A stretch of 64,000 bases of DNA from positions 2,489,501 through 2,553,500 of the forward strand of contig NC_008609.1 of the NCBI RefSeq assembly GCF_000015045.1, written 5' to 3'. The translations under genes were made by a program, and so were the position numbers. The notes beneath the pieces are model-generated. The model was given only the letters and a program-made list of their open reading frames with translations, was not told the origin of the DNA and ran no database searches. Positions 1 through 64,000 of the stretch are shown here, piece by piece; within the stretch, counting starts at the first letter, position 1, and every line of letters starts with the position of its first letter. The DNA comes from Pelobacter propionicus DSM 2379. GTDB lineage: Bacteria > Desulfobacterota > Desulfuromonadia > Geobacterales > Pseudopelobacteraceae.

Positions 1-1774
1 AGGGGACCTTCTGGAGCTGAGCCTCGCGAATCTTGAAGCTCAGTTTCTCATTGCGGAAATCACCCTGGACCCTGATACCCGCTTCCCTGAGGTGCTCCAG
101 TACCCCCTGGGCATAGGGGATATGGTTGTCGGTAACGGTGACCAGCATGGCCTGAACCGGCGAGAGCCAGAGCGGGAAGTTGCCAGCGTAGTGTTCGATC
201 AGCACACCGATGAAGCGTTCGATGGCGCCCAGGACGACCCTGTGCACCATGACCGGGCGCTTTTTTTCGCCATCGGCCGCAACGTACTGCAGGTCAAAGC
301 GTTCCGGCAGGGTAAAATCGCACTGGATAGTAGCACACTGCCAGCGCCTGTCAAGCGCGTCTTTCAGCTTGATATCGATCTTGGGGCCGTAAAATGCGCC
401 GTCTCCCTCGTTGATCTCAAAGGAGCGCCCCGTATCCTTGAGAGCCGAGAGCAGCGCCTCGGTGGCCAGTTCCCAGGCAGCATCATCGCCGATGGATTTC
501 TCCGGCCGGGTGGAGAGCTCCATTTCGTACTCGAAGCCGAAGATGGCCATGACGTCGCTGACGAATTTCAGCACACCCTTGATCTCACCGTCCAGTTGCT
601 CCGGTGCGCAGAGAATATGGGCATCGTCCTGGGTAAAACCACGCACGCGCAGAAGGCCGTGCAGCACGCCGGCGCGCTCATGGCGATGCACCGTGCCCAG
701 TTCGAAGTAGCGCAGCGGCAGGTCGCGGTAACTCCTCAGATGGGACTTGTAGATCATCATGTGGGCGAGACAGTTCATCGGCTTGATGCCATAGCTCTGC
801 TCGTCAACCTCGGTGAAATACATGTTCTCGCGGTAGTTTTCGTAATGGCCGGAACGCTGCCAGAGTTCCTTCTTCAGTATCTGCGGGCCGAGGACGATGT
901 CGTAGCCGCGCTTCAGGTGCTCGCGGCGCTCGAAATCCTCCAGGATTGTGCGCAGCATGGCCCCCTTGGGGTGCCAGATCACCAGGCCGGCGCCCACCTC
1001 GTCGGAGAAGGAGAACAGGTCCAGTTCTCTGCCCAGCCTGCGGTGGTCGCGACGTTTGGATTCCTCCAGGCGGTGCAGGTACGCCTCCAGCTCCTTCTTG
1101 TCCGCGAAGGCCGTGCCGTAGATGCGCTGCAGCATGCGGTTCTTCTCGTCGCCGCGCCAGTAGGCGCCGGCGATGGAGAGCAGCTTGAAGGCCTTGATGC
1201 GCGAGGTGGAGGGAAGATGGGGGCCGCGGCAGAGGTCGGCGAAATCGCCCTGGCTGTAAACCGAAACCGTCTCTGCTGCCAGATCGTTGATCAGCTCAAC
1301 CTTGTAGTTTTCACCCATACCCGAAAACAGGCTGACCGCCTCGCTGCTGGAGAGCACTCTGCGCTCGATCTTCTGGTTGGCAGCCGCCAGTTCGGCCATC
1401 CTGGCTTCGATACGCTCCAGGTCTTCGGGAGTGAAGGGGGCGTCCATGTCAAAATCGTAGTAGAAGCCGCTCTCGATGGCAGGACCGATGGTCACCTTGG
1501 CCTGGGGGAACAGTTCCTTAACCGCCTGGGCCATGAGATGGGCGGCGGAGTGGCGGATGACGGTCAGCGCCTCCGGGCTCTTTTCGGTGATGATCTCAAC
1601 CCGGGAATCGTCCTTCAGCTCCGTCGAAAGATCGACCAGTTCTCCGTCCAGCTTCCCGGCAATGGCAGCCTTGGCAAGGCCGGCGCCGATGGAAGCAGCC
1701 AAATCAGCAATAGTCGAACCGGATGCAATCTCACGCTTCGAACCGTCTGGCAGTGCAATCGAAATAGATGACAT
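1..1774 (-). CDS. thrS: Threonyl-tRNA synthetase (C-terminus cut by the window edge)
   Basis: Class II synthetase that charges tRNA-Thr in the cytoplasm. Reading the minus strand from the ATG at 1774 gives [16 protein letters not shown], a typical N-terminal TGS domain (about residues 1-62). The second editing domain follows, with [12 protein letters not shown], where the HxxxH-type zinc site of the editing domain begins. The last visible residues at base 1 ([11 protein letters not shown]) belong to the C-terminal anticodon-binding domain, so about 590 of the usual roughly 640 residues are present. The gene lies downstream of tRNA-Val, co-directional with rlmD, and a terminator separates it from the tRNA. 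The start is supported by alignment with the family; the ribosome binding site is weak. Confidence 0.95.
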
Positions 1775-1896
1775 TGGAGTACCCAGTTTAAAACCTTTCG
1801 CCGTCACCGGCAGTTACGACACAACTAACGTCCGAAGCACACAATCACGGGAGCAGCGCGTCCCGCCTGAAAAGCGGAGTAGTGCAGGCTCCTGAA

Positions 1897-1926
1897 ACAG
1901 AAAAGGCATCGAACCGATCGATGCCC
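1897..1926 (-). terminator. Rho-independent terminator after tRNA-Val
   Basis: On the minus strand an 8-bp stem (GGCATCGA with TCGATGCC, plus-strand 1905-1912 and 1918-1925) is followed by TTTTCTGTTT. It sits about 20 bases beyond the tRNA 3' end and should stop the tRNA transcript before thrS. Confidence 0.75.
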
Positions 1927-1947
1927 CGACACTTCCTGCTGCTGTAA

Positions 1948-2022
1948 TGGTAGGCGCGGGCGGTCTCGAACCGCCGACCTCTACCGTGTCAAGGTAGCGC
2001 TCTCCCCCTGAGCTACGCGCCT
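1948..2022 (-). tRNA. tRNA-Val (anticodon GAC)
   Basis: Cloverleaf on the minus strand: acceptor AGGCGCG pairs with CGCGCCT, then A and an encoded CCA. The anticodon arm is GCTACCTTGACACGGTAG with anticodon GAC, and the T arm is GGCGGTTCGAGACCGCC. The length is 75 bases including CCA. It lies between rlmD and thrS on the same strand. Confidence 0.95.
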
Positions 2023-2054
2023 GTAACCGAAAGCGAATGAGTTAATATCAGTAA

Positions 2055-3536
2055 TCATTCCGTATTGTCAAGCGCTTTTATCACTTTTTCCAGTCGGGCA
2101 ACGTTCTCCACATGCATGGTATGGGGAAACATGTCCACCGGCTGAACCTCCACGCAGACGTATCCCAAGCTTTTCAGCAGGTTGAGATCGCGGGCCAAGG
2201 TTTGGGGGGAACAGGAGACATAGAGCACCGTGCGCGGCCCGAGAGCGGCCACCTGCCGCAGTACTTGCTCGTCACACCCTTTGCGGGGTGGGTTGAGCAC
2301 GACCACATCCACCCCTTCGCCATCCTCAGCAAGCTCCTCAAGCTGCTCGGCCACGTCTCCCGCCTGGAAGACGCAATTGGAGATGCCGTTCATGCGGGCG
2401 TTCCTGCGAGCGTCCTCCACGGCCGCCTCAACCACCTCCACGCCGATCACCCTGCGCGCACGGCGCGCCAGGGTCAGGGCGATGCCACCGATACCGCAGT
2501 AGAGGTCCAGCACTGTTTCCCGTCCCGTGAGCCGCGCCCATTCGGCCACCCGTTCGTAGATCAGACAGGCGCCGTCGCGGTTAACCTGCAGGAAGGAGCG
2601 GGGAGAGATCATCAGGCTTACCTCGCCGATGCGCTCGGTGAGGTGGTGTTTCGGCGTGAGAAAGTGATCCACAGGCCCCATGATGACGTTTCCCTCGGAG
2701 CTGTTGACGTTCTGGGCGACAACCTCCACCTCGGGCAGTTGCTCGCGCACGTACCTGGCCAGGTGATGAATCTCGTTGTACGAGCGTCGGGCGGTGACGA
2801 ACACGACCATGGCCTTCTGTTCAGCCTCGGAGACCCTCACCACCAGGTAGCGCAAAAGACCGACCCTGTTGCGGGGGCTGTACACCGGCACCTTGAGCCG
2901 GGAGATGCCGCGCCTGACCACCTCCACCACCCGGTTGACCAGGTGATGATGGATCGGGCAATCGCACAGGTCGACCACGTCGTGGGAGGAACGGCGGAAG
3001 ATGCCTATGTACGGCTCGGCGTACTTGCCGGCGATGGTCAGGCGGACGGTGGTGCGATAATTGGTCAGGCGCCTGGGCGAGAGGAGCGGGTGAAGCTCTA
3101 TCCCATCCAGCCCGCGATAGGCGTCCAGCTGCCTGAGCACGAATTGCCGTTTCCACTCCGCCTGGTCACAGTAGTTCATGGCGATCAGCGGGCAGCCGAG
3201 ACAGTGGGCGCTCTCCCGGCAGGGGGGGCGCCTGCTGCGCAGGGGCGAGGCGACGAGAATTTTCTTCACGTGGCCAAAGGCCATGCGCTGGGCCACGTGA
3301 TCGATAACAGCCTGAACCGTATCCCCCGGCAGACCACCGGCGATCCTGAGCCCATGGTTCTCGGCGCAGGAGATGCCGTACCCCTCGTCATCCAGCCCCG
3401 AGATCCGTGCCTCGACGGTCGATCTAGGGGACAGCCTGACGCGGAGGGGGCGCTCTCCGCCCGGCTTGCCGCCCGCGGGACCTACCGTTCCGTCCCCCTT
3501 ACGCCTTGAACCGCTACTCTGTTTCTCTCTTTTCAT
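2055..3536 (-). CDS. rlmD: 23S rRNA (uracil-C5)-methyltransferase, RlmD/RumA type
   Basis: SAM-dependent methyltransferase that makes 5-methyluridine in 23S rRNA (U1939 in E. coli); whether this copy modifies exactly that base is inferred. The protein has 493 residues. An N-terminal TRAM RNA-binding domain (about 32-92) is followed by the iron-sulfur cysteines C106, C112 and C115, with a later cysteine in DLCDCPIHHH. The SAM site is DLYCGIGGIALTLA, then VVLNPPRKGCDE, and the catalytic cysteine is in VLYVSCSPQTLARDL. A basic, Ser/Gly-rich tail of about 30 residues precedes TRAM. It starts 6 bases after the rdgB stop, so rph-rdgB-rlmD is probably one transcript. RlmD and RlmCD-type paralogues are hard to separate by eye. 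Confidence 0.88.
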   Translation of the reverse strand: MKREKQSSGSRRKGDGTVGPAGGKPGGERPLRVRLSPRSTVEARISGLDDEGYGISCAENHGLRIAGGLPGDTVQAVIDHVAQRMAFGHVKKILVASPLRSRRPPCRESAHCLGCPLIAMNYCDQAEWKRQFVLRQLDAYRGLDGIELHPLLSPRRLTNYRTTVRLTIAGKYAEPYIGIFRRSSHDVVDLCDCPIHHHLVNRVVEVVRRGISRLKVPVYSPRNRVGLLRYLVVRVSEAEQKAMVVFVTARRSYNEIHHLARYVREQLPEVEVVAQNVNSSEGNVIMGPVDHFLTPKHHLTERIGEVSLMISPRSFLQVNRDGACLIYERVAEWARLTGRETVLDLYCGIGGIALTLARRARRVIGVEVVEAAVEDARRNARMNGISNCVFQAGDVAEQLEELAEDGEGVDVVVLNPPRKGCDEQVLRQVAALGPRTVLYVSCSPQTLARDLNLLKSLGYVCVEVQPVDMFPHTMHVENVARLEKVIKALDNTE

Positions 3537-3542
3537 CGACGT

Positions 3543-4166
3543 TTACTCCTGTCCCTCTCCAGCGCCACAGAAACCCGGGCAGCCACACAGGTACTCCCGA
3601 AACCCCCGCAGCGCCTCTCCACGATGGCTGATGCCGTTCTTCTCTTCCATGCCCAGTTCCGCCATGGTGCGCTGGAACCCGTCCACCAGGAAGAGCGGGT
3701 CGTAACCGAAGCCCCCCTCTCCCCGCTCCTGCTCCAGAATGCGCCCCCCGACCCTGCCGAAGAAGAGCCGCTCCCCGCCATCAGGTGTCACATACGCCAG
3801 GGCGCAGACAAAGGCGGCGCCTCTCCCCTGGGGAGGCATCCCGCCCATCTCTTCCAGCAGTTTGCGGTTGTTGGCTCCGTCACCGCCCTCCTCGCCGCTG
3901 AAGCGGGCGGAGAGCACGCCGGGACGCCCGTCAAGAGCATCCACCACCAGGCCGGAATCGTCAGCCAGGGCAGGCAGCCCGGTGAAGCGCATCGCCTCCC
4001 GAGCCTTCTTGAGGGCGTTCTGTTCAAACGTTGCGCCATCTTCCACGGTCTCGGGGAACCCCTCGAAGTCGGAAGCGCAACTGACCCGTTCCACGACACC
4101 CGACAGGAACGCCCGTATCTCGTTCAGTTTTCCGCGATTGCGAGTGGCCACCACCAGTTCTTTCAT
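3543..4166 (-). CDS. rdgB: XTP/dITP diphosphatase (RdgB/HAM1 family)
   Basis: House-cleaning enzyme that hydrolyses dITP, XTP and ITP to monophosphates and so keeps deaminated purines out of nucleic acid. The chosen start, [17 protein letters not shown], gives 207 residues. It carries the family substrate motif TRNRGK and the metal-binding block [18 protein letters not shown], followed by ARFSGEEG and FGYDPLF. Its ATG overlaps the rph stop (ATGA), a sign of translational coupling; a 12-residue longer reading frame would run into rph and is less likely. The Cys-rich C-terminus ([14 protein letters not shown]) extends a little beyond the usual end of the fold. Confidence 0.93.
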
Positions 4167-4882
4167 CCCTTGAGCGCCTCCCGCTGAAGATCGAACAGAC
4201 ACTGAATGCCGTCCATGGCCAGACTGCGCATGGCGTCCATCTGCTCAAGGGTGAACGGCTCCACCTCAGCGGTCCCCTGCACCTCGACGAAACGCTGACT
4301 GGAAGTCATGACGAAATTCATGTCCACCTCGGCTGAGGAGTCCTCGTCGTAATCCAGGTCCAGCAGGCTCTCTCCCCCCACGATACCCACGCTCACCGCC
4401 GCAACAGCCTCCCTGAGCGGGATCCGCTCCAAGAGCCCCCGCTGCTTCAGTGTTGCCAGGGCATCGGCCAGCGCCACGTAGGCGCCGGTTATGGAAGCTG
4501 TTCTGGTGCCGCCATCGGCCTGGAGCACATCGCAGTCGAGATAGACACTCCGCTCACCCAGTGCCGCCAGATCGGTGACCGCCCGCAGCGAGCGGCCGAT
4601 CAGGCGCTGGATTTCCAGCGTGCGGCCGCTCTGTTTTCCCTTGGAAGCTTCGCGGGACGAACGGGTATGGGTTGCCCGCGGCAGCATGGAATACTCGGCG
4701 GTCACCCACCCGGTTCCCCTGCCGCGCAAAAAGGAGGGCACCGATTCCTCAACCGAGGCGGTACAGATCACCCTGGTATCACCGAACTCCACCAGAACCG
4801 CCCCCTCGGCATACTTGGTAAAGTTTCTGGTTATGGCAACCGGCCGCAATGCCCGACTGTCCCTTCCGTTTTTCCGCACCAT
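4163..4882 (-). CDS. rph: Ribonuclease PH
   Basis: Phosphorolytic 3'-5' exoribonuclease that trims the 3' ends of tRNA precursors and acts as a hexamer. The start at 4882 ([15 protein letters not shown]) gives 239 residues, the normal family length, and follows a GGAGGG Shine-Dalgarno. Hallmarks are [41 protein letters not shown] and [17 protein letters not shown] (phosphate and RNA binding). The same frame stays open to 5146, but that stretch covers the separate zinc-ribbon gene on another frame and is not conserved. It is the first gene of rph-rdgB-rlmD. Confidence 0.95.
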
Positions 4883-5006
4883 GCTGAACTCCCTCCATAA
4901 ACCGGATTGAACAGTTGAAGACCTCCCCAACCGCCAGTCGCAATCACGAACTGTGTCGATAAAATTGAAGCGTGTTCCATAACCTTTCAGCATGGGCCTG
5001 TCAAAC

Positions 5007-5041
5007 AAAAAAAGGGAAACCCGTCTCATGGAGGTTTCCCC
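5007..5041 (-). terminator. Rho-independent terminator of the zinc-ribbon gene
   Basis: Minus-strand stem GGGAAACC/GGTTTCCC (plus-strand 5033-5040 and 5014-5021) is followed by a run of seven T. It separates the small zinc-ribbon gene from rph. Confidence 0.85.
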
Positions 5042-5067
5042 TGTCGCACCGCGTATGTCGCTTAAGA

Positions 5068-5223
5068 TCAGCCCAGATGAGCCTTGTTGTTGCGAGCCCT
5101 GTTCACCAGGATGGTGGAATCGAGCATTTCTCCGCAACTGGTACATCTCCAGGCATCAAAGGAACGGACGAAATCGTAGAATGTCTCGGAAAACATGCGA
5201 CCTTTGCAACGTGGACAATTCAT
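5068..5223 (-). CDS. Small zinc-ribbon protein of unknown function
   Basis: A 51-residue protein, [15 protein letters not shown]..., with two knuckles, CPRC near the N-terminus and CTSC at residues 27-30. They fit one zinc ribbon of about 30 residues, followed by a basic tail ([11 protein letters not shown]). The start has a good GAGGGAGG Shine-Dalgarno, and the gene has its own terminator just after the stop, so it is probably monocistronic. Nothing else indicates a function; small two-CxxC proteins of this kind can bind nucleic acid or partner proteins. It overlaps only a non-genuine N-terminal extension of rph. Confidence 0.75.
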
Positions 5224-5282
5224 AGTGTGGCCCTCCCTCTGAGTGATAGTGTGTAAATAAAATCATCAAGTTACCTATTCAC

Positions 5283-5299
5283 TATCAATATGCGTGCCA
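5283..5299 (-). promoter_or_regulatory. Possible sigma-54 promoter for the zinc-ribbon gene
   Basis: The minus strand reads TGGCACG, four bases, TTGATA. The -24 box is perfect, but the -12 box has TTGA where the consensus is TTGC. Transcription would begin about 45-50 bases before the ATG at 5223. Large sigma-54 regulons are known in Geobacter; the mismatch in the -12 GC keeps confidence low. Confidence 0.3.
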
Positions 5300-5358
5300 C
5301 AAAGCAAACCGTACTCGCAAAAACGTGTCTTCCGCCCCCAATATGATCTGTTTTACAG

Positions 5359-5910
5359 TCAGTTAAAGTATTTTTTCAAAATATCGTATTTTTTCAAACC
5401 GATTCCCTTGACGAATATCAACTGATCCGGACGCATTTTTCCGCCATTAAATTGACGGAACTCAACGATCCTGGCGGCCAGAACTGGGCCGATACCGGGG
5501 AGACGATCAAAATCAGCACCATCCATGGCATTGATATCCAGGGGGAGTCCGAGGAGAACACGCTCCGTTGACGACAGTGATCCCGCTGAAATCACGAAGG
5601 AATTGTTCTGACTTCTGCTGAGACGGAGGGTACTGCCACTGGTGAGCGCAGGCAATGCGCCTGTTTTCAAAACAGAGTTCTCCCACCGCCAAACTGGTTC
5701 CACCAAGGCAATGGCGCTATTCGTCATTATATTGGCGGAAAAGGAGTAGATTCCGGGATGCCTGACATCGCCATCGATACGAACGGTTATTTTATGCGGC
5801 GCAGGATCAAAAAAAGCCGTCCGTGGCGCGCCACGCGCACTCAAACAGCTTTTTACAACAGCAGGCAACATAACAGCCAGCGCAAGCATGAGAACTATCA
5901 GGCGCTCCAT
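5359..5910 (-). CDS. SLBB plus helix-hairpin-helix (ComEA-like) exported protein
   Basis: 183 residues from the ATG at 5910, which has GGGGAGA as Shine-Dalgarno; longer starts up to 6027 lack a signal-like beginning. Residues 1-19 (MERLIVLMLALAVMLPAVV) form a signal peptide or membrane anchor. An SLBB-like segment follows (ITVRIDGDVRHPGIYSF), then a C-terminal helix-hairpin-helix pair (FDRLPGIGPVLAARIVEFR and IFVKGIGLKKYDILKKYF). The layout matches ComEA, the periplasmic DNA receptor of natural transformation, but the spacer between SLBB and HhH is long and no other com gene is nearby. Binding of duplex DNA outside the inner membrane is an inference from the fold. It lies 128 bases after cimA. 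Confidence 0.72.
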   Translation of the reverse strand: MERLIVLMLALAVMLPAVVKSCLSARGAPRTAFFDPAPHKITVRIDGDVRHPGIYSFSANIMTNSAIALVEPVWRWENSVLKTGALPALTSGSTLRLSRSQNNSFVISAGSLSSTERVLLGLPLDINAMDGADFDRLPGIGPVLAARIVEFRQFNGGKMRPDQLIFVKGIGLKKYDILKKYFN

Positions 5911-6038
5911 GGATCGTCTCCCCTGCCATTTTGAAGGCCAGCCTTCGGCGCCCCCCCCTGGCCGGAGAGCGACCGATGAAGGCAGTTCAGCCACCACAGC
6001 AGCCAGGGCGCTGTCGGCACGCATCATATCGGGACTAT

Positions 6039-7607
6039 CTATTCTTCCAGTTTGTGCAGTTTGTAGTCCAAGCTGTCGATCAGGGCGATGTAGGAGGCGT
6101 CGATGATGTTGTCGGACACCCCCACCGTGCCCCAGCGGTTGTGCCGGTCTCCCGACTCGATCAGCACGCGGGTCGACGAGGCGGTCCCCTGGCCGGCAGG
6201 CAGGACACGCACCTTATAGTCCAGCAGTTTGACCTCTTTCAGCTTGGGATAGAATTTTTCCAGAGCCTTGCGGATGGCGTTGTCCAGCGCATTGACCGGG
6301 CCGCTCCCCTCGGCGGCCGTGTGCTCCACCTTACCCCCAACCTTAACCTTGATGGTTGCCTCCGAGGTGGGGCGCTGATCCTCGCCCCGCTTTTCATCCA
6401 GCACGCGGAATCCGATGATCTGGAAGAATTTGCGGTGACTTCCCAACGCCTTCTTCATCAGCAACTCGAAGGACGCGTCGGCCCCCTCGAACTGGTAGCC
6501 GCGGTTCTCCATTTCCTTTATGTTGTCCAGAATTTCCAGGGTCACCGGATCCCGGCTGTCAAGGTCCAGGTTGAATTCCTTGGCCTTGGCCATGACATTG
6601 GAGCGGCCCGAGAGGTCGGAGATCAGCACGCGGGTGCGGTTACCCACAAGTTCGGGCCGCATGTGCTCGTAGGTCTCGGGATTGCGCTCGATGGCGCTGA
6701 CATGCACCCCCCCCTTGTGGGCGAATGCCGAGCTGCCCACGAAGGCCTGGCGCTTATCGGGCGGGATATTGGCCAGCTCGTAGACATAGCGGGACACGTC
6801 CTGAAGATTGCGAAGCTGGTCGTCGCTGACGCACTCGCGCTTCATTTTCAACTGCAGTGAGGGGATGATTGAGCAGAGATTGGCGTTGCCGCAGCGCTCG
6901 CCGAAGCCGTTGATGGTCCCCTGAACCTGCACCACCCCCATCTCCACCGCCTGCAGGGCATTGGCCACGGCGCACTCCGAGTCGTTGTGGGAATGGATGC
7001 CCAGGGGGGTGGAGATGCGGGTCTGGACATCCCCGATGATGCGGGCCACCTCAAAGGGCAGGGTTCCGCCGTTGGTGTCGCAGAGGATGATGCAGTCGAC
7101 CCCGGCCTGCTGGGCGGCCTGGAGGGTTTTGACGGCGTACTCGGGGTTGGCCTTGTAGCCGTCGAAGAAATGCTCGGCATCGTAAAAGACCTCCCCGGAA
7201 TGGCGCTTCAGAAAGTCCAGGGAATCGAAGATCAGCTCCAGGTTTTCTTCCAGGGAGATGCGGAGCGCCTCCCGAACGTGAAAATCCCAGGTCTTGCCGA
7301 AGATGGTGATCACATCCGGTTCCGCGGCCAAAAGGGTCTTGATATTGTTGTCCTTCTCCACCGCAACCCTGGCACGGCGCGTTGAGCCGAAAGCGGCAAC
7401 CTTGGCCTGGCGCAGCTTCTCCCTGCTGATTTCCTTAAAAAAAGCCACATCCTTGGGGTTGCTGCCCGGCCAGCCCCCCTCGATATACTGGATGCCCAGT
7501 TCGTCCAGCTTATGGGCAATCCTTATCTTGTCCTCAAGCAGAAGCGAGATATCCTCCGCCTGGGTACCATCGCGCAGCGTCGTATCGTACAGTTTCACAC
7601 GGCCCAC
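6039..7607 (-). CDS. cimA: (R)-citramalate synthase
   Basis: Condenses acetyl-CoA with pyruvate to citramalate, the first step of the threonine-independent isoleucine route described in Geobacter. The N-terminal TIM barrel opens with [16 protein letters not shown], the HMGL-like signature. [15 protein letters not shown] supplies the metal-binding HxHxD, and [13 protein letters not shown] is the second family signature. The C-terminal LeuA-type allosteric domain (from about residue 390) contains [18 protein letters not shown]. The GTG at 7607 sits 3 bases after GGAGGA; an ATG at 7652 and a GTG at 7598 are alternatives. The DTTLRDGTQ form and the length of about 522 favour CimA over 2-isopropylmalate or homocitrate synthase. 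Confidence 0.9.
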
Positions 7608-7661
7608 AGTTCCTCCATGCCCCGGGATCACGCCACCCGGGAGCGTATGCATAGTTTTCTA

Positions 7662-7690
7662 TATGTATCGACTTTGACGCATTATTTCAA
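7662..7690 (-). promoter_or_regulatory. Possible sigma-70 promoter of cimA
   Basis: The minus strand reads TTGAAA, 17 bases, TACATA, about 55 bases before the cimA start. The -10 is only moderately good. The rest of the 228-base gap to the divergent DUF748 gene shows nothing else I can name. Confidence 0.3.
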
Positions 7691-7835
7691 CCTAAACAGG
7701 AACGACCGGCCCAAGCGCCCTGCCCTGGCCGGTGGAGTCAGCGCGGGGTCTTTACCGAAAAAAACGTACGCCGCAATATCCAGTTGTAGTATATAAACTT
7801 AGATGCACGTCATCGCCTGACATCCGCGAGGCCCT

Positions 7836-10800
7836 ATGTCAAAAAGAAGAAGAGTCATTCTCGTCTGCGCCGCGCTCTGCGCGCTCCTGCTCCTGTTCAG
7901 CGCCACCATCCTGCCGAAGATCGTAAGAAACAGGGCTGTGGAGGCGATCCAAAAAGCGACCGGCCGGACAACACGCCTGGAATCGGTCTCCATCAACCCC
8001 CTGACTCTGACGGTCAGCCTGAGGGGATTCGCCATGGATGAGCGGGGTGGCGGTTCCTTCGTCAGTATAGGCGCCCTGCGCGCCTCCCTGAGCCCGGCAT
8101 CCATCTACCGGCGTGCCCTGGTCCTGTCCCGGGCCCAGATCGACAAGCCCGTGATCACGATAACCCGCAACAGGCCAAACAGCTATAACTTCTCGGATAT
8201 CCTGCAGCGCCTTCAGGCGCACAAGAAACCGGAGACGAAGGGGGAGACCCGTTTTTCCATCAACAACATAACCGTTAACGGCGGTTCCATCGACTTCAAC
8301 GACAGAGCCGTGGAGGGGGGTAAGAAGCACACCGTCCGCAACCTGGAAATCGGCATTCCCTTCATCAGCAACATCCCCTATCTGGTGGAGAAATACACCG
8401 CGCCCCGCATATCGGCCCTGGTCAACGGAGCACCCTTCAGCTTTGCGGGCAAGATGAAGCCGCTGAGCAAATCCATGGAGACCTCGGTCCGCGTCGACCT
8501 GAAGCGGCTCGACCTCCCCCAGTTCGTGGCCTATTCCCCCCAGAAACCGGCGGCCACCCTGGCATCGGGCTGGCTGAGCATCGATACGGACGTGAAGTAT
8601 CGCGTGTTCTCCGACAAAAAGCCGGAACTGGTGGTAAGCGGAGTTGCCAGACTGGACGACACCGCCATCCAGATGACCAACGGCCAGCCCCTGATGAAGC
8701 TGCCGCTGCTGGAAATCAAAGCCTCCCAACTGGAATTCTTTGCCAGGCTGTTCCGGTTCTCGTCCATCCGTGTGGACGGACTGGAGCTGTTCGTCAGCCG
8801 TGACAAGGGAAGGAAGTGGATGTTTGAACGCTTGCTGACGGCGGAGAAGAGGGGCGATGAGCGAAAGGCTGCCGCGACGAAAACGGCGGCAAAGACAGGG
8901 CCGGTTCATCCGTCGCTTCAGATTTCCTCCCTCTCGCTGGCCAACAGCACGGTTCATTACAGCGATGCCACGGCCACGGGCGGTTTCAAGGGGGCGCTCT
9001 CCCGCATCAACCTGACCATGAGAAACATCGACACCGCCCTTGATAAATCCGCCGAATACGAGCTAACGCTTCTGGTGGACCAGGATGCCAGCCTGAACTC
9101 CAAAGGAAGCTTTTCGCTCACCCCCCTGTCGCTGAAGAGTTCCACGGCCCTGAAGGGGCTCAAACTGCAGAGGGGGTGGCCCTACCTGGCGCAACAGCTG
9201 ACAGCGCCCGTCAAGGGGACCCTGGATCTGTCCGCCGACCTGGCCTTCAGCAAGGAGCAGGGCTTGACGGCGGACAACGGCTCCCTTGCCCTGAGACAGC
9301 TCTCCACCCGCTACGGCAATGGAGACGGCCTGAACCTGGTGCTGTTTTCCGTAAACGGCGCATCCTACCGCCAGAAGGAGAACAGCCTGGAGATGGAGGA
9401 GGTCAGGCTGTCAAAGGGGTCCATCTCCGTATCCCGCGAGAGCGATGGTGCCCTCTCCCCGCTGTCGCTGATCAGGAAGCGGGGCACCACAGCAGCTGCC
9501 GGCCAACGCACGCAGGCGGCACCCCGCAAGCCTCAACCAGCTCCCCGGCCCTTTTCCTACCGCTTAAGGCGTTTTCAGACCGACAGGCTCAACCTGGCGT
9601 TCACGGACAAGAGCCGCGAGGAGAAGCCGCGCTTCACCCTGCGCAACACCGCCTTCTCCCTGGCAGATCTGAGCGGGCCGAAATTCACCCCTGCGCAGCT
9701 GCGCTGTTCAACCACCTACGGCACAAACAGCCCCATCAGGGTGCGGGGCAGCATAACCCCCCTCCCCTTCCGTTTCCGGGGCACCGTCAGGGTCGGGCGA
9801 CTGCCCATCACGGATTTCGAGGACTATTTCCCCGACAGCCTGAACCTCTCTGTTCTGGAGGGCTACCTGGACAGCACCCTGGGACTGGACATCACCCTCA
9901 AAAACGGCAAACCCTACGGCACCTTCCGGGGAAATGCCGGCGTGCGTTCATTCCACAGCGTGGACGCCGAAGCCGAGGAGGACCTGCTGAAGTGGGAGAG
10001 CCTGCAGCTGGACCAGTTCCAGGGAAGGCTTGAGCCGTTCAGCCTCTCCATCCGCCAGATCGCCCTGAACGGCGTCTACTCGCGCGTCATCGTGCGCAAG
10101 GACGGCACCCTCAACCTGCAGAACCTGGTGCGGAAGCCCGCACCCGTCGAAACAGCCGGGCAGACCACGGTGGCCGTCTCCAAGCAGGCTCCAAAAGCCA
10201 AACACCAGATCAGTATCGGCGCCGTCACCATCCAGGATGGGACCATCGCCTTCAGCGACCACCACCTTCGCCAACAGTTCACCAGCACCTTCCACAACCT
10301 GGGGGGGCGGGTCAGCGGCATGTCCTCGGACGACTCCAAATTCGCCGACGTGGACCTGCGCGGCAACCTGGAGAACCGCTCACCGCTGCAGATCACCGGC
10401 ACCATCAACCCCCTGCGCGACGACCTGTTCGTCGACCTGACGATCTCCTTCAAGGATATCGAACTCTCGCCGGTCACCCCCTACTCGGGCACCTACCTGG
10501 GGTACAGCGTGGAGCGGGGAAAACTGTTCCTGGACCTGAAGTACCACATCGAGCAGAAACAGCTTCGTTCGGAGAACAGGATCTTCATCGACCAGTTCAC
10601 CTTCGGCAACAGGGTGGAGAGCCAGAAGGCCACCAAGCTGCCGGTGCGCCTGGGTCTGGCACTGCTCCAGGACCGCAAGGGGGAGATCCACCTGGACGTG
10701 CCGGTCACCGGCCGCACGGACGATCCCCAGTTCAGCATCTGGCGGCTGGTCTTCCAGGTCCTGAAGAACCTGCTGGTCAAGGCCGCCACGTCGCCGTTCG

Positions 10801-11405
10801 CGCTTTTGTCGTCCATGTTCGGCGACGGAGCCGACCTGAGCACCATCCAGTTCAGCCAGGGGGCCAGCGCCCTGAGCCAGAATGAAGAGCAGAAGCTGGG
10901 TGCCCTGGCAAAGGCCCTGGCCGACCGCCCGGCCCTGAAGATGGAGCTCAAGGGATACGTTGACCGGGAAAAGGACGCCGAGGGGTACCGAAAGGAGCTG
11001 CTGGCTCGCAAGATCGCCAACGAACGGGCGCTTTCCCTCGCCAAACAGCGTAAGAGCGAGGATATGACCTCGGCCTTAAACGCCGCCATGCAGCCGGAGG
11101 AATACTCCCGCTACCTGAAGGCGGTCTACCGCAAGGAGAAGTTCCCCAAGCCGCGCACCATGTTCGGCCTGGTCAAGGATCTGCCCGATGAGGAGATGAA
11201 AAAGCTGATCATCGCCAACACAGCCGTCGGTAACCAGGACCTCCAGTCCCTGGCCCAGGAACGTTCGGCAGCGGTAATGGCCTACCTGGTCAAGCAGGGC
11301 GTTGCACAAGAACGGCTCTTCCTGAAAAAGGACAACATCCACAAGTCCCCCGAGAAGAGCGGTCAGAGCAGAAGCAGGGTGGAGCTGAATGCCATCACCC
11401 AGTGA
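7836..11405 (+). CDS. Large DUF748/AsmA-like envelope protein
   Basis: 1189 residues beginning MSKRRRVILVCAALCALLLL, a single N-terminal membrane anchor, with GAGG four bases before the ATG. The body is a long series of beta-rich AsmA-like segments (SINPLTLTVSLRGFAMDE; QISIGAVTIQDGTIAFSDH) typical of DUF748. The final 190 residues (STIQFSQGASALSQNEEQKLGALAKALADRPALKMEL) resemble an OmpA-like periplasmic module. Two low-complexity linkers rich in Ala, Lys and Pro (about residues 345-360 and 550-580) separate blocks. AsmA-like giants such as TamB and YhdP span the periplasm and move phospholipid; that role is only suggested here. It is followed 78 bases later by the MATE gene. Confidence 0.8.
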   Translation: MSKRRRVILVCAALCALLLLFSATILPKIVRNRAVEAIQKATGRTTRLESVSINPLTLTVSLRGFAMDERGGGSFVSIGALRASLSPASIYRRALVLSRAQIDKPVITITRNRPNSYNFSDILQRLQAHKKPETKGETRFSINNITVNGGSIDFNDRAVEGGKKHTVRNLEIGIPFISNIPYLVEKYTAPRISALVNGAPFSFAGKMKPLSKSMETSVRVDLKRLDLPQFVAYSPQKPAATLASGWLSIDTDVKYRVFSDKKPELVVSGVARLDDTAIQMTNGQPLMKLPLLEIKASQLEFFARLFRFSSIRVDGLELFVSRDKGRKWMFERLLTAEKRGDERKAAATKTAAKTGPVHPSLQISSLSLANSTVHYSDATATGGFKGALSRINLTMRNIDTALDKSAEYELTLLVDQDASLNSKGSFSLTPLSLKSSTALKGLKLQRGWPYLAQQLTAPVKGTLDLSADLAFSKEQGLTADNGSLALRQLSTRYGNGDGLNLVLFSVNGASYRQKENSLEMEEVRLSKGSISVSRESDGALSPLSLIRKRGTTAAAGQRTQAAPRKPQPAPRPFSYRLRRFQTDRLNLAFTDKSREEKPRFTLRNTAFSLADLSGPKFTPAQLRCSTTYGTNSPIRVRGSITPLPFRFRGTVRVGRLPITDFEDYFPDSLNLSVLEGYLDSTLGLDITLKNGKPYGTFRGNAGVRSFHSVDAEAEEDLLKWESLQLDQFQGRLEPFSLSIRQIALNGVYSRVIVRKDGTLNLQNLVRKPAPVETAGQTTVAVSKQAPKAKHQISIGAVTIQDGTIAFSDHHLRQQFTSTFHNLGGRVSGMSSDDSKFADVDLRGNLENRSPLQITGTINPLRDDLFVDLTISFKDIELSPVTPYSGTYLGYSVERGKLFLDLKYHIEQKQLRSENRIFIDQFTFGNRVESQKATKLPVRLGLALLQDRKGEIHLDVPVTGRTDDPQFSIWRLVFQVLKNLLVKAATSPFALLSSMFGDGADLSTIQFSQGASALSQNEEQKLGALAKALADRPALKMELKGYVDREKDAEGYRKELLARKIANERALSLAKQRKSEDMTSALNAAMQPEEYSRYLKAVYRKEKFPKPRTMFGLVKDLPDEEMKKLIIANTAVGNQDLQSLAQERSAAVMAYLVKQGVAQERLFLKKDNIHKSPEKSGQSRSRVELNAITQ

Positions 11406-11483
11406 CATGAACGACGGGAGTGCGCTCAAGGGGTGCGAGCGGGGGAAGACTCTTCCATCCCCCGGTGGAGGCGGAGCAGTTAC

Positions 11484-12845
11484 GTGCCCATGAAAAACGA
11501 TCTTACCGCAGCCCCCATCCCGCACCTGGTCAGGCGCCTGGCCATTCCCGCCGGGACCGGCTTCTTCTTCAACACCATGTTCAACGTGGTGGACACCTGG
11601 TACGGCGGCAAACTCTCCACCACCGCCCTGGCGGCCATGTCGCTCTCCTTCCCGGTGTTCTTCATCGTCCTCGCCATGGGCACCGGCCTCTCCTCCGGCA
11701 CAACGACCATGATCGGCAACGCCCTGGGGCGCGGCAACCGGGGGGAGGCGCGCCGTTACGTCTCCCAGGCGCTCTCCTTCGGCCTGCTCAACGCCATTCT
11801 GCTGACCATGGCGGGGCTTGTGTGTGCCGAACCGATCTTCAGGTTCATGGGCGCCAGGAATGACTATCTCAGCCTGGCGGTCAGCTACATCGGCGTGATC
11901 TTCTGCGGCTCGATCGTCCTCATGCTCAACTTCGTCATGAGCGCCATCTTAAGCTCCCACGGCAACACCTGGACCTACCGGAATTTCCTGGTGGGCGGCT
12001 TCTTCCTCAACCTTGCGCTGGATCCCTGGTTCATGTACGGTGGCCTGGGGCTCCCCCCCCTGGGGCTGCCCGGCATCGCCCTCTCCACGGTGGTCATCCA
12101 CGGCATGGGCACCGTCTTCCTCTTCAGCCGCCTCTTCCGTTCGGGAGTGATGAATACCTTCAGGCCGCGTGAACTCTGGCCCAACTGGCGCTGCTACCGC
12201 GAACTGGCCAGGTACGGTTTCCCTTCGGCCCTGAACATGATGACCATCAGCCTGGGAATATTCATCGTAACCTGGTTCGTGGGCGGCTACGGCAAGGAGG
12301 CGGTGGCCGCCTACGGCAGCGCCACCCGCATCGAACAGATCGCCCTGCTGCCGATCATGGGGCTAAACACCTCCACCCTGGCGCTCACCGCCCAGAATTT
12401 CGGTGCGTTGCGCACGGACCGCATCCGCGAGGTCCTGCGGGTCTCGCTGCGCTACGGCTTCTCCCTGGCCAGCATGGGAACCCTGGCGGCCCTGCTCATG
12501 ACCAGCCAGCTCATGTCGCTGTTCAGCAACGACCCCCAGGTGATCGCCATCGGCATCCGCTTCCTGCGCATCGAGGCTTTCGTCCTGCCTGCCTATGTGC
12601 TGCTCTACATCTGCATCTCCGCCATGCAGGGGATCAAGCAGCCGCTGTTCGCCCTCTGGGTCGGCCTGTACCGGCAGGTCGCCGGCCCCACCTGCGTCTT
12701 CCCGCTCCTGGCCACGGCCTGCGGCTGGGGCATCCTCGGCATCTGGTGGGGCATCTTCGGCATAACCTGGTCCGCTGCCCTGATCGTGGTGGCCTACGTC
12801 AGCTGGATACTGAAAAAGCTTGAAAAGGAACTCCCCGCCGTATGA
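11484..12845 (+). CDS. MATE-family efflux transporter
   Basis: Multidrug and toxin extrusion carrier, a cation-driven exporter of the inner membrane, about 453 residues with roughly twelve hydrophobic segments. The opening (IPHLVRRLAIPAGTGFFFNTMFNVVDTWYGG) and the mid-protein repeat (ARYGFPSALNMMTISLGIFIVTWFVGGYG) are the matching starts of the two six-helix bundles. GTG at 11484 has GGAG seven bases upstream; ATG at 11490 is the alternative. The stop overlaps the mtaB start (ATGA), so both genes are translationally coupled although their functions look unrelated. The substrate cannot be told from sequence. Confidence 0.88.
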   Translation: MPMKNDLTAAPIPHLVRRLAIPAGTGFFFNTMFNVVDTWYGGKLSTTALAAMSLSFPVFFIVLAMGTGLSSGTTTMIGNALGRGNRGEARRYVSQALSFGLLNAILLTMAGLVCAEPIFRFMGARNDYLSLAVSYIGVIFCGSIVLMLNFVMSAILSSHGNTWTYRNFLVGGFFLNLALDPWFMYGGLGLPPLGLPGIALSTVVIHGMGTVFLFSRLFRSGVMNTFRPRELWPNWRCYRELARYGFPSALNMMTISLGIFIVTWFVGGYGKEAVAAYGSATRIEQIALLPIMGLNTSTLALTAQNFGALRTDRIREVLRVSLRYGFSLASMGTLAALLMTSQLMSLFSNDPQVIAIGIRFLRIEAFVLPAYVLLYICISAMQGIKQPLFALWVGLYRQVAGPTCVFPLLATACGWGILGIWWGIFGITWSAALIVVAYVSWILKKLEKELPAV

Positions 12846-14125
12846 AATCCGTCGCCATCGCAACCCTGGGATGCAAGACCAACCAGTTCGAATCCGCAGC
12901 CATGCTTGAGCAGTTCACCCGTTCCGGCTACCGCGTCGTCCCCTTCTCCGAGCCGGCCGACATCTACGTGATCAACTCCTGCACCGTCACCGCCAGGACC
13001 GACGCCGAGACCCGGCGCCTGATCCGCCGCGCCCGGCGCCTGAACCCGGCTGCCCGCATCGTGGCCACCGGCTGCTACGCCCAGGTGTCTCCGCAGGAAC
13101 TCTCGCGCATGCCCGAGGTCGACGTGGTGCTGGGCAACCGGGAGAAGCTGGACAGCACCCTGCTGACCGATGCGTCCGAGGATATGGTGAAGGACGCCGG
13201 CCAGGCCACGGGGGGAGCGTTATTGCACCTGACCAGCTTTGCCGAACATACCCGCGCCTTCCTGCAGGTACAGAACGGCTGCGACAGTTTCTGCAGCTAC
13301 TGCATCGTCCCCTATGCCCGCGGCAGAAGCAGGAGCGTCTCCCCCGCGGAGGTGCTGGAGGGGGTCAGGCGACTGGTTGACAGCGGTTTCCGCGAGGTGG
13401 TACTGACCGGCATCCACCTGGGGGCCTATGGCCTGGACCTCTCCCCGGGAGAGTCGCTCGCCTGCCTGGTTGAGCGCATCCTGGAGGAGACGTCCCTTGA
13501 GCGGCTGCGCATCGGCTCCCTGGAGCCCAACGAGTTCGACGACCGCCTGATCTCCCTCTTCAGCCGCTCCCCGCGGGTCTGCCACCACTTCCACATACCG
13601 CTGCAGAGCGGCTGTGACAGCGTGCTTACGCTCATGGGACGCCCCTACGACGCTGCCTACCTGCGCTCCCTGCTGGAGCGGGTCATAGCCGCCATGCCGG
13701 ACTCCTTCCTCGGCAGCGACATCATCGCCGGTTTCCCCGGCGAGAGCGATCGGGAATTCCAGACCACCTGTACCCTGGTGGAGCAGCTCCCCCTGGCCGA
13801 TCTGCACGTATTCCCCTACTCCCTGCGTCCCGGTACCAGGGCCGCATCCCTGCCCGGGCATCTCCCCCCCGCGGTCATCCGTGACCGGGCCGCGCGCCTG
13901 AGAAACATCGCCGCCTCCAAGAAGGAGTTGTTCCTGCAACGGGCGGTTGGAGGGGATATCCTGGTGCTGGGACAGCAGTTCGACCCTGTCAGCCGCACCG
14001 TCAGGGGGCTGTCGCGGAACTACATCCAGGCCCAGTTCCCGGGAACAGCCGCCGACGTCAACCTGGAGCAGGCCCTGACCGTCGTGGAGATCCGGGAGGG
14101 GCGTGCGCTCTGCCGCAGGCGGTGA
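12842..14125 (+). CDS. mtaB: tRNA t6A37 methylthiotransferase MtaB
   Basis: Radical-SAM enzyme that adds a methylthio group to N6-threonylcarbamoyladenosine at position 37 of tRNAs. 427 residues. The N-terminal UPF0004 domain carries cluster cysteines in TLGCKTNQFES, INSCTVT and ATGCYAQ. The radical-SAM core has CDSFCSYCIVPYARG (CxxxCxxC). A TRAM-like C-terminal segment follows from about residue 370. The short N-terminus and TLGCKTNQFE favour MtaB over MiaB or RimO. It overlaps the MATE gene by four bases. Confidence 0.9.
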   Translation: MKSVAIATLGCKTNQFESAAMLEQFTRSGYRVVPFSEPADIYVINSCTVTARTDAETRRLIRRARRLNPAARIVATGCYAQVSPQELSRMPEVDVVLGNREKLDSTLLTDASEDMVKDAGQATGGALLHLTSFAEHTRAFLQVQNGCDSFCSYCIVPYARGRSRSVSPAEVLEGVRRLVDSGFREVVLTGIHLGAYGLDLSPGESLACLVERILEETSLERLRIGSLEPNEFDDRLISLFSRSPRVCHHFHIPLQSGCDSVLTLMGRPYDAAYLRSLLERVIAAMPDSFLGSDIIAGFPGESDREFQTTCTLVEQLPLADLHVFPYSLRPGTRAASLPGHLPPAVIRDRAARLRNIAASKKELFLQRAVGGDILVLGQQFDPVSRTVRGLSRNYIQAQFPGTAADVNLEQALTVVEIREGRALCRRR

Positions 14126-14305
14126 ACGCATTACGGGTTAAAAAGCTTCCCGGTGCGACACTGTTGCGTTCAGGCGGGAAATCTGCTAGAAACGACACCG
14201 TATGTTTATTAAAATTTGATGATAGTTTTTTATCAACGATAGCAACAGGCGGCGCAGGAGCGACGCTCAGCTGGCCTCTCGCCGTCGCACACAAACAGGA
14301 AGTAC

Positions 14306-14911
14306 ATGAAGATAGCCATCCATATCGGCAGCACCCTGCTGGCCCAGGCCCTGCGGGAGCAGTTGCTTAAAGAGCGGGACGTAGCGGAAGTCGCCTTGGT
14401 GCATCCCGATTCGGGAGGTGAAACAGGGGAACCTGATTTCATCATCTGCGACGCGCACACCATCAGACAGCAACGCCCCGCCTCCCTCTGCGGGGCGAAA
14501 ACCGTCCTCCTGGATTACGGTCTCAGCGAGGACACCATCTCTTCCCTGCTCGTCACCAGCAAGGTGGACGGCATCATGACCACCGACGCCGACATCCCCC
14601 TGCTCATGAAGGCGTTCCATGCCATTGCCCAGGGGCAGATATGGATTGACAACTGCAAGATCAGGGCACTGGTCACCTTCGCCGAAAACAACCGGGATTG
14701 CGTCACGGAAGGGAACCTGAGCAACAAGGAGCGTGAAGTGGTGATCAGTGTTTCCCAAGGGTTGACCAACAGGGAAATCGCTGCCCGGTTGTACATCAGC
14801 GAACAGACGGTCAAAACCCACATCAACAACATCTTCAAGAAAACGAATATGGCCCGCCGGACCCAGCTGGTTCCCCTGGGAATCAAGCTGATGGCCGACC
14901 CGGTCTCCTGA
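14306..14911 (+). CDS. LuxR-type regulator with a degenerate receiver domain
   Basis: 201 residues; the start MKIAIHIGSTLLAQALREQL follows AGGAAG. Residues 1-125 fold like a response-regulator receiver (DFIICDAHT at the beta-3 position, with D49 where the phospho-acceptor would be). The N-terminal acidic pair is absent (IAIHIGS) and the conserved lysine is replaced (GIMTTDAD). Residues 137-200 are a clear LuxR/FixJ helix-turn-helix (LSNKEREVVISVSQGLTNREIAARLYISEQTVKTHINNIFKKTN). It probably acts as a DNA-binding regulator that does not need, or responds differently to, phosphorylation. No sensor kinase is adjacent. The 180 bases upstream are AT-rich and contain the small hairpin TTGAT...ATCAA at 14216-14236. 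Confidence 0.8.
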   Translation: MKIAIHIGSTLLAQALREQLLKERDVAEVALVHPDSGGETGEPDFIICDAHTIRQQRPASLCGAKTVLLDYGLSEDTISSLLVTSKVDGIMTTDADIPLLMKAFHAIAQGQIWIDNCKIRALVTFAENNRDCVTEGNLSNKEREVVISVSQGLTNREIAARLYISEQTVKTHINNIFKKTNMARRTQLVPLGIKLMADPVS

Positions 14912-15185
14912 CCCGCACCACACACTGACGGCGCCTTCCGCCAGATCAGCGCCAACCGGGGCCCTTGACCCGGAATACCGTTCACACCCTTTCTCCACCT
15001 TACGTCGTACCTCCAACGCCGGCCAGAAATAGCCTCTTGACCGATTGTCCCCAGCCCCCCCATCTGCTACAAACGTCACCAGCTTCACCCGGGGGCTAAA
15101 CCGGTTTCCCGCCCCCGCCACTCTCCACGCGCTGTTTTGTACCTGGCGACAACCAACCAGAGACACCTATCACAGGAGGATACCC

Positions 15186-15545
15186 ATGAGAACCAGATTC
15201 ATTTCCAAGGCGGCACTGCTCTGCGCCGTCCTGCTCGGCTTCGCCGCGCCCTGCCCGGCCAGCGAAGCGCCCGCGCTCACGCCGGACTCCATCCAAACGG
15301 CCCAGCCGGAAGAAGCGGTCATTGTCAGCATCAACCAGAACAAAGTCACCCTGCAGTCCATCACCAGCGCGGGAAAGATAACCACCATAACCAGCGACAC
15401 CACCGAGGGCCTGAAGGTGGGGGACCGGGTGACCCTGGTCGGCACGACGCTGAAGAAATCCGAACTACCGGCACCTCAGCACTTCAAAGGAGGAGAAGCA
15501 TCCCCCTCATCTTCAGCAACGCCCACATCGGGAGACAAGTCATAG
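15186..15545 (+). CDS. Small secreted protein of unknown function
   Basis: 119 residues after a strong AGGAGGA Shine-Dalgarno at 15174-15180. Residues 1-26 (MRTRFISKAALLCAVLLGFA...) are a signal peptide with likely cleavage near PCPAS-EA. The mature part has one beta-rich stretch (EEAVIVSINQNKVTLQSITS, then GLKVGDRVTLVG) resembling a small DUF5666-like or OB-type beta barrel. The tail is low-complexity, rich in Ser, Pro and Thr. I do not recognise the family. The longer open frame to 15045 has no signal and no ribosome binding site. Confidence 0.65.
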   Translation: MRTRFISKAALLCAVLLGFAAPCPASEAPALTPDSIQTAQPEEAVIVSINQNKVTLQSITSAGKITTITSDTTEGLKVGDRVTLVGTTLKKSELPAPQHFKGGEASPSSSATPTSGDKS

Positions 15546-15639
15546 TCGACACGCTCCGGCAACGCACACGCCTGTTTCCCCCGCGGGCAACGGTTCAGCT
15601 GCGCGTTATCGGACCATGACGTCAAAACAGTGGAGAGAC

Positions 15640-15679
15640 AAAAAAAGGGGGTACGCCGGCCGACGCCGGGGTACCCCCT
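15640..15679 (-). terminator. Rho-independent terminator of the ruvB operon
   Basis: Long GC-rich stem on the minus strand, GGGGGTAC...GTACCCCC with inner CCGGC/GCCGG pairing, followed by TTTTTTT. It lies about 45 bases after the stop of the J/LRR protein. The complementary strand has only a weak T run, so it mainly serves the minus-strand operon. Confidence 0.85.
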
Positions 15680-15721
15680 GTTCTGTAGCCGATTCAGTGT
15701 CCACGGCAGTAGCGCTGTCGG

Positions 15722-17050
15722 TCAGGACCCATGACGCCACTGGAAGTTGACCGCCTTGCACCCCGGCACCAGAGTTCGGAAGCGTTCCAGCCCCTCCGGC
15801 GTGATGCAGGTTCCGCTGCAGGTCAGCCACTTGAGCCCCTTGAGACCGGCAAGATTGCCCAGCCCCCCATCGCCGATGGCGGTGTGATAGATGGAGAGTC
15901 GGCGCAGTCCGGAGAGCCCGGCCAACAGGGCGAGACCCTCGTCGCTGACCCTGGTGTTGGAGAGATACAGTTCGCTGAGACCGGAAAAGTGGGTCAGATG
16001 CCGCAGGCAACCGTCATCCACGTCGTACAGGTACAGCGCCTGCAGGTCGTCCGGCCGCAGATCGCCCAGAAAGTGCAGCCCCGCCTGCCCCGCTCCCTTC
16101 ACATCCAGACGCACCGCCCTGTCCACGAGCACCTCCCGCACACCGCGGGCGGAGCCCAGACGCTGCCAGTCCCGGTAATCCACCGAACCGGCGCTCCTCT
16201 CGTAGAGCATCCCGCAGGCACGGTCGGCGGGAAAGCGCAGCAGGCGCGTCAGCAGCTGAACAGCCTCCGGACGGGACGCGGCATGGCCGTCCCCCCGCAG
16301 CGCCTCCAGCCGATAGCCGGTACGGGCGATGTCCTGCTCGACCCGTTCCGCCATCTCCGCCATCAGGTCGATGCCGTCGGCCCGGGCCTGTTCCACCCGC
16401 AGCTTGAAACCGAAGATATCGGTCGACTTCAGTTCCTCGATCTGGCGCACCAGGGCATGGATGTTCTGCCTGACGCGAGCGATCAGGCGGATCATGCGCA
16501 CCAGTTCAAGGGCCACGTCAACGGCCACCGAAGATTCCGGCTCCAGCTCCCAGTCGCTTAAGATCTCCTCCAGGGCCACGCGATCTCCCGCACCGTAGGC
16601 TTGATTGGCGATGGTCATCAGCTCCTGGCGCCGCAGGCGATCCTCCTCGTCAGAGGCCAGATCGGGATGAATGGCCTTGGCCACCTCGCGGTAGAGACTC
16701 TTCAGGCTCTTGCGTGGCCCCTCCCCGGCCGGGCTCTCATCCTCATCCAGCAGGTCGGTGCGATTCCGGAAAGGGGCAATGGTCTCCTCAGGGGAAGCTG
16801 CGTCGCAATCCTGGATGCGGCCGTCCGGCTCCAGAAGCCCCTTCAGTTGCCACTCCAGCTCTTCCAGCTGAGCGATACGGCTCCCCAGCAGCCGCTCGTA
16901 CTCCTGCTCGAAGCGGCGAATCCCGCCCTTCAGGCCGGCAAACTCCTGCTCCAGCTCAGTCTGTTGGCGCTGCAGGCGGGACAGCTCCTCCCGCTTCCGC
17001 TCCAGCTCGATCTCTTCCGGGGTCTTGAGACGATTGTGAAACGGACCCAT
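15722..17050 (-). CDS. J-domain and leucine-rich-repeat protein with coiled coil
   Basis: 442 residues from ATG 17050, which nearly touches the stop of the ATPase gene upstream. Residues 8-65 form a charged coiled coil (EEIELERKREELSRLQRQQ). Residues 115-165 look like a J domain: SLYREVAKAIHPDLASDEED carries the HPD triad that stimulates DnaK, and NQAYGAGD is the usual helix IV area. A helical middle region follows. Then come four to five leucine-rich repeats of the RNI/internalin style (LSELYLSNTRVSDEGLALLA, LRRLSIYHTAIGDGGLGNLA, LKWLTCSGTCITPEGLERF). The domain order is unusual, and a role as a client-specific Hsp70 co-chaperone is inference. It is the last gene of the ruvB operon. Confidence 0.72.
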   Translation of the reverse strand: MGPFHNRLKTPEEIELERKREELSRLQRQQTELEQEFAGLKGGIRRFEQEYERLLGSRIAQLEELEWQLKGLLEPDGRIQDCDAASPEETIAPFRNRTDLLDEDESPAGEGPRKSLKSLYREVAKAIHPDLASDEEDRLRRQELMTIANQAYGAGDRVALEEILSDWELEPESSVAVDVALELVRMIRLIARVRQNIHALVRQIEELKSTDIFGFKLRVEQARADGIDLMAEMAERVEQDIARTGYRLEALRGDGHAASRPEAVQLLTRLLRFPADRACGMLYERSAGSVDYRDWQRLGSARGVREVLVDRAVRLDVKGAGQAGLHFLGDLRPDDLQALYLYDVDDGCLRHLTHFSGLSELYLSNTRVSDEGLALLAGLSGLRRLSIYHTAIGDGGLGNLAGLKGLKWLTCSGTCITPEGLERFRTLVPGCKAVNFQWRHGS

Positions 17051-17051
17051 G

Positions 17052-17768
17052 TCAGGAGGCTCCCGAGGCAACACATTCGCGAGCCTCCCTGGCCAGCGCC
17101 AGGGTGATCCTGCGCTTGTGGGCCAGGGAAAAGCGGTAGATGGTCTCGAAGAAACCGATCAGCTCGCCTACCTCGCGGCTGGTGGTGACCATGATGTACT
17201 CCACCACGTCATCGGGAACGCGCACCTGGCGGTCATCGGCGATCTTCTTCAGGATCATGCGCCGAGAAAGGTCGTCGGAGGCGTCAACCCGGGCCACCAG
17301 TCCCCACAAGAGGCGCGACACCAGGTGATCGTCCAGATGCGGCAGCATGCGCGGCGGGTGCAGCCCGGCCAGGACCACCGCACGGCCGGCCTCGTGAAAA
17401 TCGTTGAACAGCTGCCACAGCGCTGCCCGCAGGTCCTGGCTATCGGGCAGCAACTGCAGGTCATCCACCACCAGCCCTTGCGCGCCATGGAAGCGGTCCA
17501 CCAGGGAGCGCGCCGAACGCACGTCCCGGCAGGAGAGGTAGGGTGCCTGGTCGGGGTTGCCGCCGGCCAGTTCCAGGGCGATGGCCCGGAGCAGGTGTGT
17601 CTTGCCCGAACCGGGGGGGCCGTGCAGGTAGAGCAGCCGCTCGGGCTCGGATTCGTCGGTTATGCGCCGGGCAAAGCGCACCGCCGCGGCATTGCCGTCG
17701 CAGACGACGAAGCTGTCGAAGGTGCAGGAGGATGACACCGGAAATTCGAGGATCTGCTGCATGGTCAC
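17052..17768 (-). CDS. DnaA/Hda-like AAA+ ATPase
   Basis: 238 residues equal to the AAA+ core and lid of DnaA without its DNA-binding domain IV: Walker [13 protein letters not shown] (about residues 49-60), Walker B VVDDLQLL, sensor-type [10 protein letters not shown], and a lid with [19 protein letters not shown]. That is the architecture of Hda, which promotes DnaA-ATP hydrolysis after initiation, and of other DnaA paralogues. The gene overlaps ruvB by four bases and is contiguous with the J/LRR gene. A replication-control role is therefore plausible but not proven; no clamp-binding QL[SD]LF motif is obvious at the N-terminus ([14 protein letters not shown] may be a weak version). Confidence 0.8.
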
Positions 17769-18781
17769 AACAGGGCCGCCTGGGGGGCGGCGGGAACGGA
17801 GCGGCCAAAGTGCTCGTAGGCGGCAAGGGTGGCCACCCGTCCGCGGGGGGTGCGGTTGAGGAACCCGTTCTGGATCATGTACGGCTCGTACACGTCCTCG
17901 ATGGTGTCGCTCTCCTCGCTGATGGCGGCGGCGATGGTGTCCAGCCCCACCGGGCCGCCGGAGAACTTGTCGATGATGGTCAGGAGGATCATGCGGTCCA
18001 TGTGGTCGAAGCCCATCTCGTCTATCTCCAGCAGGGCCAGGGTTTCCTTGACCACCTGACGGGTGATGACACCGTCGGCGCGTACCTGGGCAAAATCGCG
18101 CACCCGGCGCAACAGGCGGTTGGCGATGCGCGGCGTACCGCGGCTGCGGCGGGAGAGTTCGTCGGCCCCCCTGGGTTCGATCTCCATGCCCAGGATGCGG
18201 GAGGAGCGGGTGATGATGGTGGCCAGCTCGTCATGGGTGTAGAAGTCCATGCGCGAGATGACGCCGAAGCGGTCGCGCAGCGGCGAGGAAAGCAGGCCGG
18301 CCCTGGTGGTTGCCCCCACCAGGGTAAAGCGGGGCAGGTCCAGCTTGATGGAGCGCGCGCTGGGGCCCTGGCCGATGATGATATCCAGCTGGAAGTCCTC
18401 CATGGCCGGGTAGAGGATCTCCTCCACCACATGGGAGAGGCGGTGAATCTCGTCGATGAACAGGACGTCGTGCGGTTCCAGGTTGGTCAGGATGGCGGCC
18501 AGGTCGCCGGGACGCTCGATGACCGGCCCGGATGTGGACTTGAGGTTGACACCCATCTCGCAGGCAACTATGTTGGCCAGGGTCGTCTTTCCCAGGCCGG
18601 GGGGGCCGTAGAGCAGCACATGGTCCAGCGCCTCTCCCCTCCCCCGGGCAGCCTCGATGAACAGGCGCAGGTTACCCTTTATCTTCTCCTGGCCGATGTA
18701 ATCGTCCAGGGATTTGGGTCTCAGGGTGCTGTCGAACTGGGAATCATCTTCACGCTTGTCAGCGGCTATGGCGCGGCTCAT
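17765..18781 (-). CDS. ruvB: Holliday junction branch-migration helicase RuvB
   Basis: AAA+ hexameric motor that with RuvA drives branch migration of recombination intermediates. 338 residues. [18 protein letters not shown] is the standard N-terminal motif, Walker A is [16 protein letters not shown], Walker B DEIHRL, and the sensor [18 protein letters not shown]. The winged-helix C-terminus ends in [18 protein letters not shown]. ruvA and ruvC are not in the window. First gene of a three-gene operon with an Hda-like ATPase and a J/LRR protein; its stop overlaps the next start. Confidence 0.97.
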
Positions 18782-18990
18782 CGCTTCTCCGGTGGCGTTT
18801 TCGGGAACCGCCCCGCTGCCATGACGATAGCGGGACGACTGTCAGTCGGGCAGTATACCCGCTCAAGGCACGGAAAATCAACCTGCATTCGGCGGATGCA
18901 ACCAGACCGCCGGGCCCGCGGGGATCATTGAACACCGTTTTCGCGCGAGGGCAGGTCACTGCCGGAAAACGGGGAAGGAGAACAGGAACC

Positions 18991-19758
18991 ATGGATACAC
19001 CACGTCATCCGCGTCTCCGCCTGGCGGGTGCGCTCACCTGCCTGCTGATTCCACTGCTGGCGGCCTGCGCCGGCCGGCAGCGGACGGAGCAGGCGCCTTC
19101 GCCTCCCTACAAACGGGGGGAGCGTCCCTACAGCATAAACGGAATCCGCTACGAACCGCTGGCCAGCCACAAAGGCTTCCAGCAGGAAGGCACCGCCAGC
19201 AGCTACGGCGCCGACTTCCACGGCCGCGCCACCAGCAGCGGCGAACCGTTCGACATGAACGCCATGACCGCCGCCCACAAGACCCTGCCCCTGGGGGTCT
19301 ATGTCAGGGTGCGCCACAAACGCAGCAACAGGGAGGTGGAGGTCAGGATCAACGACCGCGGCCCCTTTGTGGGCGACCGCATCATCGACCTCTCCGAGGC
19401 GGCGGCGGAGAAGCTGGGCATGCTGCGGGAGGGGCTTGCTCCGGTCAGGGTAACGGCGCTGGGCTACCGGAGTCTCGACCGCAACGGCGCCCCGACCTAT
19501 CGCGACCCGGAGAGCTACGACCGCGGCGACTTTACTCTTCAGGTGGGGGCCTTCAGGAGCAGGGACAACGCGGACCGGCTGGCGCGGGAGCTGCGGCGGG
19601 ACTTCAGCGAGGCGGATGTGCGGGAGGGGCTGGTGTCCGGCACCAGGTTCTTTCGGGTGCGCGTGGGGCGGTACGCTTCGCTGAAAACAGCCCTGGCCAG
19701 CCAGCAGCAGCACCGTGGCAGACGCTTCCCGGGTTGCTTCGTCGTTGCCCGGGACTGA
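18991..19758 (+). CDS. rlpA: RlpA-like septal lipoprotein with SPOR domain
   Basis: 255 residues from ATG 18991 (AAGGAGAA upstream). The signal peptide ends in the lipobox LLAACAG. The double-psi beta-barrel RlpA domain (about residues 65-160) contains [31 protein letters not shown] and [17 protein letters not shown]; the His and Asp of the lytic transglycosylase site are present. A C-terminal SPOR domain ([20 protein letters not shown]) binds denuded glycan at the septum. RlpA cleaves such glycan during daughter-cell separation in some species; activity here is inferred. The gene is divergent from ruvB. Confidence 0.88.
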
Positions 19759-19782
19759 GCGCCACCCCCGCGCGGAAGCACG

Positions 19783-19818
19783 AAAAAAGAGGGGAGAGCC
19801 GGCCTGGCCCTCCCCTCC
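19783..19818 (-). terminator. Rho-independent terminator of the kor operon
   Basis: Minus-strand stem GAGGGGAG/CTCCCCTC with inner GGCC/GGCT pairing (plus-strand 19810-19817 and 19789-19796), followed by TTTTTT. It lies about 30 bases after the korC stop. On the plus strand it also follows rlpA, but without a T run. Confidence 0.85.
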
Positions 19819-19845
19819 CACGAACAAAAGACTGCGGCGCAAGCC

Positions 19846-20403
19846 CTAATGGGTGGTTTCCTCGTAGGCCTCCCTGGCCCGATCAAACCCCTTGTTGAAG
19901 GCTTTCCTGTTCAGCTCCAGGAACGGCTCGGGCAGACTGGAGAGCACCGCCTTCTCCACGTTCTCCCGGGAGACCACGCCGGTTATGGCCACCATGGCCC
20001 CCAGGGCAACGATGTTGGCGACAATGGCGCGACCAACGTCCGAGCGGGCGATGTTCAGTATCGGCAGGGCGATCTTGCGGTAATTCCCCTCGGGCAGGTT
20101 CTTGACCAGGTCGGAATCCACCAGCAGGATCCCCCCATCCTTGATTTCGGCGGCATACCTGTCGCAGGCCTTCTGGGTCAGGGCCAGCAGTGCGTCGCAC
20201 TGGGTCACCTTGGGGTAATCGATGGAGTCTCCGGAGATGATCACCTCGGACTTGGCGGCGCCACCACGGGCCTCGGGGCCGTAGCTCTGGGACTGCACGG
20301 CCTGCTTCCCCTCATAGATGGAGGCGGCCTTGGCCATGATGATGCCGGCGGTAATCAACCCCTGTCCGCCTGCACCGGAAAACCTGAGTTCGTATCTGGA
20401 CAT
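19846..20403 (-). CDS. korC: 2-oxoglutarate:ferredoxin oxidoreductase, gamma subunit
   Basis: 185 residues starting MSRYELRFSGAGGQGLITAG, the nucleotide-binding GxGGQG signature of 2-oxoacid:ferredoxin oxidoreductase gamma chains. It continues with QSQSYGPEARGGAAKSEVIIS. The start at 20403 has GGGAGAA. Last gene of korD-korA-korB-korC. The complex converts 2-oxoglutarate and CoA to succinyl-CoA with reduction of ferredoxin and can run in reverse in anaerobes. Assignment to 2-oxoglutarate rather than another oxoacid rests on subunit layout and the neighbouring mdh. Confidence 0.87.
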   Translation of the reverse strand: MSRYELRFSGAGGQGLITAGIIMAKAASIYEGKQAVQSQSYGPEARGGAAKSEVIISGDSIDYPKVTQCDALLALTQKACDRYAAEIKDGGILLVDSDLVKNLPEGNYRKIALPILNIARSDVGRAIVANIVALGAMVAITGVVSRENVEKAVLSSLPEPFLELNRKAFNKGFDRAREAYEETTH

Positions 20404-20428
20404 CCGTTGTTCTCCCTTGTCGGCGCGG

Positions 20429-21250
20429 CTACCTGACCGCGCCCTGGGCAAGCCTAATGATTCTGGCATATTCGTCGCAGTACTCCGGCCGCTCCTCCTT
20501 GTGGAGGATCCCGGTGAGCACCTTACCCTGAAGCTGTTCGGGCGACATCACCTGGGCCGCCTTGATCGGCACGCAGTTTTCCTTGTGGCGCGTCATCATC
20601 TGGATCACCGACCGGAACTTGTTGCGCCGTCCATAGGTGGTGGGGCAATCGTCAAGGACCTCCACCACCGAGAACCCCTTGTGGCTGATGGCTTGGGAAA
20701 TCAGGCCGCCCAGCTGATTGGCATGGTAGGAGGTGCCCCGGGCAACAAAGGTCGCACCGGCGCCGATGGCCAGCTTGGCGATATCGAAGGTCGGATCCGG
20801 ATTTCCGTAGGGGGTGGTGGAGGCTTTCTGGCCGGTGGGGGTGGTGGGCGAGAACTGGCCGCCGGTCATGCCGTACACATAGTTATTCATGATGATGCAG
20901 GTCATGTCGATGTTCCGGCGACAGGCATGGATAAAGTGATTGCCGCCGATGGCGACCATGTCGCCGTCCCCGGCCACCAGGATCACGTTCATCTCCGGCT
21001 TGGCCAGCTTGATGCCGGTGGCGAAGGCGGGGGCGCGGCCATGGGCGGTGTGCAGGGTGCAGCAGTCCATGTAACCGGGCAGGCGCGAGGCGCAGCCGAT
21101 GCCGGAGACGATGGCGGTACTGTTCTTGTCCAGTTGCAGCGCATCCATGGCGCGGATCAGCCCCTTCATGACGATGCCGTGGCCGCAGCCGGGGCACCAG
21201 ATATGGGGCAGCTTTTCGGGACGGAGATATTTTTCGTAATCAAATGCCAT
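20429..21250 (-). CDS. korB: 2-oxoglutarate:ferredoxin oxidoreductase, beta subunit (TPP-binding)
   Basis: 273 residues. LPHIWCPGCGHGIVMKGLIRA is the beta-chain start, VAGDGDMVAIGGNHFIHACRRNIDMT contains the thiamine-diphosphate motif GDGD...N, and NNYVYGMTGGQFSPTTPTG is the active-site loop. It lies three bases after korA and about 25 bases before korC, so it belongs to the same operon. Short beta chains without a ferredoxin domain are typical of four-subunit KGOR enzymes. Confidence 0.9.
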   Translation of the reverse strand: MAFDYEKYLRPEKLPHIWCPGCGHGIVMKGLIRAMDALQLDKNSTAIVSGIGCASRLPGYMDCCTLHTAHGRAPAFATGIKLAKPEMNVILVAGDGDMVAIGGNHFIHACRRNIDMTCIIMNNYVYGMTGGQFSPTTPTGQKASTTPYGNPDPTFDIAKLAIGAGATFVARGTSYHANQLGGLISQAISHKGFSVVEVLDDCPTTYGRRNKFRSVIQMMTRHKENCVPIKAAQVMSPEQLQGKVLTGILHKEERPEYCDEYARIIRLAQGAVR

Positions 21251-21253
21251 GGT

Positions 21254-22387
21254 TTAGAGAACCTTTTTAAGGCTTTCGAGTATCTGGTCGGGGTTGATCG
21301 GTTCACCGTCCACGCGGAAGAGCCCCTGCACCGGCACCCTCCCCTCGACGCAGCGCTGGACCTCCTGGGTGCACATGCCCAGATTCATCTCCGGGGTGAT
21401 GATCGCCCTGACCCTGGTGGAAAGTTCCCTGATCTGCCGGTCGGGAAAGGGCCAGATCGTCCTGATGCGGAACATGCCGGCCCTGATCCCCTGCTCGCGG
21501 GCTACGTTGATGGCGTAGCGCACCGAGCGGGAGGTGGACCCGAAGGCAACGACGGCGATTTCCGCATCCTCCAGCAGGTACTCCTCGTAGGTGACGATGT
21601 CGTCCACATTGGCATTGACCTTGCGCATCTGGCGTTCCTGCTCGGCCTGGACCAGGGAAGGTTTGGTGGTGGGAAAGCCGTCCTGCATCTTGTTCAGACC
21701 GGTCACGTGGAAACGGTAGCCGGAACCGAATGAGGCCAGGGGGGGCACATCGCCGAAACTGGTGTCGTAGGGCTTGTACTCTTCGGGAGGAACGGAAGGG
21801 AGCCTGCGGTCGATCACCTCCAGCTCACCCGCATCGGGAATAACGATGCGCTCGCGCATGTGGGCGATGATCTCGTCCGGCAGGACGATCACCGGGGTGC
21901 GGTACGTTTCAGCCAGGTTGAAGGCGCGCACCGTCTCCTCGAACAGTTCCTGCACCGAGGCCGGCACAAGACAGATGGCGGGATGGTCGCCGTGGGTGCC
22001 CCAGCGGGCGGCCATGATATCGGACTGACTGGGGCCCGTGGGCATACCGGTGGAGGGACCGCCGCGCATGACATCGATGATCACGCAGGGGATCTCGGCG
22101 ATGCAGCCATAGCCGATCAACTCCTGCTTCAGGGAAAAGCCGGGGCCGGAGGTGGCGGTCAGCACCTTGGAGCCGGTCAGCGCCGCCCCCAGACAGGCGG
22201 CCATGGCGCCGATCTCGTCTTCCATCTGGATAAACTTGCCCCCCACCTTGGGAAGCTCGACGGAGAGAACCTCTGAGACTTCGGTGGCAGGGGTTATGGG
22301 GTAGCCGGCAAAGAAATCGCAACCGGCATAGAGCGCACCGAAGGCGGCGGCCTCATTACCCTGAAGGAATGCAACTCGTTTCGCCAC
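21254..22387 (-). CDS. korA: 2-oxoglutarate:ferredoxin oxidoreductase, alpha subunit
   Basis: 377 residues. The N-terminal pyrimidine-binding domain includes FLQGNEAAAFGALYAGCDFFAGYPITPATEV, and ATSGPGFSLKQELIGYG is the classic alpha-chain signature. PDEIIAHMRERIVIP and later the transketolase-C-like domain (VVAFGSTSRSVRYAINVARE) follow. Length and motif order match KorA rather than the fused pyruvate enzyme. It starts three bases after korD. Confidence 0.9.
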   Translation of the reverse strand: MAKRVAFLQGNEAAAFGALYAGCDFFAGYPITPATEVSEVLSVELPKVGGKFIQMEDEIGAMAACLGAALTGSKVLTATSGPGFSLKQELIGYGCIAEIPCVIIDVMRGGPSTGMPTGPSQSDIMAARWGTHGDHPAICLVPASVQELFEETVRAFNLAETYRTPVIVLPDEIIAHMRERIVIPDAGELEVIDRRLPSVPPEEYKPYDTSFGDVPPLASFGSGYRFHVTGLNKMQDGFPTTKPSLVQAEQERQMRKVNANVDDIVTYEEYLLEDAEIAVVAFGSTSRSVRYAINVAREQGIRAGMFRIRTIWPFPDRQIRELSTRVRAIITPEMNLGMCTQEVQRCVEGRVPVQGLFRVDGEPINPDQILESLKKVL

Positions 22388-22390
22388 CGC

Positions 22391-22606
22391 TCAGTTCCTC
22401 CCCGTGTTCGTATCCACGATGACTTTGATGGCAAAGTCTGGACAGCGCAATTCACACTGCATGCAGGCGATGCATGCTTCCGGTTTTTTGACCGCGACAA
22501 CTATTCCCCTCATCTCCAGCACCTTGGTGGGGCAGAACTCGACGCAGATATGACACCCCTTGCAGTACGCGTGGTTAATTTCGATTCTGGGCGGTACGTT
22601 CACCAT
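22391..22606 (-). CDS. korD: Ferredoxin-type delta subunit of the 2-oxoglutarate oxidoreductase
   Basis: 71 residues with two 4Fe-4S ligand sets, CKGCHICVEFCP and CIACMQCELRCPD, each followed by its proline. It should pass electrons from the TPP/CoA reaction to free ferredoxin. The ATG has GGAG about nine bases upstream. First gene of korDABC, 220 bases downstream of mdh on the same strand; that gap contains one strong hairpin. Confidence 0.9.
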   Translation of the reverse strand: MVNVPPRIEINHAYCKGCHICVEFCPTKVLEMRGIVVAVKKPEACIACMQCELRCPDFAIKVIVDTNTGRN

Positions 22607-22774
22607 CTAGGCTGCTCCACTTGCCGGCGTTGGGCTCGTTGGACACAGATACCCGGTTACGGGGAGAAGACGGAACTTCCCTCGCAAGCGACTACAACTC
22701 TTCGGGTTTCTGAATCCTTGTGTGAATGGGACGGGGGGCGGTCGTTGCGTTTCTACTGATGTTCATCGAGAATT

Positions 22775-22813
22775 GCGTCGCGGTGGCAGAGCGATTGCCA
22801 CCACCGCGACGCC
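22775..22813 (-). terminator. Strong hairpin between mdh and korD
   Basis: Inverted repeat GCGTCGCGGTGGCA (22775-22788) against TGCCACCACCGCGACGC (22797-22813), with a three-base bulge and an 8-base loop, 14 bases after the mdh stop. No T run follows on either strand. It may be an intrinsic terminator without a U tract, an mRNA 3' stabiliser, or an attenuation point that lets some mdh transcripts continue into kor. Confidence 0.5.
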
Positions 22814-22826
22814 GGGAACAACGGGA

Positions 22827-24141
<1,315 letters not shown>

Positions 24142-24846
24142 TCAGTGCCTAGAGGAAAAGCGCTTGGCCTCCAGGGCCTCGTCACGGGAGAAGCGGCGGG
24201 GGATCCTGAGTACCTGGCCGGGCCAGAGACGTTTGGGGTCGCGGATCTGGTCACGGTTGGCACGGTAGAGCAGGGGCCAGAGCGACGCATCGGCGTAGAT
24301 TTCGGGACGGGCTGCGATCTGGGGAAGGGTTTCGCCGCGACGCACCGTGTAGGCCGACGGCTGGGGGGGCGACAGTTCCCGCTCCCGCACCTGGGTGTGC
24401 GTCCTGGCGGCCTGGGCCGCCCGCGCCTCCGCCGCCGCCTTGAGTTGCTCCTGCCGGCGCTGCCGCTCAACCGCCTCGGCAGCCTCCCGCGCCAGACGCT
24501 CCTCTTCAAGGCGGGCCGCCTCTTCGGCGGCCCGTTTACGCTCCTCGGCCAGCAGGCGTTCCTTCAGCAGGCGCAGGTTTTCCCGCAGGACCGCACCCTT
24601 CTGGAGAACCAGCAGGTAATAAGCGTCGGCCTCGTTGTCCTTCCTGCGGACATAGAACACCGCCTCGCCATGTTCGAAGGTTTCCAGCAGGCTCTGGTAC
24701 TCCTGGGGCATGAGACGCTGGGCTTTCTGCTGATCCAGTTCGTTGACCATGGAGGCCGCCTGGGTGCGCCAGGTGGGCGCCGGTGCAGCGCAGGAGACCA
24801 GCAGGGAGCCGACCAGGAGCGCTATGGCGAGGGGCCGGCGGCTCAT
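24142..24846 (-). CDS. LysM-domain lipoprotein with central coiled coil
   Basis: 234 residues. The signal peptide MSRRPLAIALLVGSLLVSC ends in a lipobox (LLVSC-AAP), so the protein is likely lipid-anchored. Residues 85-155 form an Ala/Glu/Arg-rich coiled coil (EEAARLEEERLAREAAEAVE). Residues 172-222 are one LysM module (YTVRRGETLPQIAARPEIYADASLWPLLYRANRDQI) ending in LWPGQVLRIPRRF. It probably holds peptidoglycan. Eleven bases separate it from aspS upstream, so it may share that transcript although the functions differ. Confidence 0.82.
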   Translation of the reverse strand: MSRRPLAIALLVGSLLVSCAAPAPTWRTQAASMVNELDQQKAQRLMPQEYQSLLETFEHGEAVFYVRRKDNEADAYYLLVLQKGAVLRENLRLLKERLLAEERKRAAEEAARLEEERLAREAAEAVERQRRQEQLKAAAEARAAQAARTHTQVRERELSPPQPSAYTVRRGETLPQIAARPEIYADASLWPLLYRANRDQIRDPKRLWPGQVLRIPRRFSRDEALEAKRFSSRH

Positions 24847-24857
24847 GGAATTGCGGC

Positions 24858-26642
<1,785 letters not shown>

Positions 26643-26693
26643 TATCTTCTCCATTCAATGTAATTATAAGTGTATCTGAACCCAAAACGCGGG

Positions 26694-26716
26694 AACCTGA
26701 AGCGCGTTTTCAGGTT
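26694..26716. repeat. Palindrome sharing its arm with the 56-kb inverted repeat
   Basis: AACCTGAA, seven bases, TTCAGGTT, between lepB and aspS. The right arm GCGTTTTCAGGTT is identical to the right inner arm of the long inverted repeat at 55941-56151. It could be a remnant of the same element or simply a hairpin terminator without T run. Confidence 0.4.
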
Positions 26717-26774
26717 GAACTCGCGGCGCATACCAAGGCGGAAGGGAGCGGGTCCCCTGCCCGGCTTGCCGCGA

Positions 26775-27440
26775 TCAGTCGATCAGCGTGCCAATGCTGC
26801 CCATGCGCGGCCGGAACGTCTCCCGGTCCCAGGACCAGTACTTGATGAAGGCCAGCCCCTTGATCTTGTCGCGGGAAACGAAACCCCAGAAGCGGCTGTC
26901 GTAGGAGCGGTCGCGGTTGTCCCCCATGACGAAATAGGAGTTGGCCGGCACGGTCACCGGGCCGAAGCTGTCCCGGGGGTTCATCTCCTTGGGGATGATC
27001 TCCCGCTCCTTGTGGACCTCGTGGGGGTTCCGGTAGAGCCTGCCGTTCACGTAGACCTTCTTGTCCCTCCCCTCCACAACGTCACCCGGGGTGCCGACCA
27101 CCCGCTTGATGAAGTCCTTGCTGGGATCTTCGGGATACTCGAACACGATCACGTCCCCCTGGCGGGGGTCGCGAACCTTGATGATCTGGGAATCGGTGAA
27201 GGGAATCTTGGTGCCGTAGATGAACTTGCTCACCAGCAGATGGTCGCCGATGGCCAAGGTGTCCTCCATGGAGCCGGAGGGGATCTTGAAGGCCTGCACC
27301 AGATAGGTGCGGATGACCAGCGCCAGGAGCAGGGCGATGATGATGGACTCGGCATATTCGCGGACGATACTCTTCTTTTTCACGACCTGTTCAGCCTCCC
27401 GAACGGTAGCGTTCTGAGCTGCTTCCACTTTTTCTTGCAT
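26775..27440 (-). CDS. lepB: Signal peptidase I
   Basis: Membrane serine protease that removes signal peptides from exported proteins. 221 residues. A cytoplasmic N-terminus is followed by one membrane helix (SIIIALLLALVIRTYLVQAF). The nucleophile Ser lies in KIPSGSMEDTL, the catalytic Lys in KDFIKRVVGTPGD, and the family box is GDNRDRSYDSRFWG. It follows lepA by 73 bases on the same strand, the classical lepA-lepB order. Confidence 0.95.
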   Translation of the reverse strand: MQEKVEAAQNATVREAEQVVKKKSIVREYAESIIIALLLALVIRTYLVQAFKIPSGSMEDTLAIGDHLLVSKFIYGTKIPFTDSQIIKVRDPRQGDVIVFEYPEDPSKDFIKRVVGTPGDVVEGRDKKVYVNGRLYRNPHEVHKEREIIPKEMNPRDSFGPVTVPANSYFVMGDNRDRSYDSRFWGFVSRDKIKGLAFIKYWSWDRETFRPRMGSIGTLID

Positions 27441-27513
27441 GTTGCTTCCTCTTGGGGCGGAGGCGCGCGAGCTATGCGCAAATCGCCTGACTGTTTTCTT
27501 TGGCTGTGACCCG

Positions 27514-29310
27514 CTACTCCACTTTGAGAATCGCCAGAAAGGCGTCCTGGGGCAGTTCCACGTTGCCCACGTTCTTCATGCGCTTCTTGCCTTCCTTCTG
27601 CTTCTCCAAAAGCTTGCGCTTGCGGGTGATGTCGCCGCCATAGCACTTGGCCAGCACGTCCTTGCGCATGGCCTTGACCGTTTCGCGGGCGATGATCTTG
27701 TTGCCGATGGCCGCCTGGATGGCAACCTCGAACATCTGGCGCGGTATCAGCTCCTTCATCTTGGAGACCAGGTCCCGTCCGCGGTAGTAGGCCTTGTCCC
27801 GGTGCAGGATTAAGGAGAGGGCATCAACCACCTCGCCGTTGATCATGACGTTCATGCGCACTAGGTCGCTCTTGCGGTAGTCCAGGTGCTCGTAATCCAG
27901 GGAGGCATACCCCTTGGTGATGGACTTGAGGCGGTCGTAGAAGTCCAGCACGATCTCGTTCAGCGGCAACTCGTAGATGATCATGACCCGGTTCTGGGTC
28001 AGGTACTTGATCTCCCGCTGCACGCCGCGCTTGTCCTCGCACAGGGCCAGCACCCCGCCCACGAACTCGTTGGGCACATGGATGTGGGCCAGGATGAAGG
28101 GCTCCTCCAGGTACTCCACATGCTGCAGCTCGGGCATCTGGTTGGCACTCTCGATGCTCTGCACCTCGCCGGTGACCCGGTGGACGCGGTAGACAACCGT
28201 GGGCGCGGTGGTGATCAGGTCCAGGCCGAACTCCCGCTCCAGGCGCTCCTGGATGATCTCCATGTGCAACAGACCCAGGAAGCCGCAGCGGAAGCCGAAG
28301 CCCAGGGCCAGGGAGGTCTCCGGGTCATAGGAGAAGGAGGAATCGTTCAGCTTGAGCTTGGCCAGGGCATCACGCAGCTGCTCGTACTGGACGGTGTCGA
28401 TGGGGTACAGGCCGGAGAAGACCATCGGCTTAACCTCCTTGAACCCCTCCAGGGCGGAGGAACAGGGGCGGTGCTGCAGGGTGACCGTATCACCCACCTT
28501 GGCGTCGGCCACTTCCTTGATGCCGGCGATGACGAAACCGACCTCGCCGGCAGCCAACTGCTGAGTCTCCACCATGGTGGGGGCGAACACGCCCACCTTG
28601 AGCGCCTCGAAGGAGCTCCTGGTGGCCATGAGCTGGATGCGGTCCCCCTTTTTGAGGGTGCCGTCGAAGATGCGCACCAGGATGATCACCCCCTGGTACT
28701 GGTCGTACCAGGAGTCGAACAGAAGCGCTCTTAGCGGAGCCGACGCATCGCCTTTAGGGGGCGGGATCTTCTTGACGATCTCCTCCAGGATCTCGTGGGT
28801 GCCGATCCCCTCCTTGGCGCTGGCCAGGACGGCGTCATGGGCATCGATGCCGATGATCTCCTCGATCTCCTGAATGACCCGCTCCGGGTCAGCGGCCGGA
28901 AGATCGATCTTGTTCAGGACCGGAAAGACCTCCAGGTTGATGTCCAGGGCCAGGTAGACGTTGGCCAGGGTCTGGGCCTCCACCCCCTGGGAGGCGTCAA
29001 CCACCAAGAGCCCCCCCTCGCAGGCGGCCAGGGAGCGGGATACCTCGTAGGTGAAGTCCACGTGACCGGGGGTGTCGATCAGGTTGAGCACATAGTCGTT
29101 GCCGTCATCGGCGCGATAGGTGAGCCGCACGGTCTGGGCCTTGATGGTGATGCCCCGTTCACGCTCCAGGTCCATCTTGTCGAGGAACTGGTTCTGCATC
29201 TCCCGCTGGGAAAGGGCGCCGGTAAACTCCAGCAGTCGGTCGGCCAGCGTTGATTTGCCGTGGTCAATGTGGGCAATGATGGAAAAATTACGGAGTCTGC
29301 TGATGTCCAT
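27514..29310 (-). CDS. lepA: Elongation factor 4 (LepA)
   Basis: Ribosomal GTPase that acts on stalled or back-translocated ribosomes. 598 residues. G1 [21 protein letters not shown] (switch I), DTPGHVDF (G3) and NKIDLP (G4). The LepA-specific C-terminal domain (from about 480) ends in [24 protein letters not shown] precedes the ATG. A good sigma-70 promoter lies about 45-75 bases upstream and probably drives lepA-lepB. Confidence 0.97.
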
Positions 29311-29355
29311 GAAATCCTTGGATATGCTCTGGGGTGCTCGAAAGTGTAATGTTGA

Positions 29356-29384
29356 ACAATAAATAATTAGCGCCGGAATGTAAA
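29356..29384 (-). promoter_or_regulatory. Sigma-70 promoter of lepA-lepB
   Basis: The minus strand reads TTTACA, 17 bases, TATTGT, inside an AT-rich patch, with the -10 about 45 bases before the lepA start. Confidence 0.55.
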
Positions 29385-29492
29385 GAGGAAAAGGGGCTGG
29401 CCACCGTGGCAGAGCGGGGCCATTCGCTTGCCGGTCGCATAGTTACAGCCGCACCGCCCGACAAAGACGGGGGCCGCCGCCCCCAGGGGAGA

Positions 29493-30725
29493 TCAGCCCT
29501 CGGGCGGCGGGGGAAGCCGCAGCGCCAGCAGGGCGGCCACCGCGGTCAGGAGAGAGCAGAGCAGGTAGGCCGGGGCGAATCCGCCCCACGCCCCCCCCAG
29601 GAGACCCGCGCCGGCCGGGCCAATGGTCTGGCCGGCGGCAAAGAAGACGGTCACCGTGGCCAGGGCACCGGCTGCCCGGGAGAGCCCCAGGTAGTCCCCC
29701 ACGGCGGCGGTCATGATGGCGGGGATGGCAAACACCGCCAGGCCGTAGAGCAGGATGGAGAGGAACAGCGCGCCCGGGCCCAGCTGCAGGCCGGCAAGCA
29801 GATAGGCCGCGCTCTGCAGGATAAAGACCAGCCCCAGCCCCGGCCCGCGGCCGATGCGGTCGGACAGGCTTCCGAACCCGACCCCGGAGAAGAGGCTGAA
29901 CATGCCGACCCAGGACCAGTACAGCCCCGCCCTGGCCTCGCTGAAGCCGTACTCCCTGATCATGGAGGTGACGATGAAGGTGCCATAGACCATGAAGGTG
30001 GCGCCGAAGAGCAGATAAAGCAGGCCGAGGCGTACCAGCAGGGCGCCGTCGCCGACCCGCTCCCGGGGGATCAGCTGCGCGGGGGAGGCAGGCAGGGGGC
30101 GGCCCACCGGCTCCAGCCCCATCCCGGCAGGGCTGTTGCGCAAGAACAGGGCCGCGATGGCGGCGATGGCCAGGGAGACCAGCCCCAAAACCAGCCAGCC
30201 GACGCGCCAGCCATCGGCGCCGTAGCAGCGGTTGAGCAGGGGGATCAGGGCGCCGGAGAAGATCAGCCCGCAGCCGTTTCCGCACAGAACCAGGCCGGCG
30301 GCCCTGCCGCGCAGGGGGGAGCGGAACCAGAAGGTCACCAGCGCCATCATGGGGATATTGGCAAAGCCGCCGCCGACCCCGGCCAGGGTGTACAGGCAGA
30401 GGATGGGGACAAAGCCGTGGCAGCGGCTGATGGCTATCATGCTCAGGCTGATCAGCATCAGCCCCAGGGCGATCAGGGGGCGCGGCCGCAGCCGCCGCGC
30501 CAGGCGGGGAGTGACCAGCACGGCCGCCAGATAGCCGCTGAAGTTGGCGGTGCCGATCAGACCCAAGCGCTGGTAGGAGAGACCGAGAGCGGCCTGCATG
30601 CCGGGCAGGAGCATGGCGTAGGCGTAGCGGGCAAGTCCCAGACAGGAGAAGATGACCAGGGCGCCGGTGGCGATGATCACCCAACCGTAGTGGAAGGGGA
30701 AGAATCGTGTGCAGATAGGTTTCAT
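29493..30725 (-). CDS. Major facilitator superfamily transporter
   Basis: 410 residues and about twelve membrane helices. The beginning (FFPFHYGWVIIATGALVIFSCLGLARYAYAMLLPGM) matches the YbfB/OFA-like MFS group. GSLSDRIGRGPGL is the second-half copy of the MFS loop motif. The ATG at 30725 is chosen over 30761 because the family starts directly before the first helix. It is divergent from the methyltransferase gene; the substrate is unknown. Confidence 0.85.
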   Translation of the reverse strand: MKPICTRFFPFHYGWVIIATGALVIFSCLGLARYAYAMLLPGMQAALGLSYQRLGLIGTANFSGYLAAVLVTPRLARRLRPRPLIALGLMLISLSMIAISRCHGFVPILCLYTLAGVGGGFANIPMMALVTFWFRSPLRGRAAGLVLCGNGCGLIFSGALIPLLNRCYGADGWRVGWLVLGLVSLAIAAIAALFLRNSPAGMGLEPVGRPLPASPAQLIPRERVGDGALLVRLGLLYLLFGATFMVYGTFIVTSMIREYGFSEARAGLYWSWVGMFSLFSGVGFGSLSDRIGRGPGLGLVFILQSAAYLLAGLQLGPGALFLSILLYGLAVFAIPAIMTAAVGDYLGLSRAAGALATVTVFFAAGQTIGPAGAGLLGGAWGGFAPAYLLCSLLTAVAALLALRLPPPPEG

Positions 30726-30877
30726 CGGCTCTCGCGGGGCGTGGGAACGTGCAGCGGCCAATATTATTCAGCCGGCCGCGCCGCTGTCAAGGAAATAGCC
30801 CATCCATCGACAGCGGCGCAGCGGATGGTACCATGTATGCTGAAACAGCACACACAAGACAACACAGGAGGAGCACC

Positions 30878-31864
30878 ATGACCCCAGGGGAACTGCTGAA
30901 ACTGTCCGGAGCATACTGGAGCAGCTGCGCGCTGCATGCCGGCGTCAAGCTGGACCTGTTCACCAAACTGGCGGAAGCCCCCGCCACGGCCGGGGAGATC
31001 GGCCGCGCCACCGACTGCGACCTGCGCGGCATCACCATGCTGCTGGACGCCCTAGCCGGCCTGGAACTGCTGGCCAAACAGGGGGAGCGCTACGAGGCCA
31101 CCCCCTTCAGCGCCGACTACCTTTCAAAAAAATCGGAGCGCTACCTGGGGCACATCATCCTGCATCACCACCACCTGATGGATGGCTGGACCAGACTGGA
31201 CCAGGCGGTCAGAAACGGCCGCCCCACCTGGTCCGGCCCCTCCCACAGCCAGGACGACAGCGTCAGGGAGAGCTTCCTGATGGGGATGTTCAACATGGCC
31301 AACCAGTCCGCCCCGCTGATCACCCCCGCCATCGACCTGTCAGCCAGGAAGAGGCTCCTGGACCTGGGGGGCGGCCCCGGCACCTACGCCATCCACTTCT
31401 GCCGCCACAATCCGCAGTTGCGGGCGGTGGTCTTTGACCTGCCCAGCACCCGCCCCATTGCCGAGCGGACGGTGGCCAACGCCGGCCTTGCGGAACGCAT
31501 CAGCTTCCAGGCCGGGGACATCACCAGCGACCCCATTGCTGGCGGCTTCGACGTGCTCTGGGTATCCCAGCTGCTGCACGGCGAGGGCCCGGCCTCCGCC
31601 GCAGCGATCCTGAAGAAGGGGGTCAGGGCGCTCCTGCCGGGGGGGCTGGTGCTGGTGCAGGAGTTCATCCTGGAGGACAGCCGCACCGCACCGCTCTTCC
31701 CGGCCCTCTTCTCCCTGAACATGCTGGTCAACACGACCGAGGGGCAATCCTACTCCCAGGGGGAGCTGAGCAGGATGCTGGCAGAGGCGGGGGTGAGGGA
31801 TATACGCAGGCTGGAGCTGGAGCTGCCCAGCGGGGCCGGGATCATAACCGGGGTCGCGGGATGA
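30878..31864 (+). CDS. SAM-dependent O-methyltransferase (acetylserotonin-OMT-like)
   Basis: 328 residues after a strong AGGAGG. The N-terminal dimerisation/winged-helix domain (MTPGELLKLSGAYWSSCALHAGVKLDLF) is typical of class I plant-type O-methyltransferases. The SAM loop is LLDLGGGPGTYAIHF (about residue 155), and WVSQLLHGEGP with later LVQEFILED completes the fold. Bacterial relatives methylate small hydroxylated or polyketide-like molecules; the substrate here is unknown. No biosynthetic neighbours are present, only a divergent MFS carrier. Confidence 0.82.
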   Translation: MTPGELLKLSGAYWSSCALHAGVKLDLFTKLAEAPATAGEIGRATDCDLRGITMLLDALAGLELLAKQGERYEATPFSADYLSKKSERYLGHIILHHHHLMDGWTRLDQAVRNGRPTWSGPSHSQDDSVRESFLMGMFNMANQSAPLITPAIDLSARKRLLDLGGGPGTYAIHFCRHNPQLRAVVFDLPSTRPIAERTVANAGLAERISFQAGDITSDPIAGGFDVLWVSQLLHGEGPASAAAILKKGVRALLPGGLVLVQEFILEDSRTAPLFPALFSLNMLVNTTEGQSYSQGELSRMLAEAGVRDIRRLELELPSGAGIITGVAG

Positions 31865-31875
31865 GGGCGGGGGAT

Positions 31876-32010
31876 TTGTGCAATAATTGTGCAATCCGAT
31901 GAAGCGAAAACAAAAGGGACTGTATTACGGTTAGATGGGTTACCGATAAACAGGTTATCCACACCCCGTCACAGAGTTGTTAAAAAGTTATCCACATTTT
32001 GTGTGAACAA
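31876..32010. promoter_or_regulatory. DnaA boxes with short direct repeats (origin- or titration-like patch)
   Basis: Two perfect DnaA boxes TTATCCACA at 31955-31963 and 31988-31996 are spaced 33 bases (about three helical turns). A one-mismatch inverted box lies at 32002-32010 (TGTGAACAA). Just before them TTGTGCAAT occurs twice in tandem, at 31876-31884 and 31887-31895. The patch is AT-rich within a GC-rich genome and lies between convergent genes. DnaA binding is inferred from the consensus only. Confidence 0.5.
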
Positions 32011-32023
32011 CTCCTGTCAAGCA

Positions 32024-32623
32024 CTAAATACGGTAGTCAGACGACCACTCTGCCAGAAAACGGCACACATCCCGTTGAACCTGGGGCACAAATTCCCGAA
32101 AATCATCCCTCAGTCCGGTGATATTTTTTTCCAGTTCAGGCGCGCCCCCTGCCAGCGGGTTGGGGCGCCTGACCCTGGCCGACATGCGCTCAAGCGCCCG
32201 GGCGACCCCCTCCAGGCCGACGTAGGAGGGGAGCAGGGCTTCGAAGATCAGCGGCACCAGGGAGGCCAGCCTCTCCGGCAGATGGATGCGGTTGGCCTCC
32301 ACCATGCCCCGCGCCCGCGCCAGATACAGTTGGAGCGGTTCCGGCGACCAGTTCTGCCACTCGTCAGCCAGCAGGTGGTCGTAGAACATGTCCACCAGCA
32401 CGCCGCGCCAGAGGCCAAAACAGGGATCGATGCGCTGTCTGCTCTGCCGGAACAGGGGATGGTTCTGGGCAAAGGAATCGATCCTGCGGTGCAGCACGAT
32501 GCCGTTGCGCAGGCGGGGCGGGTAGTCGTCGCCGATCCTGCCCTTGACGAAATCCCCCATCAGGTTACCGGTCAGAAGCTGCGGGTCGTTTCCGGAGAGG
32601 TAGAGGTGGAAGAGGAAGTTCAT
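32024..32623 (-). CDS. acpH: Acyl carrier protein phosphodiesterase (AcpH/DUF479)
   Basis: 199 residues from ATG 32623: MNFLFHLYLSGNDPQLLTGNLMGDFVKG, the AcpH family start with the metal-binding DF motif. RNGIVLHRRIDSFAQNHPLF and VDMFYDHLLADEW supply further conserved His and Asp. AcpH removes the 4'-phosphopantetheine arm from holo-ACP in E. coli. The upstream open frame to 32812 is read through a REP-like element and is not part of the gene, so the element directly abuts the 5' side. Confidence 0.85.
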   Translation of the reverse strand: MNFLFHLYLSGNDPQLLTGNLMGDFVKGRIGDDYPPRLRNGIVLHRRIDSFAQNHPLFRQSRQRIDPCFGLWRGVLVDMFYDHLLADEWQNWSPEPLQLYLARARGMVEANRIHLPERLASLVPLIFEALLPSYVGLEGVARALERMSARVRRPNPLAGGAPELEKNITGLRDDFREFVPQVQRDVCRFLAEWSSDYRI

Positions 32624-32636
32624 GATCAATCCCATC

Positions 32637-32829
32637 CGTAGGGGCACCCCCATGTGGGTGCCCGGTTTTTGTTTCCATGTGGGTGCCCGGTTATTGCCCC
32701 ATGTGGGTGCCCGGTTTTGTCTTCGTGTGGTGACCCGGTTATTATATCCGCGATGATACGAAAAAACGGGGCAAACACATAGGGTGACCTCATAGCCACA
32801 TAGGGCGGCCACACGGGGCCGCCCCTACG
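32637..32829. repeat. REP-like element 1 (REPIN type), between acpH and the RAYT gene
   Basis: Begins CGTAGGGGCACC with hairpin GGGCACC...GGTGCCC and ends in hairpin GGGCGGCC...GGCCGCCC followed by CCTACG, so the outer 9 bases (CGTAGGGGC/GCCCCTACG) are inverted. Inside are four copies of a 24-25-base unit with core GTGGGTGCCCGG (first at 32654, 32679 and 32703; the fourth is degenerate). Its right end contributes the RAYT stop codon. Confidence 0.8.
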
Positions 32830-33421
32830 GGGGATATTGGTCGTCGTTATGCCATTGCGCGGGATTGGCATCGATGTATTCCCGGATGGCGGCTAATTCC
32901 GCATCGTTGCGGATAATCCGTTCGTAATAATTGCGCTGCCACAGACGGCCGGCGAACGGGGACCACCCCGATTGTTTCACCCCTCTGATATACGCGTTGG
33001 TCGTCATGGTCTTGAACCAATCCATCACATCCCCCACCGTAGGGGCACCCCCATGTCGGTGCCCGGTTTTGCCTTCGTGCCGGTGCCCGGTTTTGCCCCC
33101 GTATGGGTATCCGGCGCACCCTTCCCCACACGGAGGCATGTTATGTTCCGGCACGACAATAGTGACGATCCCGTGAAAATGATTGGGCATGACCACGTAT
33201 CCCTCCAGTGCCATTTGCGGGAACCGGTCCGGAATTTTCAACCACCACCCCTCCACCATCCGCCCCGCGTCGTTCAACAGCATGCGCTCCTCGGCGATTT
33301 CGCCCAACAGGCATGCCCGCCCCTGCACGCACACGGTAACAAAATACGCGCCAATGGAGGAATAATCGTAACTCTTCAGGCGAATGGAACGACGATGATG
33401 AATATCCGGGTTATAGGTCAT
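32825..33421 (-). CDS. REP-associated tyrosine transposase (RAYT, Y1_Tnp family)
   Basis: 198 residues from ATG 33421 (GGAGGGGCA upstream). HHRRSIRLKSYDYSSIGAYFVTVCVQGR is the usual RAYT start. YVVMPNHFHGIVTI is the HUH-type metal motif (HFH), and WQRNYYERIIRNDAEL carries the catalytic Tyr. RAYTs cut and join single-stranded REP hairpins. Here REP-like elements lie on both sides and one half-element lies inside the gene, coding for an in-frame stretch rich in Gly, His and Lys (about residues 102-128). The last codon and stop (CCG TAG) lie in element 1. Whether the enzyme is still active with the insertion is open. Confidence 0.85.
   Translation of the reverse strand: MTYNPDIHHRRSIRLKSYDYSSIGAYFVTVCVQGRACLLGEIAEERMLLNDAGRMVEGWWLKIPDRFPQMALEGYVVMPNHFHGIVTIVVPEHNMPPCGEGCAGYPYGGKTGHRHEGKTGHRHGGAPTVGDVMDWFKTMTTNAYIRGVKQSGWSPFAGRLWQRNYYERIIRNDAELAAIREYIDANPAQWHNDDQYPP
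33038..33115. repeat. REP-like half element inside the RAYT coding sequence
   Basis: Starts CGTAGGGGCACC like elements 1 and 3 and has three 24-25-base units with cores CGGTGCCCGG, CGGTGCCCGG and GGGTATCCGG, but no GGCCGCCCCTACG end. It keeps the RAYT frame open and encodes the repeated KTGHRH peptide. Confidence 0.7.
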
Positions 33422-33430
33422 TGCCCCTCC

Positions 33431-33457
33431 ATAGGGGCGAACCTTGCGTTCGTCCCC
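33431..33457. repeat. REP hairpin just upstream of the RAYT start
   Basis: ATAGGGGCGAAC, loop CTTGC, GTTCGTCCCC: the same AGGGGC-hairpin form as the other REP ends, ten bases before the RAYT start codon. Confidence 0.6.
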
Positions 33458-33483
33458 CCATCCCAATTCCAGGTTACCATTCC

Positions 33484-34841
<1,358 letters not shown>

Positions 34842-34867
34842 GTTCTCGTCTCCGAATACATAAAATA

Positions 34868-35009
34868 CGTAGGGGTACCCCCATGTGGGTGCCCGGTTTT
34901 TGTTTCCATGTGAGTGCCCGGTTTTTGTTCGAAAAGTGCGTATGGGGAACAGCGGGCGGCCATGTGGGGAGGGGCCCCATGGGGGGCGGCCACATGGGGC
35001 CGCCCCTAC
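34868..35009. repeat. REP-like element 4, between cas1 and the CRISPR array
   Basis: CGTAGGGGTACC hairpin at the left, two GTGGGTGCCCGG-type units (the second is GTGAGTGCCCGG), and a terminal hairpin GGGCGGCCACATGGGGCCGCC plus CCTAC. It is the shortest complete copy and lies 32 bases from the last CRISPR repeat. Confidence 0.75.
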
Positions 35010-35041
35010 TGGCCCTTGGTCATCTCGTTCTCAAGCCCCCG

Positions 35042-37693
35042 CGGTTCATCCCCGCGCATGCGGGGAACACAACAACGTCAATTCCTAGCCCGGCTGCAAC
35101 ATCGGTTCATCCCCGCGCATGCGGGGAACACCCCCGGCTCAACCTGGGGAACCCTGGAAGCGACGGTTCATCCCCGCGCATGCGGGGAACACAAACCTTT
35201 AACCAAAAGAAAGAAAGAAACCGCCGGTTCATCCCCGCGCATGCGGGGAACACCCTGGTCGCCTCGGTGCCAATTCCGGAAACGTCGGTTCATCCCCGCG
35301 CATGCGGGGAACACCTGCTGCGTATGCTGTCGCCATGTTTGCCATCCGGTTCATCCCCGCGCATGCGGGGAACACTATAATCCTAGCAATTTCTCCTTTA
35401 AATTTACCGGTTCATCCCCGCGCATGCGGGGAACACGGAGGACGGTGCCTCGGCTAAGCCGTTGACCCCGGTTCATCCCCGCGCATGCGGGGAACACCTG
35501 ACAGAAGAGTTCTCAACGAGAGAGGACAGCGGTTCATCCCCGCGCATGCGGGGAACACTCGCGAATCATCGCCATTGTAGGAGAATACTGCGGTTCATCC
35601 CCGCGCATGCGGGGAACACGTATGTGGCTATGGGATCGCCCGTAACATCCTCGGTTCATCCCCGCGCATGCGGGGAACACGCAAACGCCCATTTGATAGC
35701 CGCCGCACCTGACGGTTCATCCCCGCGCATGCGGGGAACACGTTTGAAATCGCGCAAATCATGCCTGAAAGACCGGTTCATCCCCGCGCATGCGGGGAAC
35801 ACTTCCAGCAACCGCTTGATCACGAAAACCTCACCGGTTCATCCCCGCGCATGCGGGGAACACCTCTCCAGCATCCCCCGGACACACGCGGCGGACGGTT
35901 CATCCCCGCGCATGCGGGGAACACCCACGGACACACCAGGAACTAAAAAATATTCGTACTTCATCCCCGCGCATGCGGGGAACACCCCCTGTATGGGGCG
36001 GGCGTAGTTTTCCAGCACGGTTCATCCCCGCGCATGCGGGGAACACGGTGAGCGGTTGACCGATTTTCGGAGCACCCGCGGTTCATCCCCGCGCATGCGG
36101 GGAACACCCTTGCGGTCAATGGTTTCTACGTTGTTTGGTCGGTTCATCCCCGCGCATGCGGGGAACACTTCGCTATACCCGTGCCGAGCGCAACATCCAC
36201 CGGTTCATCCCCGCGCATGCGGGGAACACTCGGTCCAGAGATCGGTGCCGGTGAGGGTGATCGGTTCATCCCCGCGCATGCGGGGAACACAGAAACGCGA
36301 TCAGTCAACCCAACTAAAACACCGGTTCATCCCCGCGCATGCGGGGAACACTCTGGTTCTTGCTTCATTCCATGATCAGGCGTCGGTTCATCCCCGCGCA
36401 TGCGGGGAACACGTGTCCATCAGGTCGGCCAGGTCCTGACCCAGCGGTTCATCCCCGCGCATGCGGGGAACACATGTCGTCCTTGGTGGTGTCGCCGTGG
36501 AAGACCGGTTCATCCCCGCGCATGCGGGGAACACGTTACGTTGCGACAACGCCGACTATCAACAATCGGTTCATCCCCGCGCATGCGGGGAACACTTCAT
36601 GTTATATCGATTCGTTATATGGATTGGCGGTTCATCCCCGCGCATGCGGGGAACACTCTCAAGGCCAATGGCGCTGCCATCTCGCGTTCGGTTCATCCCC
36701 GCGCATGCGGGGAACACATTTACTGACTGGTGCCGCTCTGTGGGCGGGACGGTTCATCCCCGCGCATGCGGGGAACACTGTGTAGCAGACAGTAGGATAT
36801 CAGGGATGGACGGTTCATCCCCGCGCATGCGGGGAACACTTACATGAATACATCATTATTACCTACAGGCGCGGTTCATCCCCGCGCATGCGGGGAACAC
36901 TTTGAACTGGTAGCCGCCATCGTCGCCGCCAACGGTTCATCCCCGCGCATGCGGGGAACACAATGGTCCGATTTCGCCAACTCTGGATCGGTCCGGTTCA
37001 TCCCCGCGCATGCGGGGAACACGCTCAACTTTTCGGGGACATGCAGGTGGGCAACGGTTCATCCCCGCGCATGCGGGGAACACTAAAAACTGCCGTTGGG
37101 TTTTCCTTCCGAGTTCGGTTCATCCCCGCGCATGCGGGGAACACTGGTTACGTGTTACAAAGCCGATGTGTTTTTACGGTTCATCCCCGCGCATGCGGGG
37201 AACACAGTACCGTATAAATAGCCCAAATAATAACACCCGGTTCATCCCCGCGCATGCGGGGAACACCCTTGAGCAGGTGTTCGGCCTCCATGATGTCCGG
37301 GTTCATCCCCGCGCATGCGGGGAACACGACCATCGCCGCGCGCCTGGGGGTAAAGCCGGGGGTTCATCCCCGCGCATGCGGGGAACACAGAGTAAGCCCG
37401 TATTTCAGACGTAGTGCTTTCGGTTCATCCCCGCGCATGCGGGGAACACGAACTTCCTGATGGTGGTCGGTTTCGTCTCCGAGGTTCATCCCCGCGCATG
37501 CGGGGAACACTCGATCTGTGGCGCTGTCTCCTGACCAATGGGCGGTTCATCCCCGCGCATGCGGGGAACACCCAGAGTAGGCCCACGAGGTGCGTTTTTG
37601 CTACGGTTCATCCCCGCGCATGCGGGGAACACAGATACCCACCATTATAGGGAGTAGTCCATTGCGGTTCATCCCCGCGCATGCGGGGAACAC
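35042..37693 (-). CRISPR. Type I-E CRISPR array, 44 repeats and 43 spacers
   Basis: A 29-base repeat, on the transcribed (minus) strand GTGTTCCCCGCGCATGCG...GGGGATGAACCG, recurs with an exact period of 61 bases, so all 43 spacers are 32 bases. I checked each repeat start from 35042 to 37665. All repeats are identical except the copy at 35957 (last three transcribed bases GTA, not CCG) and those at 37299, 37360 and 37482, which differ only in the last transcribed base. Repeat sequence and leader put the newest spacers at the right end. crRNAs would be cut by Cas6e 3' of the CCCCGCGCATGCGGGG hairpin. Confidence 0.99.
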
Positions 37694-37897
37694 ACTTCCT
37701 CTATTTCCTCAAAATAATTGAGCTATTTCATTCATTAAACAGCCACCAACTTTTCCCCCTCTAAACGGCCCTTGATGAGCAACAAAACTCGACAGAAAGA
37801 CCCCATACTTCAAAGGAAGGTCAAAGAAGGATTTCATACCCACCGGACGAGCATCAGACCAACAGCCAAAGCCTTTTGCCGGACCGGTTCAGATGAG
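37694..37897 (-). promoter_or_regulatory. CRISPR leader, adjacent to cas6e
   Basis: 204 bases between the cas6e stop and the first repeat, AT-rich next to the array. On the transcribed strand it holds AAAAGTTGGTGG (plus-strand 37743-37754), which matches the AAAGTTGGTAGA motif of the E. coli type I-E leader, and a palindrome CTCAAAATAATTGAG at 37708-37722, 15 bases from the first repeat, where IHF bends the leader in E. coli. No strong promoter hexamers are evident, so read-through from the cas operon is possible. Confidence 0.75.
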
Positions 37898-38572
37898 TCA
37901 AAAAATTGGGACCACTGACAAAAGCCCAAGACCCATAACCTTGCCGTGGCCAATGCCAGTTTTCAGGGCAATCTTGAACATCTCCGGTTCGGTAATAGTA
38001 AGGATTCCATCGTAGAGCACCGAAAAAACCCGAATTGAATTATCTGAATGTTGCTTGTCACTCAGCATTTGCTCCTGTGAAATCCTTACGTCTATCCGAT
38101 CTTCTGATGATTCGTAATAGTCGAATGAAAGAAATTCCGGCAAGCAAAAACCATGCTGAGCCCCTTTTCGTTTAAGCCATTTTTCCTGCTCATCCTGTTT
38201 CAACAACCCAAGACGCTTACCGTTTTTGGTTACGCAGGGATTAGCACGCAGCCTGAAGCGAAAACGCTGTTCAGCCTTTAATAAATCGAGTTTGAGCCGT
38301 TCCTTCAAATCAATTGCCGGATCGGCCTGTTGTATCCAGCCATTGACTCCAACACCACCCCAATCCGGAATATTCCTGCTCTGCACAATGATTCTCGGAT
38401 AACCGGAAGAATCTGTTTCCGGCTCTAGACGCCATAAAAACTCGCCTTTGGGGCATTTCGTCTCTGGCGGACTGAATGCACGACAGAGCGTTGAATGTAG
38501 CTGATACGGGTTGGAAAGATCCCGCCGAGCCTCCCGGCATCGCAAATTCAAGCGCAGTCTACTCAGGAACAC
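37898..38572 (-). CDS. cas6e: Cas6e, crRNA-processing endonuclease of Cascade
   Basis: 224 residues from the GTG at 38572, with AGGAGG six bases upstream; the start overlaps the end of cas5 by 14 bases. MFLSRLRLNLRCREARRDLSNPYQLHSTLCRAF contains the likely catalytic His26, and the Gly-rich loop GIGHGKVMGLGLLSVVP closes the second RAMP fold. Cas6e (CasE) cuts pre-crRNA at the repeat hairpin and stays bound to the crRNA 3' end. In common I-E loci it is followed by cas1; here the leader and array follow directly. Confidence 0.93.
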   Translation of the reverse strand: MFLSRLRLNLRCREARRDLSNPYQLHSTLCRAFSPPETKCPKGEFLWRLEPETDSSGYPRIIVQSRNIPDWGGVGVNGWIQQADPAIDLKERLKLDLLKAEQRFRFRLRANPCVTKNGKRLGLLKQDEQEKWLKRKGAQHGFCLPEFLSFDYYESSEDRIDVRISQEQMLSDKQHSDNSIRVFSVLYDGILTITEPEMFKIALKTGIGHGKVMGLGLLSVVPIF

Positions 38573-39257
38573 TGGCCACCTCCTGAGGAAAAGGAATCCA
38601 TTCCGAACGCACGAACCGAGCACCGAAGCGCCGTTCGGCGAATGAAGACAAGGGCTGATCCATCTTGAGTACACCCGCACCATCATCAGACTCAATGGAG
38701 ACCAAAAGCCTTTCTGGCGGTTCTTCCCGACTTCGGCTCGAAGCTATCCATGGATAGCGTTTTAACGTTTCGAGAAGCGGAGCATCCCGTACTCCATCCA
38801 CTATCCAGATAGACTCGGATGGCACATATGATTTACGCCCCAAGGCCAAAGTCCAGAAAGGATTATGCAGAGCGACATGAATCCGTTCCAGCAAGCAATT
38901 ATCATCGCATTCCAAACCCACCAGAAAAGCCGCGTCGGCAAGGTAGAAACGCTGAGAAACAACACCGCCGCCCTTGGCCTGCGTTCCATCTGCCTTGATG
39001 ATGGTATCTGTTGAGGCGCATCCCGCTGTTTGATAGTCGCGCTTGGGCACGCCCGGCCTGTCATGGCGAACCCCCATGGCCAGACAGGTGAGCGGTTCCA
39101 GATCCACCCAGTTCTCGCGGTCAATTCCCAAGGCAGCGGCCAGAAGTCCGACAACCCCGGATTTGCTCGGTTCCTTCCCGGTATCACGTTGGTCAAAACG
39201 GCTGGTGGTACCCCACGACTGCATGGGGCCCACCAGACGAAGTAATAATGTGGGCAT
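38559..39257 (-). CDS. cas5: Cas5e, Cascade subunit
   Basis: 232 residues, MPTLLLRLVGPMQSWGTTSRFDQRDTGKEPSKSGVVGLLAAALG, the Cas5/CasD N-terminal RAMP signature with GPMQSWG and PSKSGV. It caps the 5' handle of the crRNA in Cascade. It begins three bases after the cas7 stop and overlaps cas6e. Confidence 0.95.
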   Translation of the reverse strand: MPTLLLRLVGPMQSWGTTSRFDQRDTGKEPSKSGVVGLLAAALGIDRENWVDLEPLTCLAMGVRHDRPGVPKRDYQTAGCASTDTIIKADGTQAKGGGVVSQRFYLADAAFLVGLECDDNCLLERIHVALHNPFWTLALGRKSYVPSESIWIVDGVRDAPLLETLKRYPWIASSRSREEPPERLLVSIESDDGAGVLKMDQPLSSFAERRFGARFVRSEWIPFPQEVASVPE

Positions 39258-39260
39258 AGG

Positions 39261-40385
39261 TCACTCCTGCACAGCCAACAGGGCCTTGTCGAGAAGATCA
39301 TTGAGCGTTGGCATCACGATACCGAATCCATCGATAGTGGCCTCAGCGAGATTAAGAACAAATGTCTTTTCATCACCACCAAAGGCAGACTGCAGCGCCT
39401 TGGCCTTATTGGCCAGCCCTTCAGCTGACTTTCTGGTCAGAGACTCATCCTTTCTCACGCGGACTGCCGTTTCAAATGCATTGGCCAGGTTGCGGGGAGC
39501 CGCATTGCGACGCACGGTGACCGCAACAAACTCAGGTGGGTTATGGGCGGCAAAGGTGTTCTGCTTGCCGGTTGGCTCAGCAACGACAAAACCTTCCAGA
39601 AAAGCCCTGAGACCCTTGGTCGCCAATGCTTCGTCAGCCTGCAAATTTACCAGGAGTTTTTCCCAGTCAACCACTGCATACCGGTAAAAACAGGCTGAAT
39701 TAAATTCCACCGTACCCATCATATCGGCCCCGGCCGTATCCTCGGGTTTAAGATCGTCCACAGCGGTATAGAAATCAAATTCGCGCTCGACAGCATGGGT
39801 TGAAATGGCATGGGCAACCTGGCAAGCGGCATTCTGGTTCTTCTCTGGCATTACGGCCAACATACGCCCAAACAAGGCAACATCCACGCTCAAGCGCGAT
39901 TTGTTTTCACCATCAATGGCATCGTTCAGATTTCTGACTACCTGATCAGAAAGTTTTGTTTTAAGAAGATCTGCATATGATTCTGCAACAACCTGTGCAA
40001 GGGCATCAATTTCTTTGGGACTCAAGAAAAGCAACACATCTGATTTTTTCTCTTTATCAACCTTAACCTTTTTATTGCTTCCAAGGTTTGAGACAGCAAC
40101 TTCGATTGCTTTGAGCAAATTGTCTTCTGAAAAGTCCTTCTGAGACTCCAATACAGGAGATATGCGCTCTTTGAGGGCATAGACCACCCGTTTCGTCCTG
40201 TCAGCTACCCAACCTTTGTTTTGATCCTTGAAATACTCCCGGACTGAGCGCTTGAGACATTGGCTGGAAACACGTGCACGGCGGGTTCCCCCAAAGAGAG
40301 CGTCTTTGGGAGCCCCGGTATCATCTCTGTTCAGGTTTGACGGGGCAAAGTTCTGCAGGACATGTATCTCGACAATTGTTTTCAT
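39261..40385 (-). CDS. cas7: Cas7e (CasC/Cse4), Cascade backbone
   Basis: 374 residues; IVEIHVLQNFAPSNLNRDDTGAPKDALFGGTRRARVSSQCLKRSVREYF is the characteristic Cas7e start. Six copies normally form the helical backbone along the crRNA. Lys-rich stretches around residues 100-112 (KKVKVDKEKKSD) lie in a variable insertion. The start overlaps the cse2 stop (ATGA). Confidence 0.95.
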   Translation of the reverse strand: MKTIVEIHVLQNFAPSNLNRDDTGAPKDALFGGTRRARVSSQCLKRSVREYFKDQNKGWVADRTKRVVYALKERISPVLESQKDFSEDNLLKAIEVAVSNLGSNKKVKVDKEKKSDVLLFLSPKEIDALAQVVAESYADLLKTKLSDQVVRNLNDAIDGENKSRLSVDVALFGRMLAVMPEKNQNAACQVAHAISTHAVEREFDFYTAVDDLKPEDTAGADMMGTVEFNSACFYRYAVVDWEKLLVNLQADEALATKGLRAFLEGFVVAEPTGKQNTFAAHNPPEFVAVTVRRNAAPRNLANAFETAVRVRKDESLTRKSAEGLANKAKALQSAFGGDEKTFVLNLAEATIDGFGIVMPTLNDLLDKALLAVQE

Positions 40386-40900
40386 TCACTAATCTCCTTA
40401 TCGTTATGATGTACTGTGTCCGTTTCGTTGTTCAGGTTCCTGTAATAATCACGACCCCACCCATTCTGAGTTCGTTTTTGCTCATCGTTCCAGTACAAAA
40501 GGCCCGTCAACAGCTCTTCGAAATCGATGGATTGCTCCTTGAGAAGCGCGATCATTTGGCGCAGGCGGTGTGGCAACTGGTCCGTATCGGCATCCAGCAA
40601 GGAAATAAAGCGGTTTTCGGTACTGGTGGAACCACTTGCAGCCTGATACCTTGCACACGCCTTCCCGAGAGATTCCGGTTGCCCCTTTCGGTCCTCTCGC
40701 CAATGCGCCGCCCAGAGACCGGCAACCAGATAAAACATTTCCCTCCGCCAAGAGTTGCTTTCATTCTTTATAAAAGGTTCGATGTAGGGGTAAGCCGGCA
40801 CATGAAATCCGGGGGTGAAAGCGAGACTTCTCCGTAGCACTGCGCGGACCTTGGTATCTTTTTCATTCAAGCCCTCCAGCCATTCAATGAATCCGCTCAT
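40382..40900 (-). CDS. cse2: Cse2 (CasB), small subunit of Cascade
   Basis: 172 residues. FIEWLEGLNEKDTKVRAVLRRSLAFTPGFHVPAYPYIEPF and LYWNDEQKRTQNGWGRDYY match the helical Cse2 family. Two copies line the Cascade belly and hold the displaced strand. Overlaps of four bases with cse1 and with cas7 show tight coupling. Confidence 0.92.
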   Translation of the reverse strand: MSGFIEWLEGLNEKDTKVRAVLRRSLAFTPGFHVPAYPYIEPFIKNESNSWRREMFYLVAGLWAAHWREDRKGQPESLGKACARYQAASGSTSTENRFISLLDADTDQLPHRLRQMIALLKEQSIDFEELLTGLLYWNDEQKRTQNGWGRDYYRNLNNETDTVHHNDKEISE

Positions 40901-42417
40901 AACTTCTCCTTACTTGGTTCGAGTTTCGAAATCTCATCGTTAAGCTCCTTCAGTTTGCGCAGAACCGGTCTTTCGGCCTTCACGAGGGCACGGATAGCCC
41001 AGGCATCGCCAGTGGAGACTGAAGAAGTGTGCTGCTTCCACGCTGTCCTCATCGCGTCCCGAACAAACTTCAACCATTGGCAGCGAATATCCTCAGGGTC
41101 CCGCTCCAGATTGTAGTCGCTCAGAATCTTGTGAAAGCAGGATTCGAGAGTGGACCAGTACACAGAACTTACCGGCATCTGTTCCACAAAGTCGCTAATG
41201 TCCTTCTTGCTTACCGGCCTTTTGTCTCCTCGGCTTATCAAATCTCGTGCAAATGAGTTGCATGCCGTCCAAAGGGTCTTTTGTGCCTCCTCTGCATCCG
41301 CAAGAAACTGCCGAATATCTGTCCGAATGAACCGGTCTCCCGCCAGTGCCTTTGGAAGAGATAAACACTCCATTCTCCAAAATTCCAAATTTGCATTTGG
41401 AGGCTCATATTTTAAACCAAGTATCAAAACCGATTCTGGCAGATAGTTCATATTCTTCCCTGCCAATTTAACTGCATTCTGAATTGTTATCGGTGCAAGC
41501 TCACTGCTGTCAGGAAGTAACGAGTCGAAATCCCTCCATACTCCACGATCCTTTCTGAACTGGACAGGCAGTATTCCTTTGTTTTTCTCAAGCTTATATG
41601 GGTGCATGGGATCAGGTGTGCTTGACGGGTTCTCAAAGCCCTGTCCGGCAACAAATCTCATCATTGACACCTCGCCAGTAGGCTGCTCCTCAAGGCGGAT
41701 CATCCTGGATTGCCATGTATAAAGATCTGCATAGCCAGTTGCCATCTGTTTTGGAGTGTTCAGTGGTAGCGCCTTTGGCTCACGTTCCCATAATGTCGAA
41801 TCACCAGACATCACATTCCTATTCGGGTACGGAACTAGACAATAACAAAGCGTTTCGTGAAAATTACGACCCAATGGAATACACATCATTGCATTCGGTG
41901 ATGGCGAAGGGTAATAGCCTCTACCGCCAGAAATTGAAAATGTCATAGTTGAGAGCAGCCAACGAGCACACTCCTTTGGCTCCCTCGCACCTGGATTTTT
42001 CGTATTGGTATGATCAAAGAGAACTTTGTTTGATGTTGCGTTGTATTCAGCAGTGAGCTTGGTCCATGGCTCGATCTCATCTCTCGAGACATTGGGATTT
42101 TGCCCAAACGGATATTTCTCATCAAACAACCAGAACCGCTCACGCCACTTTTCCAGGTAGGCCGTTATTCTTTGACCAGGCAACCCTGACAAAAACAGGA
42201 TCTTGGCCTGGTCTATGTCCGTTGGCCCTTCAAGAGCGCGGTACAGGACTGCAAGCAGAAAGCGGTGTAAGGCTGCCACCACCAGGGGTGAAGGATCCTC
42301 AATGGCAGCGATTTCCTTGGATCGAAGTAACGTATCGCGGATACCCAATTCTTCACGAGCTCCGTCGGGGAATCTCACCGGGATCCATTTCTCATCAATC
42401 AGGTTGAATCGACTCAT
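40897..42417 (-). CDS. cse1: Cse1 (CasA), large subunit of Cascade
   Basis: 506 residues beginning MSRFNLIDEKWIPVRFPDGAREELGIRDTL, the I-E large-subunit signature. Family blocks include FLSGLPGQRITAYLEKWRERFWLFDEKYPFGQ and ARWLLSTMTFSISGGRGYY. Cse1 reads the PAM on target DNA and recruits Cas3. It overlaps cas3 (ATGA) and cse2. Confidence 0.95.
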   Translation of the reverse strand: MSRFNLIDEKWIPVRFPDGAREELGIRDTLLRSKEIAAIEDPSPLVVAALHRFLLAVLYRALEGPTDIDQAKILFLSGLPGQRITAYLEKWRERFWLFDEKYPFGQNPNVSRDEIEPWTKLTAEYNATSNKVLFDHTNTKNPGAREPKECARWLLSTMTFSISGGRGYYPSPSPNAMMCIPLGRNFHETLCYCLVPYPNRNVMSGDSTLWEREPKALPLNTPKQMATGYADLYTWQSRMIRLEEQPTGEVSMMRFVAGQGFENPSSTPDPMHPYKLEKNKGILPVQFRKDRGVWRDFDSLLPDSSELAPITIQNAVKLAGKNMNYLPESVLILGLKYEPPNANLEFWRMECLSLPKALAGDRFIRTDIRQFLADAEEAQKTLWTACNSFARDLISRGDKRPVSKKDISDFVEQMPVSSVYWSTLESCFHKILSDYNLERDPEDIRCQWLKFVRDAMRTAWKQHTSSVSTGDAWAIRALVKAERPVLRKLKELNDEISKLEPSKEKL

Positions 42418-45053
42418 TCGGCCTCCTTTGATTGGTATACCAGCCCCAGATCATCATCCAGTCGCACCATTGCATCTTCAGTCCATCGTCCCTCTGCATC
42501 CAGGACAAGCGGAAAACAGTTGCGCAAGAGGGACGATTTTTTCCACCCCTCCGGCACTCCCCGTTTCTGAAGCTTCTTGACCACACCCTTACGCGAAAGA
42601 TTTACGGCTCGCAGAAAAAAATCCTTACTAAGATCGAACGTGAGTTCTTTTGCCGGGTCAAATTCGTCAGCTGAAAAAATCGGGATCGCCATTACAGACG
42701 GTTCCCCCAATCGGGTCTGGGCAACCAGGCTCCGATGCAATCCTGGCTCGTCTTCATCGGCTTTCTCGAATTTGACCTCCTTCCATGAGGCATCATCCGG
42801 GAATCCGATAATAGCCATATTGGCTTGTTGGCGCTCGGATATGGCCTTGCCCTCAGCAAAAATCGCGCAATTCATCCGTTCTGCCAGGAACTCGGGGATA
42901 TCGACCTGTTCTTCGTACACCGCTTGAACCAAGGAGTCGATCTCGTCCGGGAGAGTTATATTCTGTTTCGTATGCAAAAGACACCAGGTGCTCAAGAGCA
43001 GGTCTTCACGATACACAGAGCCCCACCACAACGGTTTCTCGAATGATGGCGGTTCGTCTCCCGCCAGCCCCGCAACGAGAAGAACAGGTTCTTCAACAGG
43101 CCTGAAGCTCCGCGCATGCCTCCACAATCTCCCCGCTCGCTGGAGCACGAGGTCAATTGGCGCCAAATCGGTTGCGATCAGGTCAAAGTCCAGGTCAAGA
43201 CTCTGTTCCGCTACCTGGGTGGCAATGAGAATCTTTCGTTCATCCCGGCATCCACTCTGCCCAAAGGCCTTCAGTACCTGGTCCTCCCGCTTTTGACGGC
43301 GGTCAACCGGAAAACGGGCATGAAAAAGAAACACCTCGGTGCCATCTGACAAGCGTTTACCGACACGATGGCCTTCGTACTCCATCGCTTCCCCTTCAGA
43401 AAAAAGTCGATACAGGTCTTGGGCTCGTTGCACCGTATTGAGCAGGGCAAGCCCCATTCCGCCACCGGCAAGATGCACTACCAATGCATTGTGGATGCTT
43501 GGCAAATCCGAAGGTAGCCCTACCAAACGCAAAGTAAGGCGACGGCCAGGATCGGCCTCGAAATGTATTTGATTCACTTCTTTGCCGGGACAGAACACGG
43601 AAAGGCGCGGATATTGCGTTTCTTGAGCGGGTAAATCAGCAGAGACCGCATCCGCCAACTTCCGTCGAATGGAGGGCGGAAGGGTTGCGGAGAGAAGTAC
43701 CACCGACGAACCCAAGGCCAGGAGCCAGCGCAGCAGGTGAATCAGCAAAGTACCGGTGTAGGCGTCGTAGGCGTGGATTTCATCGAATACCACCACACGA
43801 TTGGCAAGCCCCCACAAACGGACAAAATTGTGGCGCACCGGCAAAATTGGCAGAAGAGCCTGATCCACCGTTCCCACACCGTATTCCGAGAGCAGCGCCC
43901 GCTTCTTGTTTGTGAACCATTCTCCCGCGCGTATATCGCCACCCGTTTCCGGATCGTGAATACCTGAAAGGCGCAGGTTCTGGAAGGTGTCATTGAGCAG
44001 GGTTCCGCCATGCAACAATTGCAGATCAAGTTTTCGATGCGTTCCTTGACTGCGTATGAATTTGATGGTTCGTTTGAACATGGCATTGCCGGTGGCCTTT
44101 GTCGGCAATGCCACATACAAGCCGCGATGACCGAATCGCCTTTGCAGTTCCAGATGCGCGAAGAAGGCTGCCTCGGTTTTGCCCTCACCCATGGGGGCTT
44201 CCACGAGGATAATGGCGGGTTCGCTTAAACCAACCAATACATCTGCAACAGCTTGCTGCAAGGGGCGGGGAACAAAATCAAAAACCTGCTGGAATGACTT
44301 TGGCTCTGATGAAAGTGGTGTCCTGGGTTCCCAACCGATTGCGTCCAAGGCCAGATCAGCATTGTGCCTGCGCTTTTGAAACCATCCAGGTAAATCCCCA
44401 CACTCTTCAGCGCCTCCGAAGGGGAACCATTCTTCATTGGAGCCGATCCAGTCGGCAAAACTGGTCAGTCCCGACAGCAACATAAAGTCGGGACCGGAAA
44501 GAGTCTGCTTGACCGGGTTTTGGACCGGCATGAAAACATTCAGTACAGCATCAACCAACCCAAGGCGCGCTTGTGTCCAGTCACCCTTACCAATGGCGCG
44601 CCTGTCGCCAGACAAGTAATTCAGTCTAATTGATGAAGCTCGATTCCCATGGTGGCACCCTACAGCATCAGCTACCAACTCCGCCAGTTCATCCGGCCAG
44701 CCCTTTTCCAGCAAAATTTCCGTCAAAGCGATTTGGCTTACATATGCGTGATTGATATCCGTATTTGGACTCCGACCCGTATCTATCCCCGTCATGTTTT
44801 CCCATTTGCACTGGAAACCAGGACAGGCCTTACCTAGATCATGACAAGCGACCACAAGCAAAATCCACGCTCGGGCAATCTCCCACTCCAACCCCAGAAT
44901 CGCCGCAATCCTGATACGAGTGGAATCCGGTTCACGCGCCAGAATCGCATCGGCACAGGCCGCAACATCAAGCATATGGAAAATAAGAGGATGCCACGTT
45001 CCATCACCGTTCATTCCCGTTTTTGCCCATATCAGTGATAATTTTTTGTCCAT
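42414..45053 (-). CDS. cas3: Cas3 helicase-nuclease (type I-E)
   Basis: 879 residues from ATG 45053 (MDKKLSLIWAKTGMNGDGTW). The N-terminal HD nuclease has H at 21 and H71-D72 (ACHDLGKACPGF). The superfamily 2 helicase has Walker A EAPMGEGKTEAAF, DEIH in VVVFDEIHAYDAYT, LLSATLP, and motif VI VLQRAGRLWRH. Cas3 nicks and degrades DNA marked by Cascade. It is the first gene of cas3-cse1-cse2-cas7-cas5-cas6e. The frame open to 45179 has no Shine-Dalgarno; GGTGGGAA precedes the chosen start. Base composition of the cas genes is visibly lower in GC than their neighbours, consistent with transfer. Confidence 0.96.
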   Translation of the reverse strand: MDKKLSLIWAKTGMNGDGTWHPLIFHMLDVAACADAILAREPDSTRIRIAAILGLEWEIARAWILLVVACHDLGKACPGFQCKWENMTGIDTGRSPNTDINHAYVSQIALTEILLEKGWPDELAELVADAVGCHHGNRASSIRLNYLSGDRRAIGKGDWTQARLGLVDAVLNVFMPVQNPVKQTLSGPDFMLLSGLTSFADWIGSNEEWFPFGGAEECGDLPGWFQKRRHNADLALDAIGWEPRTPLSSEPKSFQQVFDFVPRPLQQAVADVLVGLSEPAIILVEAPMGEGKTEAAFFAHLELQRRFGHRGLYVALPTKATGNAMFKRTIKFIRSQGTHRKLDLQLLHGGTLLNDTFQNLRLSGIHDPETGGDIRAGEWFTNKKRALLSEYGVGTVDQALLPILPVRHNFVRLWGLANRVVVFDEIHAYDAYTGTLLIHLLRWLLALGSSVVLLSATLPPSIRRKLADAVSADLPAQETQYPRLSVFCPGKEVNQIHFEADPGRRLTLRLVGLPSDLPSIHNALVVHLAGGGMGLALLNTVQRAQDLYRLFSEGEAMEYEGHRVGKRLSDGTEVFLFHARFPVDRRQKREDQVLKAFGQSGCRDERKILIATQVAEQSLDLDFDLIATDLAPIDLVLQRAGRLWRHARSFRPVEEPVLLVAGLAGDEPPSFEKPLWWGSVYREDLLLSTWCLLHTKQNITLPDEIDSLVQAVYEEQVDIPEFLAERMNCAIFAEGKAISERQQANMAIIGFPDDASWKEVKFEKADEDEPGLHRSLVAQTRLGEPSVMAIPIFSADEFDPAKELTFDLSKDFFLRAVNLSRKGVVKKLQKRGVPEGWKKSSLLRNCFPLVLDAEGRWTEDAMVRLDDDLGLVYQSKEAE

Positions 45054-45169
45054 AAGATTCCCACCGCCGCCACATCCAGACAATGATAAGCCAACAGATG
45101 ATACCGCTCCCCATTCCTCTCCACCTTCCCCCAATACCTGTAATACCCTTCCACACATCATCCCAAACC

Positions 45170-45197
45170 GGGCGACCACGCGAGGTTCGCCCCTACG
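45170..45197. repeat. Solo REP hairpin upstream of cas3
   Basis: GGGCGACC, loop ACGCGA, GGTTCGCCC followed by CCTACG. It keeps the hairpin and CGTAGGGGC end of the REP-like elements, but with different stem bases that still pair. Confidence 0.65.
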
Positions 45198-45313
45198 CCC
45201 CTCATCCCCCGACAGCCTCCCACCCTACCACGCCATCCTTGACAAAAAACGTATTTTAATAATTTTTTCAAACCTTCAACCTGATCCACACCCGCTCCCG
45301 GAACAGACTAAAG

Positions 45314-45342
45314 TTGTCATTTTGGCGCCATTCCAGTATGCT
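45314..45342 (+). promoter_or_regulatory. Sigma-70 promoter of the antitoxin-toxin operon
   Basis: TTGTCA, 17 bases, TATGCT, leading to a short leader with GGAGGT at 45351-45356 and the ATG at 45362. Autorepression by the antitoxin at this site would be expected from the family. Confidence 0.5.
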
Positions 45343-45361
45343 TCTCCCATGGAGGTGACCC

Positions 45362-45643
45362 ATGACACGCACAGCAGCCGTAGAACGGATTCCGGCCCGT
45401 ATGACGCCGGAAGTCTATGAGAAAATCTCTGAAGCCGCCCGAACCGTCGGCGCGACGCTGAACCAGTTCATCGTCCAGTCCGCCCTGGAAAAAGCCGACG
45501 CGATCCTGGAGCGGGAACGGGTGATGCAACTGTCCGCGACCACCGCGGAGGCCCTGTTCGCCATCATGGAAAACCCGCCCGAACCCAACGACTACCTGAA
45601 GCATGCCATGAAGCAGCGCCGGGAAACCCTGTGCCGGAAATAG
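45362..45643 (+). CDS. DUF1778-family antitoxin (TacA-like)
   Basis: 93 residues. The N-terminal ribbon-helix-helix (AAVERIPARMTPEVYEKISEAARTVGATLNQFIVQSALEKAD) is the DUF1778 DNA-binding domain. The C-terminal tail (ALFAIMENPPEPNDYLKHAM) is the part that usually wraps the GNAT toxin; PPEPN is typical. It overlaps the toxin gene by 13 bases. Antitoxins of this kind repress their own promoter together with the toxin. Confidence 0.9.
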   Translation: MTRTAAVERIPARMTPEVYEKISEAARTVGATLNQFIVQSALEKADAILERERVMQLSATTAEALFAIMENPPEPNDYLKHAMKQRRETLCRK

Positions 45644-46122
45644 CACTCCTCAACAGAAGCCACGACCGGGCAGGTTTTGATTGCGGCACCCCGGAACTGA
45701 ACGCCTTCCTGAAGACCACCGCCCGTCAGCACGACCAGAAGGGAATCTCCCGCACCTTCGTGCTCACCGATGGCGGCCCGGTCATTCTCGGTTTCTTCAC
45801 CCTCACCCTCTGCGAACTCCGGGCCGAGCAACTTCCCCCCGGTCTGGCAGCGAAATTCCCCTCCCACGGCTTGCCCGCGGTCAGGCTTGCCCGCCTGGCT
45901 GTCTCGCGCAGGGAACAGCGAAAGGGTTACGGCGCGCTCCTGCTGGCGGAAGCCATTCACCGTACGGCTCTCGTTGCCGACCAGACCGGAGTGATCGGAC
46001 TGTTTGTGGATGCCAAGGACGACTCGGCCCGCCAGTTCTACCTCCGCTTCGGCTTTCTCCCCCTCCCCGGCCTATCGATGCACCTCTTCCTCCCCATCGC
46101 AACCATCAGGGCCGCGGACTGA
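45631..46122 (+). CDS. GNAT-family acetyltransferase toxin (TacT-like)
   Basis: 163 residues from GTG 45631. FDCGTPELNAFLKTTARQHDQKGISRTFVLTD is the characteristic N-terminus of TacT-type toxins. LARLAVSRREQRKGYGALLLAEAI is the acetyl-CoA loop (Q/RxxGxG/A). TGVIGLFVDAKDDSARQFYLRFGF carries the conserved Tyr that acts as general acid. Characterised relatives acetylate the amino acid on charged tRNA and block translation; that target is inferred here. The gene pair is divergent from cas3. Confidence 0.88.
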   Translation: MPEIALLNRSHDRAGFDCGTPELNAFLKTTARQHDQKGISRTFVLTDGGPVILGFFTLTLCELRAEQLPPGLAAKFPSHGLPAVRLARLAVSRREQRKGYGALLLAEAIHRTALVADQTGVIGLFVDAKDDSARQFYLRFGFLPLPGLSMHLFLPIATIRAAD

Positions 46123-46140
46123 CACCACCGGAAAAAGCCG

Positions 46141-46165
46141 GACCGCCACAGAGACCGCCCCTACG
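46141..46165. repeat. REP-like remnant at the 3' end of the exonuclease gene
   Basis: ACCGCCCCTACG at 46154-46165, preceded by an imperfect second arm (GACCGCCACA), keeps the GCCCCTACG terminus of the REP-like elements. The exonuclease stop codon TAG lies within it. Confidence 0.45.
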
Positions 46166-46673
46166 GTTCATTCATCGCCAGCCACACCCGCGCAGCCAGG
46201 CGTGCGTCCCCCAGGGCCCGGTGCAGGCGGCAATCCTCCGGTATGCTACCCAACAGGTGACGGGCCAGCGCTTCCAGCCGGTGGCTGGCCAGCTCCGGAA
46301 ACCTCCTGCGCGCCATCCTGAGGGTGCAGATACTCCGGTTGGCAAGCGGCAGCCCCAAGAGCGCCAGCTCGTGGCGGATGAACCCCATGTCGAAGGGGGC
46401 GTTGTGGGCCACCAGCGGCCGCCGGCCCACGAATGACAGGAACCGGCGCCAGACGTCCTCCGGCTCCGGCGCGTGGCGCAGCATCTCCCACCCTATGCCA
46501 TGCACCCGCGCCGCGGCGGGGTGGATGGAACAGTTCACCCGCAGCAGGCTCTCCAACTCCCCGACAACCTTCCCTTCGCGCAGCAGCACCGCGGCGACCT
46601 CGATCACCCTCCCTCCCCCGCGGGGAGAGAGGCCGCTGGTCTCCACATCGACGACAGCCAGACCTGATTCCAT
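46161..46673 (-). CDS. DnaQ-like 3'-5' exonuclease
   Basis: 170 residues from ATG 46673, which follows GGGAGG by six bases. A longer start at 46751 would add a basic leader (MSRFLLTRRIL). DEDDh family: ExoI VVDVETSGLSP (D and E), ExoII VAHNAPFDMGFIRHEL (D), ExoIII with HRALGDARLAARVW (H and D). Such stand-alone proteins resemble the polymerase III epsilon subunit or RNase T and trim DNA or RNA 3' ends; without a clamp-binding motif or polymerase neighbour the substrate is open. The TAG stop comes from a REP-like sequence. Confidence 0.85.
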   Translation of the reverse strand: MESGLAVVDVETSGLSPRGGGRVIEVAAVLLREGKVVGELESLLRVNCSIHPAAARVHGIGWEMLRHAPEPEDVWRRFLSFVGRRPLVAHNAPFDMGFIRHELALLGLPLANRSICTLRMARRRFPELASHRLEALARHLLGSIPEDCRLHRALGDARLAARVWLAMNEP

Positions 46674-46877
46674 ACACACCTCCCGATGAGCCATCCCCAG
46701 CCTAGCACACACCCACGACAGAATACGTCTTGTCAGTAAAAAGCGGCTCATTTTTTCCAACAACCGGCAGCGGCCGGCGACCGTGGGGAGGGAGCGGAGC
46801 GGTAACGGTAACGGGCAGGCTTCCCGCTTCATGGTACTATTTCATCAAGAGCACAATGGACGGTTGGGGAAAGGGGG

Positions 46878-49301
46878 ATGGCAATGGCACAGGACGAACA
46901 CAGAGTAGCGGCGGAGAAACTCTGCTGGCGGTGCGATCCCAATCTGCTGGAATTCCGCACCACGCAGGAGCTGGGAGAGCTGGAGGAGGCCATCGGCCAG
47001 GAGCGGGCGTTCCGCTCCATAGAATTCGGCCTGGGCATGTCGGAGAGCGGCTTCAACCTCTATCTGGCCGGTGAGTCGGGAACCGGGCGGGCCTCGTCGA
47101 TCATGGCGCTGCTCAAGAAGCGGGCGGCCGGCGAGACGACTCCCCACGACTGGTGCTACGTCAACAACTTCAAGAACCCGGACTGCCCCATCGCCCTCTC
47201 CCTGGAGGCGGGCATGGGGCGGGAACTGGAACGGGATCTGAGCGAGCTCTTGGCGGTGGTCAAGCACGACATCCCCAAGGCGCTGCAGAGCAAGGAATAC
47301 GCCCTGGAGAAGACCGCCATCATTGTGGCCAACCAGGAGAAGAACAACCAGCTGTTCGCCGCGCTTGACAGGGAGGCCCAGGGGAAGGAGTACGTGCTGC
47401 AGCGCACCACCTCGGGCCTGATGATGCTGCCCCAGCTGGAGGGGCGCAACATGACCAACGAGGAGTACGACAACCTAGATTTGGAGGCCAGGGCACGGGT
47501 GGACGCAGCCGGCAACGAGCTGAAGGGGCGGCTGGCAGATGTGCTCAGCCAGGTTATGGAGAACGACAAGGGGGTCAGGGAGGCGTTGGCACGGCTGGAC
47601 CGGGAGCTGGGGCTGTCCGCCGTCGCCCACCACGTCGCTCCGCTCCGGGAGAAGTACGCCGCCCATCCCCGGGTGGTCTCCCACCTGGAGGCGGTGCAGG
47701 AGGACATCCTGCTCAACCTGGAGGAATTCAAGAATACGGAACAGGAGTCCCTGCCCACCGGAGGAGCGGCGGGACAGGCAAACGCCTTCGAACGCTACGG
47801 CGTCAACGTGCTGGTGGACAACAGCGAGAACGGGGGGGCGCCGGTGGTGTACGAGGCCAACCCCACCTACCACAACCTGTTCGGCCGCATCGACCATGTC
47901 ATGCAGGTGGGAGGCGTGGCCAGCACCAATTTCACCAGGATCAAGGCGGGAGCCCTGCACCGGGCCAATGGAGGTTACCTGGTGTTCAACGCCCTGGACG
48001 TGCTGACCAGCCCCTTTGCCTGGGATGCGCTCAAGCGCTGCATCCGCAATGGCGAAATCAGGATCGAGGATGTGATGGAGCAGTACCGTTTCCTCTCCAT
48101 CGTATCCCTCAAGCCGGAGCCGGTGCCGCTCAAGGCCAAGATCATCATGATCGGCTCCCCCCTGATCTACCACCTGCTCTTCCACCTGGAACCGGACTAT
48201 CGCAAATTCTTCAAGGTCAAGGCCGATTTCGACAGCCACGTGACCCGCACCCCCGCCGTGCTGCGCGAGTATGCCCTGTTCGTGGCCAACCATTGCCGGG
48301 AGGAGAAGCTGCTCCCCTTCACCAGTGACGGCGTCGCCTGCCTGCTGGAATACGCGGCCCGCTGCGTCGAGGACCAGCAGCGGCTCTCCTGCCGGTTCAT
48401 GGAGATCAGCGACCTGTTGCGGGAGGCGGACTACTGGGCGCGCCGGGAGAACAGGAGCCGGATCGACCGGGAAATCGTCAGGCGGACCATCGATGAAAAG
48501 ATCTATCGCGGCAACCGCCTGGAGGAGCGCATCCAGGAGCTGATCACCGAGGGGACCCTGCTGGTGGACAGCGAGGGAAGCGAGCTGGGCCAGGTCAACG
48601 GGCTCTCCGTGATCCAGCTGGGGGACTACAGCTTCGGCAGGCCCTCGCGGGTCACCGCCCGGGTCTACATGGGAAGCGGCAGGATGGTCAACATCGAGCG
48701 GGAGGTCAAGCTCTCCGGCCCGATCCACGACAAGGGGCTTTTGATCCTCACCGGCTACCTGGGGGGGAAATACGCCCAGGAGAGGCCGCTCTCCTTCTCG
48801 GCCTCCATCTGCTTCGAGCAGTCCTACGAGGGGGTGGAGGGGGACAGCGCCTCGTCCACCGAGCTGTACGCGCTGCTGTCGGCCCTGTCCGGCGTGCCGC
48901 TGAAACAGGGGATCGCCGTGACCGGCAGCGTCAACCAGCTGGGCAAGGTGCAGCCCATCGGCGGGGTCAACCAGAAGATCGAGGGGTTCTTCGCCATCTG
49001 CAGGCTGCGGGGGCTGACCGGAGAGCAGGGGGTGATCATCCCCGCGATCAACGAGCGCAACCTGATGCTGAACGACGAGGTGATCCAGGCGGTTCGGGAG
49101 GAAAAATTCCACATCTGGAGCGTGGAGAGCATCGACCAGGGAATCAAGATCCTGACCGGCCTCCCCGCCGGTGAGCGGCAGCCGGATGGAAGCTACCCCC
49201 AGGGGAGCATCAACTGGCTGGTGGACCGGCGCTTGAGCGACCTGGCGGAGAAGATGAAGGGCTTTTCACCGGAAAGAGAGAAGGAAAAACAGAGTCCGTA
49301 G
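46878..49301 (+). CDS. Lon-family ATP-dependent protease (COG1067, LonB-like)
   Basis: 807 residues. The N-terminal AAA-like region starts RTTQELGELEEAIGQERAFRSIEFGLGM. The Walker A equivalent is GESGTGRASS, where the usual Lys-Ser/Thr is replaced by Arg-Ala. The Walker B region is GGYLVFNALDVL, without the usual Asp-Glu. The C-terminal Lon protease domain has the catalytic Ser in GDSASSTELYALLSALS and Lys in QKIEGFFAIC, with VTGSVNQLGKVQPIGGVN between. Proteolysis therefore looks intact while ATP binding looks altered; I recall Arg in this position in some members of the family. It may act without classical ATP-driven unfolding. Confidence 0.85.
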   Translation: MAMAQDEHRVAAEKLCWRCDPNLLEFRTTQELGELEEAIGQERAFRSIEFGLGMSESGFNLYLAGESGTGRASSIMALLKKRAAGETTPHDWCYVNNFKNPDCPIALSLEAGMGRELERDLSELLAVVKHDIPKALQSKEYALEKTAIIVANQEKNNQLFAALDREAQGKEYVLQRTTSGLMMLPQLEGRNMTNEEYDNLDLEARARVDAAGNELKGRLADVLSQVMENDKGVREALARLDRELGLSAVAHHVAPLREKYAAHPRVVSHLEAVQEDILLNLEEFKNTEQESLPTGGAAGQANAFERYGVNVLVDNSENGGAPVVYEANPTYHNLFGRIDHVMQVGGVASTNFTRIKAGALHRANGGYLVFNALDVLTSPFAWDALKRCIRNGEIRIEDVMEQYRFLSIVSLKPEPVPLKAKIIMIGSPLIYHLLFHLEPDYRKFFKVKADFDSHVTRTPAVLREYALFVANHCREEKLLPFTSDGVACLLEYAARCVEDQQRLSCRFMEISDLLREADYWARRENRSRIDREIVRRTIDEKIYRGNRLEERIQELITEGTLLVDSEGSELGQVNGLSVIQLGDYSFGRPSRVTARVYMGSGRMVNIEREVKLSGPIHDKGLLILTGYLGGKYAQERPLSFSASICFEQSYEGVEGDSASSTELYALLSALSGVPLKQGIAVTGSVNQLGKVQPIGGVNQKIEGFFAICRLRGLTGEQGVIIPAINERNLMLNDEVIQAVREEKFHIWSVESIDQGIKILTGLPAGERQPDGSYPQGSINWLVDRRLSDLAEKMKGFSPEREKEKQSP

Positions 49302-49355
49302 GACAAGCTCCCCCGTGCCAGCCGGTAAGCGGCCATACAAGCGGGAGCAGAGGGT

Positions 49356-51884
49356 TCATGTTCTCGGCTTGGCCCTGCGGGTGGGGGGGGCGCTCCAGGG
49401 GTCGTCCGGCCAGGGATGCTTGGGGTAGCGCCCCTTCATCTCTTTTTTGACCTGATGATAGGAGCCGTCCCAGAAACCCTTCAGATCGCGGGTCACCTGC
49501 AGCGGCCGGCCGGCCGGCGACAGCAGGTGCAGCAGCAGTTCCACCCTCCCCCGGCAGATGGATGGCGTACGCTCCAGACCGAACAGCTCCTGCAGCTTCA
49601 CCGCCAGCACCGGCGTCTCCCCCTGGCAGTAGTCCAGCCTGATGCGGGAGCCGCTGGGCACGACCAGGTGGGTGGGAGCCAGCTCGTCCAGGGAGGCCCG
49701 CTGGCGGTACTCCAGGCGATTCAGCAGGATTGCCGCCAGGTCAAGCTCTCCCAGCTGCCGGGCGCCGCGCACACCGACCAGGGCCGGGGCCAACCACTCC
49801 TCCAGGCTGTCCAAAAGCGCCCCGTCCGAGCAGTCGGGCCAGCCATCAGCCGGGAACTGGCGGCGCACAAGCTCCATGCGGGCCTGGAGCTGCAGGAAGC
49901 GCTCATTGCGGTCCAGCAGCCCCATACCGGACGAGCGCAGCGCCTCCACGAGCGCCGGCAGGCTCTGTTCCGGGGTGGCTACGAAGGGGGAGGATGCCAG
50001 CACCAACGCTCCCAGGCACTCCTCCCGCATGGCCACCACCCTCCCCTCCCGGCTGTCCCAGAGCACCCGCTCCCGCCGCTCCCTGCGCTCCCCCAGCTCC
50101 TGTAGCAAAAGCTCCTCCGTTATCTCCTGACAGAGGTGGATCAGCCCCTCCCCCCCTTCGCCGCCATCCACGGAAACAGCCACCAGCAGGGCGCTCCTCC
50201 CCGCCATCCCCGGCACGGCCAGCCGGGCCCCCCTGCCGTTGGCCAGCAGGTAGCGCCCCCCCTCACCCTCCCGCTGCATGGCCATCCGGTCGGGATAGGC
50301 CGCCAGCAAGAGCCGGCCGATGCCGTCCGGGTCGCTCCATCCCCCGCCTTCCCGGGAGGAGCGTCCCATCAGCCGCTCCAGCTGGCGGTGCACCCGCTCC
50401 ACATTTTCCAGGCTGCCCCTGTCCGTGTCGCCAGCAAAGCCATCGCTGCCCCGGAAGCGGCGCAAAAGCTCCAGCCGGTCGTGCAGGTCGGCGGGAGTCC
50501 CCTTGCCCTGCCCCTGCCGGGGGGAGCGCCTGATGATGTCCCGCTCGGAGAGCAGGGCGGCCAGGGCGCAGCCCAGGGGCACAAGATCCAGCTCGCGGGA
50601 GCGCTCCAGCAGGCGGGACAGACGGGGGTGCAGCGGCAGGCGGGCCATGGACCTCCCCAGGGGGGTAATCCGCCCGCAGGAATCCAGCGCCCCCAGATGC
50701 GCCAGGAGCTGACGGGCAACCGCCAGGGAAGCGGCCGGAGGCGGGTCGAGCCAGGCCAGTTGTGCCGGATCGGCCACTCCCCAGGCCGCCAGCTCCAGCA
50801 CCAACGGGGAGAGGTCGCTCTCCAGCATCTCCGGCGGGGTATGGGGGGTCATGGCGTCGAAGCTGTGGCGGCTGAAGAGGCGATAGCAGATCCCCTCGCT
50901 CACGCGCCCGGCCCGGCCTGCCCGCTGGATGGCCGAGGCCCGCGATTCGCGCACCGTCACCAGCCGGTTCATGCCGCTGGCCGGGTCATGGCGCTGTCTG
51001 CGGGACAGGCCGCTGTCGATCACCACCCGCACCCCCTCGATGGTCAGGCTGGTCTCGGCGATGCTGGTGGCCAGCACCACCCTGCGCCCCCTCCCCGGCT
51101 GGATGGCCGCCTGCTGGCGGGCAAAGGGGAGGTCGCCGTACAGGGGATGGACGGTGACAGCGCTCCCCTCCAGCCCGGACTGATCCAAAAGCGAGGCACA
51201 GGAGCGGATTTCGCCGGCACCGGGGAGAAAGGCCAGGATGTCCCCCTCGGTCTCGGCCAGGACACGCCGGATGGCCGCCGCCATGCGCGGGGCCAGGCGG
51301 TCACGGGAATGATCCTCCAGATAGATTTCCCGCACCGGGAACGAGCGCCCCTGGGAGGAGATCAGGGGGGCATCGCCCATCAGCCGGCCCAGCGCCCGGC
51401 ACTCCAGGGTGGCGGACATGACCAGGATCTTCAGATCGTCCCGCACCTGGCTCTGCAGGTCAAGGCACAGCGCCAGACCCAGGTCGGCCTGGATGCTCCG
51501 CTCGTGGAACTCGTCCAGGATGACCATGGCCACCCCCTCCAGCAGCGGGTCGCCCTGGATGCGGCGGGTCAGGATTCCTTCGGTTACCACCTCGATGCGG
51601 GTCTTTGGGGAGACGCGGCTGTCGAAGCGGATGGAGTATCCCACCGTCCCTCCCGGCTCCTCACCCAGGCAGGCGGCCATCCAGCGGGCAGCGGAGACGG
51701 CAGCCAGGCGGCGCGGCTCCAGCATGACGATCCTCCCCGCTTGGGGGGGGATGATCTCCAGCAGCGCCAGCGGCACGCGGGTGGTCTTGCCCGCTCCCGG
51801 TGGGGCGTGCAGCAGGACATTGGGGTTTTCGGCTACGGTGGTCAGGAGTCGGGGAAGGATCTGGTCGATGGGAAGCGGTTTCAT
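49356..51884 (-). CDS. hrpB: ATP-dependent helicase HrpB
   Basis: DEAH-box RNA helicase-like protein, 842 residues. Walker A HAPPGAGKTTRVPLAL, DEFH in MVILDEFHERSIQADL, VMSATLE, ATSIAETSLTIEGVRVVIDSG and QRAGRAGRV. The C-terminal HrpB domain contains RIRLDYCQGETPVLAVKLQELFG and ends near GRYPKHPWPDDP. The biological role of HrpB is poorly known; RNA processing is usually proposed. It is convergent with the Lon-like gene. Confidence 0.95.
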   Translation of the reverse strand: MKPLPIDQILPRLLTTVAENPNVLLHAPPGAGKTTRVPLALLEIIPPQAGRIVMLEPRRLAAVSAARWMAACLGEEPGGTVGYSIRFDSRVSPKTRIEVVTEGILTRRIQGDPLLEGVAMVILDEFHERSIQADLGLALCLDLQSQVRDDLKILVMSATLECRALGRLMGDAPLISSQGRSFPVREIYLEDHSRDRLAPRMAAAIRRVLAETEGDILAFLPGAGEIRSCASLLDQSGLEGSAVTVHPLYGDLPFARQQAAIQPGRGRRVVLATSIAETSLTIEGVRVVIDSGLSRRQRHDPASGMNRLVTVRESRASAIQRAGRAGRVSEGICYRLFSRHSFDAMTPHTPPEMLESDLSPLVLELAAWGVADPAQLAWLDPPPAASLAVARQLLAHLGALDSCGRITPLGRSMARLPLHPRLSRLLERSRELDLVPLGCALAALLSERDIIRRSPRQGQGKGTPADLHDRLELLRRFRGSDGFAGDTDRGSLENVERVHRQLERLMGRSSREGGGWSDPDGIGRLLLAAYPDRMAMQREGEGGRYLLANGRGARLAVPGMAGRSALLVAVSVDGGEGGEGLIHLCQEITEELLLQELGERRERRERVLWDSREGRVVAMREECLGALVLASSPFVATPEQSLPALVEALRSSGMGLLDRNERFLQLQARMELVRRQFPADGWPDCSDGALLDSLEEWLAPALVGVRGARQLGELDLAAILLNRLEYRQRASLDELAPTHLVVPSGSRIRLDYCQGETPVLAVKLQELFGLERTPSICRGRVELLLHLLSPAGRPLQVTRDLKGFWDGSYHQVKKEMKGRYPKHPWPDDPWSAPPTRRAKPRT

Positions 51885-51977
51885 GGCTGGCAGGATACTG
51901 TCCGGCAGGGGGATCTGTCCACTGGTTTCAGGGGTTCACCTCCTTGGCGGCTCTGGTCGCGGCTATGTCTGCATTCA

Positions 51978-52157
51978 GCAGTCGGGGACTGCCGGAGAGA
52001 GCGCATCAGGGCTATTTCGTCGTACTACCCGGCGAAATGAAGCGTTGACAGCCGCTACTGTCTGAGCCCGCAGGGCGAGTTTATCGACTGTAGCGCAATG
52101 AGTCAAGGTAAGTACAGAAATAGCCCGTCCGCGCGAACGCAGGCAGTCCCCAACTGC
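51978..52157. repeat. Long-hairpin element, copy A
   Basis: 180 bases that fold back almost end to end. GCAGTCGGGGACTGCC (51978-51993) pairs with 52142-52157, GGGCTATTT (52009-52017) with 52118-52126, and GTACT (52022-52026) with 52111-52115. The tip is GCCC/GGGC at 52066-52076. It lies upstream of hrpB and downstream of an MFS gene. A second copy is at 56825-57009. No reading frame is supported inside it. Confidence 0.8.
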
Positions 52158-52167
52158 CGTCTCCAGT

Positions 52168-53367
52168 TCACGACGCCGGAGCCCCCCGTTGCTCCCGGAA
52201 GCTCCGCAGGAACAGCAGGCCCAGCGGCGGCAGGGCGATCAGGAAGGCGTACATCAAGAGGTGGAAGGTCCGCTGGACCCCCACGCTATCGGCCAGCCTC
52301 CCCACATAGGGGCCGACGCAGGCGAAGCAGAGCCGAAACGTCAGCGACTGCAGCGACAGCAGCGCCGCCCGGTTGGCGGAGGGGGTCTCCCTCTGCACGT
52401 GGCTGAGCATCATCGGCCCCCGCAACCCCCGCATGCAGGTCAGCAGATAGTAGAACAGGAAGCCGAACAGCCCTCCCATCACCCCCAGGCCGAAATAGCC
52501 GGCAACGATCAGGGCGATGAAAAGCAGGGTCATCCCGCGGTCGCTCAGGTAATGGTGCGTGCGATGGCTGGCCATGGCGGAGAGCGCCACCATCAGGTTT
52601 GCGCCGGCCCAGACCGGGCCGAACCAGGCCAGGGGAACGCCGCTCTGGCGCATGTAGGGCTGAATCAGCCAGACCGGGAAGAAGGAGGCCAGCCCCAGCA
52701 GCGTATTGAAGATGATGGTGTAGCGCAGGCGCGGATTGTCCCAGAAGGCATAGCGGGCGGTATGTAGCGCCTCGGCCAGATGGGAGCGGGCCTGGATGGC
52801 GCTATCCCGCGGGGTCTCCACCATTCCCCTGGTCACCACGAGGGCAGCGATCCAGACAGCCACCTGCAGGATGAAGGGGGAGAGCGGGAAAGCGGCGTAG
52901 AGCATGCCGGCGAAGATGGCGCCCAGGGCCTCGCCGCTCTGGGAAAAGCCGGTCACCCGCCCCTCGCAGCGGGCGTAGAGCGCCTCGTTCCCCTCCAGTT
53001 TGAGAGTCTCGTAGAGCAGGGCGCTGTCCGACCCGCTGATGAACGAGAGCGAAATCCCCAGCAGGATCTCGGCCAGAAGCACGTCGCCGAAGGAGTCGGC
53101 CACCGTGTACATGCCCCAGCCCAGGATTCCCAGGAGCGAGGCAAAGGAGAGCGCTGTCCGGTAGCCCAGGCGGTCGCTGATATAGCCGGAGGGGTACTCC
53201 AGGAGCACCGTGGCAATGGAGAAGATGCTCTGCAAGAGCAGGATCTGGGTCAGGCTCAGGCCTATATGGTCCTTCCAGAACAGGGTGATGATGGCCATGG
53301 GAAAGAGCATCATCTGCAGGAAGGAGAAAGCGTACAGTTTCCGTATGTTACCGTGGAGGTTACTCAT
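52168..53367 (-). CDS. Major facilitator superfamily transporter
   Basis: 399 residues, about twelve membrane helices, beginning MSNLHGNIRKLYAFSFLQMMLFPMAIITLFWKDHIGLSLTQ. The MFS loop between helices 2 and 3 is SGYISDRLGYRTAL. SGSDSALLYETLKLEGNEALYARCEGR matches a subgroup annotated as MFS permeases related to fluoroquinolone/tetracycline exporters. AGAGGTCGA precedes the ATG. It follows the chorismate-mutase gene by 20 bases, so they probably share a transcript. The substrate is unknown. Confidence 0.85.
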   Translation of the reverse strand: MSNLHGNIRKLYAFSFLQMMLFPMAIITLFWKDHIGLSLTQILLLQSIFSIATVLLEYPSGYISDRLGYRTALSFASLLGILGWGMYTVADSFGDVLLAEILLGISLSFISGSDSALLYETLKLEGNEALYARCEGRVTGFSQSGEALGAIFAGMLYAAFPLSPFILQVAVWIAALVVTRGMVETPRDSAIQARSHLAEALHTARYAFWDNPRLRYTIIFNTLLGLASFFPVWLIQPYMRQSGVPLAWFGPVWAGANLMVALSAMASHRTHHYLSDRGMTLLFIALIVAGYFGLGVMGGLFGFLFYYLLTCMRGLRGPMMLSHVQRETPSANRAALLSLQSLTFRLCFACVGPYVGRLADSVGVQRTFHLLMYAFLIALPPLGLLFLRSFREQRGAPAS

Positions 53368-53387
53368 TCGACCTCTAAAAAAACAAT

Positions 53388-53711
53388 TCAGGCCTTTCGG
53401 CCAGAAGGCTCACCGCCGTGAAGGGCCGCGTACTCGGCAGTTTCCAGGTCGATATGGGCATCGATCAGTTCCCGGTAGATCCGCTCCACAAGATCGGGGC
53501 AGGCGCCGCATTCACGGGCCCTGGCAACCACGTTGGAGACCACCTCCTCGATGCGCTCTTCAATCCTAACCTCATCGGCGCTGTTCTTGAAGCGGGGCGC
53601 CTGCTTCACGTAGCCGATCCGCTCCGCCAGCAGTTCGACGATCTGGCGGTCGATGCGGTCGATGTTGGCGCGTACCTCGGCCAGAGAGGCGCACACTGAA
53701 ACTGGTTTCAT
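53388..53711 (-). CDS. AroQ-type chorismate mutase / isochorismate-pyruvate-lyase-like protein
   Basis: 107 residues from ATG 53711 (AAGGAG upstream). SLAEVRANIDRIDRQIVELLAERIGYVKQAPRFKNSADEV is the AroQ helical fold with the conserved Arg and Lys of the active site (RANIDRID; RIGYVKQA). The family converts chorismate to prephenate, while PchB-type members release pyruvate from isochorismate. The FKNS segment is like PchB, so both remain possible. No siderophore genes are adjacent, only an MFS carrier. Confidence 0.82.
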   Translation of the reverse strand: MKPVSVCASLAEVRANIDRIDRQIVELLAERIGYVKQAPRFKNSADEVRIEERIEEVVSNVVARARECGACPDLVERIYRELIDAHIDLETAEYAALHGGEPSGRKA

Positions 53712-53924
53712 TACAAGCTCCTTTTTGGAATCAACGGTAGTACGCCAGGGCATGAACCGGCGCCTTCTCCCCTCACCCGTCTTCTTCGCACGTATTCCGT
53801 TATGCTGCCTTACCCAACCTGCATCGCGCATAGTTACCAATCAGCCATCAACTCATCCTGATGCAATTCCGCCCAAGCCAGAACCAGCCTTGCCTGCCTT
53901 CTGGGAAGATCGCCCTCGACAATC

Positions 53925-54401
53925 TCACATTGGCTTCCGCCGCATGTGAATAAGCGCAACCCGATTGCCATTCTTATCCTGCCGTTCTTCGATGGCATAA
54001 GGTTCAAATCCCAACTTTGCATACAGGATCAGGCCGACGACGTTTTGATTAAAGCAGGACACCGTAACTTCAATGGCACCATGCTTTGAGAACCCAAGGC
54101 TAACCATTTGCTCGACAAGATAGCTTCCGACCCCCTGCCCCCGGACGATCGGAGAAACAATAACGTTTCCTATAGAGCAACCTTTCGCACCCCAGCGGTA
54201 AAAATTGGCAAACGCGACAACCTGACCTTCCAATTCAATTACCGTGCTGTCCGAACGTTGAGAGATTGAATTCTGCAGCTGCCATGGAGCCAAGGGAAAT
54301 GCCGCTTTGGGAAAAAGGAAAAACAGCTCTTCTTCGCTTTGTGGAAAACCACAAACAACAGGAATATCACTATTTTCAACCGGACGATGAGTAAGCAGCA
54401 T
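53925..54401 (-). CDS. GNAT-family N-acetyltransferase
   Basis: 158 residues, MLLTHRPVENSDIPVVCGFPQSEEELFFLFPKAAFPL. The acetyl-CoA loop is IVSPIVRGQGVGSYLVEQMV, with a later beta-alpha (SCFNQNVVGLILYAKLGFEPYAIEERQ). GGAGG lies ten bases before the ATG. AT content is higher than in its neighbours, which may indicate acquisition. The substrate is unknown. It lies between aldehyde dehydrogenase and chorismate mutase; the 213-base gap downstream of it shows no further gene. Confidence 0.85.
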   Translation of the reverse strand: MLLTHRPVENSDIPVVCGFPQSEEELFFLFPKAAFPLAPWQLQNSISQRSDSTVIELEGQVVAFANFYRWGAKGCSIGNVIVSPIVRGQGVGSYLVEQMVSLGFSKHGAIEVTVSCFNQNVVGLILYAKLGFEPYAIEERQDKNGNRVALIHMRRKPM

Positions 54402-54447
54402 ACCGTTTGAACCTCCACAACGAAACAGGTAATCCGAAAAGCTCTGT

Positions 54448-55872
54448 TCACCCCTTGAGCTGGATCGACTTGATCTCCTGGAACTCCTCCAGGCCGTATC
54501 TGCCCAGCTCCCGGCCGTTGCCGGACTGCCTGTAGCCGCCAAAGGGTGCTAGGATGTTGAAGGGGGCGCCGTTGATATCCACCTGACCGGTGCGCATGCG
54601 CCGGGCAAAGGCCAGAGCGCGCCCCTCGTCTGCGGACCAGACTCCGCCGGCCAGGCCGTAGATACTGGAGTTAGCAATCCTGAACGCAACCTCCTCGTCG
54701 CTATAGGGGATGATGCAGAGCACCGGGCCGAAGATCTCCTCTTGGGCGATGGTCATCTCTGCTCTCACCCGGCCGAAGATGGTGGGGGAGACGTAGAACC
54801 CCTTCGTAAGCCCGGCCGGCGGCTCGACGCCACCCAGCAGCAGTTCCGCCCCCTCGGCGATGCCGGAGCGGATGTACTCCCACACCCGCTCCCGCTGACT
54901 GGCCGACACCAGCGGCCCCAGGCGGCACTTGTCGCCAAAGGGATCGGAGGGGACGAAGCTCTTGCCCAGCTCCACCGCCAGGGAGACCGCCTGCTCGTAC
55001 AGACTCTCCGGCACCAGCAGGCGGGTGTGGGCGCTGCACGTCTGGCCCGAGTTGAGCAGACAGGCGCCTAGGCTCCCCTTGACCGCCGCAGGCAGGTCGG
55101 CGTCGTCCAGGATCACCGAGGCGGACTTGCCCCCCAGCTCCAGGGCGACCTTCTTGACGGTCCCGGCCGCCAGAACGGAGAGGCGCCTCCCCACGCTGGT
55201 GGAGCCGGTGAAGGAGACCATGTCCACATCGGGATGGGAGGCCAACGCCTCGCCGATAGTTGCGCCGCGGCCGCTGACCAGGTTGAACACGCCGGGGGGC
55301 AGGCCGGCTTTCTCCACGATCTCGGCCAGAATGAAGGAGGAGAGGGGCGCCTCGGAGCTGGGCTTGACCACCACGCAGCAGCCGGCCGCCAGGGCCGGGG
55401 CAACCTTGGCAACGATCTGGTGCAGGGGGTAGTTCCAGGGGGTGATGCAGGCCACCACCCCCACCGGCTCGCGCACGATCAGCGAGTTGGCGATGCGCTC
55501 ATCCTCCCGCTGCTCCGCAGCCAGGGAGGCGTAGCTCCCCATGACCGCCACCGGCAGGCCGGCCTGGATACGCAGGGAGAACTTGAGCGGCATGCCCACC
55601 TCGGCGGTGACGATGCGGGCGATCTCCTCGCTCCGCTCCACCAGCCCCTGGTGCAGCTTTGTCAGACATTCCGCCCGTTCAGCCGGACTTGTGGCAGACC
55701 AGGCGTCAAAGGCGGCCCTGGCGGCGGCCACGGCCCTGTCCACATCATTCACCGTTGCGGAGGGAACCCGGCCGATGACCTCTTCGCTGGCAGCGCCGAC
55801 CACCTGGATGAAGGAGGGATCGCTTGATGCCGCCCACTGACCATTTATGTACAGCTTGTCGTACTCATGCAT
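54448..55872 (-). CDS. Aldehyde dehydrogenase (NAD(P)-dependent)
   Basis: 474 residues from ATG 55872 (GGAG eight bases upstream; GTG 55881 is the alternative). [25 protein letters not shown] is the cofactor-binding block, [12 protein letters not shown] the Rossmann glycine loop, and [18 protein letters not shown] carries the general-base Glu. The catalytic Cys is in [16 protein letters not shown], and ITVA-type [13 protein letters not shown] follows. The substrate cannot be judged; members of this group oxidise varied aliphatic or aromatic aldehydes. Confidence 0.93.
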
Positions 55873-55940
55873 GTCGTACACTCCAATGAGGTTTTGGTTC
55901 GATCAATCTCGCTGTGCCGGATTCGTGGAAGCTCCCACCC

Positions 55941-56151
55941 GAACCCCCATCCCCTTTAACCTGAAAATGCAGTTGTTCACGCAAAGCCACGAAGTTCACG
56001 AAGAAAAACAGATGGATAGACAAAACAGCTGAAGCACCTGGTTGGTGAAGCGCCACTGTTTGACGACTGTTTGATTTCTTTGCGTCTTCGCGCCTTTGCG
56101 TGAGATGAATTAGCGTTTTCAGGTTCAAGGGTCAGGGTGGGGATGGGGTTC
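55941..56151. repeat. About 210-bp inverted-repeat (MITE-like) element
   Basis: Fills most of the 345-base gap between aldehyde dehydrogenase and nitroreductase. Nested inverted arms: GAACCCCCATCCCC (55941-55954) against GGGGATGGGGTTC (56139-56151); AACCTGAAAA at about 55958 against TTTTCAGGTT at about 56116-56125; TTCACGCAAAG...GAAG at about 55976 against CTTCGCGCCTTTGCGTGA at about 56087-56104. The CACGCAAAGGCGCGAAGACGC-like core resembles a dispersed motif I recall from environmental deltaproteobacterial genomes. No coding capacity. Confidence 0.65.
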
Positions 56152-56217
56152 ATCAGCACCCCATCCCTGTCCATCCACCCTGGGGAGACGTACCACAACC
56201 CTGACGGGACCGCCCTG

Positions 56218-56790
56218 TTACAGGAAGTTGATCTCCACCGGCTTCCGCTTGATCGGGTTTTCGGACTGTTCCCGCTTCACCGCCGGATAGCCGATGATCA
56301 GCGGCGCAACCAGTTCATACTCCTCCGGCATCCCCAGCTCCTTCTTGACTTCCGGCTCGTCCAGTACGTTGTGGGCAAAGCCGATCCAGCAGCAGCCCAG
56401 CCCCTGCTCCTCGGCCAGCAGGTTTATGTTCTGGGCCACCATGCTGCAGTCGTACACCTGCCAGTGGGCTTTACTGTCGCCGTAGATGACGATCAGTGCC
56501 GGCGCGTTGTAGAAGATGTTGAACTCGGGGTTATTCATCCACTTCTCGTACTGCCGGATAAAGGGGGCGTCCTCCATGTTGGCCAGCCACTTTTCCTTGG
56601 CGGTGTCGGAGAGGCGCTTCAGGCGTTCCCTATCGAAAATAACGACGAAGCGCCAGGGCTGGTTATTGGAACCGCTGGGGGCCCAGACCGCTGTGTTGAT
56701 CAGCGCCTCGATGGTCTCCCGGGGCAGCGCTTCTGCGCTGAATTTCCTGCAGGAACTGCGTCGCTTCATGATGGTGGTCAGACTGTCCAT
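56218..56790 (-). CDS. Nitroreductase-family flavoprotein
   Basis: 190 residues with AAGGAGG before the ATG. MKRRSSCRKFSAEALPRETIEALINTAVWAPSGSNNQPWRFVV is the FMN-binding nitroreductase signature (RRSxRxF; APSGxNxQPW). GLGCCWIGFAHNVLDEPEVKKELGMPEEYELVAPLIIGYP closes the fold. Such dimeric enzymes reduce nitro groups, quinones or enones with NAD(P)H. No neighbour suggests the substrate. Confidence 0.92.
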   Translation of the reverse strand: MDSLTTIMKRRSSCRKFSAEALPRETIEALINTAVWAPSGSNNQPWRFVVIFDRERLKRLSDTAKEKWLANMEDAPFIRQYEKWMNNPEFNIFYNAPALIVIYGDSKAHWQVYDCSMVAQNINLLAEEQGLGCCWIGFAHNVLDEPEVKKELGMPEEYELVAPLIIGYPAVKREQSENPIKRKPVEINFL

Positions 56791-56824
56791 GGCTTTGCCT
56801 CCTTGGGGTTGTTTATCCTGGAAA

Positions 56825-57009
56825 CGGCAGTTGGGGGATGCCGGAGAAAGCGCATCAGGGCTCTTTCGTCGTACTTCCCGGCGAGATGAAGCGTCAACAG
56901 CCGATACTGTCTGAAGCCCGCAGGCTCAAGTTTATCGGCTGTAGCGCAATGAGTCGTGGAAGTACAGAAAGAGCCCGTCCGCGCGAACGCAGGCAGCCCC
57001 CAACTGCCG
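56825..57009. repeat. Long-hairpin element, copy B
   Basis: 185 bases with the same order as copy A at 51978. CGGCAGTTGGGGGATGCC (56825-56842) pairs with 56992-57009 with one mismatch, GGGCTCTTT (56858-56866) with 56968-56976, GTACTTCC (56871-56878) with 56958-56965, and ACAGCCGATA (56897-56906) with TATCGGCTGT (56933-56942). The tip is AGCC/GGCT. It lies upstream of the nitroreductase and downstream of the THUMP methyltransferase. Confidence 0.8.
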
Positions 57010-57059
57010 CATGGTGTACAAACATCCTTCGACGGTGGATGAGAACCGCCGTTTCAGGC

Positions 57060-58241
57060 TCAGTACAGCTCGTACTTGAGCAGGCGGCACTCGATCGGGC
57101 CGTTATAGAGCACAAACCGCCGCGACGCCTTCAGGCCGATGTACTTGGCCAGCTCCAGGTTGCCGGTAAGCACATAGCCGGTCCACCCCTGGCAGCGCTG
57201 TTTGAGGATGTCGCCGATCTGGCAGTAGAGCTCCTTCAGCTCATCCTCCTCCCCCATGCGTTTGCCGTAGGGAGGATTGATGATTACCACCCCACCCTCC
57301 CCTTCCGGCCTGAACTGCTCCAGGGAGCTGTGGAAGAAGTGCACCTGCCCCTCGAAGCCTGCCGCCGCCGCGTTGCGCCGGGCAATGGAAAGGGCGCGGC
57401 TGTCGCTGTCGTAGCCGCTGACCAGCCCCACCGGGAGCTGTCGGATGCCGCTCTCCGCTTCGGCCTGGATCCCCTTCCAGAGGCGGGGGTCGAAATCCTG
57501 CCAGCGCTGGAATCCGAATGAGCGGTTGCGCCCCGGCGGAACGCGGGCGGCCATGAGCGCCGCCTCGATGGGGATGGTGCCCGAGCCGCACATGGGGTCG
57601 GCCAGGGCTACGTTGCCGTCCCAGCCGGTGAGCGCGATGATGGCGGCGGCCAGGGTCTCGCGCAGGGGCGCCTCGTTGCGCTCCAGACGGTAGCCGCGAC
57701 GGTCCAGGGCGTCCCCCGAGCTGTCCAGGCTGACCGTGCAGACATTCTTCACCAAGTGGATATTGACCCGCACGTCCGGGGAGGCCGTATCCACGTTGGG
57801 ACGACTGCCGCATGCCTCACGGATGCGGTCCACGATGGCATCCTTGGTCTTCAGCGCCACAAAACCGGAATGGGTCAGGGCCGAGTCCCGCAGGGAGCAG
57901 TCCACCGCCAGGGTCATGGCGGGTGTGATCATCTCCTGCCAGGGGATGGCATGCACGCCATCGTACAGCTCTGCCGGCGAGGAGCAGGGAAACCCGGCCA
58001 GCCTGACCAGCACCCGGCTGGCGCTGCGCAGCCAAAGATTGGCGCGGTACAGACCGGCCCGGTTGGTGCGGAACGAGACCCCGCCCCGCCCTGCCTGCGC
58101 CCCCTCGATGCCCAGCAGGCGCAGTTCGGCCGCGGTCACGTCCTCGCTGCCGCGCGGCACGGCGGCAAAGCACTCCATCTCCCTGTCCGGCTTCGGCTCC
58201 GGGCGTGGCGCCCGTCTGAGGATATGCTTCTTCTCGGTCAT
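57060..58241 (-). CDS. THUMP-domain RNA methyltransferase (RlmL/Trm14-like)
   Basis: 393 residues from ATG 58241 (GGGGGAACG upstream; overlaps the coaE stop, ATGA). An N-terminal ferredoxin-like/THUMP region (CFAAVPRGSEDVTAAELRLLG; about residues 18-165) binds RNA. The methyltransferase has LADPMCGSGTIPIEAALMAAR and the catalytic VVIINPPYGKRMGE, the N6-adenine/N2-guanine NPPY motif. This is the YpsC/RlmL N-terminal class, which makes N2-methylguanosine in 23S rRNA in E. coli; the exact base here is unknown. Confidence 0.88.
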   Translation of the reverse strand: MTEKKHILRRAPRPEPKPDREMECFAAVPRGSEDVTAAELRLLGIEGAQAGRGGVSFRTNRAGLYRANLWLRSASRVLVRLAGFPCSSPAELYDGVHAIPWQEMITPAMTLAVDCSLRDSALTHSGFVALKTKDAIVDRIREACGSRPNVDTASPDVRVNIHLVKNVCTVSLDSSGDALDRRGYRLERNEAPLRETLAAAIIALTGWDGNVALADPMCGSGTIPIEAALMAARVPPGRNRSFGFQRWQDFDPRLWKGIQAEAESGIRQLPVGLVSGYDSDSRALSIARRNAAAAGFEGQVHFFHSSLEQFRPEGEGGVVIINPPYGKRMGEEDELKELYCQIGDILKQRCQGWTGYVLTGNLELAKYIGLKASRRFVLYNGPIECRLLKYELY

Positions 58242-58846
58242 GCTCGTTCCCCCATTTCCCGTTCCCATATGTCCGCCACCAGCCGTTCCGTCTCCTCGGG
58301 CGTACCGCTGTTGTCGATAATCACGCGGCCATGGCGCTCCTTCTCGGCCAGCGGCATCTGGCTGTCAATGATCTTGCAGGCATCCTCCCGGCTGATGCCG
58401 TCACGTTCCATCAAGCGCTGGATCTGTATCTCGGGCCTCAGGGTCACCACCCAGATCTCGTCCACCCGGCTGGTGACTCCCGCCTCGATCAGCAGCGGCG
58501 CCATGTAGAACACGATGCGCTCCCCCCGGCAAGCCGCGGCTGCGATGCGCTCCTCCGCCAGCCTCCTGATCTCAGGATGCACGATCCCTTCCAGCTGGCG
58601 ACGGTTCACGTCGTTGCCGAAGACCAGCGAACGCATCTTCCGGCGGTCCAGATTGCCGTCCGGCAGCAGCACACCGGCGCCAAACAGATCAACGATCCGC
58701 TCCAGGGCCGGACTCCCCGGATGAACCGCCAGGCGCGACAGTTCATCGGCATCGATCACCACCGCTCCTCGCTCCATCAGAAAACGGGCCACACTGCTCT
58801 TGCCGGTTGCGATCCCACCGGTCAGGCCCACCACACGGACTCCCAT
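58238..58846 (-). CDS. coaE: Dephospho-CoA kinase
   Basis: Last step of coenzyme A synthesis: phosphorylation of the 3'-hydroxyl of dephospho-CoA. 202 residues. MGVRVVGLTGGIATGKSSVARFL is the P-loop, DADELSR the substrate loop, and VFYMAPLLIEAG and VTLRPEIQIQRLMERDGIS are family blocks. AAGGAGT precedes ATG 58846. It is coupled to the THUMP methyltransferase by a four-base overlap. Confidence 0.95.
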   Translation of the reverse strand: MGVRVVGLTGGIATGKSSVARFLMERGAVVIDADELSRLAVHPGSPALERIVDLFGAGVLLPDGNLDRRKMRSLVFGNDVNRRQLEGIVHPEIRRLAEERIAAAACRGERIVFYMAPLLIEAGVTSRVDEIWVVTLRPEIQIQRLMERDGISREDACKIIDSQMPLAEKERHGRVIIDNSGTPEETERLVADIWEREMGERA

Positions 58847-59009
58847 CGTTAGTACTCCTTGCGCCCACACCAGGGCACCGCATATTCCATGAAAAGGTGG
58901 CCAGTGTAGCAAAGGGACCGCCAAATTAACAGATTTTTGGCTTGAGTTGCGGGAATATTTAGTGTACATGTTAACGTCTGCCACAGCAGGTCGCCGGCAG
59001 AACCGATAC

Positions 59010-59086
59010 GGGCGGTTAGCTCAGCTGGATAGAGTACAGGCCTCCGAAGCCTGGGGTCGTGGGTTCGAATCCCATGCCGCCCGCCA
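59010..59086 (+). tRNA. tRNA-Arg (anticodon CCG)
   Basis: Acceptor GGGCGGT pairs with GCCGCCC, then G and an encoded CCA. D arm GCTCAGCTGGATAGAGT, anticodon stem CAGGC/GCCTG with loop CTCCGAA (anticodon CCG), T arm GTGGGTTCGAATCCCAT. 77 bases including CCA. A terminator follows directly. Confidence 0.96.
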
Positions 59087-59094
59087 ATAAAATC

Positions 59095-59127
59095 AAAGGG
59101 TTAGTCAAATCGACTAATCCTTTTTTT
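59095..59127 (+). terminator. Rho-independent terminator of tRNA-Arg
   Basis: AAAGGGTTAGTC, loop AAATC, GACTAATCCTTT followed by more T; an eleven- to twelve-pair stem ten bases after the tRNA end. Confidence 0.9.
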
Positions 59128-59173
59128 GTTACAGCGACATATGACGGAGTAACTATCACTATGAGGTGACCCG

Positions 59174-60355
59174 ATGCACTGCAACTCGTTTTCCAGGCAG
59201 CACCGTTTTTCGCTCCATGTGGCAATGACTGCGTTGACCCTGCTGCTTCTGGGTTTGCTGGCCGGATGTGCCGCAACGTCAAGCGCCGTCACGAGCAAAC
59301 TACCCGACTGGCGTTCCTGGACAGTGGAGCGCAAAATTGCCCAGATGCTTCTGCTCGGTTTCCCTGGAGAGACGATTACTCCGGAAAGCCCTATTTCTGT
59401 GGCTATCCGCGAGCATGGCGTGGGCGGGGTCGTCCTTTTCGACAACAATGCCGACCTGGGTGTTACGGAGCGCAATATTTCCAACCCGGCTCAGCTAAAG
59501 AGGCTGATCACCGACCTTAAGGCATCGGCTGAAACGCCGATTTTCATTGCCGTGGATGAAGAGGGAGGGATCATCTCCCGCCTCAAGGAGCGCTACGGGT
59601 TTCCGTCCACGGTCTCCGCTTCATACCTTGGGGAGAAGAATGACTTAAACCTCACCCGTTCTTCCTCGGACCGACTGGTCGACACCCTGGTGGAATACGG
59701 CTTCAACCTGAACCTGGCGCCGGTGGTCGACCTGAGCATCAACCCCGCAAACCCGGTCATTGCGCTGAAACAGCGCAGCTTTTCCGCCGACCCGGCCCTG
59801 GTTTCCGCCCACGCGGCAGAAGTCATCGCGAGCCACCACCGCAAGAATATCGTCACCTGCCTGAAGCACTTTCCAGGGCACGGCAGCTCGCGCGACGATT
59901 CCCATGTGGGGTTCGTCGATGTCACCGACAGCTGGAGCGAGAAAGAACTGTTGCCCTACAAAAACCTGATCGGGCAAGGGGTGGTGGATAGTGTGATGAC
60001 AGCCCACACCTTCAACACACATCTCGACCCGGACTATCCGGCAACGCTCTCCAGGAACACCATAGACGGCATACTGCGCACGCGGCTCGGCTTCGACGGA
60101 GTGGTCATCAGCGATGACCTCTACATGGCAGCGATTGTTCAGCATTACAGCTATGAGACCGCTGTGGAAAAAGCCATCAACGCCGGGGTCGACCTGCTGA
60201 TCCTGGCCAACGACAAGCTCTACAGCCCGGACATAGCTCCGCGCACCATCGATCTTGTGGTGAAGATGGTGGAGAGCGGGAAAATCAGCAGGGAGCGCAT
60301 CGACCAGGCCTGCGGCCGGATCATGAAACTGAAGGCGAGATACCTCTTTGAATAA
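59174..60355 (+). CDS. Glycoside hydrolase family 3 lipoprotein (NagZ-like beta-N-acetylhexosaminidase)
   Basis: 393 residues. The signal peptide (MTALTLLLLGLLAGC) ends in a lipobox LAGC, so the enzyme is probably outside the cytoplasm, unlike cytoplasmic NagZ of E. coli. FIAVDEEGGIISRLKERYGFPST is the family loop. KHFPGHGSSRDDSHVG carries the His-Asp pair of NagZ-type enzymes, and VVISDDLYMAAIVQHY has the nucleophile Asp. It should remove N-acetylglucosamine from peptidoglycan fragments; the exact substrate is inferred. Confidence 0.88.
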   Translation: MHCNSFSRQHRFSLHVAMTALTLLLLGLLAGCAATSSAVTSKLPDWRSWTVERKIAQMLLLGFPGETITPESPISVAIREHGVGGVVLFDNNADLGVTERNISNPAQLKRLITDLKASAETPIFIAVDEEGGIISRLKERYGFPSTVSASYLGEKNDLNLTRSSSDRLVDTLVEYGFNLNLAPVVDLSINPANPVIALKQRSFSADPALVSAHAAEVIASHHRKNIVTCLKHFPGHGSSRDDSHVGFVDVTDSWSEKELLPYKNLIGQGVVDSVMTAHTFNTHLDPDYPATLSRNTIDGILRTRLGFDGVVISDDLYMAAIVQHYSYETAVEKAINAGVDLLILANDKLYSPDIAPRTIDLVVKMVESGKISRERIDQACGRIMKLKARYLFE

Positions 60356-60488
60356 CTACTGTGGAGGATCCGGGGGAAAGCTGACGGGATAGATGCGGCC
60401 CACGGAAAAAACGCCTGGACACGCCTCGCATCAACGCAAGAAGGCTTCACGGCATGCTCCGCGCGATCTTCTTGCAGGTGTTCGTCTC

Positions 60489-63239
60489 TCAGCGGCACAT
60501 CGCCTGGGCAACCATCCGGGCCAAATCCGCCCTGCGGTACGGTTTCTGGAGAAAACCCATGATACCGGCGGCCTGCAGTTCCTCCAGGCTGTTCTCACGG
60601 GCGAAACCGGAGGTAACCAGAACCCTGGCATGGGGATCAATGGCACGGATCTCCCGGAAGCAGGCCAGTCCCCCCATGCGCGGCATGACCATGTCCAGCA
60701 GAACCAGATCGATATCCCCGCCACGGGCAGCGAAGATTTCCACCCCTTCCCGGCCATCGGTTGCCTGCAGGACCCGATAGCCGAGACTCTCCAGGATATC
60801 CGCAGCGACCGTCCTGACCTGTTCCTCGTCGTCAACAATCAGGATGCAGCCGTGCTGCGCTGTCCCGGATGCCTCCCCTTCTTCCGCTGAGCAGGCGGGA
60901 CTGACGTCGTTAACCGGCAGACAGAGGTTGAAGACGGTTCCCACGCCCTTCTCGCTCTGCACGCAGATACAGCCGTGATGTTCCCTGATCGTACCGTACA
61001 CCGCAGCCAGGCCCAAACCGGTCCCCTTGCCGACTCCCTTGGTGGTGAAGAACGGTTCGAATATTCGCGGCAGCAGATCCTGAGGTATGCCCTCGCCCGT
61101 ATCCCGAATACCGATGCGCACAAAACAGCCCGGCTCAATGGGAAAGGAGCTATCCCGGCAGTAGGCCTCGCTCAGCTCCACGTTTTCGGTGGATATGGTC
61201 AGCACTCCCCCCTCGGGCATGGCATGGCCGGCATTGACGCACAGGTTGATGATCGAGTTGACCATCTGGACCGGATCTCCCTTGATGGTCGACGGCGCGG
61301 CATTGAGTTCGCGCCTGATGGTAATTCCCTTGTCCAGGCTGTGTTCCAGCAGAGTCAGGGCATTTCCGATGGCGTGGTGCAGATCCATGGGAGCAATGAC
61401 GACGTTTCCCTTGCGCGAGAAGATCAGCAGCCGCTGAGTGAGTCCGGCGGCATTCTCGCTCGCCGTGAGAATGGTGGAGACATGCTTCTGCAGGGGGTGG
61501 CCGCTGCCCAGCTTCAACGCCAGCATCTCCGCGTTGCCGATGATCCCCCCCAACATATTGTTGAAATCATGGGCCACACCACCGGCCAGTTGGCCGATCG
61601 CCTCCAGCTTCCTGCTTTGGGCCTGTTGTTCCTCTCGCAGGTATTCGTCGGTTATGTCGCGGAACACCAGGACGATGCCGATAATCTCCCCCTCGTTGGT
61701 GCGAATGGGAGCCCCCGAGTCGGCAACGCGGTACTCGGCACCACTCCGGGAGATCAGGATCGTGTCGGTTTCCAGGGCGGTGGTATCCCCCGACGCCAGA
61801 ACCGAACTCACCGGATCCGGGCAGGTTTCCCTGCTGACGGCATTGACCAGGCGCAGCACTTCGCCCAGGCTCCGGCCACCAGCCTCCGGGAACATCCATC
61901 CGGTAAGTTTCTCGGCCACAGGGTTCATGCCGGTGATCCGGCCGGACGTATCCGTGGTTATGACGGCATCGCCGATGGAACGGATGGTGATGCGCAGGTT
62001 TTCCTCACTGCGGGCCAGGCTCCCGCGGGCGTCCCGCAAACGACGGTTCGTGACCAAAAGGGCAATGATCATGACCGTGAACAGGCAGAATGCCGCGATC
62101 ACGCTCCATACCAGCTGACGGTAGGCCTGGTAGAAGGAGAAGGGGCGGTGGAGCACGATGCTGCCCGCGGGCAACCGCTGCTCGTCGATGCCGAATCGGG
62201 TCAGTTGCCGGCTGTCGAACATGTACCTGTTGTGGCTGGCCGTCTCCACCGGGATGTCCGCCGCCACGGCCTGGCCGGAGAGGATGCGCAGGGCCAATTC
62301 CGCGGCATGCTGCCCCTGGATCGCGCCGCTGTTCACTTTGCCGCCCAAGAGCCCCAGACCGAGGTTTGCGCTGGAGGTGGCCATGACCGGCACAGGCGAC
62401 GCCTCGGCGATCATCGGGTAGATGGCGGTGTTGTCAAACACCCTGCCGTCGCGGTCCCGATACCAGGCCGGGGCGATAACCACGCTCCCCTGGCGCAATC
62501 CCTTCAGGCGCTCCAACAGCTCCCGTGTGGACAACTGCTCACCATCCAGATACACGAACTCCATGCCGGGAAAGTCAGCCTCGCTCTCCCGGGCCATCTG
62601 GCGCGTGCCCACCCCGGTAGGTGTCCCGTCGCTGACGATCACGATTTGTCTGGTTTGCGGAAAGAGACGGATGGCCAGGGATATGTTGTCCCTGATATCA
62701 AGCGTTTCGACCAGTCCGGTGAAAAATCGCTTCGGCACCGTCAACGCCGACTGCACATCGTTGACGCCGCAAAAGACCACCGGAACGGAGGGAAACAGTT
62801 CGGCATGGTGGCGTTTCACGAAGTTGAGGGCATCATCGTCGGAGGTGATGATGATATCCGGACGCATCTCACGGTACTTCAGGCTAAACAGCCGCTCCAG
62901 GGCAGCCAGCAGCTGGTCGCTGTGGAATCGTTTTTCATCCATGTACTCGACGTGGAGTTCCACCTTTCGCGGAACCCTGGCCATGGTGGAGATAACCGCC
63001 GCGGTGACGTCATCGGTCCACCTGAACCCCTGGTGGTAGGAATTGAGCAGCAGCAGATGGTATGGGGGCTGCTCCTCCGCCGCCACCGGCAATGGGAGCG
63101 GGAAAACGACGCTCGTAATCAGCAACAGTATCAGCGTGAAAGCAGTGAAGACCCTCGAGCGGCTCTCACCAAGGGTCCTTCCGCGGAGGGAGGGTGCGGG
63201 CCGGTACTGCGATGGTTGCATTCTTGCGGCTAATGACAT
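60489..63239 (-). CDS. Hybrid sensor histidine kinase with ABC-type binding domain
   Basis: 916 residues. A signal-anchor (about 30-53) precedes a periplasmic ABC_sub_bind-like sensor (HLLLLNSYHQGFRWTDDVTAAV to RILSGQAVAADIPVE, about 57-345). A second membrane helix lies near 375-397 (LVWSVIAAFCLFTVMIIALLV). A PAS domain (SEENLRITIRSIGDAVITTD; about 412-530) leads to HisKA with the phospho-His in LAGGVAHDFNNML. HATPase N box NSIINLCVNAGHAM and G box GKGTGLGLAAVYG follow. The C-terminal receiver has DD in LIVDDEEQV and D in LVLLDMVMPRMGG. The ligand is unknown. The start at 63239 is uncertain; the ATG at 63221 is possible. Confidence 0.9.
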   Translation of the reverse strand: MSLAARMQPSQYRPAPSLRGRTLGESRSRVFTAFTLILLLITSVVFPLPLPVAAEEQPPYHLLLLNSYHQGFRWTDDVTAAVISTMARVPRKVELHVEYMDEKRFHSDQLLAALERLFSLKYREMRPDIIITSDDDALNFVKRHHAELFPSVPVVFCGVNDVQSALTVPKRFFTGLVETLDIRDNISLAIRLFPQTRQIVIVSDGTPTGVGTRQMARESEADFPGMEFVYLDGEQLSTRELLERLKGLRQGSVVIAPAWYRDRDGRVFDNTAIYPMIAEASPVPVMATSSANLGLGLLGGKVNSGAIQGQHAAELALRILSGQAVAADIPVETASHNRYMFDSRQLTRFGIDEQRLPAGSIVLHRPFSFYQAYRQLVWSVIAAFCLFTVMIIALLVTNRRLRDARGSLARSEENLRITIRSIGDAVITTDTSGRITGMNPVAEKLTGWMFPEAGGRSLGEVLRLVNAVSRETCPDPVSSVLASGDTTALETDTILISRSGAEYRVADSGAPIRTNEGEIIGIVLVFRDITDEYLREEQQAQSRKLEAIGQLAGGVAHDFNNMLGGIIGNAEMLALKLGSGHPLQKHVSTILTASENAAGLTQRLLIFSRKGNVVIAPMDLHHAIGNALTLLEHSLDKGITIRRELNAAPSTIKGDPVQMVNSIINLCVNAGHAMPEGGVLTISTENVELSEAYCRDSSFPIEPGCFVRIGIRDTGEGIPQDLLPRIFEPFFTTKGVGKGTGLGLAAVYGTIREHHGCICVQSEKGVGTVFNLCLPVNDVSPACSAEEGEASGTAQHGCILIVDDEEQVRTVAADILESLGYRVLQATDGREGVEIFAARGGDIDLVLLDMVMPRMGGLACFREIRAIDPHARVLVTSGFARENSLEELQAAGIMGFLQKPYRRADLARMVAQAMCR

Positions 63240-63602
63240 AAACAGGCCACCTTATCGTTCGAGACTCCCCGGAAGGGAGCCCTGTTTCGGCCCATGAAAG
63301 ACGGGAGACATGCGATCTGCGCGTGCGAAAACCATGCTGTTCCTGCCAAAGCATAACAGTTTACGGAGCGATGTAAAACAGCGCCTCCCTCCCCTTGTCA
63401 TGGCACTGCAGAGGGTCAAGGGCCGGCCGCGGCGCCCGTGATGCGTACACTGAAGAGATGAAGAACAGGTAGTAAAAGCTCGGGTTCTGTGATAGCTTTC
63501 AGCAGGCAACAATCCGGAATCACCGGACAATCGCTTTCAAGCGGGACGCGCCCTCCCTCTGCACGGAACAGCCCGCGCTCCCCACCAACCCGGAGGCATA
63601 TC
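63240..63602. other. Divergent intergenic region between the kinase and aroE
   Basis: 363 bases with no supported gene. A GGAGG six bases before the aroE ATG is the only site I can name with confidence; I found no convincing promoter hexamers, hairpin or repeat. Confidence 0.5.
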
Positions 63603-64000
63603 ATGAATCCATGTAGCACCCCCAGCCTGTATGGCGTCATCGGCTACCCCCTGGGGCACAGCTTGAGCCCGCTTCTCCACAACACCGCGTTTCGCGAACT
63701 GGGCATTCCCGGTGTTCTGCTGCCCTGGTCCATCGAGCCGGAGCGGCTTCCCGCCTTCATCCAGTCGGTTCGACTGCTCAATATCCGCGGCGCCTGCGTC
63801 ACGATCCCCCACAAGCAGAGCATCATCCCGCTTCTGGACCGGGTAACCGACCGGGTCAAGGCGCTGGGTGCGGCGAACACGCTCTACTGGGATGGCGATC
63901 TCCTCTGCGGTGACAATACCGACATCCTGGGCTTCATGTCGCCGCTGCAGGCGGATCCACCGTCGGCGGAGCAGACAAGGGTTCTGGTGCTGGGGGCAGG
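63603..64000 (+). CDS. aroE: Shikimate dehydrogenase (3' part beyond the window)
   Basis: NADPH-dependent reduction of 3-dehydroshikimate in aromatic amino-acid synthesis. The first 132 residues are visible: YGVIGYPLGHSLSPLLHNTAF (substrate SLSP), CVTIPHKQSI with the catalytic Lys, AANTLYWDGDLLCGDNTDILGF with the catalytic Asp, and the start of the Rossmann domain RVLVLGAG at the right edge. GGAGG precedes the ATG by six bases. Confidence 0.95.
   Translation, partial: MNPCSTPSLYGVIGYPLGHSLSPLLHNTAFRELGIPGVLLPWSIEPERLPAFIQSVRLLNIRGACVTIPHKQSIIPLLDRVTDRVKALGAANTLYWDGDLLCGDNTDILGFMSPLQADPPSAEQTRVLVLGA

Follow-up and report, generated by a model that had tools for sequence, protein, structure and literature searches.

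Two copies of a hairpin-forming element lie in the window, a stretch of 64,000 nucleotides of the Pelobacter propionicus DSM 2379 chromosome, each of them between genes that are read in the same direction on the minus strand (Table 1), element A on the way from an MFS transporter gene to an hrpB-type helicase gene and element B on the way from an RlmL-like methyltransferase gene to a nitroreductase-family gene. Both were found where the initial annotation had placed them, and its description of a shared fold between co-directional genes was borne out, as each copy folds into one long imperfect hairpin, here called the rod, and none of 200 shuffled sequences folds as well. The middle stem has A-T in copy A and C-G in copy B, as had been claimed, and the tip is paired in both, though in shifted register. 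The terminal stem, for which compensation had likewise been proposed, contains two differences, of which one is compensated (A-T to G-C) while the other is an A.G mismatch in copy B that is unpaired in its fold. The left end of element B, CCTGGAAAC, fits the end of the family described below, and a target duplication is preserved at neither copy. A search of the whole window against Rfam 15 at gathering score returned two tRNAs only and no match for the elements, and one extended to E 10 between 51800 and 57200 gave a single weak and irrelevant match. A clean empty site was sought in the same-genus genome G001 and was not found, the gene order there being different at both insertions.

Table 1. 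Features at the two insertions (window positions). Both rods are part of the covariance-model seed, so that their own bit scores are not independent of the model.
Feature	Position	Strand	Remarks
hrpB-type helicase gene, downstream of element A	49356..51884	-	PF08482, PF24473
Element A with 9-nt ends	51968..52167	+	both ends decayed; target duplication gone
Rod of element A (sense strand per model)	51977..52158	+	178.5 bits, E 1.3e-32; fold z -5.3; model match G000:C3:2541477-2541658, to which element A adds 9 nt per side
MFS transporter gene	52168..53367	-	PF07690; stop codon adjoins element A
Nitroreductase-family gene, downstream of element B	56218..56790	-	PF00881
TTTAT left of element B	56812..56816	.	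fits NTNAN target; no right duplicate matching it
Element B with 9-nt ends	56817..57017	+	left end intact, right end decayed
Rod of element B	56826..57008	+	186.2 bits, E 3.6e-34; fold z -9.9
RlmL-like methyltransferase gene, upstream of element B	57060..58268	-	PF01170, PF22020, PF02926

Two copies alone are weak evidence for compensatory change, and the observation is held to be real because of a family-wide covariation test. A covariance model was built and searched in this and related genomes, which gave covariation in excess of shuffles and many further copies. In the alignment of 29 copies used for this purpose, Subfamily 2 (3 of 32 sequences) having been left out of the model seed as misaligned, double changes occur at 41 of the 63 pairs compared with 19.7 in shuffles, and 95.0% of the cells pair compared with 83.6% when shuffled, with slid controls far lower. 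The family fold is one rod of ∼180 nt with conserved G.A-rich internal loops, the first of which holds two covarying Watson-Crick pairs between near-invariant G.A pairs, while the end pair c4-d6 shows no covariation. The apical loop was also inspected by eye for a kink-turn, which its spacing does not support. Selection on structure, as originally proposed, is strongly supported by the family-wide covariation, by these loop pairs and by the strand bias considered below. Covariation lies above chance as it would in a structured RNA, in a test that is blind to the difference between RNA and single-stranded DNA, and the two forms fit the folded molecule alike.

The window genome contains 14 full-length copies (≥79 bits in the covariance-model search), and the family occurs in at least 28 of the 277 genomes of the class, all of them within one order and patchily distributed, the latter count being a lower bound as the 277-genome search used stricter filters and capped scoring, which may miss weakly matching genomes and copies. 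The element is short (∼198 bp), non-coding and dispersed, with at least 19 scored matches in each of four genomes. Among 52 pattern matches in named genomes, the 34 labelled Geobacter, Geobacteraceae or Geomobilimonas were all confirmed by the model (34/34), while the 18 outside those labels gave one weak partial model match (35.2 bits) and otherwise none. One of the genomes with a model-confirmed rod is that of the cultured Geomobilimonas luticola JCM 17780. Four viral pattern matches had no match to the rod model, and the phage and plasmid collections gave only three matches, at E 0.6, or none. So far, the family is found only among Geobacter relatives.

In the 95 copies examined for their ends, the rod is flanked by ends of ∼9 nt and then by a 5-bp target duplication, NTNAN, which is exact in 9 copies and has one mismatch in 12 (0.4 and 3.7 expected; 21/95 at ≤1 mismatch compared with 4.1 expected). 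The ends form terminal inverted repeats with the consensus CCTRAAAAC-GGCAG / CTGCC-GAATATAGG, and 31 of the 95 copies retain at least six of nine letters at both. Duplications of 5 bp indicate a staggered cut, as made by DDE transposases. The link to transposition that the initial annotation had raised is upheld by these duplications and by the IS1380-like ends, and elements A and B are decayed, old members of a MITE-like family. Of the two kinds of known element that had been considered, a MITE-like one is what was found, while a REPIN-type element, transposed by Y1/RAYT via single-stranded hairpins, is very improbable. REPINs, to our knowledge, leave no target duplication, whereas the rod family has one, and its 5-bp length points to a staggered cut. 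The hairpin form would suit a REPIN, as would the abundance of PF01797 genes in the group, but these are too widespread to match the distribution of the rod, occurring in 52 of 57 relatives of which 12 have the rod (DNA search at E 0.01), and a search with the rod model at E 1 gave no match around two of the three such genes in the window's own genome (L080 and L075), so that a Y1/RAYT partner was rejected. REPIN/RAYT elements are described in passages of one report as hairpin-forming, dispersed and non-autonomous (PMC3116915), features that the rod shares, while it differs from them in target duplication, size and distribution.

The ends and target of the rod family, judged from their letters, resemble those of insertion sequences of the IS1380 family (PF13701, DDE_Tnp_1_4) and of other hairpin MITEs of the order. 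One complete insertion sequence in a genome of the same order encodes PF13701, has ends agreeing with that of the family in 14 and 15 of 16 positions, and is flanked by TTTAA on both sides; the rod has similar ends and a 5-bp duplication but lacks the transposase gene. Matching ends for an autonomous partner were seen only on IS1380-type elements of other genomes in the order, and a PF13701 element with such ends was not found in any rod-bearing genome. The rod and PF13701 occur together above cut-off only in G053 and G064, where the ends of the insertion sequences differ from those of the rod, and neither G086 nor G095, the genome of a recent burst of copies, has a PF13701 match at E 0.001. 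Within 20 loci of such insertion sequences the end pattern matched six times compared with 1.0 on average over 25 shuffles, a count that is not striking since two shuffles gave 5 and 7, and the scan of ends at 14 loci ranked end pairs with a duplication higher and so is biased towards finding one. One IS1380-type element has an ATATA duplication, which misfits NTNAN. For ISEcp1, passages of a published account give the IRL CCTAGATTCTACGT and a 5-bp repeat, and the duplications printed there, unlike the rod target, do not fit NTNAN (PMC7864471). A full-length transposon was sought among 20 fetched regions of G095 with matching ends and was not found in the 17 that hold a rod match, the other three being L321, L324 and L328.

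Other hairpins share the left end of the rod. In G086, 30 places with the family left end were fetched (of 61 matches), of which 15 have a right end with ≤1 mismatch and 11 an exact 5-bp duplication. These places enclose other hairpin interiors, the rod model matching one of the 30, which is the sole rod copy listed for G086; the repeats measure 144-185 bp in the 19 places with a right end at ≤2 mismatches and mostly have the NTNAN 5-bp target, so that they have the left end of the rod and differ from it in interior and right end. G086 may be Rf4, in which case its hairpin repeats are perhaps Chunjie. Dispersed hairpin repeats are likewise familiar as bcr, ERIC, Correia and QMITE elements, whose host groups differ from those of the rod and whose likeness to it is one of description. 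As far as passages of the literature go, the latter elements are short, dispersed and hairpin-forming (PMC10969869, PMC5896051), bcr elements of the Bacillus cereus group are associated with a TTTAT motif (PMC6542083) that fits the NTNAN target, and Chunjie is an intergenic MITE of 178-235 bp with TIRs and direct repeats (PMC10969869), likened here to the rod family and the G086 repeats by description only. The same applies to the Geobacter "multicopy nucleotide sequences", dispersed and partly palindromic repeats catalogued from the same bacteria as the rod family (excerpts of PMC2700814, PMC2996986, PMC3543383).

That the fold matters on one strand is shown statistically. Among 69 non-redundant copies (104 rows less 5 opposite-strand echoes, giving 99, less 30 at >90% identity), G-T was counted 220 times and A-C 63 times, and in a tree of 95 copies the G-T:A-C ratio was 149:45 on tips and 21:10 on inner branches. 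The G-T excess is present in every gene context, whatever the orientation to host genes. It bears on a rather improbable alternative, in which the element is the same MITE and owes most of its paired changes to replication copying one arm from the other (quasi-palindrome template switching) rather than to selection on the fold. Such copying predicts equal numbers of G-T and A-C, and it should repair the internal loops too, in which the G.A pairs are near invariant. It would, however, account for an abundance of double changes, 170 on inner branches compared with 21 G-T, and for the commonness of transversional ones (75 on tips, 80 on inner branches). Double changes also often exceed single kept ones, as at one site common to two species, where each of two elements has 12 compared with 1; the 10 and 8 double changes seen in two comparisons with L223 were set aside because the upstream junction of L223 is different.

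The recent burst in G095 behaves differently. Its G-T:A-C ratio is 8:11, without bias (Fisher p 0.002 compared with tree tips), changes fall in paired and unpaired columns alike (56 distinct changes in 126 columns compared with 29 in 60), and there are, on the other hand, four double paired changes, in a set of 38 rows (one divergent row of 39 dropped) of which 9 stop at a contig end, some of these perhaps being two halves of one copy. Pairing is preserved across the family as a whole, while the changes of its most recent copies show no sign that it is kept. Since these copies show no G-T bias, selection appears to act on propagation. Counting fetched copies only, G-T remains in excess among the private changes of six older genomes (54:23), which include many double changes, while those in the window's own genome do not show the excess (13:12). 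The private excess, the private double changes and those at the shared site fit selection in place or arm-to-arm copying, and count against selection on propagation.

Selection in place would be expected if the host kept the rods for a function in RNA, either within 3′ untranslated regions or in small RNAs, such as that of an RNase III or stability site. This explanation, too, we regard as improbable. The private G-T excess of older genomes suits it, as does the position of the upstream stop codon, which lies -10 to +12 nt from the element end in 19 of 25 sense co-directional copies, although the NTNAN target may be reason enough for this position; MITE-derived small RNAs from Coxiella, mentioned in part of one report, provide a precedent (PMC5896051). 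At one orthologous site the copy has 94.4% identity, compared with 86-87% for its flanks, but conservation of element relative to flank is mixed over three orthologous pairs, in which pairs are lost about as frequently as they are retained (9 broken, 10 one-sided changes kept and 1 double change). The copies show no significant preference for either orientation to genes (25 sense, 16 antisense, p 0.21), the G-T bias is independent of orientation, and the burst copies are unconstrained, all of which argues against a role for the host.

On balance, we think it fairly probable that the rods are a MITE-like family served in trans by an IS1380-type transposase, with a fold that is needed for their own multiplication rather than for a host gene. 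The element consists of ∼9-nt ends around the ∼180-nt rod and inserts with a 5-bp NTNAN duplication, and an IS1380-family transposase would move it, or would once have moved it, a partner suggested by the resemblance of rod ends and target rule to IS1380-type elements within the order. The interior keeps the rod fold, which counts on one strand, with its G.A-rich internal loops conserved. As fresh burst copies are unconstrained and orientation to host genes is irrelevant, the fold most likely serves multiplication of the element, as RNA or single-stranded DNA, and not a host gene at each site. It is conceivable, if unlikely, that a DNA element moved by a transposase needs a one-strand fold of its whole interior, with an RNA or single-stranded DNA rod joining or protecting IS1380-type transposition. 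The hairpin MITEs with unlike interiors and the same left end suggest that a fold could be a general need of IS1380-type transposition.

MITE interiors are usually regarded as free filler. In this family the interior persists as a shaped one-strand molecule across a bacterial order, while freshly landed copies are seemingly free to decay. If this is confirmed, the covariance model annotates, in Geobacter relatives, a repeat for which Rfam has no family, and the question of why many bacterial MITEs are long hairpins becomes testable.

The initial annotation described two hairpin elements of about 180 bp that lie between co-directional genes and carry paired changes, and both are where it placed them, with co-directional genes flanking copy A and copy B alike. 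Each copy, termed a rod here, forms a single long hairpin with imperfect pairing (z −5.3 for A and −9.9 for B), and an A-T pair in the middle stem of A is a C-G pair in B, while the tip stays paired with different bases. The terminal stem bears out the earlier description for one compensated change, although an A.G mismatch in the same stem of copy B had been overlooked. Element B has kept its left end, with TTTAT beside it, and has a decayed right end, while both ends of element A have decayed, and for this reason the two look, from their sequence, like old insertions.

Coordinates of the elements and of other repeats in the window and in related genomes
Feature	Location	Remarks
Element A	window 51968-52167	rod 51977-52158
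Element B	window 56817-57017	rod 56826-57008
~24-bp tandem unit	window 32634-34929	CCCCATGTGGGTGCCCGGTT..., clustered at four places, ahead of the CRISPR-like array
CRISPR-like array, large	window ~35041-37700	29-nt repeat CGGTTCATCCCCGCGCATGCGGGGAACAC, 61-bp spacing, 43 register copies listed
Two opposite rods side by side	L213 2322-2684, L224 1640-2003	same gene boundary in two species; pair apparently inverted as a unit between them
IS1380-type element	L252 1251-2926 (genome G064)	ATTAA both sides, between apparent groES/groEL (genes named by eye)

Searched at the DNA level, the window's genome yielded eight near-full copies together with many partial ones. The covariance model that had been proposed, once built, found 14 full-length copies there (at least 79 bits), besides nine places that are weaker, divergent or shortened (about 60 bp in four cases) and seven opposite-strand echoes. 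Four loci (L161, L162, L159 and L163) are ~60-bp deletion derivatives in which the terminal stem is kept and the middle lost. With stricter filters, the model found the family in 28 of the 141 genomes of the order Geobacterales and in 28 of 277 class-wide, all inside this one order, and no rod at that threshold in G001, a genome of the same genus. The distribution is patchy; among named genomes, the 34 confirmed pattern matches are Geobacter, Geobacteraceae and Geomobilimonas records. No Rfam family matches the element.

Covariation was assessed, as also proposed, in an alignment of 32 copies from the window's genome and other genomes, reduced to 29 by leaving out a misaligned subfamily. Double changes occur in 41 pairs of the 63-pair rod vs 19.7 in shuffles, 95.0% of cells pair vs 83.6%, and the covariation score is 0.370 vs 0.139, falling to 0.045-0.078 when the partner is slid by 1-3 columns. 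The stems are separated by conserved internal loops, the first of which contains two covarying Watson-Crick pairs (94.8% paired) flanked by G.A and A.G pairs that hardly vary (25 to 29 of 29). A second rod subfamily in the window's genome (L149-L153; 116-143 bits) has other stem sequences and loops that are similar by eye.

Outside the rod, about 9 nt per side are conserved across 95 copies, followed by a 5-bp repeat with the consensus NTNAN. This target duplication is exact in nine of the 95 and has one mismatch in 12, where 0.4 and 3.7 are expected from pairing ends taken from different copies. In genome G095 there has been a recent burst, with 36 of 38 fetched rows (nine of them cut by contig ends) at least 95% identical to their own consensus. 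Judged on these sequence features, the rod family is a transposon; by the features tested it qualifies as a MITE and works like one, with a partner transposase that we infer. Repeats of a similar sort, which may include the rod family, are catalogued for Geobacter species (PMC2700814, PMC2996986, PMC3543383), and Chunjie is described as a MITE of G. uraniireducens (PMC10969869). Among the titles listed on IS1380 MITEs, Geobacter MITEs and MITEs with structured RNA, none concerned the rod family.

The ends resemble those of ISEcp1, of the IS1380 family (end sequence as quoted in PMC7864471). A search of the order with PF13701 placed 17 of 141 genomes above cut-off and gave one complete IS (transposase 79.5 bits) whose ends agree with the rod ends in 14 and 15 of 16 positions; TTTAA flanks this IS on both sides. 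Three more of 14 IS loci, in a scan that favours end pairs having a duplication, have CC-type ends and 5-bp duplications that read ATTAA in two cases and, in the third, ATATA, which does not fit NTNAN. As a bare count the end pattern is modest (six matches in 20 IS loci; 25 shuffles, mean 1.0, maximum 7). In rod-bearing genomes no PF13701 transposase with matching ends was found, only G053 and G064 being above cut-off, with other ends; at E 0.001, neither G086 nor G095 gives a match.

The left end occurs 61 times in G086 vs 19 for a reversed control, and 24 of 30 places fetched have a right end with at most three mismatches within ~300 nt (chance per place 0.2 at three mismatches), 15 of them with at most one (~0.002). 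The 5-bp duplication is exact in 11 of the 24; between the ends lie different hairpins, which the rod model fails to detect. These counts indicate an association of the left end and the target rule with hairpin MITEs of this order. At the G086 loci L376-L405, several hairpin MITEs differ in their interiors but have one left end and a 5-bp NTNAN target in common, and a small apical hairpin of some of them is, by eye, also present in the IS1380-type elements L297 and L299.

What the fold is for was approached through its G-T and A-C cells. G-T cells outnumber A-C cells 220:63 in 69 non-redundant copies. When changes are scored as events on a 95-copy tree, the ratio is 149:45 at tips and 21:10 on inner branches (p 0.07), from which the sense strand is the strand that folds. 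Across all 95 copies the ratio is 107:38 where host genes run with the element and 91:26 where they run against it, 75:18 at converging and 27:6 at diverging genes. The elements show no significant preference for either orientation to genes (25 vs 16, p 0.21, a count that leaves out 35 of the 95 copies, which overlap an ORF from a crude caller). Because the G-T bias is alike in all these gene contexts and orientation itself is not significantly biased, host messages are probably not where the fold is read out.

Fresh resident copies would instead be free to decay, with new copies arising only from those still folding. The young copies are as expected from this: in the G095 burst, distinct changes fall alike in paired and unpaired columns (56 at 126 and 29 at 60), with G-T:A-C 8:11 (compared with the tips of the tree, Fisher p 0.002), 22 other mismatches and four double paired changes, and private changes in G067 (mean identity 0.95) comprise eight G-T, six A-C, seven other and one double. 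Counts that tell against such free decay come from fetched copies of six older genomes, where private changes give 54 G-T vs 23 A-C, with 12:0 in G050 but 13:12 in the window's genome, and where private double changes are frequent (17 in G043, 31 in G055, 29 in G048 and 21 in G050); the contrast with the burst and G067 together (16:17) is of borderline significance (p 0.05). One intergenic site is common to G048 and G055, its element pair apparently inverted, and each of two matched element pairs there has 12 double changes, one single kept and four or six broken, a pattern compatible with selection on the resident elements, with their replacement by other copies, or with arm-to-arm copying, although the last alone leaves the preserved loops and the G-T bias unexplained. 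Three other orthologous pairs have ten one-sided changes kept, nine broken and one double, and point neither way. The old-genome counts do not decide the matter, because long private branches may include time when the element still moved. The unusual part is a constraint on the interior of a MITE that is one-stranded, independent of orientation and absent in fresh copies.
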